A stretch of 61,904 bases of DNA from Desulfoluna sp. (GTDB taxonomy: Bacteria > Desulfobacterota > Desulfobacteria > Desulfobacterales > Desulfolunaceae). The stretch is from the NCBI RefSeq assembly GCF_030145185.1, contig NZ_JAQYWB010000033.1:1-61904 (forward strand), written 5' to 3'. The position numbers were made by a program, and so were the translations under genes. The notes beneath the pieces were generated by a model. That model saw nothing but the letters and a program-made list of their open reading frames with translations, did no database searches and was not told the origin of the DNA. This document shows, in pieces, positions 1-61,904 of the stretch. Within the stretch, counting starts at the first letter, position 1. Each line of letters starts with the position of its first letter.

Positions 1-140
1 GGTATTCTGTCTGATTTTCTCACCCTTCGGGCGAGCCGGGTGCACTCATCTGCCGCGTTATCAGAGCTTTGAGGTAAACCACTACATCTTCAGCTCTGAT
101 GCCTTGCATATGAGCGCACCCAACTCGTGAAATATCCGGG
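1..140 (+). repeat. 140-bp palindromic element, copy 1
   Basis: This stretch reappears almost unchanged at 9679-9818, and its right third reappears inverted at 38682-38727. Each copy folds back on itself: GGGTGCACTCAT at 38-49 pairs imperfectly with ATGAGCGCACCC at 110-121, and TCAGAGCT at 61-68 pairs perfectly with AGCTCTGA at 92-99. No open frame is carried, so a non-autonomous palindromic (MITE- or REP-like) element is the best description. The left end of this copy may lie outside the window. Bases 141-297 hold no gene that I can see. Confidence 0.8.
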
Positions 141-297
141 ATAGGTATGCAAATCCCTCTGCTTGTTTCAGGATAGCGATTATGGTAAATGATATTTGCA
201 TCAGTTTTTCAATGTTTTCAGGCGAAAACATCCGGTGCAAAACCGGTCCTGCCCACGTTAATCCTGAAGGACCCCCACCCTCTATGAGGATACACGG

Positions 298-879
298 ATG
301 AAACCTATTCTCTCCGTCACGCTCATCACCCTGGCCGCCATTGTCTCCATCCTTACCTGGTACGGCCTCTTTGCAGAGGTCACGCTCTCAGAACAAACCA
401 TTCCTGGTTTCAGCTTTGTCTATAAAAAACAGATGGGGAATTATCGCCAAAGCGGTCATATGATCGATGAGATTTACAAAAATCTCAAAAATGAGGGCCT
501 TTCCTCCACGAAAGGGGTGGGACTTTATTACGACAACCCCAGAAAGGTGGCCGTGGAGAATCTGAGGTCTCTGGCCGGATGCATCCTGGCGGGAGAGGAG
601 GTCGGGACATGGGAACCGCTCAGGAAAAAATATCTGATCGCCACCCTCCCTGAAATCAGGCTTCCCGCCATTTCCTTTCCGTACAAGGGCAAGCTCTCTG
701 TGGTTCTGGGAACCTTAAAGGTCTATCCCAGGCTCAACGCATGGTTTGAGCAGCATCCTGAGCACCAGGGGCCGGTTATGGAGATCTACGATCTTGAAGG
801 GAAAGAGATTCAATACATCGTGGTCCGCCCCTTTGGGATTGAGGCGGTAGATGCCCTCTGGAACACGGAGCACCCATAG
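298..879 (+). CDS. Membrane-anchored GyrI-like (TEX264-type) small-molecule-binding protein
   Basis: The 193-residue protein starts with one hydrophobic segment (residues about 5-26) that should anchor it in the membrane. The rest resembles the GyrI-like effector-binding fold: the segment around residues 36-75 (PGFSFVYKKQMGNYRQ onward) and the pattern GVGLYYDNP near residue 73 are typical of that family. Such domains bind small ligands, but no ligand can be named here. The start is supported by GAGGA at 286-290, eight bases before the ATG. It stands alone, convergent with the minus-strand genes that follow, and a hairpin at 938-959 lies after it. Function beyond the fold is unknown. Confidence 0.75.
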   Translation: MKPILSVTLITLAAIVSILTWYGLFAEVTLSEQTIPGFSFVYKKQMGNYRQSGHMIDEIYKNLKNEGLSSTKGVGLYYDNPRKVAVENLRSLAGCILAGEEVGTWEPLRKKYLIATLPEIRLPAISFPYKGKLSVVLGTLKVYPRLNAWFEQHPEHQGPVMEIYDLEGKEIQYIVVRPFGIEAVDALWNTEHP

Positions 880-930
880 AAAATGAGAATGAGAAGGGGA
901 AAATGAAAAAAGGGAATAAAAAAAGGGAAT

Positions 931-959
931 AAAAAAAGGGATCCAGAAAACTGGATCCC
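931..959 (-). terminator. Intrinsic terminator after tRNA-Val
   Basis: GGGATCCAG at 938-946 and CTGGATCCC at 951-959 form a perfect 9-bp stem with a 4-base loop. Read on the minus strand the stem is followed by seven T residues (931-937), a textbook rho-independent terminator for the tRNA. On the plus strand only three T follow, so it would act weakly on the gene ending at 879. The A-rich stretch at 905-940 is a short tandem repeat of AAAAAGGGAAT-like units. Confidence 0.85.
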
Positions 960-970
960 TTTCATATATA

Positions 971-1046
971 TGGTAGGCACGATCAGACTTGAACTGATGA
1001 CTTCTACCGTGTCGGGGTAGCGCTCTACCAACTGAGCTACGCGCCT
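971..1046 (-). tRNA. tRNA-Val (anticodon GAC), with C33
   Basis: The minus strand folds into a full cloverleaf of 76 bases with an encoded CCA end: acceptor AGGCGCG with CGTGCCT, D arm GCTC..GAGC, anticodon stem CTACC/GGTAG, T arm ATCAG/CTGAT with TTCAAGT loop. The anticodon loop reads CCGACAC, so the anticodon is GAC (valine) and position 33 is C. Almost all tRNAs carry U33. The gene follows the rimO-prenyl synthase-FlgT-like operon on the same strand and ends in its own terminator. Confidence 0.9.
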
Positions 1047-1189
1047 TTAGGTTTTACCTGTAAAAAACAAGATACATTTAGCAGCGATACCCATAGGTGT
1101 CAAGCAGAAAAAAGCGCCTGGGCACCTGAGAAACGGCCCTTTCTTTTGCCCCGACCCCTAACCCCTTCAGGTAACAACCAGATATCGCG

Positions 1190-2395
1190 TTAGGGCATGA
1201 CGGTGTTTTTTCCTCCGGCCACCATATCCACTTTAATATGATCACTGGAGACCTCGGAAAGGGTGATGGAAAACCCCTTGTAATTGCGAGCCAACAACTT
1301 TTCAGCCAGTTTTTTGCCCTCACCGGTGAAGTTCACAACCATCACGGCGCGCTCGATGCGACGCTCTCGCGGCCTGACAGAAAGAACCCCCTCGAGCCCT
1401 TCCATTTCACGGGAGAGTTGGGTCAAATTCTCGAAGAAATTTGTCCCTTCCACCACCACCTCAATCATCGTGGTGCGGCTCTTTTTCTCCTTCATCGCTC
1501 CAATAATCTGGGAAGAAAGATCCCGACCGGCCACCCGGGCCGCTTCCGTCATGGCTCGGGTGCTGACCTCACCGGGGTCCGTCCCCACGGCGATGCTTGC
1601 CTTGCGGACACGGCTAAGGGGCCGTCCCGTACTGACGAGGAGCCCTTCGAGTTCAACGGAGGCCCGAAAAGAGCGCTCCTCACCCATAACGTTTCCCGAA
1701 GGCTCGGTCCAGGCCTTCCCTGTCACCACCACATCGGCACCAAAGGCACGGCCGATGCGCAAGGCCTCTTCCCGGCTGATCAGCCCATCGAGCCCCAAGG
1801 CGGCGGCATCCTCAACAATCGCCCGATGGGGAAGCACCTCAAACCCACGTCTTGCCATGGACCCTGAGATGGCGTCATCCGAGATGGTGACAATAAAGGA
1901 CTTGCCGGCCCCCCACCAATGGTCAAAGGCCGAACTCCCCGAGAGTCTCTCGGAAATCAGAAACAGAAGCTTGGGCTTATCATTCCCCGCGAGGACAATC
2001 CCCAGAGAGGTCAGACGCTCTGCCAGACGCTCCATGGCCACGGAGGCCTCGACAGCCACATGGTAATACGCCCCGGACCGCCGCTCTGCCACAACCTTGT
2101 ACCCATCGATATAGGTCGCGGCCGAATCGGTGAGGATCTCCGTCACCGTATCGAAGTTAACGGCAATCACCCCAGGTGAGAGAAGCTCAAAGAGAGCCGT
2201 CTCCATGGAGGCATAGAGCCCATCCTTCACCGCCTTCTCTTTGGCGGCTGGAATATTATTTCGGGAGATGTCCCCCTTGCCCAGAGAGAAAAAAACCTTG
2301 GGAGCGGCCCCCTCCTCTGCACACAAGAGACCGGACTGTCCGAAAGAGACAGTCAGAAGTATCACAACGATCCATGCACAGGTCCGTTTCAGCAT
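1190..2395 (-). CDS. Exported FlgT-like protein
   Basis: The 401-residue product has a clear signal peptide (hydrophobic residues 8-25, likely cleavage near LLCA at 23-26). What follows resembles the flagellar outer-membrane-associated protein FlgT: an N-terminal alpha/beta part with the typical AAKEKAVKDGLYASMETAL helix (residues about 50-68), a middle part that resembles the TolB/CsgG-like fold (GADVVVTGKA, near residue 225), and a C-terminal domain. FlgT helps build the H-ring of polar flagella in Vibrio; no other flagellar gene is in view, so a general envelope role is equally possible. It begins 16 bases after the stop of the prenyl synthase, with a strong AGGAGG, and is last in that operon before tRNA-Val. 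Confidence 0.55.
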   Translation of the reverse strand: MLKRTCAWIVVILLTVSFGQSGLLCAEEGAAPKVFFSLGKGDISRNNIPAAKEKAVKDGLYASMETALFELLSPGVIAVNFDTVTEILTDSAATYIDGYKVVAERRSGAYYHVAVEASVAMERLAERLTSLGIVLAGNDKPKLLFLISERLSGSSAFDHWWGAGKSFIVTISDDAISGSMARRGFEVLPHRAIVEDAAALGLDGLISREEALRIGRAFGADVVVTGKAWTEPSGNVMGEERSFRASVELEGLLVSTGRPLSRVRKASIAVGTDPGEVSTRAMTEAARVAGRDLSSQIIGAMKEKKSRTTMIEVVVEGTNFFENLTQLSREMEGLEGVLSVRPRERRIERAVMVVNFTGEGKKLAEKLLARNYKGFSITLSEVSSDHIKVDMVAGGKNTVMP

Positions 2396-2411
2396 TGCTC
2401 ACCCCTCCTTC

Positions 2412-3392
2412 CTATGATTTTCGACCCAGACTGTAATCGCCCACAAGGAGCAACAACTCTTTTTCACGGCTTTCGGGAAGCCCGCCCAGAGCGGCTTTGG
2501 CTTTGGCCACGTGATCTGCAGCGCACCCTTGCGTATATCCAATCCCATTGAGTTTCTCCAGCATGGCCACCAACTCGGAGAAGGCGTCTTCGGTAAAATG
2601 AAGGTCGGTCATGATGACTTCCATGCGAAGCTTTTCCTCGTCCGAGGCCTTTGACAGGGCGTGGATCACAGGCAGAGTTAATTTGCCTTCCCGCAAGTCG
2701 GCTCCCGGCTCTTTCCCCAAAACGCTCAGGTCGGCGGTATAGTCCAGAAGGTCATCGGCCATCTGAAACGCCATGCCGATATGCCAGCCGTAGCGGCCCA
2801 TGGCGTCCACCCCCTCTTCCGGCTGACCGGCCAGAAGGGCCCCTGTCACACAGGCTCCCTTCAGCAGCACAGCGGTTTTGCGTTCAATCACCTCAAGGTA
2901 TTCGGCTTCGGTGAGATCCATTCGGCCCTTATTGTAGAGCTGCTGAATCTCCCCCTGGCTCATGGCCTCGGTGATCCCGCAAATCTCATCGATAATGGCA
3001 AAGTTGCGGGTCTCGGCCGTCAGCGTCAGGCACCGGGCGAGGATAAAATCCCCGGTAAGAACCGCTTCGGGAGCTCCGTACACCGCATGAGCGGCGGGCT
3101 TGCCTCGCCGCATCACCGCCTCGTCCACGAGATCGTCATGGATCAGGGTGGCGGCATGAAGGTACTCAAAAAGAACGGAATAACGGGCAAGGTCGGACCT
3201 GTCAGAGCCGCAGGCCCGGGCAGCCAGAATCATCAGCAGGGGACGAAGGCGTTTCCCCCCGGAAAACAGGAGATGACCCGCCACCTCCCCGGCCAGCTCG
3301 GCCCAGGGATTCAGGTTCTCTTTCAGTGCGGTTTCGATGGCGGAAAGTTCCCCGGCCACCTCACCTAAAATTTTCGCCTTCAAATCGCTCAT
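2412..3392 (-). CDS. Long-chain trans-polyprenyl diphosphate synthase
   Basis: This 326-residue enzyme adds isopentenyl units to allylic diphosphates to make the side chain of menaquinone or a similar quinone. Both aspartate-rich motifs that hold the magnesium-diphosphate are present: DDLVD at residues 86-90 and DDLLD near 213-217, together with GGKRLRP at 45-51. Small residues (A81, T82) sit four and five positions before the first motif, which in this family allows a long product. It resembles IspB/HepT-type synthases; chain length cannot be read from sequence. Its start overlaps the rimO stop by four bases (ATGA), so the two are probably translationally coupled. Confidence 0.9.
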   Translation of the reverse strand: MSDLKAKILGEVAGELSAIETALKENLNPWAELAGEVAGHLLFSGGKRLRPLLMILAARACGSDRSDLARYSVLFEYLHAATLIHDDLVDEAVMRRGKPAAHAVYGAPEAVLTGDFILARCLTLTAETRNFAIIDEICGITEAMSQGEIQQLYNKGRMDLTEAEYLEVIERKTAVLLKGACVTGALLAGQPEEGVDAMGRYGWHIGMAFQMADDLLDYTADLSVLGKEPGADLREGKLTLPVIHALSKASDEEKLRMEVIMTDLHFTEDAFSELVAMLEKLNGIGYTQGCAADHVAKAKAALGGLPESREKELLLLVGDYSLGRKS

Positions 3393-4723
3393 ACCACTTC
3401 TCCTGACAAATCGTAGACAATGGCATCCGTGATGCGGACGTCAACAAAGGCACCGACGGTCAACCCTTCGCCGTAGACAAAGGTCAGCCCGTCGACCTCC
3501 GGGGCCTGAAAAAAGGTCCGGCCAATAAACACCCCCTCTTCGGGGTTTTCTTCGATAAGCACCCGGTAGGTGTTTCCCACGCGGGCCATGTTCCGCCTGG
3601 CGGAGATCTCCTCCTGGGCGGCCATGATGGTATCCTGCCGTTTCTGGGCGACCTCTTCATCCACGTGATCGGGAAGGACGTGGGAGGCCTGCTCTTCAGA
3701 GTCGCAATAGGTAAAGACACCCAGATGGTCAAACTCCACCTCGGTGATAAAATCGAGCAATGTCTGAAAATCCTCCTCCGTCTCACCGGGAAAACCCACA
3801 ATCAATGTGGTGCGAAGAGCCACGCCCGGAACCTCGGCGCGAAGCCGGGTAAAAAGAACCCGTAAATCCTCCTGGGTGTACTGACGGCCCATCTTTCTGA
3901 TGATGGGATCCGAGGCATGCTGAATGGGGATATCAAAATAGGCACAGACCGCCTCATCTTCGGCCGCCAGCTTGATGGTGGCATCATCTAAGGTATCAGG
4001 AAAGGCGTAGAGAAAACGAAGCCACTTCCCTGTGGCAATCTCTGAAAGAGACGACAGCACCTGGGAGAGCTTGCCGGGCTCGCCCAAGTCCTCGCCATAG
4101 TCGGTGGTGCTCTCCGCCACGAGGTTCAACTCCTGAACGCCGCCATCGAGAAGGCGCTGTGCTTCGGCGGTGATGTCTTCGATGGATCGGCTGCGATACT
4201 TGCCCCTGAGCGTGGGAATGATACAATAGGTGCAATGCCTGTTGCAGCCTTCGGCAATCTTCAGGTAGGCCAGGGGGCCTGTGGTGGTTACTCGGGGCGA
4301 ATCGGTCCGGGCCGGGGAGACGCTGTTGGGGTCAGGAAGCACACAGGTGGCCTTGCCCACGCGTCCATCCACGGCCATGAGCCGGTTGATCTCTTCGGCA
4401 ATGCGCTCGTACCCACCGGTGCCGAGGAAAAGATCCACCTCGGGAAATTCGGGAACGGCATCCTCTCCAAATCGTTGGGGAAGGCACCCAGCGACCACCA
4501 GATAGCGGCACTTGCCCTTGCTTTTGTATTCCGCCATCTCGAGGATGGTATCGATGGATTCGTCCACCGCGGACGTGATGAAGCTGCAGGTGTTGACAAC
4601 AATCACATCTGCTTCTTCCGGTGAATCAATGATGGTGCATCGGGCCTCGGTGAGGTGGCCCAGCATCACTTCGCTGTCGACGAGGTTGCGTGCGCAACCG
4701 AGGCTGACCAAGTAAATGTTCAT
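3389..4723 (-). CDS. rimO: Ribosomal protein S12 methylthiotransferase RimO
   Basis: RimO is a radical SAM enzyme that attaches a methylthio group to an aspartate of ribosomal protein S12. The 444-residue protein has the N-terminal UPF0004 domain with its three cysteines (C10, C46, C80) for the auxiliary cluster, the radical SAM motif C160-x3-C164-x2-C167, and a C-terminal TRAM domain (about residues 375-444). The open frame runs upstream to 4819, but homology begins at MNIYLVSLGCARN, and AGGAG lies upstream of that ATG, so 4723 is taken as the start. It heads an operon with the prenyl synthase and FlgT-like gene. Confidence 0.95.
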   Translation of the reverse strand: MNIYLVSLGCARNLVDSEVMLGHLTEARCTIIDSPEEADVIVVNTCSFITSAVDESIDTILEMAEYKSKGKCRYLVVAGCLPQRFGEDAVPEFPEVDLFLGTGGYERIAEEINRLMAVDGRVGKATCVLPDPNSVSPARTDSPRVTTTGPLAYLKIAEGCNRHCTYCIIPTLRGKYRSRSIEDITAEAQRLLDGGVQELNLVAESTTDYGEDLGEPGKLSQVLSSLSEIATGKWLRFLYAFPDTLDDATIKLAAEDEAVCAYFDIPIQHASDPIIRKMGRQYTQEDLRVLFTRLRAEVPGVALRTTLIVGFPGETEEDFQTLLDFITEVEFDHLGVFTYCDSEEQASHVLPDHVDEEVAQKRQDTIMAAQEEISARRNMARVGNTYRVLIEENPEEGVFIGRTFFQAPEVDGLTFVYGEGLTVGAFVDVRITDAIVYDLSGEVV

Positions 4724-4846
4724 GGATCTTAACAAAACTCCTGAGGCAAAGGCCCGTTTCAACCCACCGGGTCTCTGCGGCCCCTCCTCTCCCAACGGAG
4801 AGAATGGGTCACAGAACACCTGTGAATCTAAGACCTGCCGTCTGGG

Positions 4847-5668
4847 CTAATTGCCCGTGAAAACCGGTTTTCGTTTTTCCGCAAAGGCGGTAAAGGCTTC
4901 AATCAAATCGTGTGACGGGATAATATTGGAGCTGATGGAGGCCACATACTTAAGCCCCTCGTTCACGGCCTGTTCGGTCCCGTGGTTCAGCACATCCTTA
5001 GAGGCTTGAACCGCGATGGGCGGGTTGGCCGCGATCACATCTGCCATGGCCTGAGCTCCTTTAAACAGGGCCTCGGCATCTTCGTACACTTCGTTTACAA
5101 GGTTGATATTCAAGGCGCGACGGGAATCGATGGTTTTGGCGGTATAAGCCATCTCCCGGGTCACCCCCTGACCGACGATGAAAGGCAAGCGCTGGAGCAC
5201 ACCCACATCGGCCACAAAGCCGATGGCGGTCTCCTTGAGGCAAAAGGTGGCATCCTTCGAGCAGAGCCGGATGTCGCAGGCGGTAATAAAATCGAGGCCG
5301 GCACCGATGCAATACCCATGAATCGCCACAATAACGGGCTTACGGCACTTCTCCATGGCGCTCATCGTCTCCTGAAGGGGATAGATCTTCTTCAGAAGCT
5401 TCCACTTGAGCCCGCCTTTCTGCTCGTTTTCCATGAGCTCAGGCATGGAGCCCACCATCCCGATGAGATCGATGCCGGCACAGAAGGCATCCCCCTTACC
5501 GGCCACCACGATAACGCGCACCTCCGGGTCTTCGTCCAGGGCCTGGAAGACCGCCGGGGAGTCCATCCAGGCGTCCTGATTCATGGCGTTCTTTTTATCC
5601 GCCCGATTGAACCATACCCAGGCCACATGCTCTTTTTTTTCCACCAGATAGTACTTGCTTTCGATCAT
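4847..5668 (-). CDS. Crotonase-family enzyme, dienoyl-CoA isomerase type
   Basis: This 273-residue protein belongs to the enoyl-CoA hydratase/isomerase superfamily. The oxyanion-hole segments are FCAGIDL (residues 62-68) and GYCIGAGLD (118-126). It carries three acidic residues, D126, E146 and D154, spaced exactly as the catalytic set of delta3,5-delta2,4-dienoyl-CoA isomerase (ECH1), inside the segment KETAIGFVADVG. It therefore probably shifts double bonds of unsaturated acyl-CoAs during fatty-acid beta-oxidation. An AAGGAG precedes the ATG at a good distance. It lies 120 bases upstream of rimO on the same strand and may be cotranscribed, though the functions are unrelated. Confidence 0.8.
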   Translation of the reverse strand: MIESKYYLVEKKEHVAWVWFNRADKKNAMNQDAWMDSPAVFQALDEDPEVRVIVVAGKGDAFCAGIDLIGMVGSMPELMENEQKGGLKWKLLKKIYPLQETMSAMEKCRKPVIVAIHGYCIGAGLDFITACDIRLCSKDATFCLKETAIGFVADVGVLQRLPFIVGQGVTREMAYTAKTIDSRRALNINLVNEVYEDAEALFKGAQAMADVIAANPPIAVQASKDVLNHGTEQAVNEGLKYVASISSNIIPSHDLIEAFTAFAEKRKPVFTGN

Positions 5669-6058
5669 CTCTTCCTTGCTCCTTCTTTCCGTTACACCAG
5701 AATGTTCACTTATCTATATCACCAGAGTCGTTTCAGCTCATGTCAAACGAAGGTCGAAGGTATCCCGTCACTATAGTACACTATCTAACCAAGATCAATC
5801 GGCATCCATCTTCCCGGACAGGGATGAATGTGATAGGGTATCCCCCCTGTTTGACAACCTGAGGGCACGAAGGATCTCCCCTCTCATGTACCACGCCGCA
5901 GCCCCCCTGGCAGGGACAGCGCGGCGACCGACGTTTCAACGGCGCAAACGGGTGCCTCGGACTGACGGTCGGTACCCAGGACGTCGGCGCGTGACATGAG
6001 ATCAAACCGTTGGCATCACACCCACAAAGAACCCACAAGGCACACGGCAATAAAAACC
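5669..6058. other. Divergent intergenic region
   Basis: This gap separates the minus-strand crotonase from the plus-strand dihydrouridine synthase and must hold promoters for both. I see no RNA gene, no repeat-family member and no convincing open frame; frames that cross it have atypical composition and no ribosome binding site. Confidence 0.5.
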
Positions 6059-7081
6059 ATGAACCCCGTACAAGACATGATAAAAACCCCCATCACCATC
6101 GGGGGCAAAGAGATCCCCAACCGCCTTTTTCTGGCCCCCCTGGCCGGCCTCGGCCACGTGGCCATGCGGCAGATCATCGATGAATTCGGAAGCTGCGGCC
6201 TCTTCTTCTCAGAGATGTGCAGCGCCAAAGCCCTGCCCTTCGAAAACCGAGCCATCTCCCCCATGTTCCGATGGCGGGATGAAGAGGCAGAACGCCTCGT
6301 CATGCAAATCGTCGGCGCCACCCCCCTGGAGATGGCCCGAGCTGCCGAACGCATCGAAAAAGAAGGGCTCTTCGGAGTAGACATCAACTTCGGCTGCTCC
6401 GTTGCCTCCATCTGCAAGAAAGAGGGCGGCGCCGCCGTCCTCAAAGACCCGGACCGCGCGGAAGCCATCGTCCGGGAGGTCCGAAGAGCCACCACCCTCC
6501 CCCTCTTCGTCAAATACCGTACCGGCTGGAAGGATGACGCCGGATTTGCCGCGATGATGGGCCAGCGATTTGAATCTGCCGGGGCCGACGCCCTGGTCTT
6601 TCACCCGAGGATCTCCCCGGACCGCCGCAGCCGCCCCCCAAAATGGGCACACATAAAAGCCGTCAAAGAGAGCGTTGCCCTCCCCGTCTTCGGCAACGGC
6701 AACGTCTTCAACACGGCAGACCTCACCCGCATGGTCACCACCACCGGCTGTGACGGTGTCTCCCTGGGACGCATCGCCATCGCCCGCCCCTTTGTCTTTG
6801 CCGAGATGCTCGAAGAAAAAACCTTCGGTCCCGAGCTCTACCCTCAAATCGCCTTGCGCTTTCTGGACCTGGTGGAAGCGGCCTTCGCCCCCAGCTACGC
6901 CGTCCGCCTCTATAAAAAATTCCTCCTCTATTTTGCCGCCAACTTCAAATTCGGCCACCCCGTGTTCAAACAACTGGCCCACGCCACCACCCTGGAGGCC
7001 CTTCGGGACAACGTCCACCAGACCTTCTCCCAACCCCTGGACCTCGCCGCCACCCCCAATCTCAATCTCTTTACGAAGTGA
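6059..7081 (+). CDS. tRNA-dihydrouridine synthase family protein
   Basis: The 340-residue product is an FMN-dependent Dus enzyme, which reduces uridines in the D loop of tRNA. It shows the TIM-barrel start NRLFLAPLAGLGH, the motif around the active-site cysteine (DINFGCSVASICKKEGGAAV), the KYRTGW strand and the phosphate-binding NGNVFN. The residue after the catalytic cysteine is serine, where most family members have proline. An upstream extension to 5996 is open, but Dus homology begins close to MNPVQDM, so the ATG at 6059 is preferred; neither start has a clear Shine-Dalgarno sequence. Which uridines it modifies cannot be told. Confidence 0.8.
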   Translation: MNPVQDMIKTPITIGGKEIPNRLFLAPLAGLGHVAMRQIIDEFGSCGLFFSEMCSAKALPFENRAISPMFRWRDEEAERLVMQIVGATPLEMARAAERIEKEGLFGVDINFGCSVASICKKEGGAAVLKDPDRAEAIVREVRRATTLPLFVKYRTGWKDDAGFAAMMGQRFESAGADALVFHPRISPDRRSRPPKWAHIKAVKESVALPVFGNGNVFNTADLTRMVTTTGCDGVSLGRIAIARPFVFAEMLEEKTFGPELYPQIALRFLDLVEAAFAPSYAVRLYKKFLLYFAANFKFGHPVFKQLAHATTLEALRDNVHQTFSQPLDLAATPNLNLFTK

Positions 7082-7104
7082 TACAACGACATGCAAAAAA
7101 GCGT

Positions 7105-7330
7105 GCCTCCGGCGGCAAGGTGAGCCACCTTGAAAGCAGGTTTCGGGTGCGCTCCCCATGTCGCGCCGTAGCCCATTGATGTAGATCGAATGGTGACGCA
7201 TAGAGATGGACGTAGGCGGACGTATCGGGTCAAATCACATCCGCATTTATGGAGAGCCAATGCTAAAGCCTGTTTAGCAACCGTTTCACAAGGTTGGCTT
7301 CCGGAGGCATAAGCTGAATAGTTACGAAAA
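7105..7330 (-). repeat. Dispersed repeat modules downstream of ptuB
   Basis: Bases 7105-7143 are a copy of the GCTTTCAAGGTGG...GCCGCCGGAGGC hairpin family in minus orientation. Further on, 7222-7245 resembles the TGATTTGACCCGAGG motif seen at 38741, and 7262-7315 shares segments (GTTTAGCAAC, AAGCTGAATAGTTAC) with the repeat cluster at 45070-45112. The stretch contains no gene. Confidence 0.6.
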
Positions 7331-7333
7331 ATT

Positions 7334-7966
7334 TTATTTTTGGAGTTCTTGCTTCAGGATATTGACAAGGACTGGCTGATAAGCGGGAAGTTGCGGTGAA
7401 GTTATTGACTCAATGTCTTCGAGAAAAATGGAGAGAAGATCATCTCCCAATAGTTCCAATGAATCAAAGGACCCGATATGGGTAAAAAGTAACGCATCTA
7501 TACCGATTTTGCGTGTTTGCTGAAGCATTCGGTTATTTCCATTGCCCAGCTTGAGTATCTCTATCATTCGGTCAGCACGACCCGTCAGCCCTCTGACCTT
7601 TCCATTAAGTCTGAAACTCAACTCTGTTTCACAGGCATCCATCAATGGCGTCAAAGGCAAGTGCTTTGATTCATGGGCGTCGCCACACTGCCTTCGCGTG
7701 TTGCAGCTGGCCACAATATTACAAAAGTCCAATGACCTTTGCGGTGCTGTCCTCTGAGGTTCCAGGTGTTCATTGTGACAAGACTTTAAATCAATTGATT
7801 TGCAGCAGTAACAACAAAGTCCTTGTTGTTCCTTAAGGGCAGCAGCCCTTATCCCCTCGCGGACAGAATATCCCCCCTCATCCAAATCACGGTATCGTCC
7901 GTTGGGATGGCTTCGCTTCCACGTTGCCAGAATCTCCGGCTCCGCCTCCTTGATAATCTTACGCAC
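7334..7966 (-). CDS. ptuB: HNH endonuclease PtuB of a Septu defence system
   Basis: The 210-residue protein matches the family of HNH nucleases that act as PtuB in Septu and in retron Ec78 (the TIGR02646 type). It has paired cysteines CCYCC at 51-55, the HNEH motif at 64-67 and a second cysteine group near C82, C88 and C94 that would complete a metal-bound HNH fold. In known systems PtuB cleaves nucleic acid when the PtuA ATPase senses phage. It overlaps ptuA by eight bases, so the two form an operon. No reverse transcriptase lies nearby, which argues for plain Septu over a retron. Its base composition is visibly more AT-rich than the flanking genes. Confidence 0.85.
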   Translation of the reverse strand: MRKIIKEAEPEILATWKRSHPNGRYRDLDEGGYSVREGIRAAALKEQQGLCCYCCKSIDLKSCHNEHLEPQRTAPQRSLDFCNIVASCNTRRQCGDAHESKHLPLTPLMDACETELSFRLNGKVRGLTGRADRMIEILKLGNGNNRMLQQTRKIGIDALLFTHIGSFDSLELLGDDLLSIFLEDIESITSPQLPAYQPVLVNILKQELQK

Positions 7967-9308
7967 CCAGCGCCTCCTTTCGGAGAATCAGAATACGTGC
8001 CTTATTAAGCTCCCAATGATCCAGGGGCAGCTCTTCTTCGAGGGCCGCAAGCATCACCTTCGCGTCTTCAATCTCCCCATCCTGAATCTTATCAAAAAGA
8101 TCGTCTAATCGCCCCTGAACCTCAGGGTTTCGAATATCCGTATCCATCTCTTGAAGAAGGACTTGATTGGCATCCAAGCCGTAGAGATTTCCGACCTTTT
8201 TCAGCTCCCCATCATCCAACACATAGGTAAGAATATTTGGAGCATCACTGATCACAAGCGGAGAATGGGTTGTTAAAACAAACTGGCAATTAGGAAAGGT
8301 GCCCTGAAGGTTTCGGATAATATTTCTTTGCCACGATGGATGAAGATGCATGTCCAATTCATCTATCAGAACCACCCCCTCACCTTCCAAGGAATTCTTC
8401 AAACTGGGGTTCATCATGGCAAGCCGCCTGGCCAGATCTCCCACAAGGGCCATGAGAGACTTTTCTCCTTGTGAAAGCTGGGACACATCCAGCTCCTGAT
8501 TGCCCTTTGAGACCATCATGCGGAGCCTGGGCTTTCTTTCCAATCTCAGGTTCTCAAATCCAGGCATAAACGAAGTAACCGCCTGACGAACTGCGTCCAA
8601 TTGGATATCCCGGGATTCAATACGCAACCGAAGTATTTTTTGAAGAAGCTCCTTATTTTGATTGATATCTTCGATGGATTGCACTCCGCCCACATCCGAT
8701 ATCACTCGCTCAAATTGATGAGAAAAACTCGAATTTTCCGTTGCATCACGTTCCCTGAACCATTCAAAAAAACGACGAAAATCGACCCCCTGATGCAAAG
8801 ATTTATCGTACCCATCCAACTGACCAAACGTATGCATGGATTTCAATTTCATAGGGATATCCAGCACGGAGCGCTCTACTGAATAATAAACCATGATAGG
8901 AAGCGATGAAGAGTCATCTTCGGTCAGGGAACTGCGAAACGTATCAGCAAGCTTCGTGACGCCACCTAAATAGCTGTCAACACATTTCTTTCTTCCTTTC
9001 AGGGTCTTGGCAAGACTCCAGCGAAACTCTATCCCCTTGGATTCCACCACCGTTTCAACCGTCGCATAGGATGTCCCGTTGCAGATAGTAAGATCATCAA
9101 TGGCTTTTCCTGCGCCTTTTTCTCTGAGAATCCGAGCCACCAACCAACTTAAACTTGTCGACAACGCCTCAAGAATCGATGATTTACCTGCGCCATTGTT
9201 GCCAATAATGACCGTTACACGCCCTTCTCCCTCCTCCGAGGGTGCAAAGGGCATCTCCAGTGTTTCAAATCGACCGACATGTTGCATTAAAAGACGTTTT
9301 ATTCGCAT
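7959..9308 (-). CDS. ptuA: Septu system ATPase PtuA
   Basis: This 449-residue SMC/ABC-like ATPase has Walker A GNNGAGKS (residues 36-43), a signature LSQGEKS (about 278-284), Walker B VVLIDELDMHLHP (about 312-324) and the switch histidine in TTHSP (H348). That order and the OLD/RecF-like layout fit PtuA, the sensor and assembly partner of the PtuB nuclease. The open frame extends to 9434, but the ATG at 9308 is preferred because GGGAG lies seven bases before it and the family's first strand (MRIKRLLMQHVGRFE) begins there. Together with ptuB it makes a complete two-gene anti-phage cassette, with repeats on both sides. Confidence 0.85.
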   Translation of the reverse strand: MRIKRLLMQHVGRFETLEMPFAPSEEGEGRVTVIIGNNGAGKSSILEALSTSLSWLVARILREKGAGKAIDDLTICNGTSYATVETVVESKGIEFRWSLAKTLKGRKKCVDSYLGGVTKLADTFRSSLTEDDSSSLPIMVYYSVERSVLDIPMKLKSMHTFGQLDGYDKSLHQGVDFRRFFEWFRERDATENSSFSHQFERVISDVGGVQSIEDINQNKELLQKILRLRIESRDIQLDAVRQAVTSFMPGFENLRLERKPRLRMMVSKGNQELDVSQLSQGEKSLMALVGDLARRLAMMNPSLKNSLEGEGVVLIDELDMHLHPSWQRNIIRNLQGTFPNCQFVLTTHSPLVISDAPNILTYVLDDGELKKVGNLYGLDANQVLLQEMDTDIRNPEVQGRLDDLFDKIQDGEIEDAKVMLAALEEELPLDHWELNKARILILRKEALGA

Positions 9309-9574
9309 ACAAGAACTCCCGAACCCATAACTATCAAAGAAGGCATGAAAAGAACGAAATGAATTATTCGCTGACTCTATGAATATTTGTGATTCTGGCC
9401 GACACCATTGCCAACTGTTATTCTCTTGTTTCAAGGTATGTTAAGGCTTTTTTAAGCAAAATCATACTACATGACAGGATTGGTTTTCTGCAACAACCAA
9501 TCACATACCCTCAATTTTGGGACCCGATGAATATTCGCTACCTGCTTTCAAGATCGCTACCCGTGCCCCCTAAC

Positions 9575-9591
9575 CCGGATATTTCATGAGA
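9575..9591 (-). repeat. End fragment of the palindromic element
   Basis: CCCGGATATTTCATGAG matches the inverted right end of the 140-bp palindromic element (CCCGGATATTTCACGAG) at 16 of 17 positions. It lies about 90 bases before the full copy at 9679, in the leader of ptuA, and suggests a second, decayed copy. Confidence 0.4.
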
Positions 9592-9678
9592 AAACAATCA
9601 GGACTAAGGCATAATCCGTAATGACAGTTCTTCGCTGTCATATTTTCAGTCGTTTCAAAAATGCAAAATGTAATCCAC

Positions 9679-9818
9679 GGTATTCTGTCTGATTTTCTCA
9701 CCCTTCGGGCGAGCCGGGTGCACTCATCTGCCGCGTTATCAGAGCTTTGAGGTAAACCACTCCATCGACAGCTCTGGTGCCTTAAGTATGAATGCACTCA
9801 ACTCGTGAAATATCCGGG
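9679..9818 (+). repeat. 140-bp palindromic element, copy 2
   Basis: Nearly identical to 1-140, with a few changes in the loop (for example ACTCCATCGACAGC in place of ACTACATCTTCAGC). The same nested inverted arms are present. It sits between ptuA and the terminator of the lactate operon. The rest of the 9309-9967 gap holds a fragment of the element, a short hairpin at 9620-9641 and the terminator, but no gene. Confidence 0.8.
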
Positions 9819-9821
9819 CTA

Positions 9822-9862
9822 AGGCAAAAAAAAGCCGCCCTTAAAATTAAGGGCGGCTTTTT
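9822..9862 (-). terminator. Intrinsic terminator of the lactate permease operon
   Basis: A perfect 14-bp stem is formed by 9831-9844 and 9847-9860 around GCCGCCC/GGGCGGC. Read on the minus strand it is followed by a run of eight T, so it should end transcription of the operon whose last gene stops at 9968. Confidence 0.85.
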
Positions 9863-9906
9863 GGTAACGATTCCGCTTCGGCTCAGGGGCTCAAAGGGTA
9901 CAATAT

Positions 9907-9954
9907 GTTTGCCAACCTTTTCAAAAGGTTGGCCCCCGGCAGGGCCGCCGGAGG
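9907..9954 (-). repeat. Short hairpin repeat, family H copy 1
   Basis: On the minus strand this reads CCTCCGGCGGCCCTGCCGGG followed by a CCAACCTTTTGAAAAGGTTGG hairpin. A second copy lies at 45048-45096 on the plus strand between pstA and pstB. Both contain two adjacent stem-loops. Confidence 0.65.
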
Positions 9955-9967
9955 GTCATCTTATGCT

Positions 9968-11263
9968 TTACAACGCGTCGGCGTAGAGTTCGATGACGTG
10001 TTTGACCGCCACGTTGTCGTGGGCTTGAGAGAGCATGTCGGTCATCTGCATCATACAGGCCGGGCACCCGGTGGTCACCACGTCAGCGCCGGAGGCGATG
10101 ATGTTGTCTCGCTTTCGGCTGCCGATGCGGCTGGAGGTGTCGTAATGTTGGAGGTTAAAGCTGCCGCCGTTGCCGCAGCAATAATCCGCTTCATTCATCT
10201 CCACGAACTCGTAACCGGGCAGGCCTTTGAGGATGGCCCGGGGCTCTGCGGAGACGCCGATGGATTTCTTCAGGTGGCAGGGGTCATGCCAGGTCACCAC
10301 TTTCTTTTTCCCGGACGCGGCATGGGCCGAGAGGTCCACATCAAAATGTTTGACGAGGAACTCACTGATATCCATGGTGCGGTCGGAGATACGCTGGGCC
10401 TTTTTCTCCGCCTCGGGAGAGATCTGGGCCGCGATCTTGGGCCAGAGCTTCTTGATGGTGGAGGTACAGGTGGCGCACGGGGTGACCAGCACGTCGTAGT
10501 TGCCCTTGGAGAAGGCTTTCAAGTTTTGCTTCAGGAGCTTGATCGCACTCTCCTCGTCCCCTGAGGCAAGGGAGGGGATCCCGCAACAGGCCTGCTTTTT
10601 CGGCAGGTAAATCCCGCACCCGTGATGTTCCAACGCCTTGATCACGGCATGACCCACCTGTGGGAGCATCTTATCCACCACGCAGCCCGGGTAGAACGCC
10701 ACGCGGATATTCGCCGTGCCCTTGCCGGAGTCTATGCCCGAATGATCCTTGCGAAAGGGCCGCTTGGCCAGGGGCATAAAGTGACGGTCCCCGATCAGGG
10801 GGGACATGATCTTGGAGCAGGAGGTCCCGAGAAAGGAGTCCGCCTCGCTGGTCATGATCCCCTGGAACTTGGACCCCATGGAGACCAGGCCGTTAAAGAA
10901 CCGCGGGTGCACCAGGGTCCCTCGAAAAATAGCCTTCTTCGCGGGCGACAGGCCCATGTAGTTGGTCAGGACAATACGGGCCTTGATGAAGATATCCATG
11001 ACCTTGACCCCGCTGGGGCAGTTTGCCTCGCAGGAGCCGCAGAGAAGGCAATTGTCAAGGCGATCCTTCACCTCTCCAGGGCTGTCGATCATCCGCTTGG
11101 CCAGGCTGTCGATGAGGACCAGTTTCCCCCTGGCCACATCGCCTTCCAGCATGGAGTCCCGGAAAACGGGGCAGACGGACTGGCACATCCCGCAACGCAT
11201 GCAGTTCACCAGCATATCATCGAGTTCAGAAAGGGTGATTCGAAGATTGGCAATGTCTTTCAT
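9968..11263 (-). CDS. Fe-S subunit of a lactate/glycolate oxidase (GlcF type)
   Basis: This 431-residue protein has two ferredoxin-type 4Fe-4S motifs, the first at C21, C24, C27, C31 and the second as CLLCGSCEANCP near residue 73, and then two CCG domains (PGC...ACCGIP and HDPCHL...YCCGNGG). That is the layout of GlcF and of the Fe-S partner of D-lactate dehydrogenases in sulfate reducers. It should carry electrons from the FAD subunit encoded just upstream (gap of three bases) to the quinone pool or another acceptor. AGGAG precedes its ATG. The permease gene in the same operon points to lactate as substrate; glycolate cannot be excluded. Confidence 0.85.
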   Translation of the reverse strand: MKDIANLRITLSELDDMLVNCMRCGMCQSVCPVFRDSMLEGDVARGKLVLIDSLAKRMIDSPGEVKDRLDNCLLCGSCEANCPSGVKVMDIFIKARIVLTNYMGLSPAKKAIFRGTLVHPRFFNGLVSMGSKFQGIMTSEADSFLGTSCSKIMSPLIGDRHFMPLAKRPFRKDHSGIDSGKGTANIRVAFYPGCVVDKMLPQVGHAVIKALEHHGCGIYLPKKQACCGIPSLASGDEESAIKLLKQNLKAFSKGNYDVLVTPCATCTSTIKKLWPKIAAQISPEAEKKAQRISDRTMDISEFLVKHFDVDLSAHAASGKKKVVTWHDPCHLKKSIGVSAEPRAILKGLPGYEFVEMNEADYCCGNGGSFNLQHYDTSSRIGSRKRDNIIASGADVVTTGCPACMMQMTDMLSQAHDNVAVKHVIELYADAL

Positions 11264-11266
11264 GGG

Positions 11267-12649
11267 CTAATCTCCTATCACCTTTCCGGGGTTAAGGATC
11301 CCCTTGGGATCCACGGCTTTTTTAATCTTGCGGAAATAGGACAGGGACTGTTCTCCCACCTCCTGGGCCATAAAACCGGCCTTGGCAATGCCGATCCCAT
11401 GTTCTCCTGAAAGGGTGCCGCCCATACCGAGGGCCAGGTCAAAAATATCTTTGACGGCTGTTTCCACCTTATGCCACTCTTTTTCGTCACGGCGATCACA
11501 CAAAATCGTGGGATGGAGGTTGCCGTCCCCGGCGTGACCGAAGGTCCCGATGGAGAGGCCATACTTTGCAGCCACCACATCCAGCCCGCTCACCATATCC
11601 GGGATTTTGCTTCGCGGCACGGTGGCATCTTCCAGAACCAGGGTGGGTTTCAGTTTAGCCAGAGCGGAAAGAGCCGCACGACGGGCTTCCCACACCTTGT
11701 TTTTCTCTGCCTCGTCCTTGGCCACATGAATGTCCCTGGCATTGTACTTCTTGCAGATCTCCTCCACCTTGGCCGCGTCGTCAGCCACCTCTGCGGGGTG
11801 CCCGTCCACTTCAATCAGAAGCAGGGCCTTGGCGTCGAGGGGCAATCCAACCTTGGCGTAGTCTTCCACGGCGCGAATGGTGAAATTGTCCATGAATTCG
11901 AGGGTACAAGGCACAATCTTGGCCGCGATGATGGCTGCCACAGATTCGGTGGCCTCGGCCACGCTGTCGTAAATAGCCATCATGCATTTAGACGCTCTGG
12001 GGGGAGGAATCAACTTCAGGGTGATCTCGTTAAAGACCCCCAGACACCCTTCGGAGGCGATCATGAGCCCGCTCACGTTAAACCCGGTCACACCCTTGAC
12101 GGTCTTGGAGCCGGTCTTGATCAGGTTGCCCTCGACATCGAAGAAATCCATGCCCATGACATAGTCTTTGGTAACCCCATACTTGAGGCCACGCAGGCCC
12201 CCGGCATTTTCCGCCACGTTGCCTGCCAGGGTAGAGACCTTCATGCTGCCGGGGTCCGGCGGATAGAAGAGGCCTTTTGCAGCGACCGCGGCGGCAAAGT
12301 CTGCGGTGACCACACCGGGCTGAACGATGGCATACATATCCACTTCGTTGATTTCGATGATCTTGTTCATGGCGTTGGTCAAAATCACCACGCCATTTTT
12401 ATAGGGGATGGTGCCCCCGGAGAGATTGGTTCCGGCACCGCGCACGGTGGCGGGAACGCCATGTTCACCGCAAAGACGAATGGCCGCGCCCAGCTGCTCG
12501 CTGGAATCGGGACGCAAAACCAAGGCTGGCATGACAGGGTCCAGAACCGCTGCATCATACGCGTAGTTCATACGGGTGACTTCGTCACCCATGACGTTTT
12601 TCTCGCCTAAAAGGTTCTCAAATTCTTTTTTCAAATTCCCAGAAATCAT
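11267..12649 (-). CDS. FAD-linked lactate/glycolate dehydrogenase subunit (GlcD type)
   Basis: The 460-residue flavoprotein belongs to the FAD-linked oxidase family with a PCMH-type N-terminal domain (the pyrophosphate-binding stretch TVRGAGTNLSGGTIPYKNGV, about residues 72-92) and a C-terminal domain bearing HAGDGNLHP and GEHGIG, both typical of D-lactate and glycolate dehydrogenases. With the Fe-S subunit it should oxidise D-lactate to pyruvate. An ATG five codons upstream exists at 12664, but GGAGG is seven bases before the ATG at 12649, which is chosen. Gene order lactate permease, GlcD, GlcF matches the lactate region of Desulfovibrio. Confidence 0.88.
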   Translation of the reverse strand: MISGNLKKEFENLLGEKNVMGDEVTRMNYAYDAAVLDPVMPALVLRPDSSEQLGAAIRLCGEHGVPATVRGAGTNLSGGTIPYKNGVVILTNAMNKIIEINEVDMYAIVQPGVVTADFAAAVAAKGLFYPPDPGSMKVSTLAGNVAENAGGLRGLKYGVTKDYVMGMDFFDVEGNLIKTGSKTVKGVTGFNVSGLMIASEGCLGVFNEITLKLIPPPRASKCMMAIYDSVAEATESVAAIIAAKIVPCTLEFMDNFTIRAVEDYAKVGLPLDAKALLLIEVDGHPAEVADDAAKVEEICKKYNARDIHVAKDEAEKNKVWEARRAALSALAKLKPTLVLEDATVPRSKIPDMVSGLDVVAAKYGLSIGTFGHAGDGNLHPTILCDRRDEKEWHKVETAVKDIFDLALGMGGTLSGEHGIGIAKAGFMAQEVGEQSLSYFRKIKKAVDPKGILNPGKVIGD

Positions 12650-12711
12650 ATAGCCCCCTCCCACAGGTTCGTTATGTCTCTTTGTAAAAAATACCCGGTC
12701 TGGATAAAGAA

Positions 12712-12754
12712 CAGGGGGATCCTTGCCGAACCAAGCTTGGAAAGAATCCCCCTG
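12712..12754 (-). terminator. Hairpin between permease and dehydrogenase genes
   Basis: CAGGGGGAT at 12712-12720 and ATCCCCCTG at 12746-12754 form a perfect 9-bp stem around a 25-base loop. On the minus strand it is followed by TTCTTTATCC, not a clean T run. It may reduce read-through from the permease gene or stabilise the upstream mRNA. Confidence 0.4.
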
Positions 12755-12794
12755 ATTTACTTTTCACGATCACAGAGTCTCTGTACCGCCGGCT

Positions 12795-14489
12795 TTAAAA
12801 GACACCGGGGAACAGCACGTAGCAAAAGATGGTACCGATGGTACCGGCCATGATGCCGTAAAGGACCAGCGGAATCATGGTGCGTCGAATAATGGTGCCT
12901 TCCATGCCTACCAGACCGACGGTGGCGGAGACCGCAACCACGTTGTGAACACAAATCATGTTACCCATGGCACCACCGACACCCTGAAGGGCAACAACGA
13001 TCTCACGGCTGGCACCGATGCTGGCGGCCAGGCCATACTGGAAGTCAGCAAAGAGAAGGTCGGAAACGGTACAGGAACCGGTGATAAAAGAGCCCAGAGC
13101 CCCCACATAAGAGGCAAACATCGGCCATGTCTGGCCAGCGATGGCGGCCACGGCTTCTGCCATGGTCAACGGCAGCGACTCATACCCCATCACGTTGTTT
13201 CCGGACTGCTTCATAATTTCCACCATGGCCACAGCAAAGAGCATGGCGATGGTGGGGTTTTTCATACGAACGAAACTCTCTTTCCATGCGCCGATTGCTT
13301 TTTCCGCAGGGATTTTGTGAAGGCCAATGGTGATAAGGGCCACCAGCATGAAAGGAATCGTGCCGGGAAGGTAAAGGAGTTTGGTGGCGAAGTTAACGCT
13401 TTCATACCCCAGGATATGGGGAAAACTGATCACCCACGAGGTGACCCACCCTTTGAAGGGCAGTGAACTCAAGCGGGTAAGGACAAGAATGATCGCGATA
13501 AGAACATAGGGCATCCAGGCCATGACCTGGCTCATATGGGGCTTGAGATCTGATTTACCGGGCTCGATTTCGCCGACCCAATCTTTATCCCAGGAGGCAC
13601 GCTCTCCGAAATCCCAGATCTCTTCAGGCATGAAGAGGCCTTTTTTTGCAGCGGTTACCACGATACCAAGGCTTACAAGGCCACCGATAAGGGAAGGAAA
13701 CTCAACGCCAACCAGAAAGGCTGTGGCGAGGTAAACAACATCGAAGGTCACGGCGGCGAAGAGGGCAAATTTCCAGGCCCCCAGTCCCTCTTTCCAGCTC
13801 TTGTTCTTCCCGAAGTAACGGGTCAGAAAGCAGATCACGAAAACAAGAAGGAAACAGGCGATGATGGCGTGGGTGATGGCAGCCCACTGGCCCACGTTCT
13901 TAAGGAACCCGTCAAAGGTGGTGAATCCGGTGGCGATGCTTCCGTCAGCCAGCGCCTTTTCAACAGGGGTCCGCAAGGTTTTAAAACCAAACCAGACGGG
14001 GGTACCGACGGCACCAAAGGTCACGGGAACAGAGTTAAAAATCAGACAGACACACACCGCCGCCAAGGCAGGGAAACCCAGTCCCAGAAGCAGAGGAGCC
14101 GCGATGGCTGCCGGCGTTCCGAAACCTGCGGCTCCTTCGATGAAGGCACCAAAGGTAAAGGCAATGATAATGGTCTGGATGCGTCGGTCTCGGGAGATCC
14201 CCATAAAACCGAAACTGATCGTCTCCATGGCCCCACTCACCTGCATGGTGTACAAGATGATGATGGCACCAAAGACGATGATAAGCACGTTGATGGCACT
14301 GCCAAAACCCGCAAGGGTCGACGCGGCAATAAAGCCAACCGGCATTTTCCAGACGGTCATGGCGATGAGGGCACAGACGGCCCAGGCTAAAGGCATCGCC
14401 TTCGTGGCGGGCCATTTCATCCCCACCATAAAGACAAGAACGATAGCAATGGGAATAAAGGCAATGAGTGCTAATACTCCTAACGACAT
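12795..14489 (-). CDS. L-lactate permease (LctP/LldP family)
   Basis: The 564-residue membrane protein has about 13 hydrophobic segments and the lactate permease features [19 protein letters not shown] (about residue 120) and a C-terminal segment rich in glycine around the quoted [19 protein letters not shown]. It takes up lactate, probably with a cation. The ORF extends upstream to 14597, but the family start is [11 protein letters not shown], preceded by GGGGGAT, so the ATG at 14489 is chosen. It is first in the operon with the FAD and Fe-S dehydrogenase subunits. A sigma-54-type promoter lies about 150 bases upstream and a two-component activator is encoded divergently. Confidence 0.92.
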
Positions 14490-14641
14490 ATCAAATCCCC
14501 CTAACTTTAGATTTGAGTGCGGTGAACCCCGAAAACAAAGGGCATATTTGGTACCTGCTTTCTCTCGCCTGCGTGACCGAGTGGCCTCGATCCGCATGAA
14601 ATGAGTGAAGGAAGAACCACAAAACGCTGCTTTATCTTGAT

Positions 14642-14657
14642 TACAATTTCCGTGCCT
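14642..14657 (-). promoter_or_regulatory. Sigma-54-type promoter of the lactate permease operon
   Basis: The minus strand reads GGCACGGAAATTGTA, matching the -24/-12 consensus TGGCACG-N4-TTGCW apart from GT for GC at -12. The same TTGTA variant occurs at the other two candidate sigma-54 promoters in this window (20682-20697 and 25970-25985). Expected start of transcription is near 14631. Confidence 0.55.
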
Positions 14658-14732
14658 GAACCCTTTCCTTTTTTTTTCACCTTACCCGTCGCGGCTTTAG
14701 CCCCTTCTGGCGGTGGAATATCGTCCCGGAGC

Positions 14733-14766
14733 TGTAACAGTGTTCCTCCGTAAAACGACTATTACA
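14733..14766. promoter_or_regulatory. Candidate enhancer site for the sigma-54 activator
   Basis: TGTAACAGTG (14733-14742) and GACTATTACA (14757-14766) form an imperfect inverted repeat, each half carrying TGTAA. The pair is centred about 120 bases upstream of the expected start of transcription of the permease operon, a usual place for NtrC-type enhancer sites. The core TAACAGTGTT recurs at 20742. Confidence 0.4.
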
Positions 14767-15643
14767 CTCCTGAAAAACAAACTGAGCCTTCAGAACACTT
14801 GATATACCCGAGGTTAAGAGTTCTAAAAAAAGGACATCGCCGTGAAATCGTGTTCTCCCATAATGAACGAATGGCCCGCCCCCCCTGGAGAGAGACGCCC
14901 ACCGATACCCACAGAGTAACAGGTTGATTTTAAAGTCATTATACCCAATGCCGCAGCCGTAACGGCAGGGTATTTTTGAGCAGACAAACCAAAAAATCCC
15001 GCCCTGTGGGCCCTGGTCTTTTTTTCAGGACACAATCGTTAAAAAAGAGCCCTGCCCTTTTCGCCCACCCAAGGGGGCGTGTCCTGTGAAAAGGAACGCC
15101 TCAGAGAGCCACGGAACCGACAAGCATGCTTTCGTCCCCCCCGAACTGTGGTTCAGCAATAAAAGCCCTCGAGCCACGCCTCACGGATGCCTGAAACCAT
15201 CGTTATGAACCGGCCTGTCCGCTGGCATGAATCTTGATTGGTTGAAACAGAAGAGGAAGAGAAAAAGAGAAAAGGGTCTTCGCGCAGAGTCACCTGGGCA
15301 ATGACGAGATGCCTGGGGCGTGGCGAAGGAATATTTTTTTTGATAAGCATGCCAGCATAAATTCGTGTAACCTATTTTACAATGCATCTGCTCCATGGGG
15401 CCCATCATCTCGCCCCATGCGCCCGGTGCAGGTTTCTTATAGAAAAGGATACGCGCAGGCGTATGGCCTGTTCAGCATGGCGTGGAACCACGCCGAAACC
15501 AAGGCCAACACAGCGAATGACGTTCAAGGCAGGACCATTTGATTATAATACATTGATTTATTGAAAAAAGATTTATTTTTTTAATAAGATCGACCGCATG
15601 CGTTCCTCCATGCGAGCCGCCTTTTACAAAGGAGAGAAAGGTC

Positions 15644-18600
15644 ATGATTCGCGCGGTTACCCTCTGGCTTGTGGCAACAATGGCTCTTTTCATTGCAGCC
15701 ACTCCAGCCATGGCCGGAAAAACAAATATTCTAATTTTAAACTCCTATGAAAACGGCTACGCCTGGTCCGACAACATCATGGACGGGATCCGGGCCGTCT
15801 TCAAGGAGAGTGGCGTGCCCATTGAACTGCAGATCGAATACATGGACTCCAAACGGTATCGTGGGGAGGCCGTGGAAGAGACCCTGCTCTCCCTTTACCG
15901 CCACAAGCTTACCTTTTTCCGTCCTGATATCGTCATCGCCTCAGACAACAACGCCTTCCGCTTTGCCATCGCTCACCGACAAACTCTGTTTCCAGACGTC
16001 CCCCTCGTCTTCTGCGGGGTCAACGACTACACCCCCGAGCTGCTCCATGGCGAGACCCAGGTCACCGGTGTGGCGGAATCCGTGGATGTCTCCGGAAACA
16101 TCAACATCGCCTTGAAGCTTCACCCCACCCGCAACCGGATTGTGGTGATCACCGACTCCTCGGCCACCGGCCGGGCCATCAGCCGACAAATCCAAAAAGG
16201 CTACCCGGACAAAAGCCGCAAGCTCCGCATCGACTTCATCAACATGGCCAACCGGGACATCCTTTATCAGACGGTCCGGGCGGCAACGCCGGATACCATC
16301 TTCTTTTTTATCCCCCAGTACAGCATCGGGGATGGCACCTTTTACGGCACCGCCGATATCGTTCCGGACCTGGAACGGAACACCCGCGCCCCCATCTACG
16401 GTTTCTGGAAATTTCTCGTGGGTGACGGCACCGTGGGAGGCCGTGTCACGAGCGGCCACCTTCATGGGGAGACCGCCGCAAAAATGGCCCTTGAGATCTT
16501 AAAGGGCACCCCCATTTCCAACCTGCCCGTCTCCTACGACGCCCAATACCGCTGGCTTTTCGACTACACCCAGCTTCAAAAATTCAGTATTCCCCTGGCC
16601 GCCCTCCCCGAAGAGGCCGAAGTGCTCCACATGCCACAGCCCTTCTACCAACTCGACCGCGACCTCTTCTGGGTACTGGCCATCAGCTTTGCCACCCTCA
16701 CCTTGGCCTTCATCTTCCTGGTCATGAACATCGCCTTACGCTGGCGGGTCGAGGAGGACCTCAAGGATCAGCTCTCCTTTCTCGAGATCTTCATGGAGAC
16801 GGTCCCCATTCCCATCTATTTTAAGGACATGAACGGCCACTACCAGGGCATAAACCGAGAGTTTGAACGCTGGTTCGGGGTCAACCGGGCGGAGATTATC
16901 GGCCACACCGACGATCTCTTTTATCCAAAAAATGTACCCCCCCTCTCCGATGAGAGCGACTCCCACCTAACGGCCGAGAACGGGGTCCGGGTCTACCACT
17001 CCCGCATCTTCAAACACGGCAGCGATCATCACCATGTGATCCTGCACAAAGCCACCTACCGCAACGCCAAAAACGAAATCTGCGGGCTGGTGGGGGCCAT
17101 CCTCGACATCAACGACATGAAACGGGCCCAGTCAGACCTGCAAAAAGCGGAAGAGCGATACCGAAGCATCTTTGAAAATGCCACCAAGGGGATCTTCTTG
17201 TCGGATCTCACCGGGCGGATCCTCAACATCAACAACGCCTTTGCTCAAATGCTGGGCTACAGCGACCGACGGGAGGCCCTCACCCATATCGACAAGATTG
17301 AAAAGCACTACGGCTCCAGGGAGACCCAGAAACGGTTCCGGGATATGATCCGCATCGGCAAAGATGTGACAGGCCTGGAGATCGAATTTTACAACATCCA
17401 GGGGGAAAAACGGTGGGCCTCCCTCAACGCCAGCCTGGTGAGAAACAAACACGGCGAGTTGGAGCACGTGGAGGGCATCGGTGAGGACATCACCCAGAGA
17501 AAAATGGCAGAGATTGCCATGGAAGAGTCCAAGAACAAGCTTCAGATCGTCCTCGACAACATCCCCCAGCTTGTCTACTGGCAGGACAACGCCCTCACCT
17601 ATGTGGGGGGAAACCGCTCCTTCAAGCTCTTCTACGACCTCGACCCCGCTAAAAATGTCAACGTCACCTACACCGACATCATGGCAGAGCCCGAAGATAT
17701 CCGCACCTCCTGCGAGGTCGACCGCACCGTGGTCCAGTTCGGAAAACCGCGCTACCGAATTCGTCGAAACATCAAAAAAGTTAACGGGAAGGAGGTGTGC
17801 CTGGAGATCAACAAGATCCCCTTACGCGATGAAAACGGCAACATCACAGGCATTCTGGGCACGGCCGAGGACATCACCAAAAAGGTCAACCTTGAAAAGC
17901 AACTCGTGCAATCCCAGAAGATGGAAGCCCTGGGCACCCTCTCTGGGGGCATCGCCCACGACTTCAACAACATCCTCACCTCCATCATCAACTCCACCGA
18001 GCTGGCCTTAGAGGACATCGATCCTCAGGCCATTGCCGCGGAAGACCTCCGGCGGGTGCTTAAGGCCAGCTCACGGGGCAGTGAACTGGTCAACCGGATC
18101 CTCGCCTTCAGCCGCCCGTCACGCGAAGAGTTTCAAATCGTCAACGTCACCGACGTGGTGGGAGAGGCCCTCTCCCTCTTCCGGTCCACCATCACGGGCA
18201 ACATAGAGCTAAACGAAGTGAAGAAGTGTTCCGAGTGTATCTGCCTGGCCGACCCCACCCAATTGCACCAGATCATCATGAACCTGTGCACCAACTCCTT
18301 CCATGCCATGAAGAAGGGAGGCGGGTCCATCACCGTCTCCGTGGCCCCGGCCGAAGTGGACGACCACCAGGCCGCTCTGATCACCATCCAGACAGGCGAA
18401 TACTGCCGGATTACGATCTCGGACAATGGCCCCGGAATTTCTGCCGACGTGATGGACAAAATCTTCGACCCCTTTTTCACCACCAAAGAGAAGGGGGTGG
18501 GAACAGGCCTTGGCCTCGCGGTGGTTCATGGTATACTGAAAGGGCATCGCGGAGGGATCCATGTAAGCAGCCTCCCCGGGGTGGAGACCACCTTTGATAT

Positions 18601-19045
18601 CTACCTTCCGAGAACGGAAAAACCAGACACACAAACCGCGCAAGGCGTTCTGCCCCCGGCAGCCGGCAAGGGAACCATTCTTTTTGTAGAAGATGATGAA
18701 GAGCAGCGGCAGACGGTTCCCCGAGTCCTGGAACGCCTGGGCTACCATGTCCTGGTGGCCAACGACGCCGCCATGGCCCTTGTCACCGTCACCGAGCAGA
18801 CAGAGGCCATCGATCTGGTGATCACCGACTTCGACATGCCCGGAGACAACGGATTCGTCCTGGCGACCAAGCTCTGCAACATCGCGCCGGACTGCCCGGT
18901 CATCATCGTCTCAGGACGCCAGAAAAGCCTCACCATGGATCGAACAGACAACGTCCAAAGCGTTCTCATTAAGCCGTACAACCGACAAAGCCTGTCGGCA
19001 ACCATCAACACCGTCCTGCATCGAGTTCCCAAGGAGATCCAATGA
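15644..19045 (+). CDS. Hybrid sensor histidine kinase with ABC-type binding domain
   Basis: This 1133-residue membrane kinase begins with a signal segment (1-25), then a periplasmic ABC substrate-binding-like domain (about 27-330), a transmembrane helix (about 346-368), three PAS-type domains (about 380-505, 510-630, 635-755), a HisKA domain with phosphoacceptor H772 in GGIAHDFNN, an ATPase domain (DNGPGIS) and a C-terminal receiver with D1062. It probably senses a small ligand and phosphorylates the sigma-54 activator whose start overlaps its stop by four bases. Its place beside the lactate permease resembles the LurS-LurR pair of Desulfovibrio; the ligand itself is unknown. AAAGGAGAGAAAGG precedes the ATG. 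Confidence 0.85.
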
Positions 19046-20502
19046 CCACCACCATCCTCATCATTGACGACGACATCGAGTTTTGTGAAACCATGGAAAG
19101 CCTGGTGAGAAGGATGGAGCACCGCTGCTTCACGGCCCACACCCTGAAGGAGGGATCGGACTACCTGGAAGGGCACTCGGTGGATGTGGTCTTCCTTGAC
19201 GTGCGCCTGCCCGACGGCAACGGACTGACCGCCCTCCCCCTCATCAAAAAAGCCCCGTCCGAACCCGAGGTGATCATCTTAACCGGCCAGGGCGACCCGG
19301 ATGGGGCAGAGCTGGCCATTCAGGGCGGAGTCTGGGACTACCTGGTCAAGCCCACCTCCATCAAACAGACCCGCCTCAGCCTCTCCCGGGCTCTGAAGTA
19401 CCGGGAAGAAAAACAGGCCGAAACGCCGGTGGCCCTGAACCTGGACAACATCATCGGGGCCAGCCCTTCCATGAAAAAATGCTTTGACCTCGTGGCCAAA
19501 GCCGCGGTCTCCAACTCCCAGGTCCTCATCACCGGTGAAACCGGCACCGGCAAAGAGCTCTTTGCCCGTACCATCCACGAAAACAGCCCCCGCGCTGAAA
19601 ACAACTTTGTCATCGTGGATTGTGCCTCCCTGACCGAAACCCTCCTGGAGAGCACCCTCTTCGGTCACAGAAAGGGCGCCTTTACCGGTGCGGACGCCGA
19701 TCGGACCGGCCTGGTGAAAGTGGCCGACGGCGGCACCCTTTTCCTCGATGAGGTTGGGGACATGCCCCTGTCCATCCAGCGCTCTTTCTTGAGGGTGCTC
19801 CAGGAGAAACGATTCCGGCCTGTGGGCCAAACCCAGGAGGTGACCAGTAATTTTCGACTCATCGCCGCCACCAACCGAAATCTCGAAGAGATGGTGGAGC
19901 AGGGGACCTTCCGAAGGGATCTCCTCTTTCGTCTCTGGGCGATTAACCTGGAGCTGCCCCCCGTACGAAACCGCCAGGGAGACATCAAGCGCCTGGCCAT
20001 GTTCTTCATCGACCGGCTCTGCGAGGAGTACACCGTCCCCAACAAAGGCTTTGATACCGACTTCTTTGAGACCCTCTCCGCCTACAAATGGCCGGGCAAC
20101 ATCCGGGAGCTCTTCAACGTCCTGGAGATGGCCTTTATCACCTCGGGTCGCACCTGCACCCTCTATGCCATGGACCTGCCCAGCCACATCCGGATCAAGG
20201 TGGCCAAGGCCTCCCTCAGACAAGGCACGACCGAGGCCCCGAAATCCTCAGCGCATGCCGAAGACACCGACTCCCCGGTCTCCCGAATTCTGGCTGAAAC
20301 CGGTGTGGAGGTGACCCACCATTTCGGCAACCGTATCCCGGAAATCAAAGAATTCAAGGGCATCATGGAAGAACAATACTTAAAGGAGCTGATTCGCCAT
20401 ACCGGAGGAAACGCCAAAAAGATCATGCAGATCTCCGGGCTCTCGAAATCCCATTTTTACACGCTCTTAAAAAAGAAGGAGATCTCCATCTCATCGGAAT
20501 AG
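19042..20502 (+). CDS. NtrC-family sigma-54-dependent response regulator (LurR-like)
   Basis: The 486-residue protein has a receiver domain with phosphoacceptor D53, an AAA+ domain with Walker A GETGTGKE (165-172) and the sigma-54 contact loop GAFTGA (212-217), Walker B GGTLFLDEVGD and a Fis-type helix-turn-helix at the C terminus (GNAKKIMQISGLSKSHFYTL). When phosphorylated it should activate sigma-54 promoters. Three such promoters are visible nearby, at the permease, pyruvate oxidoreductase and a candidate small RNA. The start overlaps the kinase gene (ATGA). All residues needed for activation are intact. Confidence 0.9.
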   Translation: MTTTILIIDDDIEFCETMESLVRRMEHRCFTAHTLKEGSDYLEGHSVDVVFLDVRLPDGNGLTALPLIKKAPSEPEVIILTGQGDPDGAELAIQGGVWDYLVKPTSIKQTRLSLSRALKYREEKQAETPVALNLDNIIGASPSMKKCFDLVAKAAVSNSQVLITGETGTGKELFARTIHENSPRAENNFVIVDCASLTETLLESTLFGHRKGAFTGADADRTGLVKVADGGTLFLDEVGDMPLSIQRSFLRVLQEKRFRPVGQTQEVTSNFRLIAATNRNLEEMVEQGTFRRDLLFRLWAINLELPPVRNRQGDIKRLAMFFIDRLCEEYTVPNKGFDTDFFETLSAYKWPGNIRELFNVLEMAFITSGRTCTLYAMDLPSHIRIKVAKASLRQGTTEAPKSSAHAEDTDSPVSRILAETGVEVTHHFGNRIPEIKEFKGIMEEQYLKELIRHTGGNAKKIMQISGLSKSHFYTLLKKKEISISSE

Positions 20503-20681
20503 GCCCCTGCAGGACCTGAGAAACGCCCCGGCCCGCCGGTCAGCGGGGTACTGAATACCGGACTTTTGGTCCTCTTTTTCATAAAAATGTTCAGCCCCAG
20601 AGACCCTTTCCCCTGCAGATCTTCAGGAACCATGCCCCCCAAAACCCTATCTCCGGGCGTGATACACTTTTCTATTGTACA

Positions 20682-20697
20682 TGGCACAATAATTGTA
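20682..20697 (+). promoter_or_regulatory. Sigma-54-type promoter of the candidate small RNA
   Basis: TGGCACAATAATTGTA gives the -24 GG and a -12 TTGTA with the correct spacing, the same variant as at the permease and pyruvate oxidoreductase genes. A sigma-70-like reading (TTGTAC then TATATT with a 15-base spacer) is also possible at 20676-20701. Start of transcription is expected near 20708. Confidence 0.5.
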
Positions 20698-20707
20698 TAT
20701 TTTAAAG

Positions 20708-20825
20708 GCAACCTGTTAAATTCTCTTTCTCCTGCTGGGTTTAACAGTGTTACACAAAAATACTCCAAAAACTGCGTCTGATATGAGAGTTCCCATTCGG
20801 GAACTCTCATATCAATCTCTTTTTC
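20708..20825 (+). ncRNA. Candidate small RNA downstream of the sigma-54 activator
   Basis: Between the activator gene and the Dabb gene there is no credible open frame, yet a promoter-like site is followed by two RNA hairpins. The first pairs CTGTTAAA (20713-20720) with TTTAACAG (20740-20747) and exposes a C/U-rich loop containing CTCTTTCTCCT, able to pair with Shine-Dalgarno sequences. The second is a perfect 16-bp stem (20779-20794 with 20799-20814) followed by ATCTCTTTTTC, which resembles a terminator. The transcript would be about 115 bases. The remainder of the 20503-21060 gap shows nothing recognisable. Expression is inferred only. Confidence 0.45.
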
Positions 20826-21060
20826 ATTCAAAAAAAAGAGCCCCATGACCAGCCGTGCAGCGACCCGCCCTCCCGAGCGATTCGTCATCCAAACGCTGCA
20901 CATTCCTCCACCTCACACGTTTAACCGGCTGTCATCAATCAGGAAGAAACCGACGGGTTGGGATGTCCCCCCCCATGCGTCACATACATACGGATAAAAA
21001 ATAACAGATCTTTCGTGGATTCTTTTAAGAAGGGATCCCACTCAGGACACAGGAGGAATG

Positions 21061-21363
21061 ATGCTCAAACATATTGTCATGCTGAAACTCAAAGACGAGG
21101 CCAAAGGGGCCAGCGCCGCCGAAAACGCGGTGAAGTTAAAAACCATGTTAGACGCCCTGGTGGGCAAAATTGCCGAAATCCGATCTCTTGAGGTGGGCAT
21201 CAACCTCTTCTCCAACCGCCAGACCGCTCACCTCTCCCTTTATGCCGAGTTTGACAGCGAAGAGGATCTGAACCGATACGCCAACCACCCGGACCATCAG
21301 AGAGTGGTGGCCTTCCTTCAACAGGTGATGGATGAGCGGCGTGTTGTCGATTACCACGCCTGA
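21061..21363 (+). CDS. Dabb-family stress-responsive A/B barrel protein
   Basis: The 100-residue protein matches the dimeric alpha/beta barrel (Dabb) domain: it opens with LKHIVMLKLKDEA, has the long helix that follows, the strand IRSLEVGINL, and ends with the typical HPDHQRVVAFLQQVMDERRVVDY. Members occur as stress proteins and as domains of small enzymes in bacteria and plants; no substrate can be assigned. AGGAGG precedes two ATG codons at 21058 and 21061; the second is chosen because the first leaves a single base of spacing. It is monocistronic and is followed by a terminator at 21427. Confidence 0.8.
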   Translation: MLKHIVMLKLKDEAKGASAAENAVKLKTMLDALVGKIAEIRSLEVGINLFSNRQTAHLSLYAEFDSEEDLNRYANHPDHQRVVAFLQQVMDERRVVDYHA

Positions 21364-21426
21364 CAGGCAGCTTAGCGCCGGGAGTTCCTGATTCTGAAAT
21401 CGGGACTCTCCGTCCTCTTCACCCCA

Positions 21427-21462
21427 CACCGAGGAGCCCTCCTCGGTGCCTCCTTTTTTTTC
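21427..21462 (+). terminator. Intrinsic terminator after the Dabb gene
   Basis: CACCGAGGA (21427-21435) pairs with TCCTCGGTG (21440-21448) around a 4-base loop and is followed by CCTCC and a run of eight T. Confidence 0.8.
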
Positions 21463-21524
21463 CCGCCCACCATCCACTGAAAAAGCAGACCCCGCAGGGC
21501 CTGACCGCCTTTCCGACCTCTCCT

Positions 21525-21576
21525 ATGTTGCGTTGCAACATTTTTTCCTTGACTTAATCTGAGCCTGTATTACATT
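21525..21576 (+). promoter_or_regulatory. Promoter and operator of the phasin-like gene
   Basis: A perfect inverted repeat ATGTTGC-GTT-GCAACAT lies at 21525-21541. Just after it come TTGACT (21549-21554) and TACATT (21571-21576), a sigma-70-type promoter with a 16-base spacer. The repeat would suit a dimeric regulator bound next to the -35 element. Confidence 0.5.
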
Positions 21577-21660
21577 CTTTAACAGAACAATACAAAGGGT
21601 TTATGTTAACACCCTCTTCAGGGTTCATCTTTAAAACACTCTTAATTTCGGAGGTGCAGC

Positions 21661-21930
21661 ATGAATGAAGCCACCAGTTTTATCCGCAAAGCCTATGAAT
21701 TCAACAAAAGCGGTTTTGAAAATGTGTACAACGCCATGGGGTCTTTTCAGGCGCAAGCGGAGGAAGTCACCTTCCGCCTGTTCAGCGAAAACCCCATCTT
21801 CCCCGAGCCAGCCCAAAAAATCGTTAAGAGTGGATTCGACGCCTGCAAACAGGGACGAGACTCTCTGAAGGGCCAGGTCGATAAAAGCCAGAAGGCCTTC
21901 GAAGAGTTGCTGACTGCCGCCAACCTCTGA
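21661..21930 (+). CDS. Small phasin-like protein
   Basis: The 89-residue product is predicted all-helical and amphipathic, with no signal peptide. The stretch from IFPEPAQKIVKSG through GRDSLKGQVDKSQKAFEELL resembles the C-terminal half of phasins, the proteins that coat polyhydroxyalkanoate granules, including the pattern of a proline turn before a long helix. The match is by eye and the protein is shorter than most phasins. GGAGGTG gives it an excellent ribosome binding site, and a strong promoter and terminator flank it, so it is probably an abundant single-gene transcript. No polyhydroxyalkanoate synthase is in the window. Confidence 0.6.
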   Translation: MNEATSFIRKAYEFNKSGFENVYNAMGSFQAQAEEVTFRLFSENPIFPEPAQKIVKSGFDACKQGRDSLKGQVDKSQKAFEELLTAANL

Positions 21931-21964
21931 TCACCGCAGCGCCTTCCGGACGTTTTTTAAAAAC

Positions 21965-22005
21965 AAAAAGCCGCCCCCCCAAAACTTGGGAAGGCGGCTT
22001 TTTTT
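21965..22005. terminator. Bidirectional terminator, phasin-like gene and pyruvate oxidoreductase
   Basis: AAAAAGCCGCC (21965-21975) pairs with GGCGGCTTTTT around a C-rich loop, and T or A runs lie on both sides. It ends the plus-strand phasin-like transcript and the minus-strand oxidoreductase transcript that stops at 22052. Confidence 0.8.
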
Positions 22006-22051
22006 ATTCACGGCACATCTTTAAGGATGCACTTTTTCACATCTTCAACTC

Positions 22052-25969
<3,918 letters not shown>

Positions 25970-25985
25970 TACAAAAGTCGTGCCA
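25970..25985 (-). promoter_or_regulatory. Sigma-54-type promoter of pyruvate oxidoreductase
   Basis: The minus strand reads TGGCACGACTTTTGTA, a near-perfect -24/-12 promoter (TGGCACG-N4-TTGCW) with the same GT variation at -12 as the permease promoter. Transcription would begin near 25959. Confidence 0.65.
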
Positions 25986-26346
25986 TAATTTCAAGCAAAC
26001 AAAGCTTACCTGCTGAACTCCCCTGATCAATCACGGAAAACAGGGCAAAGGCAACCTTCTGTAAAGACTATGATGAAGAGAGGTTAGGGTCGCAAGGCAG
26101 AATATCCTGCGCCCGGAATGAAAGAAGAGTCATCATAAAGTAGACGGCCCCCCATCCCTTTAGGGGCCGGGTTGGTCACTCAAGAGGGAACGGTTGTCCG
26201 ACATAAACACCCGTTCGTTCACAACCTCGGGGTATGCATCATGGACAGGACTCCAACGCCCAACATCCGGTGAACAACCAGGCAGCGAATGATCCACAGG
26301 TGCTTGCCACCAGAGGCTTTATCGTGCATTCGCGTCACCAGCCGCT

Positions 26347-26559
26347 GTGTCAACGGCAAAAAAATTCCGCGAATATAACCAATATGTTAATGAAGCATCC
26401 CTCTTTTTTAACACCTTTCATGCGCAACGAAAAGTCCGAATTTCAGAACTGGAAGTATGGAAAAAAGGAATCCAGGGTTACCGCGAGGGGAAGGTGCCCT
26501 ATTGGGCTGCCTTTCACCTTCCATCCACGAACCAAAAAATAAAAAACCCGCCCCGGTGA
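26347..26559 (+). CDS. Doubtful 70-residue open frame
   Basis: A GTG-initiated frame encodes a 70-residue peptide rich in aromatic and basic residues with a protein-like middle (SELEVWKKGIQGYREGKVPY). It lies in the 1.2-kb gap between the pyruvate oxidoreductase and lut genes and its end runs into the lut terminator stem. I see no ribosome binding site and do not recognise it. It could be a remnant of a gene or chance. Nothing else is seen in 25990-26530. Confidence 0.2.
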   Translation: MSTAKKFREYNQYVNEASLFFNTFHAQRKVRISELEVWKKGIQGYREGKVPYWAAFHLPSTNQKIKNPPR

Positions 26560-26607
26560 CACCATAATCCTGTGGGAGGGGGCTATGGAAATCAACACCG
26601 GAGCGGG
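26534..26607 (-). terminator. Intrinsic terminator of the lutC-lutBA operon
   Basis: CACCGGAGCGGG (26596-26607) pairs with CCCGCCCCGGTG (26547-26558), with one G-T pair on the RNA. Read on the minus strand the stem is followed by TTTTTTATTTTTT. It lies about 190 bases past the stop of the LutBA fusion gene. Confidence 0.75.
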
Positions 26608-26790
26608 CCGAATCGGGTCATGAACTAAAGGCTCGACAGCCAACGCCGGGGCACCGGCAAAAACAGGTGCGGGCGTGGCCATGAAGCCGTTACGCTTTGC
26701 CCCCAGAAGACAGAGGAGACAAAACGTAACGGGCAACCGGTTTTCAAGGTGTTTGAAACGAGGAGGACGTTTCCGTCGAAGGCACCTTTT

Positions 26791-28947
26791 TTATTTCTTT
26801 TCTTCCAGGAGCACCTCGGCCATGTGCTTGACGGTGACGTTCATACCACGCGCCTTGATGCCGCCTTTAAGCTGAAGTGTGCACCCTGGGCAGTCGGTAA
26901 CCAGGGTGGTGGCACCGGTGGCCGAAACGTTATCGAGCTTATGGTCCAGCATGGTTTTGGAAATCATGGGGAAATCCACGGAGAAGGAACCGGAAAATCC
27001 GCAGCAGACCTGGCTCTCATCACACGCCTTGAAATCCACACCCGCCTTCTCCAGAAGGGCCATGGGGGCTTCTTCAACGCCCAGGCCACGGATCAGGTGG
27101 CAGGGGTAATGATAGGTCACCTTGCGTCCGAGGTTCATGAAATCCTCGGCCTTCACCTTCACCACGTCATTCATAAAGGAGCTGAAGTCGATGAGCTTGT
27201 CGGCCATGGCCTGGACATCGGCGGGCACTGCACCCTTCTTGGTCAGGAGCTTCGGAAAGTTCTCCTTGATGTGGGAGCCGCAGGAGGCACAGAGGGTGAC
27301 GATGTAATCATAATCCCCGGATTTAAAGGCCTTCACGTTTTGAAGGGCGATCTCCTTGGCCGTATCCATCTGGGCCATCATCATGGTGGGCAGGCCGCAG
27401 CAGGTCTGATCCATGGGGTAATCCACGGAGATGTTGTACGCCTCGCAGAGCTTGGCAAAGGCTTTTCCGTGCTCGGGATAGATAAAATCCCCGGCGCACC
27501 CACCGAAAAGAGCCACTTTAATTTTGGGATTCTTCACCTTGGGCTTCACATATTTCCAGTCATCACGCAAAGAACGATCGGCAATGGCAGGAAGACGCCG
27601 AAAGTTGTGCTCTCCCATCAGGAAGGTGGGCAGGTGCCGGATATACGGCCCATCGGTGGCCGGTCCCTGCATCTTGGAGGCGGTTTTCAAGGCGGTGTGA
27701 AAGAGCCGGCGGTTTTTCAGGAGCATGGAGGTCATGCGGGTTTTAAAGGGTTTCCCCCCATCTTCATCCTGAATCTTGGCGTAGACGTTCTTAATCAGGA
27801 AGGGCAGATCGATCTTGGACGGGCAGACCGCTTTGCAGGACTGGCAGTTGAGACAGCACTTCACGATCTCCCGAGCCTTCTCCTTGCCGTGGAAGAAGGG
27901 GGTCAAGATGAGACCGATGGCCCCGATGTAGACGTGGCCGAAGGTATGCCCGCCCACCATGCGGTAGATGGGGCACACGTTGGCGCAGGCGCCGCATCGA
28001 ATGCACCGGAGGGCCTGAGAAAAAATCGGGTCTTTGGCAAGTTCCAGGCGCCCGTTGTCGATAAACACCATGTGCTGGATTTTTTTCTCTTCAGGGGCCG
28101 TGGCACACTCGTTGGTGCCCTTGATCCAGGTGACATACGAGGTCAGGGCTTGCCCCGTCGCGTTTCTGGGAAGAATTTTGAGAATCTTGACCGCCGAGGA
28201 ATAATCCTGAACCAGCTTGTCAAAGCCCATCAGGGCCACATGCACCCGGGGCAGGGTGGTGGTCAGGCGGGCGTTGCCTTCGTTGGTCACCAGGCCGATT
28301 ACACCGGAGTCGGCGATGGCGAAGTTGCAGCCGGAGATGCCCATGTCCGCCCCGATAAACTTGGGACGCAGCTCTTTTCGAGCCACCTTCACCAGCCCCT
28401 CAATATTTTCGGGGTCCTGCTTCTTGGCGGTCACATCGGAGAAGAGATCACCCACCTGATACCGTGAAAGGTGGATGGCGGGCATGACCATGTGAGACGG
28501 CCCTTCATGCCGCATCTGAATAATCCACTCCCCGAGGTCGGTCTCCACCACCTCGTACCCATCCTTTTCCAGGTGGTCGTTCAAAAAGGTCTCTTCGGCC
28601 GTCATGGACTTGGACTTGACGATGCTCTTGACCTGGTTCTCTTTAGCGATCTGAGCGATGATGCAGTTGGCTTCCTCGGCATCCCTGGCCACATGGACAA
28701 TGCTCCCGGCGGCCTCGGCGTTCTTTTTAAACTCGTCAAAAAGTTCGGAGAGGTTGGGAATCCCCGCATCTTTCATGCAGGCCACATCCTCGCGCATCCC
28801 CTCTAAGTCAAGATCGGCAAAGACATTTCCACGAGACTGACGGTACGACGTAAAAAAATTGTTGAGGGTCTTTCGAAGAAAGTCTTTTTCCAGAGAGGTC
28901 TTGATCTGCTTTTTAAAGGCCTTGTCTGTTTCAGGGGTCTCAATCAT
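26791..28947 (-). CDS. L-lactate dehydrogenase LutB-LutA fusion
   Basis: This 718-residue protein joins two subunits of the LutABC-type L-lactate oxidation complex. Residues about 60-300 form a LUD domain (LutB N-terminal part), followed by two ferredoxin-type motifs (C315, C318, C321, C325 and C365, C368, C371, C375), then two CCG domains equivalent to LutA (ACCGLP-type CCGLP near residue 520 and CCGFSGS near 670). It should oxidise L-lactate to pyruvate through its Fe-S clusters. Fused forms like this are known in Desulfovibrio. The ATG has GGAGGTGAGAA before it and overlaps the stop of the LutC gene by four bases. Confidence 0.9.
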   Translation of the reverse strand: MIETPETDKAFKKQIKTSLEKDFLRKTLNNFFTSYRQSRGNVFADLDLEGMREDVACMKDAGIPNLSELFDEFKKNAEAAGSIVHVARDAEEANCIIAQIAKENQVKSIVKSKSMTAEETFLNDHLEKDGYEVVETDLGEWIIQMRHEGPSHMVMPAIHLSRYQVGDLFSDVTAKKQDPENIEGLVKVARKELRPKFIGADMGISGCNFAIADSGVIGLVTNEGNARLTTTLPRVHVALMGFDKLVQDYSSAVKILKILPRNATGQALTSYVTWIKGTNECATAPEEKKIQHMVFIDNGRLELAKDPIFSQALRCIRCGACANVCPIYRMVGGHTFGHVYIGAIGLILTPFFHGKEKAREIVKCCLNCQSCKAVCPSKIDLPFLIKNVYAKIQDEDGGKPFKTRMTSMLLKNRRLFHTALKTASKMQGPATDGPYIRHLPTFLMGEHNFRRLPAIADRSLRDDWKYVKPKVKNPKIKVALFGGCAGDFIYPEHGKAFAKLCEAYNISVDYPMDQTCCGLPTMMMAQMDTAKEIALQNVKAFKSGDYDYIVTLCASCGSHIKENFPKLLTKKGAVPADVQAMADKLIDFSSFMNDVVKVKAEDFMNLGRKVTYHYPCHLIRGLGVEEAPMALLEKAGVDFKACDESQVCCGFSGSFSVDFPMISKTMLDHKLDNVSATGATTLVTDCPGCTLQLKGGIKARGMNVTVKHMAEVLLEEKK

Positions 28948-29510
28948 TTCTCACCTCCATCAAGATTTTCCGCCAATAAAATGTGCAGTCTTTCAGGCCC
29001 GTGCACCCCAATGGTGAGGATCCGCTCGATGTCTGCCGTCCGGCTGGGACCGGTGATAAACGCCACGTAGCCCGCACCGTTTTTGAAATGATCGGTCATG
29101 TAGCCTTCCAGTTCATCCATGGAAGGGACCACCTTGTCGGTGGGGAGGACAGCCACGTGGGTTTCGCTGAGCATGGTGGCCAGACGAAGTTCCTCAGAGT
29201 TGGAGTTAAGCACCAGGGTGCCGGTGTCGGCAATGCCCCTGTCGGCCCAGGTAAAGGCCGTGTGAATCCGGGTCATCTTATCGCGCAGGGGCGAGTCCAG
29301 AAGGGTAATGCCCTTCTCACCGCACGCCTTGCCCAAGGCTTCCCGAGCCGCATCGTCCATGCCCGGAGCCGCCAACGTGGTGCCACCCTCTTCCGCTGTC
29401 AAATTGACCGCGTACGCAATCGCCTCTTCAAGGGTTGCTGCCGACGAAACAACCGCCGCCGCCTTTTCAGCCCTCGCTCTCATGGATTCAATTATCTCAC
29501 CCTGACTCAC
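28944..29510 (-). CDS. lutC: LutC-type LUD-domain protein
   Basis: The 188-residue protein has a single LUD domain and matches LutC, the third member of the LutABC L-lactate utilisation set. The typical C-terminal GPSRTADIERILTIGVHGP is present. It starts at GTG, with GGAGG five to six bases before it. It is first in the operon and is followed by the LutBA fusion with a four-base overlap. The exact role of LutC within the complex is not settled; it is needed for L-lactate growth in Bacillus. Confidence 0.88.
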   Translation of the reverse strand: MSQGEIIESMRARAEKAAAVVSSAATLEEAIAYAVNLTAEEGGTTLAAPGMDDAAREALGKACGEKGITLLDSPLRDKMTRIHTAFTWADRGIADTGTLVLNSNSEELRLATMLSETHVAVLPTDKVVPSMDELEGYMTDHFKNGAGYVAFITGPSRTADIERILTIGVHGPERLHILLAENLDGGEK

Positions 29511-29820
29511 TTCGCCCTCCTTCTTCTCGATGGCACCGCCCCCCCGTTACCCGTCCCGCAGGCTGTTCTATCTGCGAGGCGACCGGGGTTCCGGCCTGTT
29601 ACGTGCTCATCCGCATTGCCGCCTGATACACAGCACGCCCCCCCTCCAGCATCCTGACTGCTAACAGCCATAGGGGCATGATGCACGAAGCCGTCATATA
29701 AACAGCGTTCGTCTCACAGGCATCGTCATTGATGGCATGGCATCCTCCCAACCCCCCGGATGAACAAAAAAATCTCTTTTGAACCCACTCGGCGGCCTGG
29801 GGTTGCCCACGAATCGTCAT

Positions 29821-29849
29821 TGGTACAACCACAAATTGGTCGTACCAAT
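29821..29849. promoter_or_regulatory. Two LldR/FadR-type operators upstream of lutC
   Basis: TGGT-ACA-ACCA at 29821-29831 and the perfect palindrome ATTGGT-CGT-ACCAAT at 29835-29849 fit the TGGT-NNN-ACCA operator of the PdhR/LldR group of FadR-family regulators. They lie about 310 bases before the lutC start, between it and the divergent regulator gene. Confidence 0.7.
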
Positions 29850-30027
29850 ATGGAACATAGGGGGGCATCGTGTCAAGAAAAAAGCGAGAACTCCCAAGGA
29901 ATACAACTCCATACCCTTGAAAACCGGTCATCTTTTGCGTTGATTTTTTTCAAAGAAGCCCCTACACTCAAGCGCTTGGACCGGAGCGGAGGCCTCAATT
30001 CCCCTCCCTGTCCAGATCAACTGAAAC

Positions 30028-30040
30028 ATGGTACAACCAT
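30028..30040. promoter_or_regulatory. Third LldR/FadR-type operator, before the regulator gene
   Basis: ATGGT-ACA-ACCAT is a perfect palindrome of the same TGGT-NNN-ACCA type as the two sites at 29821-29849. It lies about 175 bases before the regulator start and suggests autoregulation. Apart from these operators and a repeat at 30107-30176 the 29511-30213 gap shows no gene. Confidence 0.65.
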
Positions 30041-30106
30041 TTCAGCCAGTCAGAAAAATAGATCGCGAATGCTCGCCTGACGGCCCGAGGTGATAAAACT
30101 TGAGAC

Positions 30107-30176
30107 GCATTCGCAACCCCGCTTTCAAGGTGTTTTCTGGCCTAACGTGGCTTTACCACCCTTGCCACCGGAGGCC
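30107..30176 (+). repeat. Family A repeat, partial copy
   Basis: ATTCGCAACCCCGCTTTCAAGG at the left and CTTGCCACCGGAGGC at the right match the modular family found elsewhere in the window. It lies just before the regulator gene and, if translated, would give the false extension that opens the frame at 30100. Confidence 0.65.
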
Positions 30177-30213
30177 TTTTTTCGATCTTCAATCAAGCAA
30201 AGGACCCGACCCC

Positions 30214-30945
30214 ATGAACAGCCACCTGGCCCCCATCAAACCCAAACGCATCGCCGACCAGGTCTTTGAACAGCTCCGTGATCTTATTTTCAGGGGGGAG
30301 TTAAAACCCGGGGACAAGATCATGCCCGAACGGGAGCTCATGAAAGAGCTGGGGGTCAGCCGCAACTCGGTGCGGGAAGCCTTGAATAAACTCGCGGCCA
30401 TGGGTCTCGTGGACCAGCGGCAGGGCCAGGGCACCTTCGTCCGGGAACTCGGCTCGGTCAAAGACAACCCCATCATGGACTTGATGTCCTCTCACAACGC
30501 CACCATCACCGATCTCCTCGAGGTGCGCATGGGCCTGGAGTGCAACGGTGCCGCCCTGGCCGCCGAAAAAGCGACCTTAGATGACATCCGCATCATGGAA
30601 AAAAGCATCGCCACCATGGAAGAGGCCATTCGGGAAGGCCGGGTGGGCACCGACGAAGACGCCCACTTCCACATGGCCATCGCCCACGCCACAAGAAATC
30701 CCCTCCAGGTCCACATGATGAAATACTTCCACGATTTTATCTTTTACGGCATCAACGAAAGCCTCAAACGCTTCTTCGACATGCCCGACCGCACCGAAGA
30801 GATCCTCGCCCAACACCGCCAGATCCTCGACGCCATCGCAAAACGAAGCAGCGGCAACGCCTACGCCGCCATGGCCGAGCATATTCTCTATATTAAAAAT
30901 TTCTTTGAAAACACACGGGAAGGCAACCTGCCGGCGATGAAGTAA
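30214..30945 (+). CDS. GntR/FadR-family regulator of lactate utilisation (LldR/LutR type)
   Basis: The 243-residue protein has an N-terminal winged helix (about residues 10-75, with PGDKIMPERELMKELGVSRN) and a C-terminal FCD ligand-binding domain with the metal-site histidines of HFHMAIAHATRNP. FCD regulators of this type answer to lactate, pyruvate or related acids. It is divergent from lutC-lutBA, and three TGGT-NNN-ACCA operators lie between them, so it most likely represses that operon and itself. AAAGGA precedes the ATG at 30214; the upstream open part encodes only a dispersed repeat and is not protein. Confidence 0.88.
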   Translation: MNSHLAPIKPKRIADQVFEQLRDLIFRGELKPGDKIMPERELMKELGVSRNSVREALNKLAAMGLVDQRQGQGTFVRELGSVKDNPIMDLMSSHNATITDLLEVRMGLECNGAALAAEKATLDDIRIMEKSIATMEEAIREGRVGTDEDAHFHMAIAHATRNPLQVHMMKYFHDFIFYGINESLKRFFDMPDRTEEILAQHRQILDAIAKRSSGNAYAAMAEHILYIKNFFENTREGNLPAMK

Positions 30946-30966
30946 GTTCGCAAGCACACCCTGAAC

Positions 30967-32307
30967 TCATGCCATAATTTCCCAACGGCCACCCTTTTTA
31001 GGGCCTGTGAAACGCAATCTGTCCTCTTTGGCCAATTTAGAACTGGCCCGCTCAACGGCTCGCAAGGATTTTCCAATGGCTAAAGCCACATCAGAAAGGG
31101 AATCACCCGGGTGCCTCCGCAAATGCTCAAGGATCAATTCAGGTGTTTTTACCGGCGTTTCTACCGGCGTTTCTACCGGCGTTTCTACCGGCGTTTCTAC
31201 TTCTGTCTGAGAAAAATAGAAATCCACCCACAACCCGCCGTGTTCATACCGCAACACCGCTGGTGGAACCCCCGCCTCATGACAGACGTCTATCATCCTC
31301 TCAATCCCACGCCCCCAGGCCTCGATCATGCCCGCCCGAAAAAAAGCGTTGGCAATATCGGGGTTAAAGGGCTGTGACGGGTGCTTGGCCAAAAGCTTCT
31401 CCACAGTCCAATCTCCCGGCAACACCCCTGGATTCCAGATCATCAACTTATCTGCATAGACACTGATCTGAATGGGAACACAGCTGGCGTAATCCTTATG
31501 AACCACAGCGTTCAAAACCGCCTCCCGCAAAGCCGCCTCCGGTACAGGAAACGTCTCCAGCCGCTGGAGCCCCTCATAACTAACCCCCGCCGCAAGGTAT
31601 TTCGTCAAAAGAAGGTCCACCACTTTTTCCACCTGGTTGAACAGATCCCCGTGTACCTCATCGTGATACAACAGGTCCGCATCGGTCCTGAAAAACCCGA
31701 TCTTCACAAACGCCCCGGTCACAAACCGCTCCGGATCCGGATGAAAAAGCAATGCAGCTGCCCGCTTCAAATACTGCCTGTCCATCAGATGCAGCTTATC
31801 CAAAAGCCCCGCGTCCCCCTCCCCGGCAATGGCCTCCGAAAGACGCGTACTCTTAAGCGCTTGGGCACGAAAATGTGAAATCACCTTCTCGTCAAGATCG
31901 CACACTCCCACATGAAGCACCGGCACCCCGTCCCAATGCACCCCCCGCTTTTTCAGCAGAAATCTCTCCAGGGCGACTCCTTTGAGCTCCTGCCGTGTGC
32001 TGCCGCTCCTGTAATAATATGCCCCCTTGTAGCTCACCGGTGTCGGATACGGCTCCACCACAATCTCCAAGTACTCGACGTCTGCCTCTTCTTTGAGGTT
32101 CACATCCACCAAAATGCCCAACACATCCCGCACCTTATTTGGAATATCCTCCAGCAATTTTTTGGCATTCGAAAGCCCCACCACCTCGCCTTTATCATTC
32201 CGGCCAATCACCAACACCCCACCCTCCGCGTTGGCAAACCCCGAAAGCCACTTCAGGTACTCATCCCTCCAAGAGGCCTTCCACTCCATGTGCTGGGATT
32301 CTTTCAT
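30967..32307 (-). CDS. Schlafen/AlbA-domain ATP-binding protein with VETP repeats
   Basis: The 446-residue protein has an N-terminal AlbA_2 (Schlafen-like) domain (residues about 5-115, with EWKASW and ANAEGGVLVIGRND), a GHKL-type ATPase domain (around REAVLNAVVHKDY, residues 265-350), and a C-terminal winged helix (about 390-446). Between them lies a linker of four VETP units encoded by 12-bp tandem repeats. Such proteins are usually called putative transcriptional regulators; some relatives take part in phage defence. The start has AGGAG at good spacing. The gene stands alone, convergent with the lactate regulator. Its role is not known. Confidence 0.75.
   Translation of the reverse strand: MKESQHMEWKASWRDEYLKWLSGFANAEGGVLVIGRNDKGEVVGLSNAKKLLEDIPNKVRDVLGILVDVNLKEEADVEYLEIVVEPYPTPVSYKGAYYYRSGSTRQELKGVALERFLLKKRGVHWDGVPVLHVGVCDLDEKVISHFRAQALKSTRLSEAIAGEGDAGLLDKLHLMDRQYLKRAAALLFHPDPERFVTGAFVKIGFFRTDADLLYHDEVHGDLFNQVEKVVDLLLTKYLAAGVSYEGLQRLETFPVPEAALREAVLNAVVHKDYASCVPIQISVYADKLMIWNPGVLPGDWTVEKLLAKHPSQPFNPDIANAFFRAGMIEAWGRGIERMIDVCHEAGVPPAVLRYEHGGLWVDFYFSQTEVETPVETPVETPVETPVKTPELILEHLRRHPGDSLSDVALAIGKSLRAVERASSKLAKEDRLRFTGPKKGGRWEIMA
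31151..31198. repeat. 12-bp in-frame tandem repeat (4 units)
   Basis: ACCGGCGTTTCT is repeated four times without change and encodes Val-Glu-Thr-Pro units in the overlapping minus-strand gene. A partial fifth unit precedes the array. Confidence 0.9.
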
Positions 32308-32410
32308 GGAAAATCTCCTTCGGTTGAATTCATACCACTACTTGAATAAACCAAATCACCCTGAACACATATAGGTCATCCTTTAATCGAATGAACAATT
32401 GCCCAAAAAC

Positions 32411-32450
32411 AAAAAATCCCCACCCCTGATTTGCACCAGGCGCCGGGATC
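32411..32450 (-). terminator. Probable terminator of the HEPN gene pair
   Basis: On the minus strand ATCCC pairs with GGGAT and CCTG with CAGG in a nested, interrupted stem that is followed by TTTTTTGTTTTTG. It lies about 50 bases after the stop at 32497. Confidence 0.55.
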
Positions 32451-32496
32451 CCAAAGATTCCATTCGGCCAGATATATTCAGAGCCATTGCCGCCCC

Positions 32497-32907
32497 TCAA
32501 TCAATATTCATACGATAAACATACACATCGTCGATAAACATCCCCTGCACCGTATTCCGGGAAAACCGAAGGCCGGAAATCCCCGGCCCCGTGGAGACGG
32601 CATGCTTCAGCACCTGAACGATGGAGGCGGAGGTATCGGTCACTTCGGTATCCTCCAGGGCCACCACCGACTCGGTCTCGCCCGCCTCCTTGTTGGCATC
32701 CAGGATACGCTTGTAATATTTCCGCGGCCCATCGAACTCAACTTTTTGTGACGCAATCATCAAACGCCAGGACCTATTTTCGGAGGAATAGAACCAGAAA
32801 GCTGCGGCAACATCGGCGGCTGTGTCATCCAGCCTCTGGACCAACCTGGCACCGGCGGCCATCATCTGTTCTGTAAGATTCTCTATCACCAATATGTCTT
32901 CACCCAT
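32497..32907 (-). CDS. Uncharacterised partner of HEPN protein
   Basis: The 136-residue protein is not recognised. It has no signal peptide or membrane segment. Visible features are an N-terminal helix (NLTEQMMAAGARLVQRL), a strand with AAFWFYSSENRSWRLMIAS, and a C-terminal strand ending VYVYRMNID. It overlaps the upstream HEPN gene by 22 bases and has AGGAG seven bases before its ATG, so the pair is clearly cotranscribed. It does not look like a MNT nucleotidyltransferase, the usual HEPN partner, since no GS-x-A-x-D pattern is present. A toxin-antitoxin or defence role is only a guess from context. Confidence 0.7.
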   Translation of the reverse strand: MGEDILVIENLTEQMMAAGARLVQRLDDTAADVAAAFWFYSSENRSWRLMIASQKVEFDGPRKYYKRILDANKEAGETESVVALEDTEVTDTSASIVQVLKHAVSTGPGISGLRFSRNTVQGMFIDDVYVYRMNID

Positions 32908-33302
32908 GGCAAAACTCCTGACTCTACGTTGGTCATTGCATGATACATATCTTCAGCCCTCGCTCTCCCCACACTCCGGTCATACCGTGCCGTCTCAGAC
33001 CAGTCTTTAACAATCGTCCAGTTCAAATGAAACATCTCATCGGTCGAGGCGCGTTGGTTCAGTTTTTGTTTCAACCCGGCAACGCCGATCAAGTCGGTCA
33101 GCCTGTGGGTATGTGATGCATTGGCAAGTTGTTTGTCCGGAAAGTCATTTTCTTTCACCTGCATGGCAACACACGCCTTAATAGCACACTCCAGCGCGTA
33201 GCCGGCAAGATAGTATGCCCCTGCATAACAGTTGCCGTGAAGTAGAACCTCCGCGTCCCGGATACGAAGTTCAACAAGAGTCTCAAGATCAATTTTATTC
33301 AT
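32886..33302 (-). CDS. HEPN-domain protein
   Basis: The 138-residue product is all-helical and begins with the typical HEPN arrangement, a first helix (VELRIRDAEVLLHGNCYAGAYYL) running into GYALECAIKACVA, where substrate- or nucleotide-binding HEPN proteins carry ALE-x-x-LKA. The canonical RNase motif R-x4-6-H is not evident. An ATG six codons upstream is possible, but the internal start at 33302 aligns better with the family. It is first in a two-gene operon with the uncharacterised 136-residue protein. Confidence 0.75.
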   Translation of the reverse strand: MNKIDLETLVELRIRDAEVLLHGNCYAGAYYLAGYALECAIKACVAMQVKENDFPDKQLANASHTHRLTDLIGVAGLKQKLNQRASTDEMFHLNWTIVKDWSETARYDRSVGRARAEDMYHAMTNVESGVLPWVKTYW

Positions 33303-33565
33303 CGCGGATATCAGCCTCATCGTTTCGGCAGCGAAATAATAACGCCCATTTATTCAAATTGATATGATTATACCCATACCCACATGATGCTTGCAACGAC
33401 GCTTCGGTTGTGACGTCAACTTCACCCCAAATAGCTACCATATAAAGCGAAACAACAGCCGGCAAAAAAACACAAACGCTTTTACCGTAAATTTAACCAC
33501 GGACACAGCCCCTGCCCGCCGACTCCCAGATTAAAGCCGCTGGTAACTATTCAGCGCCAAAAAAA
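33303..33565. other. Gene-free stretch before a family A repeat
   Basis: Contains presumably the promoter of the HEPN pair. At 33541 the motif GGTAACTATTCAGC recalls the repeat cluster at 45100 and the stretch at 7300. No gene is visible. Confidence 0.4.
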
Positions 33566-33785
33566 GCCGCCGGAGTTATTCCGGTTAAAGTCAACGGCTG
33601 AGTTGGATTCTGAACACCTACAGCTCATGCCCTTGCGACGCACTGTGCGTTTCCTCGCACTTCACGCGAATGCGGATGCGAGGTACTGAGAGTTCCGACA
33701 ACGATAGAGCATTCGCAAACTCGCTTTCAAGGTGGCACACCTTGCCGCCGGAGGCTTCTTTTGGGCACTTTAACCATAGAAGGCA
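33566..33785 (+). repeat. Family A repeat, full copy
   Basis: This copy carries all modules: GCCGCCGGAGTTATTCCGGTTAA at the left, CACGCGAATGCGGATGCGAGG in the middle, GAGCATTCGCAAAC then GCTTTCAAGGTGG...CTTGCCGCCGGAGGC at 33712-33755, and ACTTTAACCATAGAAGGC at 33769-33786. It ends a few bases before the stop of the minus-strand YkgJ-like gene. Confidence 0.8.
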
Positions 33786-33792
33786 TGCTTTT

Positions 33793-34461
33793 TCACCCGG
33801 CCCGCTCTTTTTCCACCATCTGTCTCACCCCGGTGCAGTCGGTCATGAATCCGTGTTTTTTAGTGGCGGGGTATTCGCGGCAGATGGCGGGTTTGATGTC
33901 ATGGATGGTGCAGAGGCATTTCCCCTTTTCAAAGCGGAGAAAGGGGCAGGACTCTTCGGGCTCACCGGTCTCGGGGTGGACCCAGATGGTGTAGCCTCCG
34001 TCCTCTTTGTCTTTGCCGACCCAGGCAAGGATATCGTGGCGGCCTGCCTGTTCCCACAGGGCAACATCCTCTGCGGTCAAGGCCCGGCTGTAATCCAGGT
34101 TGGTGCAGCACTGGCCGCATTGGATACATGAAAAATCATGAAGCCCGGTGGCAAGGCCTACGCCCTCGTCTCCGTCCGGCCCCACGGCTTTTCGGACATG
34201 CCCCCAAAACATGATGGAGAAAGAGCCGCAGAGGACCTCTTCGGTGACGGTGGGGCTGTTCAGGAACTCTTGAACCAGGGAGACAACCTTATCGATGCTT
34301 GGTTCATCTACGCTTGCCACCTCCCGAAAACGGTCGGGCCACCCGCCCCCGGCGAGTTCAGCCACCTCGATTAAGTCCTCTTTCTGGACCCCGTAATGCT
34401 CCAGATCCATACATACGGCATTTTTGGCTTCTTCCATGGTCAAAAAGATCTCGGCGTCCAT
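33793..34461 (-). CDS. YkgJ-family cysteine-cluster protein
   Basis: The 222-residue protein has the cysteine pattern of the YkgJ family (CIQCGQCC near residue 113, then CPFL, CLCTIHD and a final CREYP), thought to bind zinc or an Fe-S cluster. The first 100 residues form a helical domain not found in short family members. Function is unknown for the family. GGGGAAGAGG precedes the ATG. It is a single gene bounded by a repeat at its 3' side. Confidence 0.8.
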   Translation of the reverse strand: MDAEIFLTMEEAKNAVCMDLEHYGVQKEDLIEVAELAGGGWPDRFREVASVDEPSIDKVVSLVQEFLNSPTVTEEVLCGSFSIMFWGHVRKAVGPDGDEGVGLATGLHDFSCIQCGQCCTNLDYSRALTAEDVALWEQAGRHDILAWVGKDKEDGGYTIWVHPETGEPEESCPFLRFEKGKCLCTIHDIKPAICREYPATKKHGFMTDCTGVRQMVEKERAG

Positions 34462-35037
34462 CCTCTTCCCCTTTCGCGCGGACGATGGCTCCGCGACGCA
34501 GTCAACGGCAAGGTGGACCGCACCTTAAAGGCAAGCCGATGCGGTTGTATGTGCCTAAAAAACAGGCATTTCCTGCCATTGAAGCACCGGCCTTCGAGCA
34601 TGTCAAACCAATTCGCGAACATGATCATTGGTTATACATTTGATTTTATAGCTTAATTAAGGCATGCCGCTTCAGTTCTTTTCAAAGTCAGCTCAACAGA
34701 GGCACCGCTTACCCGCCACGACCGCACAAAAACACCGAACCCCTTGCCCTCAGGCCTTCCGCGGGGTTAACTCGCTGTTATAACCTTGTTTTTTACTGCC
34801 AACTTTGACTGATCTTGAATCGTTTTTTAAGGAGGGATAGACTGATTTTAAGATGAAATTGAGACGAAATTTGATAAAGATTACCACCGAACTTTAACAC
34901 CATTCATGTAACCGTGGGCAGGGTAAAGGTCCGAAAGGTTAACGTTTAAAAAAGGGAGTTCCGGTGGTATACCGGGGATATTCCTATCTTCCCCAAGGGT
35001 GGCCTCAATGCAGGGTCACCCTTTTTTTTGCCCATCT
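34462..35037. other. Intergenic stretch with orphan terminator
   Basis: The first 340 bases show no gene. From about 34800 the plus strand has promoter-like elements (TTGACT at 34805) and at 34995-35029 a stem AAGGGTGGCC with GGGTCACCCTT followed by eight T, yet no credible gene precedes it. A short frame beginning GTG at 34964 reads into the stem and is not called. Confidence 0.4.
34995..35029 (+). terminator. Intrinsic terminator without an assigned gene
   Basis: AAGGGTG...CACCCTT stem with a short loop and T8 tail on the plus strand. It may end a small RNA or an unrecognised transcript. Confidence 0.6.
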
Positions 35038-35215
35038 GCTTGCGACCCACAACGCAACCCCTCACCCTCCACGCGAATGCGGACGCATTTCAGCCCGGAA
35101 TGATGACACCCAAAGGGCATTCGCAAACCCGCTTTCAAGGTGGTTTTTGCTACAGTGGCTTCGCCACCTTGCCGCCGGAGGCACGTTTTTGCCCCGAACT
35201 TTAACCATAGAAGGC
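35038..35215 (+). repeat. Family A repeat, nearly full copy
   Basis: Contains CCACGCGAATGCGGACGCAT, GGGCATTCGCAAACCCGCTTTC, a longer loop (GTTTTTGCTACAGTGGCTTCG), CCACCTTGCCGCCGGAGGC and ACTTTAACCATAGAAGGC. It ends about ten bases before the mltA stop. Confidence 0.8.
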
Positions 35216-35225
35216 TGCTTGTTCC

Positions 35226-36470
35226 TTACCTTACCGACGATTTCAGGACGAGAAAATAAAGGGTTCCCGAGTGTTTCATGTGGCCCGCCGTCATTTCGGC
35301 TTCGGGGCCGTGGCCGGTAAACAGGTCCACCCGTCCGGGTCCTTTGATGGCCCCGCCGGTGTCCTGATTCATGACAAAGCGGCCGAAAGGTTTCCAGGAG
35401 AGAACCTCTTCAGGGGTGGTTTCAGCGGGCTTTTCCGATTGGATAAAGGCAATGCCGCAGGTGGGAAAAAGACGTTTCTGAGTGGCGATGGAGCGCTTAG
35501 GCGTCACGGAGACGTTGTAGCAGCCAATGGGGCCTTCGACCTCCGTTTTAAAAAAGACCATGCTGGGGTTGTAGTTAAACACCTCCTGCTGGCGATGGGG
35601 ATTCTCTTCCAGCCACCGACAGATCGACTGCTTGGTGACCTCCTCTTTTTTCAAGGCCCCTTTCTGGATCAAATACCGGCCGATACTGCGGTACGGGTGA
35701 CCGTTTTTGGTCTGGTAATGGACTCGCAGCACCTCGCCATTTTCCATGGTGATCAAACCCGAGCCTTGAATTTCGAGAAAAAACAGGGCCACGGGGTCGT
35801 CCACCCAGGCCAGGGGCTCGGCCCGGTCCACCAGGGAGGTCCCATCTCCCACCTCCTGGCGAGCGTAATACGGCACCACCGATTGGTTTTCCGACACCCG
35901 CCCGATGAGATGCCGTTTTCCCGCCCCTTTAACCCCGGGGAATTTCGAGAGATCGATGGTCACGAGGTCATCGGGCCGTGACAGCACAGGATAACGATAC
36001 CGATCTGTTTTTTCCGTATGGCCGGAGAGCTCGGCTTCATAATATCCGGTAAAGAGAACGGTTCCCTCTCCATCGTGCCCGGTGGAGCGGTACACGCTGT
36101 AATTTTCTTGAATAAATCGAGAGAGGGCTTCGGGATCATGGGTCTGCTGGATGACATAAAGAAGGGCCACGGCAGAACGCATCATGGTATCAAGGCTGTA
36201 ACGATCTTTGCCCAGGGTGAAGGTGCGGGACATCGGCTGGCGGCGATAATATGCCAGGCTTTCGATAAGCGCCGCCTCCAACCCGTCAAACCCCATGTCA
36301 TCGACAAAAACCGGGTATGTTTTCTCCCCCGGAGTCACCCGGACGAGCGGGGGGAGACCCTCTGCGGTCCTTTGGTGAACACCGGCACAGCCGGTTGTCA
36401 GCAATAGACACAGCACCCAAAGAAAAAAACATGGCCCCCGGCGTCCGAGGGTCTTCCTGTCTGTCATCAT
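35226..36470 (-). CDS. mltA: Membrane-bound lytic murein transglycosylase A
   Basis: The 414-residue lipoprotein has a signal peptide with lipobox LTTGC (lipidated C28) and the MltA barrel (with GTVLFTGYYEAELSG at about residue 142) followed by the 3D domain (GRFVMNQDTGGAIKGPGRVDLFTG), which carries the catalytic aspartates of this family. It cleaves peptidoglycan to anhydromuropeptides at the outer membrane. GGAGG precedes the ATG, and the start overlaps the rmuC stop by four bases, so it is translated with rmuC. Confidence 0.92.
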   Translation of the reverse strand: MMTDRKTLGRRGPCFFLWVLCLLLTTGCAGVHQRTAEGLPPLVRVTPGEKTYPVFVDDMGFDGLEAALIESLAYYRRQPMSRTFTLGKDRYSLDTMMRSAVALLYVIQQTHDPEALSRFIQENYSVYRSTGHDGEGTVLFTGYYEAELSGHTEKTDRYRYPVLSRPDDLVTIDLSKFPGVKGAGKRHLIGRVSENQSVVPYYARQEVGDGTSLVDRAEPLAWVDDPVALFFLEIQGSGLITMENGEVLRVHYQTKNGHPYRSIGRYLIQKGALKKEEVTKQSICRWLEENPHRQQEVFNYNPSMVFFKTEVEGPIGCYNVSVTPKRSIATQKRLFPTCGIAFIQSEKPAETTPEEVLSWKPFGRFVMNQDTGGAIKGPGRVDLFTGHGPEAEMTAGHMKHSGTLYFLVLKSSVR

Positions 36471-37915
36471 CCCGCCTCCACGCGCCTCGGAACCGTTTCG
36501 ACAGGCTCCGGCGATTCAATGATCGTGGTCTCCTTCTCCCGCACACCCAGCCCCTCAAAGCGCCGTGCCGACACAAAAAGACGCCGTTCAAAAGAACCGG
36601 CGAGCTGATTGTAGGTGGAGGTCACCTTGCTGAGATCGCCCCCCAGCTTGTTGAGATGCGAAGCAAAGGTCACCATGCGGCTGTAAAGCTCCTTGCCCAG
36701 CTCTTGAATCTCCAGGACACTGGCCGCCGCCTGTTCCTGGCGCCATCCGTAGGCCACGGCTTTTAAGAGGGAAATCAAGGTGGTGGGTGTGGCCAGCACC
36801 ACGCCTTTTTCAATGCCCTCTTCAATCAGCTCCGGCCGCTTGGACAGGGCCGCAGAAAAAAAACTTTCCCCGGGGATAAAGAGGACCACAAACTCGGGGG
36901 CGGGCTTCAACCCGGCCCAATAGGCTTTCCCGGCCAGGACCTGCACATGATGCTGGAGGGCCCGCGCGTGATCGGCAAGGTGCCTTGCCTTTTCCCCTTC
37001 GGTGGTGGCTTCCATGGCCCGCAGGTAGGCGGCCAGAGGCACCTTGGAGTCCACGGCGATGCGCCGCCCTCCGGGGAGTTGGACCACCATGTCGGGCCGC
37101 ATGCCGCCGCCCTCCCCCTTCATGCTCACCTGCTCAAAAAAATCGCACCGTTCCACCATGCCAGAGAGCTCGGCCACCCGTTTCAAGGTGATCTCCCCCC
37201 AGCGTCCGCGCACGTTTGGCACCTGAAGAGCCCCGGAAAGTTTGGTGGTCTCCTTCTGAAGTTCATCGTGGGTCCGTGTCAGGGTCTCCATCTGTTCGGT
37301 GAGGGCGCCGTAAGCGTTCTCCCGCTGCATCTCCATCTGGCGGACCTTTTCATCGTAGGCTTTCATGGCCTCGGTGACGGGGGCCACAATCTCTTTCACC
37401 GCGTCGCCCCGCCTCTCAAAATCGCGTTTGGCCTCGCCGATCACCGCGTCCAGGGTCTCTTTGGAGAGTCGGGCAAAGGTTTTCGAGTTTTCCGTCAATG
37501 CATCGGCGGAGACCCCCTTGAGCATCTCCCGGACCTCCTCTTTCTGGGCCGAAAGAAGGGCCACCTTTTCCGCCATGGACTCCCGCTCACCGGCAAGTTC
37601 GGCTTCCAGGCCTGCCAGCCGTGCCCGGAGGAGGATCTCCTCCTCTCGTTTTTCGGCCAGCAGCCCCTCGCGCTGGCTTAAGGTCTCCTCAAGGCTCAGA
37701 AGATGAGAAAGCCGGCCCCGGGCTTCGGCGGCCTCGCCGGAGAGGGCAAAAAGGCGTTCTTCCTGGGCCTCCCGAGCTTCCAGGGCCTCGGCAAGGGCGC
37801 GCTTCACCCCTTTCAATCGCAACGAGGCCATGCCCCAGGCCAGCCCAGCTCCCGCCACCAGCCCCATCCCAAGAGAAGGATGCATCAACGCCTGAACCAC
37901 TCCACCCGGCTCCAT
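36467..37915 (-). CDS. rmuC: DNA recombination protein RmuC
   Basis: The 482-residue protein has a short N-terminal membrane segment (about residues 12-32), a long coiled coil (about 35-200) and the RmuC nuclease-like domain (NVRGRWGEITLKRV, then DMVVQLPGGRRIAVDSKVPL and FIPGESFFSAAL). In E. coli RmuC limits inversions at short repeats. Its ATG directly follows the moaC stop, and AAGGGG precedes it, so it reads through from moaC. A protein that restrains rearrangement at repeats is of interest next to so many dispersed repeats, but this is a general housekeeping gene. Confidence 0.92.
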   Translation of the reverse strand: MEPGGVVQALMHPSLGMGLVAGAGLAWGMASLRLKGVKRALAEALEAREAQEERLFALSGEAAEARGRLSHLLSLEETLSQREGLLAEKREEEILLRARLAGLEAELAGERESMAEKVALLSAQKEEVREMLKGVSADALTENSKTFARLSKETLDAVIGEAKRDFERRGDAVKEIVAPVTEAMKAYDEKVRQMEMQRENAYGALTEQMETLTRTHDELQKETTKLSGALQVPNVRGRWGEITLKRVAELSGMVERCDFFEQVSMKGEGGGMRPDMVVQLPGGRRIAVDSKVPLAAYLRAMEATTEGEKARHLADHARALQHHVQVLAGKAYWAGLKPAPEFVVLFIPGESFFSAALSKRPELIEEGIEKGVVLATPTTLISLLKAVAYGWRQEQAAASVLEIQELGKELYSRMVTFASHLNKLGGDLSKVTSTYNQLAGSFERRLFVSARRFEGLGVREKETTIIESPEPVETVPRRVEAG

Positions 37916-38398
37916 CTAAGCCCCTTCCCGCTGATAAACGCCGGACTTACCGCCACTTTTGGCCATCAGACGAACCCCTTCGATGGTCATCCCTTTGTCG
38001 TAGGCTTTGCACATGTCGTAGACCGTAAGCGCCGCCACTGACACTGCGTACAGGGCCTCCATCTCCACCCCGGTCTCCCCCTTGACCCGCACCTCGGCCT
38101 CAATGCGAAAGGCGTGGAATTCCGGCTCAGGATAAAAATCAACCCGCGCTCCCGTGATAAACAGAGGGTGGCACATGGGGATGACCTCGCTGGTCCGCTT
38201 GGCCGCCATCACCCCGGCAATCCGCGCCGTCTCCAAAACGTTCCCCTTCTTCACCCGGGTGTCTGTGATCCGCTCGAAGGTGTCGCGAGTCATCACGATA
38301 CGCCCTTCAGCAACGGCCCGGCGATCGGTGGGTGCCTTGTCTGTCACGTCCACCATGCGGACCGCTCCGTCGTCATCAATATGCGTAAACTCTTTCAT
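37916..38398 (-). CDS. moaC: Cyclic pyranopterin monophosphate synthase MoaC
   Basis: The 160-residue enzyme makes cyclic pyranopterin monophosphate in molybdenum-cofactor synthesis, together with MoaA, which is not in view. The signature segments MVDVTDKAPTDRRAVA, MCHPLFITGA and GVEMEALYAVSVAALTVYDM are intact. The frame opens at 38476, but the extra 26 residues are a translated dispersed repeat; the ATG at 38398 fits the family. It is adjacent to rmuC, with no gap. Confidence 0.95.
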   Translation of the reverse strand: MKEFTHIDDDGAVRMVDVTDKAPTDRRAVAEGRIVMTRDTFERITDTRVKKGNVLETARIAGVMAAKRTSEVIPMCHPLFITGARVDFYPEPEFHAFRIEAEVRVKGETGVEMEALYAVSVAALTVYDMCKAYDKGMTIEGVRLMAKSGGKSGVYQREGA

Positions 38399-38420
38399 AA
38401 CAACCTTTTTTAAATAGAAA

Positions 38421-38669
38421 TGCCTTCGATGGCAAGGTGGCGCCACCTTGAAAGCGGGTTTGCGAATGCGCATCAAGTCTCGTTATTTTAAGCTGTAATG
38501 CGTCCGCATTCGCGTGAAGGGTAAGGATATGCGAGGTGCACCACACGCGCATAAACTGGGGGTGTTTCCGTGTCCATTCACGGGTTGACATGAACCGGAG
38601 TAACTCCAGCGGCGAGGTGGCGAAGCCACTGTCGCAAAAATCACCTTGAAAGCAGGCTTGCAAATGCTC
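38421..38669 (-). repeat. Family A repeat, full inverted copy
   Basis: On the minus strand this carries both GCTTTCAAGG hairpins, the middle CACGCGAATGCGGACGCAT segment and the TTCCGTGTCCATTCACGGGTTGACA module also seen at 54385. It lies directly upstream of moaC. Confidence 0.8.
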
Positions 38670-38681
38670 TACCCCGGATAT

Positions 38682-38727
38682 TTCACGAGTTGGGTGCGCT
38701 CATATGCAAGGCATCAGAAATTTCATA
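38682..38727 (-). repeat. Palindromic element, right-end fragment
   Basis: The inverse complement of 38682-38727 equals the right end of the element at 1-140 (about bases 95-140). Only this half is present. Confidence 0.75.
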
Positions 38728-38739
38728 ATAACGCCGCTG

Positions 38740-38817
38740 TGATTTGACCCGAGGAACGAGGGTTAAAGCGCTGCGGCAACCTGCTTTCAAGGTGGCTCAC
38801 CTTGCCGCCGGAGGCAT
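38740..38817 (+). repeat. Family A repeat, partial copy
   Basis: TGATTTGACCCGAGGAACGA is followed by CAACCTGCTTTCAAGGTGGC and CACCTTGCCGCCGGAGGC. With its neighbours it fills the whole 38399-38873 gap; no gene is present. Confidence 0.7.
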
Positions 38818-38873
38818 CGCTTTTTGTATGATTTATTTTTACGCAGGCCCTACGCCTCGCGCCCGAATTCACA

Positions 38874-39245
38874 TCACGCACCCACCACAAAATGCTCCGT
38901 CTTCGACGTCACCTCGGCCTTCACGGCATTCAAAAGCCCCTCCAGGGTTGAGATCACATTTTCCCGAACATCGCCGGCCACGACAATGGCCATCACGTCA
39001 TCCCCCACGGAGAGGGAGGTCTCCTCTTCGATGGCGACAAGAATCTCCACAATGCCGTCCCGGCCCCGATACTCGGCCATGAGCTCGTCCAGGCGCTCGT
39101 GGTTCACATGCACCGTCAGTCCCGTCACCGCGCGCCCGTCCCGGGAACTCTCCCGCACCACCCCGTTATGGGCCAGCACCATCCCCGCTTTGCCAAAATC
39201 AGGGTGGGCCTTGATTTCACGAATCATTTGATCAATTTGAATCAT
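38874..39245 (-). CDS. moaE: Molybdopterin synthase large-subunit-like protein (MoaE)
   Basis: The 123-residue protein resembles MoaE, the catalytic subunit that adds sulfur to precursor Z with MoaD: it has GMVLAHNGVVRESSRDGRAV, where MoaE has GA-x-x-x-FxG-x-VR, and a C-terminal strand region. It is a divergent member: AHNGVVR replaces the usual FVGxVR and the C-terminal catalytic lysine segment is not clear, so the assignment to function is cautious. The open frame begins at 39287, but the ATG at 39245 follows AAGG and fits better. It sits among moaC, mobA and moaB. Confidence 0.72.
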   Translation of the reverse strand: MIQIDQMIREIKAHPDFGKAGMVLAHNGVVRESSRDGRAVTGLTVHVNHERLDELMAEYRGRDGIVEILVAIEEETSLSVGDDVMAIVVAGDVRENVISTLEGLLNAVKAEVTSKTEHFVVGA

Positions 39246-39382
39246 TTTTTTTGCCTTTTTAAGGATAAATGAACCGCCTTTAAGCACCAGACGTTATGGG
39301 GAATCACCGCAAGGTCCCCCCAAAAGGACGAGGGAAGGAGGTCTTTCTCCTCCTCTTTTTGTAACGCTGGAGGTATCCGAGG

Positions 39383-39997
39383 TTAAAGGTCTCGCTCTGT
39401 GTCAAGGAGGGACTGGGCCCACGCGTAGTCTTCCGGGGTGTTGATATTAAAAAAAGTCCGCAACTCTGGATCAATTCGCCGAATCGCCTCCTCAGGGACT
39501 TTCCGGGTCCTTTTCCTGCGAAAAAGGCTCTGAATTTTGTAGCGGCCTTCGGCCAGGCGTCTCTCGGCCAGCTTGAGGTTTTCCCGGGAATAGGCCGCAC
39601 AGAGAGGTTCCAGTCCCTTGCTGGTCTCCGGCACCACGATGGTGGATCCTTCGGAGCGACAGGAGAGAACCAGCTCAACCATCGCGCGGGAGAGAAAGGG
39701 GTTGTCGCAAGGGGCAACAAAAACCCAAGGGGTTTCGGCATGAAAAAGAGCGGCATGAATCCCGGCGAGAGAACATCGTTCAGGGAAAATATCCGTCACG
39801 ATTTTTACATCAAACTCCAGAAAAGCCTGGGGGTTATTGGAGACCACCAGCACCTGACTGAAGATCTCATTGAAAAGGGCGAGGGTCCGTGCAATGACGC
39901 TTTCTCCTCCCAGTTCAAGAAACGCCTTATTGGTTCCATTCATCCTGGAATTCAATCCGCCGGCCAGAATCACGCCGGTACAATCAAAAATTCCCAT
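39383..39997 (-). CDS. mobA: Molybdenum cofactor guanylyltransferase MobA
   Basis: The 204-residue nucleotidyltransferase joins GMP to molybdopterin. It has the GTP-binding signature GVILAGGLNSRMNGTNKAF, where the usual G of RMG is N, and the central APCDNPFLS that holds the metal. The ATG at 39997 follows GAGGGAG and is chosen over one 21 codons upstream. It reads in the same direction as moaE but over a 137-base gap that contains a C/T-rich hairpin. Confidence 0.85.
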   Translation of the reverse strand: MGIFDCTGVILAGGLNSRMNGTNKAFLELGGESVIARTLALFNEIFSQVLVVSNNPQAFLEFDVKIVTDIFPERCSLAGIHAALFHAETPWVFVAPCDNPFLSRAMVELVLSCRSEGSTIVVPETSKGLEPLCAAYSRENLKLAERRLAEGRYKIQSLFRRKRTRKVPEEAIRRIDPELRTFFNINTPEDYAWAQSLLDTERDL

Positions 39998-40332
39998 TCG
40001 TATCGTCACTCCCTCGTTGGTTAATGGGGAAAGTCTGTCAAAAATAATACGCAAAATCAAGGCATTTCAAGAAGAGGGAACCACGGGTTTTCCGCCTCTT
40101 TTGACCATATTTGACTTGATCAATCACCCTTCAATGAGATAAAAATAGAGGATTGATGTCTCTCGCACCTGCGATGGTCATCCCGCAGCCATCGGACTGT
40201 TTGTCTATGGCATCGTCAACCCCTTGCATGCCCGTAAGTGAACCGCCCTTCCACACCCACGCCTGACGATCCAACGACAAGGTATCGGCAAGACGTTCCA
40301 AATACAGGCATCAACTTCATTGGGAACCTGCT
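39998..40332. other. Divergent gap mobA to pyrR
   Basis: Promoters for both genes are expected here. I see no repeat-family member, RNA gene or open frame worth calling; a PyrR-type attenuator is not obvious. Confidence 0.4.
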
Positions 40333-40872
40333 ATGAGCACCGCCACTGTTCTTCTCGACGCCACGGGCATCAAACGTGCCATCACCCGCATGGCCCACGA
40401 AATCATCGAACACCATCGCGGAGTCGAAAAACTTGCGCTGATCGGCATCCAGACCCGGGGGGTCTTCATCGCCAGGCGTTTGCGCAAAGAGATCGAAAAA
40501 ATCGAAGGGATGGAAGACAAAACCCTCCCCTGCGGAGAGATGGACATCAATCTCTACCGTGACGACTGGACCCGCATCAGCCACCAACCCATCGTCAAAC
40601 CCACCGAGATCCCCTTTGAAGTCAACGATCGAGATATCCTTCTGGTGGACGACGTCCTTTATACCGGCCGCACCATCCGAGCCGCCATGGACGCCCTCAT
40701 GGATTTCGGACGGCCCGCACGGATCAACCTGGCCGTTCTGGTGGACCGCGGCCACCGGGAATTCCCCATTCAGCCCGATTACACCGGTAAGAAAGTAGAA
40801 AACGACTACGATCAACATGTCAACGTCCTGCTCAGCGAGCACGACACATTCGATCAGGTAACCCTTGACTGA
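40333..40872 (+). CDS. pyrR: PyrR bifunctional regulator/uracil phosphoribosyltransferase
   Basis: The 179-residue protein has the phosphoribosyltransferase fold with the PRPP loop ILLVDDVLYTGRTIRAA (about residues 103-119) and the IGIQTRGVFIARRL segment typical of PyrR. PyrR binds UMP and, in some bacteria, pyr mRNA; here no pyr operon follows, so a salvage role or action in trans is possible. The ribosome binding site is weak. It precedes moaB by nine bases and is probably cotranscribed with it. Confidence 0.9.
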   Translation: MSTATVLLDATGIKRAITRMAHEIIEHHRGVEKLALIGIQTRGVFIARRLRKEIEKIEGMEDKTLPCGEMDINLYRDDWTRISHQPIVKPTEIPFEVNDRDILLVDDVLYTGRTIRAAMDALMDFGRPARINLAVLVDRGHREFPIQPDYTGKKVENDYDQHVNVLLSEHDTFDQVTLD

Positions 40873-40881
40873 GAGGTAATT

Positions 40882-41385
40882 ATGGGAACCCAAGAGCACA
40901 GAAAAGAGAGCAAAAAGCAACTGAAGGTAGCCATTGTCTCCGTCTCCACCACCCGCACCCTGGACACCGATGAAAGCGGGGCATGGATCGAAAAACAGGC
41001 CCAAAAAGAGGGGCACGAGATGGTCTCCCGCCGGGTGGTCCCGGATGAGGAAGGAGAGATACGAAAAGCGATTCGAGACATCGCCCGTGACCACGACGCC
41101 GATGGCATCATTGTCACCGGCGGCACCGGCATCACCGCCGGAGACGTTACCATTGAAGCCGTTCGGCCCATGTTCCGCAAAGAACTTGCCGCCTTCGGCC
41201 CCATCTTTGCCCAGCTGAGTTTTGACGAAATCGACTCGGCGGCCATCCTCTCCCGAGCCACCGCCGGCATCGTCTCCGACTCTGTGGTCTTCGTCATCCC
41301 GGGAAGCCTCGCCGCCTGCAAGCTCGCCTGCAAAAACCTGATCTTCCCCGAGCTCGGCCACGTCTCAAAACACGCCCGGGGATAA
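40882..41385 (+). CDS. moaB: Molybdopterin adenylyltransferase family protein (MoaB/MogA)
   Basis: The 167-residue protein matches the MoaB/MogA family, which adenylates molybdopterin before metal insertion. It has the characteristic DGIIVTGGTGITAGDVTIEA and the C-terminal VFVIPGSLAACKLA. GAGAGG precedes the ATG. It completes a group of four cofactor genes spread over both strands within 4 kb. Confidence 0.9.
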   Translation: MGTQEHRKESKKQLKVAIVSVSTTRTLDTDESGAWIEKQAQKEGHEMVSRRVVPDEEGEIRKAIRDIARDHDADGIIVTGGTGITAGDVTIEAVRPMFRKELAAFGPIFAQLSFDEIDSAAILSRATAGIVSDSVVFVIPGSLAACKLACKNLIFPELGHVSKHARG

Positions 41386-41516
41386 GGGTTCGCAAAGGCT
41401 CCTCGCCCTCGCTTGCCGCGCCGTAGCCCAATGACGCAGGTTATGCGGCATCCCCCCCACACGGGAGCAGCCCGTCAGTGAATGTGATCGACCCGAGGAT
41501 CGAGGATTGGGAGCAT

Positions 41517-42023
41517 TCACGAACCCGGGGTGTAGCGGACGGCCAGGGTTCGGATGATGCCGAGGCTGACAAGAAGCAGGGAAAAGCCCATGAGGAGTTC
41601 CCAGGAAGGGCCTTTTGCCTCGTTTCGATAGAGGGCGATCATCACTTCACGCACCACAAAGAGGATGGCCGGGTCCATCATGGTGTGGAGCCGGATCCTC
41701 TGGGTGCTGAAGAAATCCACAAACCCTCTGAAGAGTTCTAACATGACGAGAAAGGAGAGCACCTCGGCCACCACGGAGGTGAAGCCCTCTCCGTTGAGGC
41801 CATGCAGCAGCTTTCCCGCATCCATCAGCGTTTTCCCCAAGGCTACGGCCAAAACCACGATGATGTAGACAATCATGATATTAACCATCACCTCCTGGGT
41901 GATGAAAAAAATTTTTCTTGGATGAATGGTCTCCATCCATCGGCCGACACGTCCCGGCTCTTCCCTCTCCCTGTGCCTTTGCCCTATGGGCTCATTGATC
42001 TGTTCCATGGGGCGAGTATCCAT
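41517..42023 (-). CDS. psiE: PsiE-family phosphate-starvation membrane protein
   Basis: The 168-residue protein has four hydrophobic segments (about residues 47-65, 83-100, 115-131 and 142-160) and matches the PsiE family, induced on phosphate starvation in E. coli; its function is not known. It is divergent from pstS and shares the upstream region with the Pho-box-like repeats at 42096-42124. The start is uncertain, since AAGGGG directly abuts the first ATG. Confidence 0.8.
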   Translation of the reverse strand: MDTRPMEQINEPIGQRHREREEPGRVGRWMETIHPRKIFFITQEVMVNIMIVYIIVVLAVALGKTLMDAGKLLHGLNGEGFTSVVAEVLSFLVMLELFRGFVDFFSTQRIRLHTMMDPAILFVVREVMIALYRNEAKGPSWELLMGFSLLLVSLGIIRTLAVRYTPGS

Positions 42024-42095
42024 CCCCTTTGTGTGAGCCGTGTCAGCACCCCATGAGGATTTCGCATCAAGCGATCTTCATCAAGCCACAAAACC

Positions 42096-42138
42096 CTCAC
42101 CTCCCCCTAACCAACGCCTAACACAAGGTCTCTATCTT
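42096..42138 (+). promoter_or_regulatory. Pho-box-like repeats and -10 of pstS
   Basis: Three seven-base units, CTCACCT (42096), CTAACCA (42107) and CTAACAC (42118), are spaced exactly 11 bases apart, the geometry of PhoB sites. TATCTT at 42133-42138 lies about ten bases further on, as expected for a Pho-controlled -10. Confidence 0.6.
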
Positions 42139-42203
42139 CTCTGGGAAACCATTGAGGCCCCTGGCCTCGAACCCTCATCGCAATCCCCCACAGGAGAGAC
42201 ACC

Positions 42204-43022
42204 ATGAAAAAGCGTATCGGATTCACCCTCTTTATCACCGCCCTCTGCCTGGCAGCGACCGTCTCAATGGCATCGGCCGGCCAGCTCGTTCTTAAGGGAT
42301 CCACCACCGTTCTTCCCATTGCACAGAAAATATCCGAGGCCTACATGGCCGCTCACCCTGAGGTAAAAATCTCACTGTCCGGTGGCGGCTCCGGCAACGG
42401 CATTAAAGCGGTCCTGGACCAGACCTCGAACATCGGCAACTCCTCGCGCTTCATCAAGGGCAAAGAGGTGAAGCTGGCCGCAGAAAAAGGGGTCCTCCCC
42501 GTTCCCCACCGCATCGCCCTGGATTGCATCGTGCCGGTGGCCCACCCCGAGAACCCCGTCACCGACCTCACCCTGGATCAACTCAAGAAGATCTACCAGG
42601 GCAAGATCACGAACTGGAAAGAGGTGGGCGGCGCCGACAAAAAGATCGTGGTGATCTCCCGGGACAGCTCCTCCGGCACCTTTGATGCCTGGAAAAGCCT
42701 GGTGATGAAAAAAGAGCGGGTCACCCCCCGCGCCCTGACTCAACCCTCCAACGGCGGGCTCGTCACCCAGGTCGCCACCACAGAAGGAGCCATCGCCTAT
42801 ATCGCCCTGGGGTACCTGAATGACGAGGTCAAGGCAATTCGAGTCAACGGGATTAAAGGATCCGCCGAAACCACCCTCAACGGCCGCTACCCCATCAGCC
42901 GACCCCTCTTCATGTTCACCAACGGCTGGCCCAAGGGAGAGACCCTCTCCTTCATCAACTTCATCCTCTCCCGAAACGGCCAGAGCTTGGTTGAAGAGGC
43001 CGGGAGCATCCCCCTTTACTAA
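42204..43022 (+). CDS. pstS: Phosphate ABC transporter substrate-binding protein PstS
   Basis: The 272-residue periplasmic protein has a signal peptide ending near SMASA (residue 25) and the phosphate-binding segments LKGSTTVLPIAQKI and SRDSSSGTFDAW. It delivers phosphate to the PstCA permease. AGGAGAG precedes the ATG, and Pho-box-like repeats lie about 100 bases upstream. It heads pstSCA. Confidence 0.93.
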   Translation: MKKRIGFTLFITALCLAATVSMASAGQLVLKGSTTVLPIAQKISEAYMAAHPEVKISLSGGGSGNGIKAVLDQTSNIGNSSRFIKGKEVKLAAEKGVLPVPHRIALDCIVPVAHPENPVTDLTLDQLKKIYQGKITNWKEVGGADKKIVVISRDSSSGTFDAWKSLVMKKERVTPRALTQPSNGGLVTQVATTEGAIAYIALGYLNDEVKAIRVNGIKGSAETTLNGRYPISRPLFMFTNGWPKGETLSFINFILSRNGQSLVEEAGSIPLY

Positions 43023-43144
43023 GAACCGACCACGGCCCGGCGACGACGCTTTTGACCGACACGACCCTTTCCAGGGTTCGTTTCGGTCACCCCCGCCGGC
43101 AAACTCACCAAAGTCAGCCTTTTGTTTGGAGCAGGAACCCTCAC

Positions 43145-44122
43145 ATGAAACATCGTGAAGCCGCACCCATCGCCACCCGTACGCATCACGACGCCCCTTC
43201 GCCGGTCGCGGAAGGGGCCGTCAGAGACTCTCTCACGAGACAACACACGGCCTTAGGCGATTGGACGGCCCAATCCTTACTGTTTGTCATCTCTCTGGTC
43301 TCCCTCTTCGTCTTAGGGCTCATCATGGCCTTTCTCATCATGGAGGGAGCCCCGACGTTCTCCTTTGTCTCCATCCGGGAATTTGCCCTGGGCCATCTCT
43401 GGTACCCCACGGATGAGCCCCCCGATTTCGGCATCCTGGCCCTGATCATGGGCTCCCTTTCCGTGACCCTGATCTCCTCTCTGATTGCCGTGCCCTCGGG
43501 AGTGATGACAGCCATTTATTTATCGGAGATCGCCCCTCCCCGGGTGGCTGAAATCCTGAAGCCGGCCATTGAACTGCTCGCCTCTCTCCCGTCCGTGGTG
43601 ATCGGATTTTTCGGCATGGTGGCCGTGGCGCCCCTGATGCAGCAGCTCTTCGATATTCCCACAGGCCTTAACCTCTTTACGGCCTCCATCATGCTGGCCT
43701 TCATGTCCATCCCCACCATCTGCACCATCTCGGAAGACGCCCTGCGAAATGTCCCCGTCACCTACCGGGAGGCCTCCCTGGCCCTGGGGGCCACCCCCTT
43801 TGAAACGATCTCAAAGGTCACGGTGCCCGCAGCCCTTTCCGGCATCACCACCTCCATCATTCTCGGCATGTCCCGAGCCATCGGAGAAACCATGGTGGTC
43901 CTGATGGTAGCCGGTGGCGCAGCCATCGTGCCCACCTCCCTGTTTGACCCCATTCGCCCCATGCCGGCGAGCATTGCCGCAGAGATGGGGGAGGCCCCAT
44001 TCCGGGGGGAGCACTACCACGCCCTCTTTGCCACAGGGATTACCCTCTTTCTTTTCACGATTCTCTTCAACGTTCTGGCGATGTCTGTCTCACGCAGGTA
44101 TCGGCTCAAGGGGTCATCATGA
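43145..44122 (+). CDS. pstC: Phosphate ABC transporter permease PstC
   Basis: The 325-residue membrane protein has six predicted helices and the permease EAA-type loop (YREASLALGATPFETISKVT) that contacts PstB. The frame opens at 43052, but the ATG at 43145, after GGAGCAGGA, is chosen because homology begins beyond it and the upstream part is low in complexity. Its stop overlaps the pstA start by four bases. Confidence 0.93.
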   Translation: MKHREAAPIATRTHHDAPSPVAEGAVRDSLTRQHTALGDWTAQSLLFVISLVSLFVLGLIMAFLIMEGAPTFSFVSIREFALGHLWYPTDEPPDFGILALIMGSLSVTLISSLIAVPSGVMTAIYLSEIAPPRVAEILKPAIELLASLPSVVIGFFGMVAVAPLMQQLFDIPTGLNLFTASIMLAFMSIPTICTISEDALRNVPVTYREASLALGATPFETISKVTVPAALSGITTSIILGMSRAIGETMVVLMVAGGAAIVPTSLFDPIRPMPASIAAEMGEAPFRGEHYHALFATGITLFLFTILFNVLAMSVSRRYRLKGSS

Positions 44123-45003
44123 GGCTCTCCATACAGAAAAACACCCTCTCCGGCAGGCGCGGAGCCATCCAGACTCTCTGGTTCCTCCTCTTCCGAGCCG
44201 CCGCAGGGATCAATGTGCTGGCCCTGTTTGCCGTCATTGGCTTCATTATCAGCAAGGGCCTCTCCGCCATCAGCTGGGAGTTTCTCACCGAGATGCCGAA
44301 AAACTCCATGACGGAAGGGGGCATCCTCCCCTGTATTGTGGGCACCTTCTCCCTGGCCATGGGCGCCCTGGCCGTGGCCTTTCCCGTGGGCCTGGCCACC
44401 GCCGTCTACCTGAATGAATACGCCACCCAGGGAAAAGTCGTGTCGGCCATCCGCTTTGCCATCGCCAACCTGGCCGGGGTCCCCTCGGTGGTCTTCGGGC
44501 TCTTCGGCCTCGCCTTCTTCTGCACCGTCCTCAAGATGGGGGTCAGCCTCCTGGCCGGTGCCCTGACCCTGGGGGTCATGAGCCTGCCCGTCATCATCGG
44601 AGCCTCCGAAGAGGCGTTAAAAGCCGTGCCGGACACCTACCGGGAGGCCTCCCTGGGGCTGGGAGCCTCCAAATGGCAGACCCTCTGCCGCGTGGTGGTG
44701 CCCTCGGCCCTGCCCGGCATCCTCACCGGATCCATCCTGGCCCTGGGCCGGGCCGCCGGAGAGACCGCCCCCATCATGTTCACCGGTGCCGTCTTTTTCA
44801 CCCCGGACCTGCCCACCTCCGTCTTTGACGAGGTCATGGCCCTGCCCTACCACATCTATGTCCTGGCCACGGCAGGCACCCATATCGGAGAAACACGGCC
44901 CCTTCAGTACGGCACCGCCCTGGTCCTCATCACCCTGGTCCTGGGCATGAACCTCTGCGCCATTATCCTGCGCGCACGCCTGCGCAAGCGCAGCCGCGTG
45001 TAA
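44119..45003 (+). CDS. pstA: Phosphate ABC transporter permease PstA
   Basis: The 294-residue partner of PstC has six helices and a matching EAA loop (YREASLGLGASKWQTLCRVV). AAGGGG precedes its ATG, which overlaps the pstC stop. The next gene, pstB, normally follows at once; here 593 bases of repeats intervene. Confidence 0.93.
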   Translation: MRLSIQKNTLSGRRGAIQTLWFLLFRAAAGINVLALFAVIGFIISKGLSAISWEFLTEMPKNSMTEGGILPCIVGTFSLAMGALAVAFPVGLATAVYLNEYATQGKVVSAIRFAIANLAGVPSVVFGLFGLAFFCTVLKMGVSLLAGALTLGVMSLPVIIGASEEALKAVPDTYREASLGLGASKWQTLCRVVVPSALPGILTGSILALGRAAGETAPIMFTGAVFFTPDLPTSVFDEVMALPYHIYVLATAGTHIGETRPLQYGTALVLITLVLGMNLCAIILRARLRKRSRV

Positions 45004-45596
45004 ATCAAGGGAAAACAATGGATTCTGTGGTTAAAGATCAAAAAAGGCCTCCGGCGGCCCTGCCGGGGGCTAAACTTTTGAAAAGTTTAACAAACAAGTT
45101 TGTAACTATTCAGCTTCATCCTATCACCGGAGGGTCTCTTTTTGAAAAAAGCTTCGCAAAAACGTTTCAGCCCGTAGGGTGCGGCTCCCGCAGCGTTCAA
45201 CGTCACGCAAACCGCCGGCCCCGTCTCAACATTTATCACAAAATGCGGCGTTGCAGGTTTATCGGACGTTAAGCGGTGCGCACGGCGCACCCTACATTTC
45301 ACCTCGACACGGTTACCAAAGGACAGACCCTTTATACGGTTTCCGTCTTCGCCTGCGGCTACGCCGTGACATGGGGGCACACCTTGCCGCCGGAGTTATT
45401 CCGGTTAATGTCAACCCGTGAATTGACAAGGAAGCACCGGCAGCTCATGCGCTTGCGGCGTTCGAGGCATCCCCTCATCCTTCACGCGAATGCGGAAGCG
45501 AGGTGTCCAGAGTACCGACAACCATAGAGCATTCGCAAACCTGCTTTCGAGGTGGCACCACCTCGCCGCCGGAGGCTTTTTCAGGAATGAAACCAT
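45004..45596 (+). repeat. Repeat array between pstA and pstB
   Basis: This gap is made mainly of repeats: family H hairpins at 45048-45096, an element bordered by GTAGGGTGCG (45174-45183) and CGCACCCTAC (45286-45295), and a full family A copy at 45378-45577. GTAGGGTGC/GCACCCTAC-bordered intergenic sequences are widespread in proteobacteria. No gene is present. Confidence 0.8.
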
Positions 45597-46376
45597 ATGA
45601 CCCAAGAGAATAAAACAACCCACGACACCATCATCCAGACCCAGGACCTGAGCCTTTTCTATGGCGACTTTCAGGCCCTTCACGAGATCTCCCTCTCCTT
45701 TGCCCAGCGTGAGGTGACGGCCCTTATCGGCCCGTCCGGCTGTGGTAAAAGCTCTTTTCTGAGGTGCCTCAACCGAATGAACGACCTCACGGCTGGAACC
45801 CGCAGCGAGGGGGAGGTGGTCTTTGAGGGGAAGAACATCCTGGGAAAAAAAATCGACGTGGTCTCCCTGCGCCGCCACATCGGCATGGTGTTCCAAAAGG
45901 CAAACCCCTTTCCCAAGAGCATTTACGACAACGTGGCCTACGGCCTGGTGGTCAACGGCCTGAAAAACCGATCCATGGTGGCGGCTCGGGTGGAAAAGAG
46001 TCTCAAGCAGGCCGCCCTCTGGGAGGAGGTCAAGGACCGCCTCAACAAGCCGGCCCTGGGGCTCTCCGGGGGCCAGCAGCAACGCTTGTGCATCGCCCGG
46101 GCCCTGGCCGTAGAACCCGAGATCCTGCTCATGGACGAACCCGCCTCGGCCCTGGACCCCATCGCCACCCAAAAGATCGAAGAATTAATTCTCGAGCTGA
46201 AAGAACGCTACACCATCATCATCGTCACCCACAACATGCAGCAGGCCTCCCGTGTCTCAGACACCACCGCCTTCTTTTACATGGGCAAACTCATTGAGGT
46301 GGGCAGAACCAACGCCCTGTTCACCAAGCCAATCAAAAAAGAGACCGAAGATTACATCACCGGACGTTTCGGATAA
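45597..46376 (+). CDS. pstB: Phosphate ABC transporter ATP-binding protein PstB
   Basis: The 259-residue ATPase has Walker A GPSGCGKS (45-52), signature LSGGQQQR (about 155) and Walker [14 protein letters not shown], all intact, and the PstB-specific [18 protein letters not shown]. It powers PstCA. A weak AGGAA precedes the ATG. Its separation from pstA suggests either a read-through transcript or a promoter within the repeats. Confidence 0.94.
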
Positions 46377-46381
46377 CTTTC

Positions 46382-46418
46382 AAGGAGGCACCCGCTTGCC
46401 GGGTGATTGAAACCAACC
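46382..46418 (+). promoter_or_regulatory. Hairpin between ribosome binding site and phoU start
   Basis: AAGGAGG at 46382-46388 is 30 bases from the phoU ATG, too far for normal use, but CACCCG (46389-46394) and CGGGTG (46400-46405) form a stem that would bring the two closer. The stem could modulate phoU translation. Confidence 0.3.
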
Positions 46419-47081
46419 ATGACCATTCACCTGCAACGGGAACTCGATAAAATCCGTCACATGCTCCTCTCCCTGGGCGCCCTCACCGAAAACCGTTTCA
46501 AACAGGCCATCCGCGCTTTAAATGAAATGGATGTGGAACTGGCTCGGGAGATCATCGATAAAGACGAGGAGATTGATTTGAAAGAGGTACAGATCGAAGA
46601 GGAGTGCCTCAAGGTCCTGGCCCTGTACCAGCCGGTGGCCAGCGACCTGAGATTCCTGGTGGTGGTGATCAAGATCAACAACGATCTGGAACGCATCGCC
46701 GACCAGGCCGTCAATATTGCCGTGCGCATCAAAACCCTGGCGGGCAAACCGGCCCCTGATTTTACCTGCGACTACACCCCCATGGCGGAAAAAGCCGGCC
46801 TCATGCTGAAGATGAGCCTGGATGCCTTTGTGCGCCAGGACGATAAGAAGGCAGAACGGGTCCGCCAGATGGATGAGGAGGTGGATGCCATGCGGAACAA
46901 CGCCTACGACCGCATCAAAAAGGCCATCTCCAGAGCCCCGGATAAAGCCGGTTACCTCATCAACCTCTTTCTCGTCTCCCGGCATCTGGAACGCATGGCC
47001 GACCACGCCACCAACATCGCCGAAGAGGTGATCTACATGCGACGCGGCGAGATTATCCGGCACACCGAGACCTTCGATTAA
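46419..47081 (+). CDS. phoU: Phosphate signalling protein PhoU
   Basis: The 220-residue protein is formed of two three-helix PhoU repeats, with the conserved metal-binding patterns (DLRFLVVVIKINNDLERIAD and the second-half NLFLVSRHLERMADHATNIA). It links the Pst transporter to PhoR and keeps the Pho regulon off when phosphate is plentiful. The ATG at 46419 is chosen over a TTG four codons earlier. A G/C-rich stem-loop follows the gene at 47088. Confidence 0.94.
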   Translation: MTIHLQRELDKIRHMLLSLGALTENRFKQAIRALNEMDVELAREIIDKDEEIDLKEVQIEEECLKVLALYQPVASDLRFLVVVIKINNDLERIADQAVNIAVRIKTLAGKPAPDFTCDYTPMAEKAGLMLKMSLDAFVRQDDKKAERVRQMDEEVDAMRNNAYDRIKKAISRAPDKAGYLINLFLVSRHLERMADHATNIAEEVIYMRRGEIIRHTETFD

Positions 47082-47087
47082 ACCCAC

Positions 47088-47131
47088 AACGGGGAGACCC
47101 CGGCACCGAATCATTCCGGCGTCTCCCCGTT
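47088..47131 (+). terminator. Stem-loop after phoU
   Basis: AACGGGGAGAC (47088-47098) and GTCTCCCCGTT (47121-47131) form a perfect 11-bp stem, followed by CTCCCC with no T run. It may stabilise the 3' end or act as an imperfect terminator. Confidence 0.5.
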
Positions 47132-47365
47132 CTCCCCTGTCCCGGTTTCCTGCCGAAACATCCCCATGAAATCTTCTTGACTTTTTGCCTTCAATATCTA
47201 ATGCTTCTCAACTGATAACATTGGCTTTTTAAGTAAACGAGTTTATCATCGTACGCCTGTCACCGCCTCTTTTCCTTTGCCTGGACAGGCCTTCGTACGC
47301 ACACAGGCCATCATCAATCAACATCGGCCCACCCTCCCCCGCTGGGGCCTATACTGCAGACAACC

Positions 47366-49000
47366 ATGGTCCGAATCGACAAATCACGGGTCGCCCTTTC
47401 TCTGACCCTTTTGCTGATGGTGATTTTTGTTCTCCCCTTTGCGGGAATGAGGGGTGAGGCTCCCTTTGTCACCGACGACCCGATCGCGGCGGCGGCGGCT
47501 CTTGATATGACCGGTTCCCCCGATCGCTCCCTGGACCTCACCCATGAATTCCTGACGGACCTTCCCCCCCTTTATCCCATGGCCGCCGCCCTGGTGACCC
47601 ATGTCATGGGTCCCTCCATCGGCGATAGGGCCTCCCTTCGCCTTACCTCCGCTCTTTTCAGCTTGGGAACCCTGGTGCTCTTCTATTTTTTCGCCCGGCG
47701 ATATGGAAACAGGCATTTTGCCCTCCTGGCCGTGGCTCTTTTGGCCACGATGCCCGGCTTTGCCCTGGATTCCAGCAGCATCGGACGCGATGCCGCCCTT
47801 GGGTTTTTCCTCCTGGCCTCGGTGATCGCCATCTCCCTCACCTTTTTCGACGAATCGCCCCTGTGGCTCCTTGGGGGGGGAGTGGCAACGGCAGGCGCTT
47901 TTCTTACCGGTGCCTGGGATGGCCTCGCCCTCACCGGGTGTCTCTGGGGCTTCGGTCTCATCTGGTTTCTCGCCACACAAAAACCAAGCCTTGCCACAGG
48001 GGTTCGGTATCTTTTTTTCCACCTGACCGCGCTCCTGGCATTCCTTGTCCTCACAGGGGCCGGCATCGCCACCCAGATCATCGCTCACCCCAGGCCCCGC
48101 TTAAATGATGGCTTCTGGATTCCTTTGGGCACCCCCACCCTCTCCCCTGATCTTCCGACGTTGATGCTGAACGCCCTGGCCCTCACCTGGCCCTGGACGC
48201 CTCTTTTTTGCCTCTATATGGGGTCCTCCTTCGCCGGAGCCCTAAAAAACAGAGGGGTTGACAAGACCCCTCTGTTCCTCGCCGCCTGGTTTTTCTCGGC
48301 CCTTGTCCCCCTGCTCTCCGGTACCACGGGAATCACGCCCATGCTGCCCCCGCTGGCCCTTATGGCAGCCTTTGCCTTTCACGGGACGCTTCCCAGGTGG
48401 ATGCATCACTACGCCACCCTCTGGTCTTCCGTGGTTCTTGGCGGTCTCTTTCTCATGGCCCTCTCACCGGCCTTTCGTCCCCTGATCAACCCGGCGGAAA
48501 ATGAGCTGCTGCGACGGCTTCTCACGAACGGTCCCCACACCATCCTCGCCGCCGCGGGATTTCTTCTGGCGGCCATGACCTGCCTGGTAAAAAGCATTCC
48601 CTTAACCCGAACGGGGCGTCTTATCACCCTCACCGCCATTTTCTGGGTCGCCCTGTTACACGGCCCCTTTGCCACCATGCCAGTGGAGGAACAGGCAGAG
48701 ATTCAACCACTGATCACCGCATTCCAAACCCACCCCCACAAAAAAACGGCAGCCTTCGGTGTGGATCGTCAACTTCGCGCCTCCCTTTGCTTTTACGGAC
48801 ACCTTCACCTGCCCCCCATGGACAATCTGGAACGCTGTTACGACATCCTGAAAGGTGGAGACCCGGATTTTGATACCCTCTTGATGCAGAGCAACACCCG
48901 GGACCATCTCCCGGAAGCCCTCTCCATGCTCCCCGTCACCATTGTCATGCAACTGCCTCTCCATAAAGGGGGCTGCCTCCTCTGGGTCAAGGGCCGGTAA
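47366..49000 (+). CDS. Membrane glycosyltransferase, PMT/ArnT type
   Basis: The 544-residue protein has about ten transmembrane helices and the features of the PMT_2/ArnT group (GT-C glycosyltransferases that use polyprenyl-phosphate sugars): an acidic pair near the start (TDDPIAAAAA), and the juxtamembrane SIGRDAALGF. Its acceptor is unknown; related enzymes modify lipid A or glycoproteins. A sigma-70-like promoter (TTGACT at 47177, TAATGC at 47199) lies upstream. The ATG has no clear Shine-Dalgarno sequence. It lies between phoU and phoR, so phosphate control is conceivable but no Pho box is evident. Confidence 0.75.
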   Translation: MVRIDKSRVALSLTLLLMVIFVLPFAGMRGEAPFVTDDPIAAAAALDMTGSPDRSLDLTHEFLTDLPPLYPMAAALVTHVMGPSIGDRASLRLTSALFSLGTLVLFYFFARRYGNRHFALLAVALLATMPGFALDSSSIGRDAALGFFLLASVIAISLTFFDESPLWLLGGGVATAGAFLTGAWDGLALTGCLWGFGLIWFLATQKPSLATGVRYLFFHLTALLAFLVLTGAGIATQIIAHPRPRLNDGFWIPLGTPTLSPDLPTLMLNALALTWPWTPLFCLYMGSSFAGALKNRGVDKTPLFLAAWFFSALVPLLSGTTGITPMLPPLALMAAFAFHGTLPRWMHHYATLWSSVVLGGLFLMALSPAFRPLINPAENELLRRLLTNGPHTILAAAGFLLAAMTCLVKSIPLTRTGRLITLTAIFWVALLHGPFATMPVEEQAEIQPLITAFQTHPHKKTAAFGVDRQLRASLCFYGHLHLPPMDNLERCYDILKGGDPDFDTLLMQSNTRDHLPEALSMLPVTIVMQLPLHKGGCLLWVKGR

Positions 49001-49033
49001 TCCCTCTTCGAATCGCCCCCCCTTTTTAGACAA

Positions 49034-49084
49034 AAAAAGCCCGAGACACCCACGGAGAATGTCTCCCGTCGTCTCGGGCTTTTG
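49034..49084. terminator. Bidirectional terminator, glycosyltransferase and phoR
   Basis: AGCCCGAGAC and GTCTCGGGCT form a perfect stem around a 22-base loop, with seven A to the left and four T to the right, so it can end both the plus-strand gene stopping at 49000 and the minus-strand phoR stopping at 49122. Confidence 0.8.
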
Positions 49085-49121
49085 CCCTCATCTCTTTCAT
49101 CTCAACACCCTCCCCGACGGG

Positions 49122-50891
49122 TCAGGCCTTAAGGCTCAGGGTAAACACAGACCCCGCCCCAGGGACACTCTCCACCCGCACCTCCCCTTGAAGAAGATGC
49201 ATCACGTGCTTTACAATGGCCAGCCCCAGGCCCGTGCCTCCCAGGGCGCGGCTCCGGGCGCTGTCCACGCGGTAAAACCGTTCAAAAAGCCGAGGAATGT
49301 GTTCAGCGGGGATCCCGCATCCCTGATCAGAGACGGCAATCTCCACCCGATCGTCCCTGGTCTCGACAGAGACCGTGACGGTGCTCCGGGGAGGGCTGTA
49401 TTTCATGGCGTTGTCCAGAAGATTCACCACCGCCCGCTCCAGAAGCCTGGGGTCAAATTGAGCCAAAGCCCCCTTGTCCCCTGTGACCTCAAGGATGAGC
49501 TCCAGCTCCTCAGCGCGTGGAGACAAAAGAGAGAGGCTGGAGGCCAACACCGCGTCCACAGGGGACACCCTCAACGGAAAACCTCCCGGGTGCTGCTGTT
49601 CGATGCGGGAAAGCTCAAGCAGGTCTTCAATCAGCTGCGCCATCCGATCCACGTTTTTTTCGATGATGGTGTAAAAGCGATCATGCCTTGGAGGGATCAC
49701 CTCTTTTTCCAGAAGAATGGTCTCCACGGCTCCCTTGATACACGTCAGCGGGGTGCGCATTTCGTGGGAGGCGTTGGCGGCAAAATCTCGCCGCATGGTC
49801 TCAAGTTGACGCATTCGCGTCACATCATCAAACACAAGCAGGGTCCCGAGACGCACCTCTCCCACCCCACGCAGGGGCGTACTCCGAATATGCAGGAGGG
49901 TCTCCCGATCATCCCAGAGCTTCATGTCCTCTTCCAGGGTCCCGAGGGTGCCGGACGCCTTCTCCACGAAGCGGAGAAGGGACATATTTCGAATCGCTTC
50001 GGACACGCCAAAGCCCACCCCCTCGCCGGGAATCACCCCAAAAATTCCGCGGGCCGCCGTGTTCATGCTGATGATGGTAAAATGCTCATCCACGGCCATC
50101 ACCCCTTCCACCATACTGGAGAGCACCGCCTCCATTTCATTTCTCTGGCGAGTGGTGGTCTTAATCCGCTCATCAAGCTGCTGCGCCATCTGATTCATGG
50201 ACTCTGCCAGGCCACCGATCTCATGGGAATCCGGGACGTAGAGGGTGTGACGGAAGTCTCCCTCGGCAAAGAGACGGGCGCTTCGCTGCATCTCGGCAAT
50301 GGGCCGACTGATTTTCCGCGAGACCATCAGGGTGATAAGCGCTGCCACCAGGGCCGTGATCCCCCCCCAAAGGCCAATACGAAGACGCACGATGCGGGCC
50401 TCTTCCTCTAATGCCGTCATGGGCAAGGCCGTTCGAACCACCCCGATCACCCCGTCCTCCTTCTCCATGGGAACCGCCACATACATCATGTGGGTGGACA
50501 GGGTCGAACTGAAGCGGAGGGAAGAGCCGGTCTTCCCCCCCAGGGCTGCCACCACTTCCGGACGGTTTCCATGGTTTTCCATGGTGGCCGGATCCCTTGT
50601 GGAGTCCCCCAGAACCCGTCCATGACGATCGATGACCGTCACGCGGCTCCCCGCGCTTTGGGCCGCCTCCTTGCAATAGGCATCCACCCGCCCGAAGCGC
50701 GCCTCGTTTATCAAGGGGGCGACCCGAAGGCGCATGACCCCTGCCAGGGATTCCAGATCCTGTAGGGTTTGTTGATGATAGAAGGATTTCATGGAGGCCA
50801 GGAAAAAAAAACTCACCGCGATCAGCGCGACAACGATGATGCCCAAATAAGAAGGAAAAAGTTGCCAGAACAGTCGTTTACGTCGTATCAT
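49122..50891 (-). CDS. phoR: Phosphate regulon sensor histidine kinase PhoR
   Basis: The 589-residue kinase has a membrane segment at 10-32, a periplasmic domain (about 35-168), a second segment (172-191), a HAMP linker, a PAS domain (about 255-360), the HisKA domain with phosphoacceptor H376 in ASHEMRTPL and an ATPase domain (NLLDNAMKYS, DQGCGIP). Longer periplasmic domain than the E. coli protein but as found in other Gram-negative and Firmicute PhoR. It follows phoB on the same strand by 57 bases. Confidence 0.9.
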   Translation of the reverse strand: MIRRKRLFWQLFPSYLGIIVVALIAVSFFFLASMKSFYHQQTLQDLESLAGVMRLRVAPLINEARFGRVDAYCKEAAQSAGSRVTVIDRHGRVLGDSTRDPATMENHGNRPEVVAALGGKTGSSLRFSSTLSTHMMYVAVPMEKEDGVIGVVRTALPMTALEEEARIVRLRIGLWGGITALVAALITLMVSRKISRPIAEMQRSARLFAEGDFRHTLYVPDSHEIGGLAESMNQMAQQLDERIKTTTRQRNEMEAVLSSMVEGVMAVDEHFTIISMNTAARGIFGVIPGEGVGFGVSEAIRNMSLLRFVEKASGTLGTLEEDMKLWDDRETLLHIRSTPLRGVGEVRLGTLLVFDDVTRMRQLETMRRDFAANASHEMRTPLTCIKGAVETILLEKEVIPPRHDRFYTIIEKNVDRMAQLIEDLLELSRIEQQHPGGFPLRVSPVDAVLASSLSLLSPRAEELELILEVTGDKGALAQFDPRLLERAVVNLLDNAMKYSPPRSTVTVSVETRDDRVEIAVSDQGCGIPAEHIPRLFERFYRVDSARSRALGGTGLGLAIVKHVMHLLQGEVRVESVPGAGSVFTLSLKA

Positions 50892-50948
50892 AGATTTTTT
50901 GCCTGTATCAAGGGTCCATGCATTTCAAGGGCAGGAGGGGAGGCCGAA

Positions 50949-51647
50949 TCACATCTCTTTAAACCGGTAACCAATCCCCCGAACCGTCTCAACATAGAGT
51001 GAGCAGGCACCCAACTTTTTACGTAACCCCGCCACAATCACGTCCACACTGCGGTCTGTTACGGCATAGTTGTCCCCGCGAATCCCGTCCACGATCTGTG
51101 ACCGGGTAAAGACCCACCCGGGGCGACGGGCCAAAAGAAGCAGCAGAGAAAATTCTGAAAACGTCAGCTCAACCGCCTCTCCGCTCACGTTCACCTGCGC
51201 CCTGCCGGGACGGATTTCAATGGCCCCTAAAATCAGAGCGTCATCGGGCTCCGCCGCTTCAGCCTTTTTTTCCGAGCGCCTCCGGACCGCACGGATCCGA
51301 GCCAGAAGTTCTCGGGGGCTGAAGGGTTTGGGTAGATAATCATCTGCTCCAAGCTCCAAGCCCGTCACGATATCGGCCTCTTCGCCTTTGGCAGAAAGCA
51401 TGACAATGGGAATGGCGGCCGTCTCCGGGTTCCCCTTTAAGAGTCGGGTCACCTCCAGCCCATCGATCCCCGGCAGCATCAGGTCAAGAACGATGAGGTC
51501 CACGGCTTCCTGTCGGGCTATAGTGACGGCGCGCTCTCCACTGCCGGCACAGGCCACCCGAAACCCCTCACGCTCGAGATTGTACTTGATCAGCTCCTGA
51601 ATATCTTCTTCATCATCCACGACCAGGATATACGCTTTGGGATTCAT
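50949..51647 (-). CDS. phoB: Phosphate regulon response regulator PhoB
   Basis: The 232-residue regulator has a receiver domain with phosphoacceptor D55 (VLDLMLPG) and an OmpR-type winged helix (with TRSQIVDGIRGDNYAVTDRSVDVIVAGLRKKLG split over residues 175-210). The ATG at 51647 has GGAGAG before it and is preferred to one four codons upstream. PhoB-box-like repeats at 51711-51739 suggest autoregulation. Confidence 0.9.
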   Translation of the reverse strand: MNPKAYILVVDDEEDIQELIKYNLEREGFRVACAGSGERAVTIARQEAVDLIVLDLMLPGIDGLEVTRLLKGNPETAAIPIVMLSAKGEEADIVTGLELGADDYLPKPFSPRELLARIRAVRRRSEKKAEAAEPDDALILGAIEIRPGRAQVNVSGEAVELTFSEFSLLLLLARRPGWVFTRSQIVDGIRGDNYAVTDRSVDVIVAGLRKKLGACSLYVETVRGIGYRFKEM

Positions 51648-51710
51648 GAGTCTCTCCATGGAATAAGGGGTAAGATCGAACGTCTTGGAGCCACCGAGGC
51701 TGAACTCGTT

Positions 51711-51739
51711 TTAATACGTTTTTATGAGCGTTTTGTTAG
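51711..51739 (-). promoter_or_regulatory. Pho-box-like repeats upstream of phoB
   Basis: On the minus strand CTAACAA, CTCATAA and GTATTAA are spaced exactly 11 bases apart, the same geometry as the repeats before pstS. The remainder of the 51648-52031 gap holds a terminator and no gene. Confidence 0.5.
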
Positions 51740-51864
51740 GCCCCTGAAAAAAGTGCGGCATGGCCCCTTTTTCTGTCCTCTTCGGGGCCTTCTTTATGTA
51801 CCCTGACGGAACGCTCATTTCACCTTTTTTCTGATGGGTTAGCCTCATTAAAGCCCCCCTTTGA

Positions 51865-51898
51865 TAAAAAAAGGCGGGGTTCACAATGAACCCCGCCT
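51865..51898 (-). terminator. Intrinsic terminator of the arginine-rich gene pair
   Basis: AGGCGGGGTTCA (51872-51883) pairs perfectly with TGAACCCCGCCT (51887-51898) over a 3-base loop and on the minus strand is followed by seven T. It closes the short operon at 52032-52517; on the plus strand only four T follow. Confidence 0.85.
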
Positions 51899-52031
51899 CT
51901 TTTCAGGTGGTCTGAAAAACGCTTGTGGAAGCCCCGTGCCATCCCGACCTTGCCGTGTGACATCGGAAGAAGCCGCCATGGATTGGTGAAGGCCTGCCGA
52001 CTCTGCCCTTTGATGCAGAGACTCTGAAGGA

Positions 52032-52244
52032 TTATCCCTCCTCAGAAAATCCCCGAGGGAAAATATACCGTGAGATACGCGCTAAAAAGCCAAGCCGTCG
52101 ATCAGCGAGGCGTCGGCGAAAAAGACCTTTGCCCTCAAAAGCCCCACGGCTGCGCCGCTCGTCACCACGTCGCCTCCACTTGGGATAGGTATCAAAGTGA
52201 AATCGCGCATTCTGGTGCGCTCTCCTCTCCTGAATGATTGTCAT
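52032..52244 (-). CDS. Small arginine-rich protein, second of a pair
   Basis: The 70-residue protein is not recognised. It has several paired arginines (KWRRRGDERRSR, LFRRRLADRRLGF) and a pI that must be very high. AAGGGGGTGACAG gives it a good ribosome binding site, it starts 30 bases after the stop of the similar upstream gene, and a strong terminator follows. Together these support a real gene. It could bind nucleic acid or an anionic surface; no function is claimed. Confidence 0.6.
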   Translation of the reverse strand: MTIIQERRAHQNARFHFDTYPKWRRRGDERRSRGAFEGKGLFRRRLADRRLGFLARISRYIFPRGFSEEG

Positions 52245-52274
52245 CTGTCACCCCCTTGCCGTCTCGACAGCCGC

Positions 52275-52517
52275 TCATGCAGGGCCTTTGTCACACCCAC
52301 TGCTCCAACGCCCCATGCGGAACCACCCGAAACGACGCTCGAAGGAACGTCGCCGTTCCAAACTGCATCGGCTCTCCCCAACACCCTCTTCGGTACTGTG
52401 AAGCAACCCATATCCCAATCGACGCTCAAAGGGCTCCCGACGGTCAAAGCCAAAACGTCGCTCCAAATGAGCCATATGGGATATTTCTTCAGTATCTATT
52501 TGAATAATCATGCACAT
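52275..52517 (-). CDS. Small arginine-rich protein, first of a pair
   Basis: The 80-residue protein carries ERRFGFDRREPFERRLGY and LERRRSFERRFGW, two related blocks of spaced arginine pairs with aromatic residues. GGGAGGT is four bases before the ATG at 52517; the longer frame to 52682 has no such site and reads as low-complexity sequence. It forms a two-gene operon with the 70-residue protein downstream, which shares the spaced RR pattern. I do not recognise either. The 52518-52821 gap upstream shows no gene. Confidence 0.6.
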   Translation of the reverse strand: MCMIIQIDTEEISHMAHLERRFGFDRREPFERRLGYGLLHSTEEGVGESRCSLERRRSFERRFGWFRMGRWSSGCDKGPA

Positions 52518-52821
52518 ACGACCTCCCGGCGCAAAGCAAATCAGGCACGGGACGGGAAAAAGAAGGGGGGAAAGAAGAGGAGACACACAAGACAGGATCA
52601 TCAGAGATGGAATCGGTGTTGGCAGCGCCCGGCCGTCGTTCTCACCCTTACCGAAGGACAGGCCCCCCGGCAAAGCTGCCACGCCAATATGTTGATGCCA
52701 TTACACTATACACCCGTTGCAACGAAGGATCAAGACGGGACAAAGAAGAGAAAAACAGACCTCAGGAAACCGAGAAGCAGGGTTGCCCCGGCGTTCTTTC
52801 ATCCGGAGAACCCTTGGGTAC

Positions 52822-53601
52822 CTACCGGCCTGTACCGCTTAGAAAACGAACCACCGCATCGACCACCCGTCCCCGCTTCTCATGATGGGGAACATGGCTG
52901 CAGTCCTCCACCTTAAGTGAGATGGCCCCCGGAACAGAGCGGCAGATGGAGGCCACCTGGCCCCAGGTTCCGTAGGGATCGTTGTCCCCTTGGATCACCA
53001 GGGTGGGGGCCATCACCGAAGCCAGGGTCCCGGTGATATTCCAACTGCGATGACCGGAAGAGAGCCAGGTATCGGCCCAGCGCCGAAACGCTTTCTCTGT
53101 GTTGGCGCCGTGGTGTCGGGATAACTTCTCACGAAAAAGGCCCCTGGCAAAGGAGGCATCCGCCTCGGCGATGCCACTGAGGGTCAGGGCATCCACATAC
53201 ACATGGCAGGCCTCGACGACGATCCCGGCCGTTCGCTCGGGGAACAAGGCCCCGAACAAAAGGGCGATGGTACCGCCATCGCTGTGGCCAAAGAAATGGG
53301 CCTGCTCCACGCCCAGAGCGTCCAGCATCGCCGGAAGCATGGATTCCGCTTCATAGAGAGGGTAATGGGAGTTGGCCTCCCACTGGGTAAGCGGCGAGGA
53401 CTTTCCGTAACCCCAGCGATCCCAGGCCCAGACCGTACGCCCTGTGGCCAGACTGAGCGCCTCAGGGAAATCGTGCCACATCCCCACACAGCCCAACCCC
53501 TCATGCAGAAGAACAATGGGATCGCCAGCCCCTTCTTCCCCGTTCACACACACGGCGTAGAGCTCTTGCCCCAGAACGGAAACGGTCTGCTCATCACGCA
53601 T
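52822..53601 (-). CDS. Alpha/beta hydrolase
   Basis: The 259-residue protein has the alpha/beta hydrolase fold: oxyanion-loop HEGLG, nucleophile S107 in GHSDGG, an acid near DNDPYG (residue about 205) and the catalytic histidine in CSHVPHHE. It has no signal peptide. Substrate unknown. The start overlaps the preceding NTPase gene by eight bases, so it is cotranscribed with it. Confidence 0.85.
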   Translation of the reverse strand: MRDEQTVSVLGQELYAVCVNGEEGAGDPIVLLHEGLGCVGMWHDFPEALSLATGRTVWAWDRWGYGKSSPLTQWEANSHYPLYEAESMLPAMLDALGVEQAHFFGHSDGGTIALLFGALFPERTAGIVVEACHVYVDALTLSGIAEADASFARGLFREKLSRHHGANTEKAFRRWADTWLSSGHRSWNITGTLASVMAPTLVIQGDNDPYGTWGQVASICRSVPGAISLKVEDCSHVPHHEKRGRVVDAVVRFLSGTGR

Positions 53602-54157
53602 GGGACCGGCCTATCCCTCCTGCTGTCAGGGCCACCAGCGCCATGGTCACGGCCGGGACCATGTAATCGGCACGGGTGACGGCTCCGTCTGACAGAATCC
53701 CGATGAGCCCTTCCGCATAACCGATACGCTCGTTTTGGGAGAGGCCGGCCCGATGCACCGCCTCATCCAGCTCGCAATGCCCGTCCACCACCATGCGGCA
53801 GACCTCTGCCGGCAACTCAAAGGCCGGTCCCACACCGCGATAAAAAGAGACGCCATCATAAATCACGCAGGCGGTGAGATTCATGTACCCGGTGTCTGTC
53901 CCGGCCATGGGCACCAGACCGGACTCCAGCCCCACCCCGTAGCCACGCCCCCCATAAGCCCCAAAAGCCCGATTGTCCGCGCCTTTGAGGGTCTCTTCAT
54001 ACCCCACCGGCTGATCGGAGACCCCGGACGGGGAGGCGTTGGCAACAAAGGAGGCCGCCTCAAAACCAGGAAACCCGGCAAAAGCTCGCTTCACCGCATC
54101 CAGCTTGTTGGGGTTCCCCGACCCCACGGCCACCTCGCACGCTTCATTCAACATCAT
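53594..54157 (-). CDS. yjjX: Inosine/xanthosine triphosphatase (YjjX type)
   Basis: The 187-residue enzyme matches the YjjX/NTPase family that removes non-canonical purine triphosphates such as ITP and XTP. It starts with the typical VAVGSGNPNKLDAVKRAF and has the GADNRAFGA and GVGLESGL segments. AAGGA precedes the ATG at 54157; a TTG three codons upstream is less likely. First in an operon with the alpha/beta hydrolase. Confidence 0.88.
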   Translation of the reverse strand: MMLNEACEVAVGSGNPNKLDAVKRAFAGFPGFEAASFVANASPSGVSDQPVGYEETLKGADNRAFGAYGGRGYGVGLESGLVPMAGTDTGYMNLTACVIYDGVSFYRGVGPAFELPAEVCRMVVDGHCELDEAVHRAGLSQNERIGYAEGLIGILSDGAVTRADYMVPAVTMALVALTAGGIGRSHA

Positions 54158-54194
54158 GACACGCAATCCTTTTCCAAAGGCAACAATTCAGCCT

Positions 54195-54453
54195 ATAAAA
54201 TCAGCCTTCTATGGTTAAAGTACAAAGCAAAACCTGCCTCCGGCGGCAAGGTGGGGCCACCTTGAAAGCGGGTTTGCGAATGCTCTACGGCTGTTGAAAT
54301 TCTTAGCACCTCGCATCCGCATTCGCGTGACGGCTGAGGGGTGGCAACGGATGTCGCAAGGGCTTGAGCTGCCGGTGCTTCCGTATCCATTCACGGGTTG
54401 ACATGAACCGGACTCACTCCGGCGGCGAGGTGTGGCACCTCGAAAGCGGGTTT
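54195..54453 (-). repeat. Family A repeat, full inverted copy
   Basis: Read on the minus strand it contains both hairpins (GCTTTCGAGG and GCTTTCAAGG versions), the CCATTCACGG-type and CACGCGAATGCGG modules, GAGCATTCGC, GCCGCCGGAGGC and ACTTTAACCATAGAAGGC. It fills the gap between yjjX and the KaiC-like gene. Confidence 0.8.
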
Positions 54454-55747
54454 AGACCTGCCGCAGCTTCAGCCAGAGGATCACAGCCTTCTCCTCCCCT
54501 TTGTTTTTCCAGCGGGAAGGGGTGCGTTCCACCAGGTGAATCAGGGAGCCTTTCACGGCTTCGAGGTCCCGGCTGCCGCTCTGGAAAAAAACCGTGCCTT
54601 CGATGACATAGCCGACCTCTTCGCACTTCTCGTCAAAAAAATGCTGTTTGATCACCCGTCCCGGTTCAATCTCCAGGAGCCACACCTCAAAGCCCGTGTC
54701 GCCCCCCGACGGAATCAGTTGACGGATCCCCCCCCCTTTTCCGGTAATACCGGGGATATTGACATCCTGCCACTGGGACGGTTCATAGACCGGGGTCGTC
54801 TCTCCGGATGAGTTATCAGAAAAAAAGGAACCCGTCTCCACGGCCAGGAGCTCCGCCATGCGAAACAGGGCGGGCAGGGAAGGATAAATCTGACCATTTT
54901 CTATCTGGCTGATGGTGCTGGGGGTGACCCCCACCTGACGGGCCAGCCCTGTCTGGGAGAGACCTGCCGAGGTGCGAAAATGCTTGAGGCGGCTTCCGAT
55001 GTCGATGCGGCCCCATCCTTTCTGGTCCCCGGACCCGAACACCACCTCCCCATCGCGCACCCAGTACCCCTGGGGTTTGTTCAAGGGCCCGTGTTCACGG
55101 CTCTCGGCTTTGATGAGGTTGAAAAAAAACTTTCCCCGTTTGACGGAGAGTTCGATGACCACCTGGGCGATCTGGGCGATCCCGGCCTTGAGGCGATCGC
55201 TGTGGGCGCGGTGTTCAATCAGCCAGTAGGCGATGGTGCTGAGTTCATAGAGTTTGGGGCAGGTGCGGGTATAAAACTTCAGGATCCGCTCCTCATCGCC
55301 CCAGAGATCCTGCATGCCGGTGATGGATTCGAAGATAAACCGTGTGTCCAGGCCATTGTCGGAGAGCGTTTCCTCCAGGGCCCGGGTCAGGGCTTCCGGG
55401 TCCGAAGGATTCTCCACCAGAGTGACGTGGGCATTTTTCTCAGGTGAACTGTAATATTTGAGAAAAAGTTCACTGCCCCCCCCTTTGCCGTGGGTAAAGC
55501 AATCAAGAACGGTGAGTCCGGGGGCGTCGGCAAGGGATCCCAGTTTTTTTACAAGGTTGTTGGGAGATCGGTCAAAACTGACATAAATCACCGGTTTCTC
55601 TTCCCGGGCGGAGGCTTCCATCAATTTCAGGCAAAAATCGGACGCGAGGCTTCCCGAGTCATCATGCCAGATCACGTTGTCCCCGATCCGAAGTCCGTCG
55701 AGGATCTCATCCACTTTACCGATACCGGTTCCCGCCTTTTGGTGCAT
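54452..55747 (-). CDS. KaiC-like/XRE/cupin fusion regulator without Walker A
   Basis: This 431-residue protein joins three domains. Residues 1-215 look like a RecA/KaiC-type domain (GTGIGKVDEILDGLRIGD, FIFESITGM), but the P-loop GxxGxGKT is replaced by DDSGSLASD, so it should not bind ATP in the usual way. Residues 248-303 form an XRE helix-turn-helix, and 340-430 a cupin domain (FEVWLLEIEPG, GYVIEGTVFF). XRE-cupin proteins usually sense small molecules. The start at 55747 has GAGGA before it. What it regulates is unknown; the acyl-CoA dehydrogenase lies upstream on the same strand. Confidence 0.75.
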   Translation of the reverse strand: MHQKAGTGIGKVDEILDGLRIGDNVIWHDDSGSLASDFCLKLMEASAREEKPVIYVSFDRSPNNLVKKLGSLADAPGLTVLDCFTHGKGGGSELFLKYYSSPEKNAHVTLVENPSDPEALTRALEETLSDNGLDTRFIFESITGMQDLWGDEERILKFYTRTCPKLYELSTIAYWLIEHRAHSDRLKAGIAQIAQVVIELSVKRGKFFFNLIKAESREHGPLNKPQGYWVRDGEVVFGSGDQKGWGRIDIGSRLKHFRTSAGLSQTGLARQVGVTPSTISQIENGQIYPSLPALFRMAELLAVETGSFFSDNSSGETTPVYEPSQWQDVNIPGITGKGGGIRQLIPSGGDTGFEVWLLEIEPGRVIKQHFFDEKCEEVGYVIEGTVFFQSGSRDLEAVKGSLIHLVERTPSRWKNKGEEKAVILWLKLRQV

Positions 55748-56046
55748 GATCACGTCCTCAAAGTTTGATAAACCACAAAAAAAATGGCGCGCAATTTTTC
55801 TGGGGCCCATCCGGGTTATTGCTGGTCAAAAAGAATCCATGTTAAAAAAAAACCGTTGCCCCAGCCTCAGAACAGCCGCGGCGCACTGCTGCATGGCAAT
55901 ATACAGTTTATCTAACGTTATTCGCATCCTGCTTTCAAGGTGTTTTTGCCTGAGTGGCTTCCCCGCCCTTGCCGCCGGAGGCTGCTTTTATGCTCTGGAT
56001 CGGTCCTTTTATTCAAGGCCCTTGGAAGCCAGGCCCCCTTATAATA
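55748..56046. other. Gap upstream of the KaiC-like gene
   Basis: A family A repeat occupies 55919-55985. The remainder presumably holds the promoter of the KaiC-like gene. No gene is visible. Confidence 0.4.
55919..55985 (+). repeat. Family A repeat, partial copy
   Basis: ATTCGCATCCTGCTTTCAAGG, a long loop (TGTTTTTGCCTGAGTGGCTT) and CCCTTGCCGCCGGAGGC match the family; only the hairpin part is present. Confidence 0.7.
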
Positions 56047-56088
56047 ACAAAACCCGGAAGAGGATGCGAGGCAACACTCTTCCGGGTT
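56045..56088 (-). terminator. Terminator of the acyl-CoA dehydrogenase gene
   Basis: AACCCGGAAGAG (56051-56062) pairs perfectly with CTCTTCCGGGTT (56077-56088). On the minus strand TTTTGTTATTAT follows. Confidence 0.75.
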
Positions 56089-56137
56089 CAACGTTCATCA
56101 CAGATCCGGGATCAATCCCTTATCGGTGATCTGTCAT

Positions 56138-57946
56138 CTATCCAATAAAGGCGTCTTCAGGCATTTCCATGATAGAGCTGGTAAGGGCTTTCACGGAATC
56201 CATCTTGCCAAGACCCACGGGCAGCATGTGCTCGATAAAGAATCTGGCCGTCATGACCTGACCTTCGTAGAAGGCTTTGTCCTTTTTCTTGGCTTTTTCA
56301 ATCTTCGGCTGAGCCACGGCTGCTCTCCAGAGATGCATCCAAGCCATCATCAGATCGCCACAGCACTCCTGGAAGAGCGTTGCAGAACCAAATGCGTCGA
56401 GAATTTTCTCGCTCATGGCGGCACCGCCGATGGCCATGGCACATTCACCCACCTTGTTCAGAGCCGCTTCAACCTTGGCAGCCAAATCGTCGAGACCGGC
56501 TTCCTTGGCCAGAGCCATGGTGGCCTGGATTTCACCCATCAGGTCCATCATGGGCTTGCCCTTCTTCATGCCGAGCTTGCGGCCGAGGAGGTCCATGGCC
56601 TGAATACCGTTGGTCCCTTCGTAAATCGCGGTAATCTTGCAATCACGGAGAAGCTGTGACTGGGGATACTCTTCGATGAAGCCATACCCGCCGTAAACCT
56701 GGATCCCGATGGAGCATACGTCAAAGCTCTTATCGGTGCAGTAGCTCTTGGCAACGGGAGTGATGATTTCAATGAGGCCGTTGAACTTATCCTTGATGGC
56801 CTCATCTTCGCTGGTACCCACCTTATCAAAGCAGTAACCCATGTAATAAATCAGGGCGCGCATGCCCTCAACATAGGATTTCATGATCAGCAGGTTGCGG
56901 CGAACGTCAGGGTGCTGAATGATGGGCACACCTTTGGGCTCTGCATCGAGCATGGAGAGCAGGTTGGGGCTCTGGATACGCTCTTTGGCATAGTTCACTG
57001 CGTTCATGTAAGAGGTGGTGGCAAAGCCATGACCCTGGAGCGCCACACCCTGACGGGCTTCGTTCATCATGAGGAACATGGCTTTCATGCCCTTGTTCTT
57101 CTCACCGATGAGGGTACCGCGACATTTTCCCTTGCCGCCGAAAGCGATGGAGCAAGTGGCGTTACCATGGATGCCCATCTTGTGCTCAACACCGGTAATC
57201 ACAACGTCGTTCTCTTCGCCGATGCTGCCGTCTTCGTTGACCCAGAGCTTGGGAACAATGAACAGAGAGATCCCGCGGGTACCGGCGGGGGCACCTTCGA
57301 TACGGGCGAGGACAGGGTGAACCACGTTGGGAACGAGGTCGGAGTCACCGCCGGAGATGAAGATTTTGTTGCCCACGATGTTGTAGGTGCCATCGTCATT
57401 GGCTGTGGCGATAGACTCAAGGGCGCCCACGTCGCTGCCTGCGTTGGCTTCGGTGAGGCACATGGTGCCGCCCCATTCGCCGGTGTAGAGTTTTTTCAGA
57501 TAGAGCGCTTTCTGAGTATCTGACCCCAGGGAAGCGATGATGTTGCCACACCCATGGGTCAGGCCGGGGTACATGAGAAAGGCGCAGTTGGCACCGGTGA
57601 AGAGCTCACCGCAAGCCAGGGCGACAGCGTGGGGAAGGCCCTGACCACCGACTTCGGGATCGTCAGCCATGGCAACCCACTCACTCTCACAGAAGAGTTT
57701 GTAGGGCTTGTGGAATGAGGGGGGAACTTTAACGGAACCGTTCTCAAGCTTAACGCCTTCATCATCTCCAAGCTTCTGGGTGGGAAGGATTTCATTGACG
57801 GCAAGTTTTCTGGCTTCAGAAAGAACCATATCGATGGTTTTCTTATTGAAGTCACCGTATTTTTCGGTCTCGGAAAACTGAGCGACGTTCAACACTTCAT
57901 GAAGAACGAAATCCTGGTCCCTGCGGTCTGCAATCTGTTGTGCCAT
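56138..57946 (-). CDS. Acyl-CoA dehydrogenase with C-terminal extension
   Basis: The 602-residue flavoprotein belongs to the long acyl-CoA dehydrogenase group (about 600 residues, like those annotated as DmdC or AcdB). It has the FAD/substrate motif CLTEANAGSDVG and the helical C-terminal domain with YGGYGFIEEYPQSQLLRD, including the catalytic glutamate region near IYEGTNGIQAMD. It oxidises acyl-CoA to enoyl-CoA; the chain length is not evident. AGGAG is ten bases before the ATG. A divergent-looking pair of operators lies just upstream and a TetR gene follows. Confidence 0.88.
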   Translation of the reverse strand: MAQQIADRRDQDFVLHEVLNVAQFSETEKYGDFNKKTIDMVLSEARKLAVNEILPTQKLGDDEGVKLENGSVKVPPSFHKPYKLFCESEWVAMADDPEVGGQGLPHAVALACGELFTGANCAFLMYPGLTHGCGNIIASLGSDTQKALYLKKLYTGEWGGTMCLTEANAGSDVGALESIATANDDGTYNIVGNKIFISGGDSDLVPNVVHPVLARIEGAPAGTRGISLFIVPKLWVNEDGSIGEENDVVITGVEHKMGIHGNATCSIAFGGKGKCRGTLIGEKNKGMKAMFLMMNEARQGVALQGHGFATTSYMNAVNYAKERIQSPNLLSMLDAEPKGVPIIQHPDVRRNLLIMKSYVEGMRALIYYMGYCFDKVGTSEDEAIKDKFNGLIEIITPVAKSYCTDKSFDVCSIGIQVYGGYGFIEEYPQSQLLRDCKITAIYEGTNGIQAMDLLGRKLGMKKGKPMMDLMGEIQATMALAKEAGLDDLAAKVEAALNKVGECAMAIGGAAMSEKILDAFGSATLFQECCGDLMMAWMHLWRAAVAQPKIEKAKKKDKAFYEGQVMTARFFIEHMLPVGLGKMDSVKALTSSIMEMPEDAFIG

Positions 57947-57964
57947 ACCTAAATCTCTCCTTAT

Positions 57965-58000
57965 TTTAAGACATTGTAAGATTATTTAAGGCATCTTAAA
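57965..58000. promoter_or_regulatory. Tandem operator-like repeats before the acyl-CoA dehydrogenase
   Basis: TTTAAG-ACAT-TGTAAG (57965-57980) and the perfect palindrome TTTAAG-GCAT-CTTAAA (57985-58000) are spaced exactly 20 bases apart, two helical turns. They lie 20-55 bases before the ATG, in the leader or at the promoter, and fit binding by the TetR-type protein encoded next door. Nothing else is seen in 57947-58286. Confidence 0.45.
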
Positions 58001-58286
58001 GGCCTTGCCAGTTTTAAAATATAGTACGATTTCCTTCCCTTACAGCCCTTTCCACCAGATCATTATTACGCAAAGCAGAACTATGTTTATCTTATCTCAA
58101 AAATAATCAACCAAAACCGATGCTGTCATCCCGTTCCGATGGGCCAAACCTTGGATTTGGAGGCTCAGGATGCCTGATAAGATTTCCAAATATAGATGTT
58201 ACCAGTGGAAAAGCTCTAATTATCAATTTAATGCGTCATTATTCCAGATTTTTACCTGTCGGTCAATAATTATCCCGACACCCCGG

Positions 58287-58916
58287 TCACTCTGACACAC
58301 AGAACCCCTTGGTCAGGAGCTCAAACGACCGATTCAACCAGGATTCGATATCATAGGTCTCCCGGCTCCCAGAAACCCAGGGCCAGATAGCGGAAAAAAT
58401 AACCCCGTAAAACAGGGAAGAGAGATCCTCGGCAGGATAGGGCCTGAACTCGCCTTTATCCACCCCCTCCTGAAAAATCTCGGTGTACACAGCCACCATT
58501 CGGTCGTGCATGCGATTGATATCCGCATTGAGGTCGGGAGCCAGAATCATATCCACGCTGCTTCGAAGAGAGATATACACCCGAACGAAGGCCTGATTGT
58601 TTCTCAGGAATTGAGCGTTGGCCATGAGACAGGCGTAAGCCCTTTCCTTGGGAGACAACTCCTTCCGAGAAGCCGCTTCAGCGATCAGACGCCCCAAACG
58701 GATGCCTCGATCCATCACCATGTCATGAAAGATCTGTTCTTTCCCGGTGAAGTATTTATAAATCGTCCCCAGGGGGTACTCCGACTGCTGACTGATCTGA
58801 GCCATCGTGGTGCCGTAATACCCTCTCTCTGCAAAAACAGAAAGAGCTGCTCCCAGAATCTCTTCTCGACGCCTTTTGTATTCACGCTCCTTTCTGCTCG
58901 GTGCCAAATCTGTCAC
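58287..58916 (-). CDS. TetR/AcrR-family regulator
   Basis: The 209-residue protein has the TetR helix-turn-helix (EEILGAALSVFAERGYYGTT, then PLGTIYKYFTGKE) and a variable ligand-binding C-terminal domain. GGAGG lies just before a GTG at 58916, which is preferred to the ATG six codons upstream. It is on the same strand upstream of the acyl-CoA dehydrogenase and probably controls it, in the manner of fatty-acid-responsive TetR proteins, through the repeats at 57965-58000. Confidence 0.85.
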   Translation of the reverse strand: MTDLAPSRKEREYKRRREEILGAALSVFAERGYYGTTMAQISQQSEYPLGTIYKYFTGKEQIFHDMVMDRGIRLGRLIAEAASRKELSPKERAYACLMANAQFLRNNQAFVRVYISLRSSVDMILAPDLNADINRMHDRMVAVYTEIFQEGVDKGEFRPYPAEDLSSLFYGVIFSAIWPWVSGSRETYDIESWLNRSFELLTKGFCVSE

Positions 58917-59118
58917 GCATCCTCCATCGTTCATGAAGTAAATTTTATATTATTATGACGTATAAATCTGTCAAGATGTTTCTCCACGAATGGATGGAAA
59001 AACCGAAGGTACCGAAACATCAGGGCATCCGCTCTCTTGCCCCGACTCTACCCGATATAGTGGAACCCCCCGGAGAAGCCTTCAACATATTGGGGTTTAT
59101 ACGCCTAATACTCGAGAA

Positions 59119-60123
59119 TTACGGCGTGATCTCTTCCTTGAGAAGGCAACAGGCAACACGCCACTCCGGGGCACCATTTTCTTTGTATACAATGTTTCCG
59201 GGTTGAATGATCCGGTTCATGACACAGCCCTCGGCGATGGACAAATCAAAGAGATCGCTCTCATTAATCCGGGGGGCCTTTTTCAACACGCCCTCCTCAA
59301 TCACCATGGAGTGAACAGAATAATCCTCACACAGCGGGCAGCGATAGACGCGGCCATTGGGAAAAAGAAAGAGGTTGTCCGCCACGTTGCCGGCACACTC
59401 AAAGGGTTCCCCCTCATCGAGAAACACTTTGGGCCAGGTCACCTTGATCCCGCGCCGCGCAGCCTCCTCCACCACCTTCGGCACCACCTCCATCCAGTGA
59501 TCCCGGGTCACACGCATGAGGCCTTCTTCTTCGGCCTCTTCCCGGGCCGAGTTGCCCCGGATCCCCAGCACCTGAATAAAAAAGTGTTCCACCCCCCATG
59601 CCTCCAGGAGGGCCGGCATCTGATCCAGTTCATGGAGATTGGCCCCACTCACCGTATAGATCAGACTGGTGGAGAACCCTTTGGCCACCCCTTCACGAAT
59701 CCCCTTCACGCAGGTTTCCCAGCAGCCTTCACCCCGCAGGGCATCGTTGGTTGGAGCGGTGGCCCCATCCAGACTGAAGGAGAGGGCGTCCACCTCTTCG
59801 GGGGTCACCTTGTTCAGAATATCGTGGAAGAGATACCCGTTGGTATCGATGGTAATGGAGGCGTAGCCAAGGGCTCTGGCCGTCTTCACGGCGCGGGCGA
59901 GATCCGGGTGCAGGGTGGGCTCTCCGCCGAGAAAGATGATATTGGCCTCTTTAGAACGCGAGGCAAAAAGAGCCAGCCATTCTTCAATGGTCTCGATGGG
60001 CAGGGTGTTGCTTCCGTGCTGGGGGGGATTGATATAGCAGTGGCGGCAGGAGAGGTTACACGCCGTCAAGAGATGAAAAAACAGGTTGGTGGCGTCTTTT
60101 GTAAAGGATACAGTCTTTCGCAT
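59119..60123 (-). CDS. Radical SAM protein of unknown substrate
   Basis: The 334-residue protein has the radical SAM motif C22-x3-C26-x2-C29 and GGEPTLHPDLA, and later cysteines (ECAGN near 225, RCPLC near 243, VACC near the end) that may hold an auxiliary cluster in the manner of SPASM-type proteins. No substrate can be assigned; no small peptide precursor was seen next to it. AAGGA precedes the ATG. Confidence 0.8.
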   Translation of the reverse strand: MRKTVSFTKDATNLFFHLLTACNLSCRHCYINPPQHGSNTLPIETIEEWLALFASRSKEANIIFLGGEPTLHPDLARAVKTARALGYASITIDTNGYLFHDILNKVTPEEVDALSFSLDGATAPTNDALRGEGCWETCVKGIREGVAKGFSTSLIYTVSGANLHELDQMPALLEAWGVEHFFIQVLGIRGNSAREEAEEEGLMRVTRDHWMEVVPKVVEEAARRGIKVTWPKVFLDEGEPFECAGNVADNLFLFPNGRVYRCPLCEDYSVHSMVIEEGVLKKAPRINESDLFDLSIAEGCVMNRIIQPGNIVYKENGAPEWRVACCLLKEEITP

Positions 60124-60305
60124 GGTTTGTCCTTCTCATCTGGATCTTCAGACAGGGGAGCCTCCCGGACAATCTGCGATCCAAACACGGACAAAACCCT
60201 GCAGCATCGGTAAGAATGGACGATGGTCCTGACAAACGTCTAAAAACCTTTAGCGATCCCCCTGCCAGCGAGGGGCTGGAGCCTGGGGGGTATCTTCGTC
60301 CGACA

Positions 60306-60860
60306 TCACTGCTGCGAGCCCTCAATGTGACGCCTGATGATGACATTCATCTTTTCTTCTCTGATGCGCTGAAGATCCTGTTTGGTCTTGATCAATTCTT
60401 CGTTGGTCGCCCGAAGGCGAATGGACATGTACTCGGCAAAAATACGGTAGAGAAGCAGAAGAAAATCGAGGCGTTCATCGTGATCAGCCCCATCCCCTTC
60501 CAACTTTTCCCCGGCCATGGTGTTGACGGCAATGCAGGTCGTCCGACCAATGGCCGTCACGGTGGCAGAGCGCTTCAGGGAGTCAATAATCCGCATTTCC
60601 CCAAAGAGTTCCCCAATCTTGACCAACCGGGTAATCTCCACCTCTTCCTTGGACACCCGGACGGAACCGGCGAGGAGAAAATAGAGCCAGGGATCCCGAT
60701 CCCCCTCTTTGATGATCTTCTCACCGTCTTCGTACTCACGGATTTTACTCAGCTTTAAGAGTTTTCCGAGGTAACGGGTCTCGAAATTCTTCAAAGCAGG
60801 AATGCTCATGAGTTTCTGGATATTCTGGATGTTATCCTTGAGATATCGCGTCTCGATCAT
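60306..60860 (-). CDS. Cyclic-nucleotide-binding domain protein
   Basis: The 184-residue protein contains one cNMP-binding domain (about residues 20-130; EYEDGEKIIKEGD and GELFGEMRIIDSLKRSATVTA, where the E-x-x arrangement of the phosphate cassette is seen) and a C-terminal helix, but no helix-turn-helix. It may sense cAMP or cGMP and act on a partner protein. GGAGG precedes the ATG. Confidence 0.8.
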   Translation of the reverse strand: MIETRYLKDNIQNIQKLMSIPALKNFETRYLGKLLKLSKIREYEDGEKIIKEGDRDPWLYFLLAGSVRVSKEEVEITRLVKIGELFGEMRIIDSLKRSATVTAIGRTTCIAVNTMAGEKLEGDGADHDERLDFLLLLYRIFAEYMSIRLRATNEELIKTKQDLQRIREEKMNVIIRRHIEGSQQ

Positions 60861-60991
60861 GAAGCCTCCAGCCTCCTTTCAATAGAGATCCACTGTCGTC
60901 CCTTCTGCACTGCCGAACCAACTTTCAAACTAATCTGTGTTTGCAGATTATTCAATAAAAATTGTTGGAAAGAACTTTTTTTGAAGCGGAC

Positions 60992-61028
60992 AGGAAGACG
61001 CGGCACGGGCCGCGCCTTCCTTGGTTTT
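60992..61028 (+). terminator. Hairpin after carB
   Basis: GGAAG-CGCGGC and GCCGCG-CTTCC form a strong stem just after the carB stop, but the T run (TTGGTTTTTT) is on the plus strand, opposite to carB transcription; on the minus strand AAAAAAA follows. Its direction of use is unclear. Confidence 0.4.
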
Positions 61029-61904
61029 TTAGATGTGATAATCCTGAAGCGCCTTAACCGCGCAACTCTCTTCTTTCAATCGGGCAATGGCCCGGGCCAC
61101 CGCCATGGCACCCGTCAGGGTCGTGGCAAAAGGCACCCTGTATTTCAAGGCGGCCCGACGGATCTTATACCCATCATGGGTGGTCTCGCTGGAGGCCGAT
61201 GGGGTGTTGATCACCAGTTGAATCTCTTTGTTTTTAATGGCATCCACCACGTGAGGCCGCCCCACGGAGACCTTGTTCACCAGAACATTGGAGATCCCGT
61301 TTTTCGTGAGAAAATCAGAGGTTCCGCTGGTGGCCATCAGGGTGAAACCCAAGGCTTTAAACAGGGAGGCCGTGGGCAGCATCTGACCCTTGTCGCCCTC
61401 TTTGACACTGATAAAGACAGTGCCGGAGAGGGGCAGGTCATCGCCGGAGCCGATCTGCGCCTTGGCATAAGCCATGCCGAAATCATCGGCCATGCCCATC
61501 ACTTCTCCTGTGGACTTCATCTCGGGTCCCAGCAGGGTGTCCACATGGGGAAAGCGATCAAAGGGCATCACCGCCTCTTTCACGGAGATATGCTTGGGCA
61601 CAAACTCTGTCAAAAGACCCACCTCGGCCAGGGTTTTCCCCAGCATCACCTTGGTGGCCAGCTTGGCAAACTGAATCCCGGTGGCTTTGCTCACAAAAGG
61701 AACGGTACGCGACGCCCGGGGGTTCACCTCAATGATATAGAGTCGGTTGTCCTTGATGGCATACTGCACGTTCATCAGCCCCACCACGCCGAGTTCTTTG
61801 GCCATGGCGCGGGTGGCCTCGTGGATCTCATCCATGAGACGATTGGCAATGCTCATGGGCGGGAGCACGCAGGCCGAATCCCCGGAGTGTATCCCCGCCT
61901 CTTC
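61029..61904 (-). CDS. carB: Carbamoyl phosphate synthase large subunit, C-terminal part
   Basis: Only the last 291 residues lie in the window; the frame is open through the window edge. It includes the end of the second ATP-grasp domain (VQYAIKDNRLYIIEVNPRASR) and the MGS-like allosteric domain (ATSGTSDFLTKNGI, with NTPSASSETTHDGYKIRRAA), so it is the normal 3' end of carB. It makes carbamoyl phosphate for pyrimidine and arginine synthesis. The gene is truncated by the window, not by mutation. Confidence 0.95.
   Translation of the reverse strand, partial: EEAGIHSGDSACVLPPMSIANRLMDEIHEATRAMAKELGVVGLMNVQYAIKDNRLYIIEVNPRASRTVPFVSKATGIQFAKLATKVMLGKTLAEVGLLTEFVPKHISVKEAVMPFDRFPHVDTLLGPEMKSTGEVMGMADDFGMAYAKAQIGSGDDLPLSGTVFISVKEGDKGQMLPTASLFKALGFTLMATSGTSDFLTKNGISNVLVNKVSVGRPHVVDAIKNKEIQLVINTPSASSETTHDGYKIRRAALKYRVPFATTLTGAMAVARAIARLKEESCAVKALQDYHI

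What the first reader, a model, noticed from the sequence alone, without database searches (positions are those of the whole stretch)
20682..20825. Candidate sigma-54-driven small RNA beside the activator
In a gap with no gene, a sigma-54-type promoter is followed by a hairpin exposing a C/U-rich loop (CTCTTTCTCCT) and a perfect 16-bp stem with a T-rich tail. The loop could pair with Shine-Dalgarno regions. I know of no described RNA at this place. If real, it would let the lactate system regulate other mRNAs.
Basis: partly seen in the sequence, partly recalled or inferred. Interest (0 to 1): 0.7.

Follow-up and report, generated by a model that had tools for sequence, protein, structure and literature searches.

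The report
Lactate-linked sigma-54 small RNA in Desulfoluna
Next to a lactate-type regulator gene in the sulfate-reducing bacterium Desulfoluna lies an almost unchanging small RNA gene, probably switched on by that regulator; it looks real and undescribed, but small RNAs placed like this are already known in related bacteria and its target is unknown.

Summary
In detail: at 20682-20825 lie a sigma-54-type promoter (TGGCAC-N5-TTGTA), a hairpin with a C/U-rich loop and a perfect 16-bp stem. The RNA core (69 nt) is 94-96% identical in 5 of 5 same-genus genomes, against 75-84% for the regulator gene and 40-61% for flanks. Stem 2 covaries: 8 of 15 pairs changed on both sides, none broken in the 5 genomes counted. 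Folding and wobble pairs point to the plus strand. Kinase, regulator, RNA, Dabb and PFOR keep their order in 6 of 6 genomes. The promoter shares a TTGT -12 element with PFOR and permease promoters, and LurR-type sites lie upstream. It is probably a small RNA of a LurR-like lactate regulon in Desulfoluna; samples of 389 genomes each of order and class gave no credible copy elsewhere. Pairing with ribosome sites is unproven: no selected target was found, and Pfam Hfq was not detected. Main rival: a leader of the downstream Dabb gene. Desulfovibrio vulgaris already has sigma-54 ncRNAs downstream of regulator genes, so this is a new member of a known kind.

The parts
15644..19045 (+). Hybrid sensor histidine kinase (ABC_sub_bind sensor domain, PAS domains, HisKA, HATPase_c, receiver): LurS-like
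   Evidence: Pfam; orthologues in 5 of 5 other genomes of the genus
19042..20502 (+). NtrC-family response regulator with GAFTGA loop, the likely activator: LurR-like
   Evidence: Pfam; GAFTGA found; 81-90% identical in 5 of 5 other genomes of the genus
20548..20563 (.). LurR-type binding site 1 (GTACTGAATACCGGAC, 9.9 bits)
   Evidence: Matrix from 5 published D. vulgaris LurR sites; column-shuffled control 1 of 2000; 6 other window positions score higher
20569..20584 (.). LurR-type binding site 2 (GTCCTCTTTTTCATAA, 8.3 bits), 21 bp from site 1; overlaps a small hairpin that may end the regulator mRNA
20682..20697 (+). Sigma-54-type promoter TGGCAC-N5-TTGTA (-24/-12)
   Evidence: kept in 6 of 6 genomes
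20708..20825 (+). Small RNA; start inferred from the promoter (12 nt past the -12 element, a recalled rule), end inferred from hairpin 2
   Evidence: Fold z -8.5; conserved core; covariance model strong hits only in the genus
20710..20751 (+). Hairpin 1, 14 pairs with one bulged U
20724..20736 (+). Invariant 13-nt loop TCTTTCTCCTGCT, complementary to Shine-Dalgarno-like sequence
   Evidence: Identical in 6 of 6 genomes
20752..20778 (+). A-rich, nearly invariant single-stranded linker
20779..20814 (+). Hairpin 2, 16 perfect pairs in the window, terminator-like; covaries
20815..20825 (+). 3' tail AATCTCTTTTT; the U-run is not conserved, AATCTC nearly is
21058..21363 (+). Dabb (A/B barrel) protein gene downstream
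   Evidence: Pfam PF07876; same place in 6 of 6 genomes and in 3 genomes of another family
25968..25985 (-). Sigma-54-type promoter of PFOR with the same TTGT -12 variant
   Evidence: 6 of 6 genomes of the genus
14640..14657 (-). Sigma-54-type promoter of lactate permease with the same TTGT variant
   Evidence: TTGT in 4 of 5 genomes of the genus scanned (G005 reads TTGA, G003 not scanned); in 3 of 3 genomes of the second family the best permease site does not read TTGT
26434..26449 (.). LurR-type site upstream of PFOR (11.3 bits)
15016..15031 (.). LurR-type site between lactate permease and kinase (11.5 bits)

Best explanation
It is a trans-acting small RNA of about 115 nt belonging to the regulon of a LurS/LurR-like lactate two-component system. 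Inferred chain: the kinase phosphorylates the NtrC-type regulator; the regulator binds sites about 100-135 bp upstream of the -24 element; with sigma-54 RNA polymerase it starts the RNA at about 20708; transcription ends after hairpin 2. The invariant loop UCUUUCUCCUGCU, held open by hairpin 1, then pairs with G/A-rich ribosome-binding regions of mRNAs and lowers their translation while lactate is used. Shown by sequence: promoter, hairpins, RNA strand, conservation, synteny, shared promoter type. Inferred: transcription, the 3' end, control by this particular regulator, and the pairing step, which is the weakest.
For: Core identity to the window 94-96% in 5 of 5 relatives, against 75-84% in the last 900 nt of the regulator gene, 40-61% upstream and 41-50% downstream. 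Conservation resumes at 20709-20710, where a sigma-54 promoter at 20682 would start a transcript. Hairpin 2: 8 of 15 pairs with changes on both sides, 100% of 74 cells paired, 0 of 500 shuffles. Strand: the variable and wobble pairs are G-U or U-G only on plus, and hairpin 1 folds better than shuffles only on plus (0 and 4 of 200 shuffles as good on plus, 45 and 138 of 200 on minus, window and G002). Promoter in 6 of 6, sharing the TTGT variant with PFOR (6 of 6) and lactate permease (4 of 5) promoters of the genus; the published D. vulgaris por promoter also reads TTGT. LurR-type sites of at least 9.9 bits lie upstream of the promoter in 6 of 6 genomes of the genus and in the same gap of 3 of 3 genomes of a second family; 7 of 61889 window positions, this one included, reach that score.
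Against: No transcript data. The U-tract after hairpin 2 is poor in 5 of 6 genomes, and in 1 of 6 (G004) the left arm of hairpin 2 is missing as assembled. No target stands out. Pfam Hfq matched 0 of 6 genomes, so a usual partner for pairing RNAs is absent or unrecognised. The LurR-type sites here are of middling score: 6 window positions score higher, some not near lactate genes, and in G001 the two best sites of the 15-kb locus lie elsewhere. In the second family the same promoter position precedes a different structured RNA close to Dabb, which hints at a Dabb leader. The -12 element departs from the consensus. No LurR protein sequence was held, so the regulator's orthology to LurR was not tested by sequence.
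Confidence: 0.62

Rival explanations
1. It is the 5' leader of the Dabb gene: the sigma-54 promoter serves Dabb, and the hairpins form an attenuator or stabilising leader; any short RNA is only the stopped leader.
For: Dabb follows in 6 of 6 genomes of the genus and in 3 of 3 genomes of another family with the same gene order, where a sigma-54-type promoter with TTGC at -12 would start a different conserved structured RNA about 210-220 nt before Dabb. The U-tract of hairpin 2 is weak in 5 of 6. In the window no sigma-70-like promoter was found on the plus strand between the RNA and Dabb, and no sigma-54-like site scoring 13 or more.
Against: The Dabb start lies 314-517 nt beyond the start of the loop motif, and the DNA between is poorly conserved. 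In 4 of 6 genomes a second strong hairpin pair, with a T-run in some, lies between. The most conserved part is a loop and linker, not anything next to the Dabb start; pairing of the loop with the Dabb start beats all but 4-11 of 200 shuffled loops in 3 of 6 genomes but not in the other 3 (52-97 of 200).
Confidence: 0.22
2. It is a decoy RNA that binds and titrates a protein (the way CrcZ works), not an mRNA-pairing RNA.
For: Both arms of hairpin 1 and the A-rich linker are almost invariant, which is more than a seed alone needs. In Pseudomonas the NtrC-type activator CbrB directly activates CrcZ and CrcY, which sequester Crc; that crcZ lies next to cbrB is recalled.
Against: Pfam Hfq found in 0 of 6 genomes. 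The window RNA has a single GGA, at 20800 inside the stem of hairpin 2, so a CsrA decoy is unlikely (motif recalled).
Confidence: 0.12
3. Nothing is made: the hairpins are DNA features or relics.
For: No expression data were available.
Against: Strong conservation confined to the predicted transcript and its promoter, compensatory changes and strand-specific wobble pairs.
Confidence: 0.04

Closest known systems
sigma-54 ncRNAs downstream of DVU0679 (Dv_sRNA2) and DVU0653 in Desulfovibrio vulgaris (PMC3333781, PMC4641369; passages seen)
   Same: sulfate reducer; sigma-54-dependent ncRNA downstream of a response regulator gene and assigned to that regulator; function of Dv_sRNA2 stated as unknown
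   Different: other regulators, not the lactate one; their sequences were not held here, so similarity of the RNAs was not tested
LurS/LurR lactate regulon of D. vulgaris (PMC6456213; passages seen)
   Same: two-component system beside lactate genes; 16-bp site type; por promoter with TTGT -12; lactate permease and por (PFOR) operon as targets
   Different: no ncRNA is among the LurR (DVU3023) targets in the table passage of PMC4641369; Desulfoluna adds a small RNA
CrcZ/CrcY of Pseudomonas (PMC6296734; passages seen)
   Same: a sigma-54-dependent NtrC-type activator (CbrB) makes small RNAs linked to carbon use
   Different: CrcZ/CrcY sequester Crc; no Hfq found here; sequences not compared
Anti-Shine-Dalgarno loop sRNAs of rhizobia, such as NfeR1 (PMC10746234, PMC3927594; search listing only)
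   Same: C/U-rich loops able to meet ribosome sites (recalled, beyond the motif term of the search)
   Different: different motif, lineage and promoter; one such loop here

Membership tests
sigma-54-driven ncRNA downstream of its response regulator (sulfate reducers) | sigma-54-type promoter in the gap after an NtrC-type regulator gene | tested here: met
   6 of 6 genomes; -12 C replaced by T
sigma-54-driven ncRNA downstream of its response regulator (sulfate reducers) | binding site of that regulator upstream of the promoter | tested here: inconclusive
   LurR-type sites present, but the regulator's own motif was not measured
sigma-54-driven ncRNA downstream of its response regulator (sulfate reducers) | non-coding, structured, conserved RNA | tested here: met
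   the minus-strand ORF 20457-20903 is not conserved: 1-nt indel in 4 of 4 relatives aligned and 5 of 5
sigma-54-driven ncRNA downstream of its response regulator (sulfate reducers) | transcript seen | not testable with these tools
   no expression data
LurR regulon | regulator orthologous to LurR DVU3023 | tested here: inconclusive
   domains, lactate synteny and site type agree; LurR sequence not held
CrcZ/CrcY | works through Crc/Hfq, so Hfq should be present (Hfq part recalled) | tested here: not met
   Pfam PF17209: 0 of 6 genomes; control rings in 5 of 14
Any Rfam family | reaches gathering score | tested here: not met
   only a tRNA in the window; in the gap the 7 weak matches are all on the minus strand, best E 0.41; none in 8 related loci
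Anti-Shine-Dalgarno sRNA | loop pairs with ribosome sites of real targets | tested here: inconclusive
   complementarity exists; no selected target
Intrinsic terminator | stem followed by U-run | tested here: inconclusive
   met in the window; poor U-run in the other 5 of 6 genomes

The most novel reading that the evidence does not exclude
The gap behind LurR-like regulators is a regulatory slot in which lineages place different sigma-54-driven structured RNAs: Desulfoluna an Hfq-free RNA with an invariant anti-ribosome-site loop that retunes translation of many energy-metabolism mRNAs when lactate is present, and a second family an unrelated multi-stem RNA at the same spot.
Probability: 0.25. 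Interest if true: 0.72.

Novelty: new member of a known kind. Interest (0 to 1): 0.5.

Why it matters
If transcribed, it would add a post-transcriptional arm to lactate control in sulfate reducers, where the central lactate pathway of Desulfovibrio is known to be under LurR. It gives a defined, nearly invariant RNA in named isolates (D. spongiiphila, D. limicola, D. butyratoxydans) in which to ask how small RNAs work in bacteria where Hfq was not detected. It also suggests that regulator-neighbour sigma-54 RNAs are commoner in sulfate reducers than the few listed for D. vulgaris.

Tried and rejected
Wider distribution: blastn in 96 genomes including the window's own and the covariance model in 389 genomes of the order and 389 of the class (the samples overlap and were scored with strict filters) gave strong hits only in the genus. 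Two weak hits (G134, E 0.007; G068, E 0.09, E-values for one genome) are what several hundred genomes give by chance. The G134 hit has a short hairpin with a pyrimidine-rich loop but lies inside a 547-aa open frame and lacks the conserved loop; G068 was not examined. The model rests on 5 similar sequences and would miss distant relatives.

Other regulators: same-family regulators of other genera (G006, two copies; G007), two Desulfoluna paralogues, G171 and G280 were considered. The downstream 700-800 nt of six of these seven were read by eye and no similar RNA was seen; G280's was not printed.

AGGAGAAAG before ATG was commoner than its reversed control in 6 of 6 genomes (for example 30 against 9 in G000), as expected of any ribosome site. 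Of that pattern all 28 places of G000 and 7 of other genomes were fetched, and 12 more places, partly of the other pattern; this is no genome-wide target prediction. hdrA was shared by 6 of 6, but its site is identical in G006 and G007, where no such RNA was found. The atpE site was seen in 2 genomes. Among local genes single cases beat shuffles (kinase in G002: 1 of 200; regulator in G005: 2 of 200; Dabb in G005, G002, G001: 4, 6, 11 of 200), but none did so in all 6 genomes; these were not corrected for the number of tests.

Rfam matches below threshold are taken as chance.

Alignment slips: the G005 row was on the wrong strand; corrected. G004 was left out of A3, the covariance model and the pair counts because its left arm of hairpin 2 is missing as held.

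Full report
Observation. TGGCACAATAATTGTA at 20682-20697 fits the -24/-12 layout of sigma-54 promoters except for T in place of C in the -12 element. By score alone it is not special: 7 places in the window, this one included, reach its score, and shuffled DNA gives a mean of 3.0. Downstream, 118 nt fold with z -8.5 and 0 of 200 shuffles as good. Hairpin 1 exposes TCTTTCTCCTGCT; hairpin 2 is a perfect 16-bp stem.

Conservation. The window is from Desulfoluna or a very close relative. One search found 8 named relatives by part of the regulator protein; the five closest are D. butyratoxydans MSL71, D. limicola ASN36, D. spongiiphila AA1 and two MAGs not named as Desulfoluna, and their contigs have the same lengths as those of the five same-genus genomes G005, G001, G002, G004 and G003. 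I call all six 'the genus'. All 5 relatives carry the RNA. In all 6 the order is kinase, regulator, RNA, Dabb, a small 89-aa protein, PFOR on the other strand. Identity to the window is 94-96% in the 69-nt core, 75-84% in the last 900 nt of the regulator gene, 59-79% in the promoter, 40-61% upstream and 41-50% downstream. Conservation resumes within a few bases of the start site that a sigma-54 promoter at 20682 predicts, about 20708 (the 12-nt rule is recalled).

Structure and strand. In five genomes hairpin 2 keeps all 74 scored cells paired, with 8 of 15 pairs changed on both sides; 0 of 500 shuffles reach this, and sliding the partner by 1-3 columns leaves 39-53% paired. The sixth genome, G004, lacks the left arm as assembled and was left out of that count. 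Hairpin 1 hardly varies; its one variable pair is A-U or G-U. The wobble pairs of hairpin 1, and U-G in hairpin 2 of G003, are pairs only on the plus strand. Hairpin 1 folds well only on plus (window: -12.0 against -7.2 kcal/mol, 0 against 45 of 200 shuffles as good; G002: 4 against 138 of 200). A minus-strand ORF covers the place, but a 1-nt length difference in 4 of 4 relatives aligned breaks its frame.

Regulon. The window holds lactate permease, a FAD oxidase and an Fe-S protein on the left, and PFOR and LUD proteins on the right. The regulator has receiver, sigma-54 activation domain and GAFTGA. With a matrix from five published LurR sites (quoted), two sites 21 bp apart score 9.9 and 8.3 upstream of the promoter. 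The window has 7 positions at 9.9 or more among 61889, this one the lowest of them; two of the others lie between permease and kinase and upstream of PFOR, the other four were not tied to lactate genes. A column-shuffled matrix did as well in this gap in 1 of 2000 trials. A site of at least 9.9 bits is in this gap in 6 of 6 genomes of the genus and 3 of 3 genomes of a second family. In G001, G002 and G005 the two sites keep their places to the base, in G004 within 5 bp, with the second weaker (7.5-8.3 bits); in G003 the sites are at other places, and in G001 two better sites lie elsewhere in the locus. Part of this stretch may be kept because it also forms a small terminator-like hairpin. The PFOR promoter reads TGGCA(C/T)GACTTTTGTATG in 6 of 6 genomes; the permease promoter has TTGT in 4 of 5 scanned; the RNA promoter has TTGT in 6 of 6. 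In that scan T was allowed at -12 on purpose, and in the second family neither permease nor gap promoter reads TTGT. The D. vulgaris por promoter reads TTGTTA at the same place. Together this makes the RNA a likely member of one lactate regulon. The regulator was not compared with LurR itself.

Beyond the genus. Of 291 genomes of the order, 13 had a regulator match at E 1e-160 or better. Three of them, of another family (G127, G091, G032), have the same order: permease and FAD oxidase leftward, then kinase, regulator, gap, Dabb. Their gap holds a sigma-54-type promoter (scores 15.0-15.5), LurR-type sites and a different structured RNA just before Dabb. So the promoter slot is shared while the RNA is not. 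This supports control by the neighbouring regulator, and it is also the best argument for the rival that the promoter exists for Dabb. In four genomes of the genus another single-copy hairpin pair lies between the RNA and Dabb, which makes simple run-through there less likely.

How it works. The chain regulator, sigma-54 promoter, RNA is well supported by sequence but not by expression. For the action of the RNA the loop is the best clue: it is invariant, single-stranded and complementary to Shine-Dalgarno-like sequence. But Shine-Dalgarno sequences are G/A-rich in general, so such complementarity is cheap. Tests for selected targets were negative or uninformative. Pfam Hfq was found in 0 of 6 genomes while the control rang in 5 of 14 well-known genomes. 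A protein decoy remains possible.

Known ground. Rfam has nothing at this place above threshold. A full-text search for Desulfoluna with small RNA found 0 papers. In D. vulgaris, DVU0679 targets the sRNA Dv_sRNA2 downstream of its own gene, and the sigma-54 regulome counts 4 ncRNAs including those downstream of DVU0653 and DVU0679. The kind is therefore known. The lactate regulator DVU3023 is listed there with protein-coding targets only. The verdict is a new, well-supported member of a known kind, interest 0.5.

Noticed in passing
L033:7560-7680 (G001), with copies in G002, G004, G005 between the RNA and Dabb: A second element, one copy per genome: a hairpin GGUUCCCU..GGGGAACC followed by a long stem around CCCGGCAUC..GAUGCCGGG; 5 of 29 predicted pairs changed on both sides, 3 broken in one of 4 sequences. 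Not matched in the window genome, G003, G006 or G007. Possibly another RNA or a Dabb attenuator.
   Followed up: partly
L138:8299-8470, L139:8293-8465, L140:7835-8010: In another family a different structured RNA (two short hairpins and an almost invariant long stem) follows a sigma-54-type promoter in the same regulator-Dabb gap.
   Followed up: partly
Genomes G000-G005: No Pfam Hfq match in 6 of 6 genomes, including the single-contig D. limicola genome.
   Followed up: partly
window 25968-25985 (-) and 14640-14657 (-): PFOR and lactate permease carry sigma-54-type promoters with the same TTGT -12 variant: 6 of 6 and 4 of 5 genomes of the genus.
   Followed up: yes
L146, L170, L171, L173, L174: hdrA-like gene with an in-frame stop after residue 59, where HdrA proteins often have Cys or selenocysteine (recalled); its ribosome site and first codons are the same in 6 of 6 genomes of the genus and in G006/G007.
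   Followed up: no
L006 around 1610-1625 (G004): The left arm of hairpin 2 is missing in this MAG, either a collapsed inverted repeat in the assembly or a real deletion.
   Followed up: no
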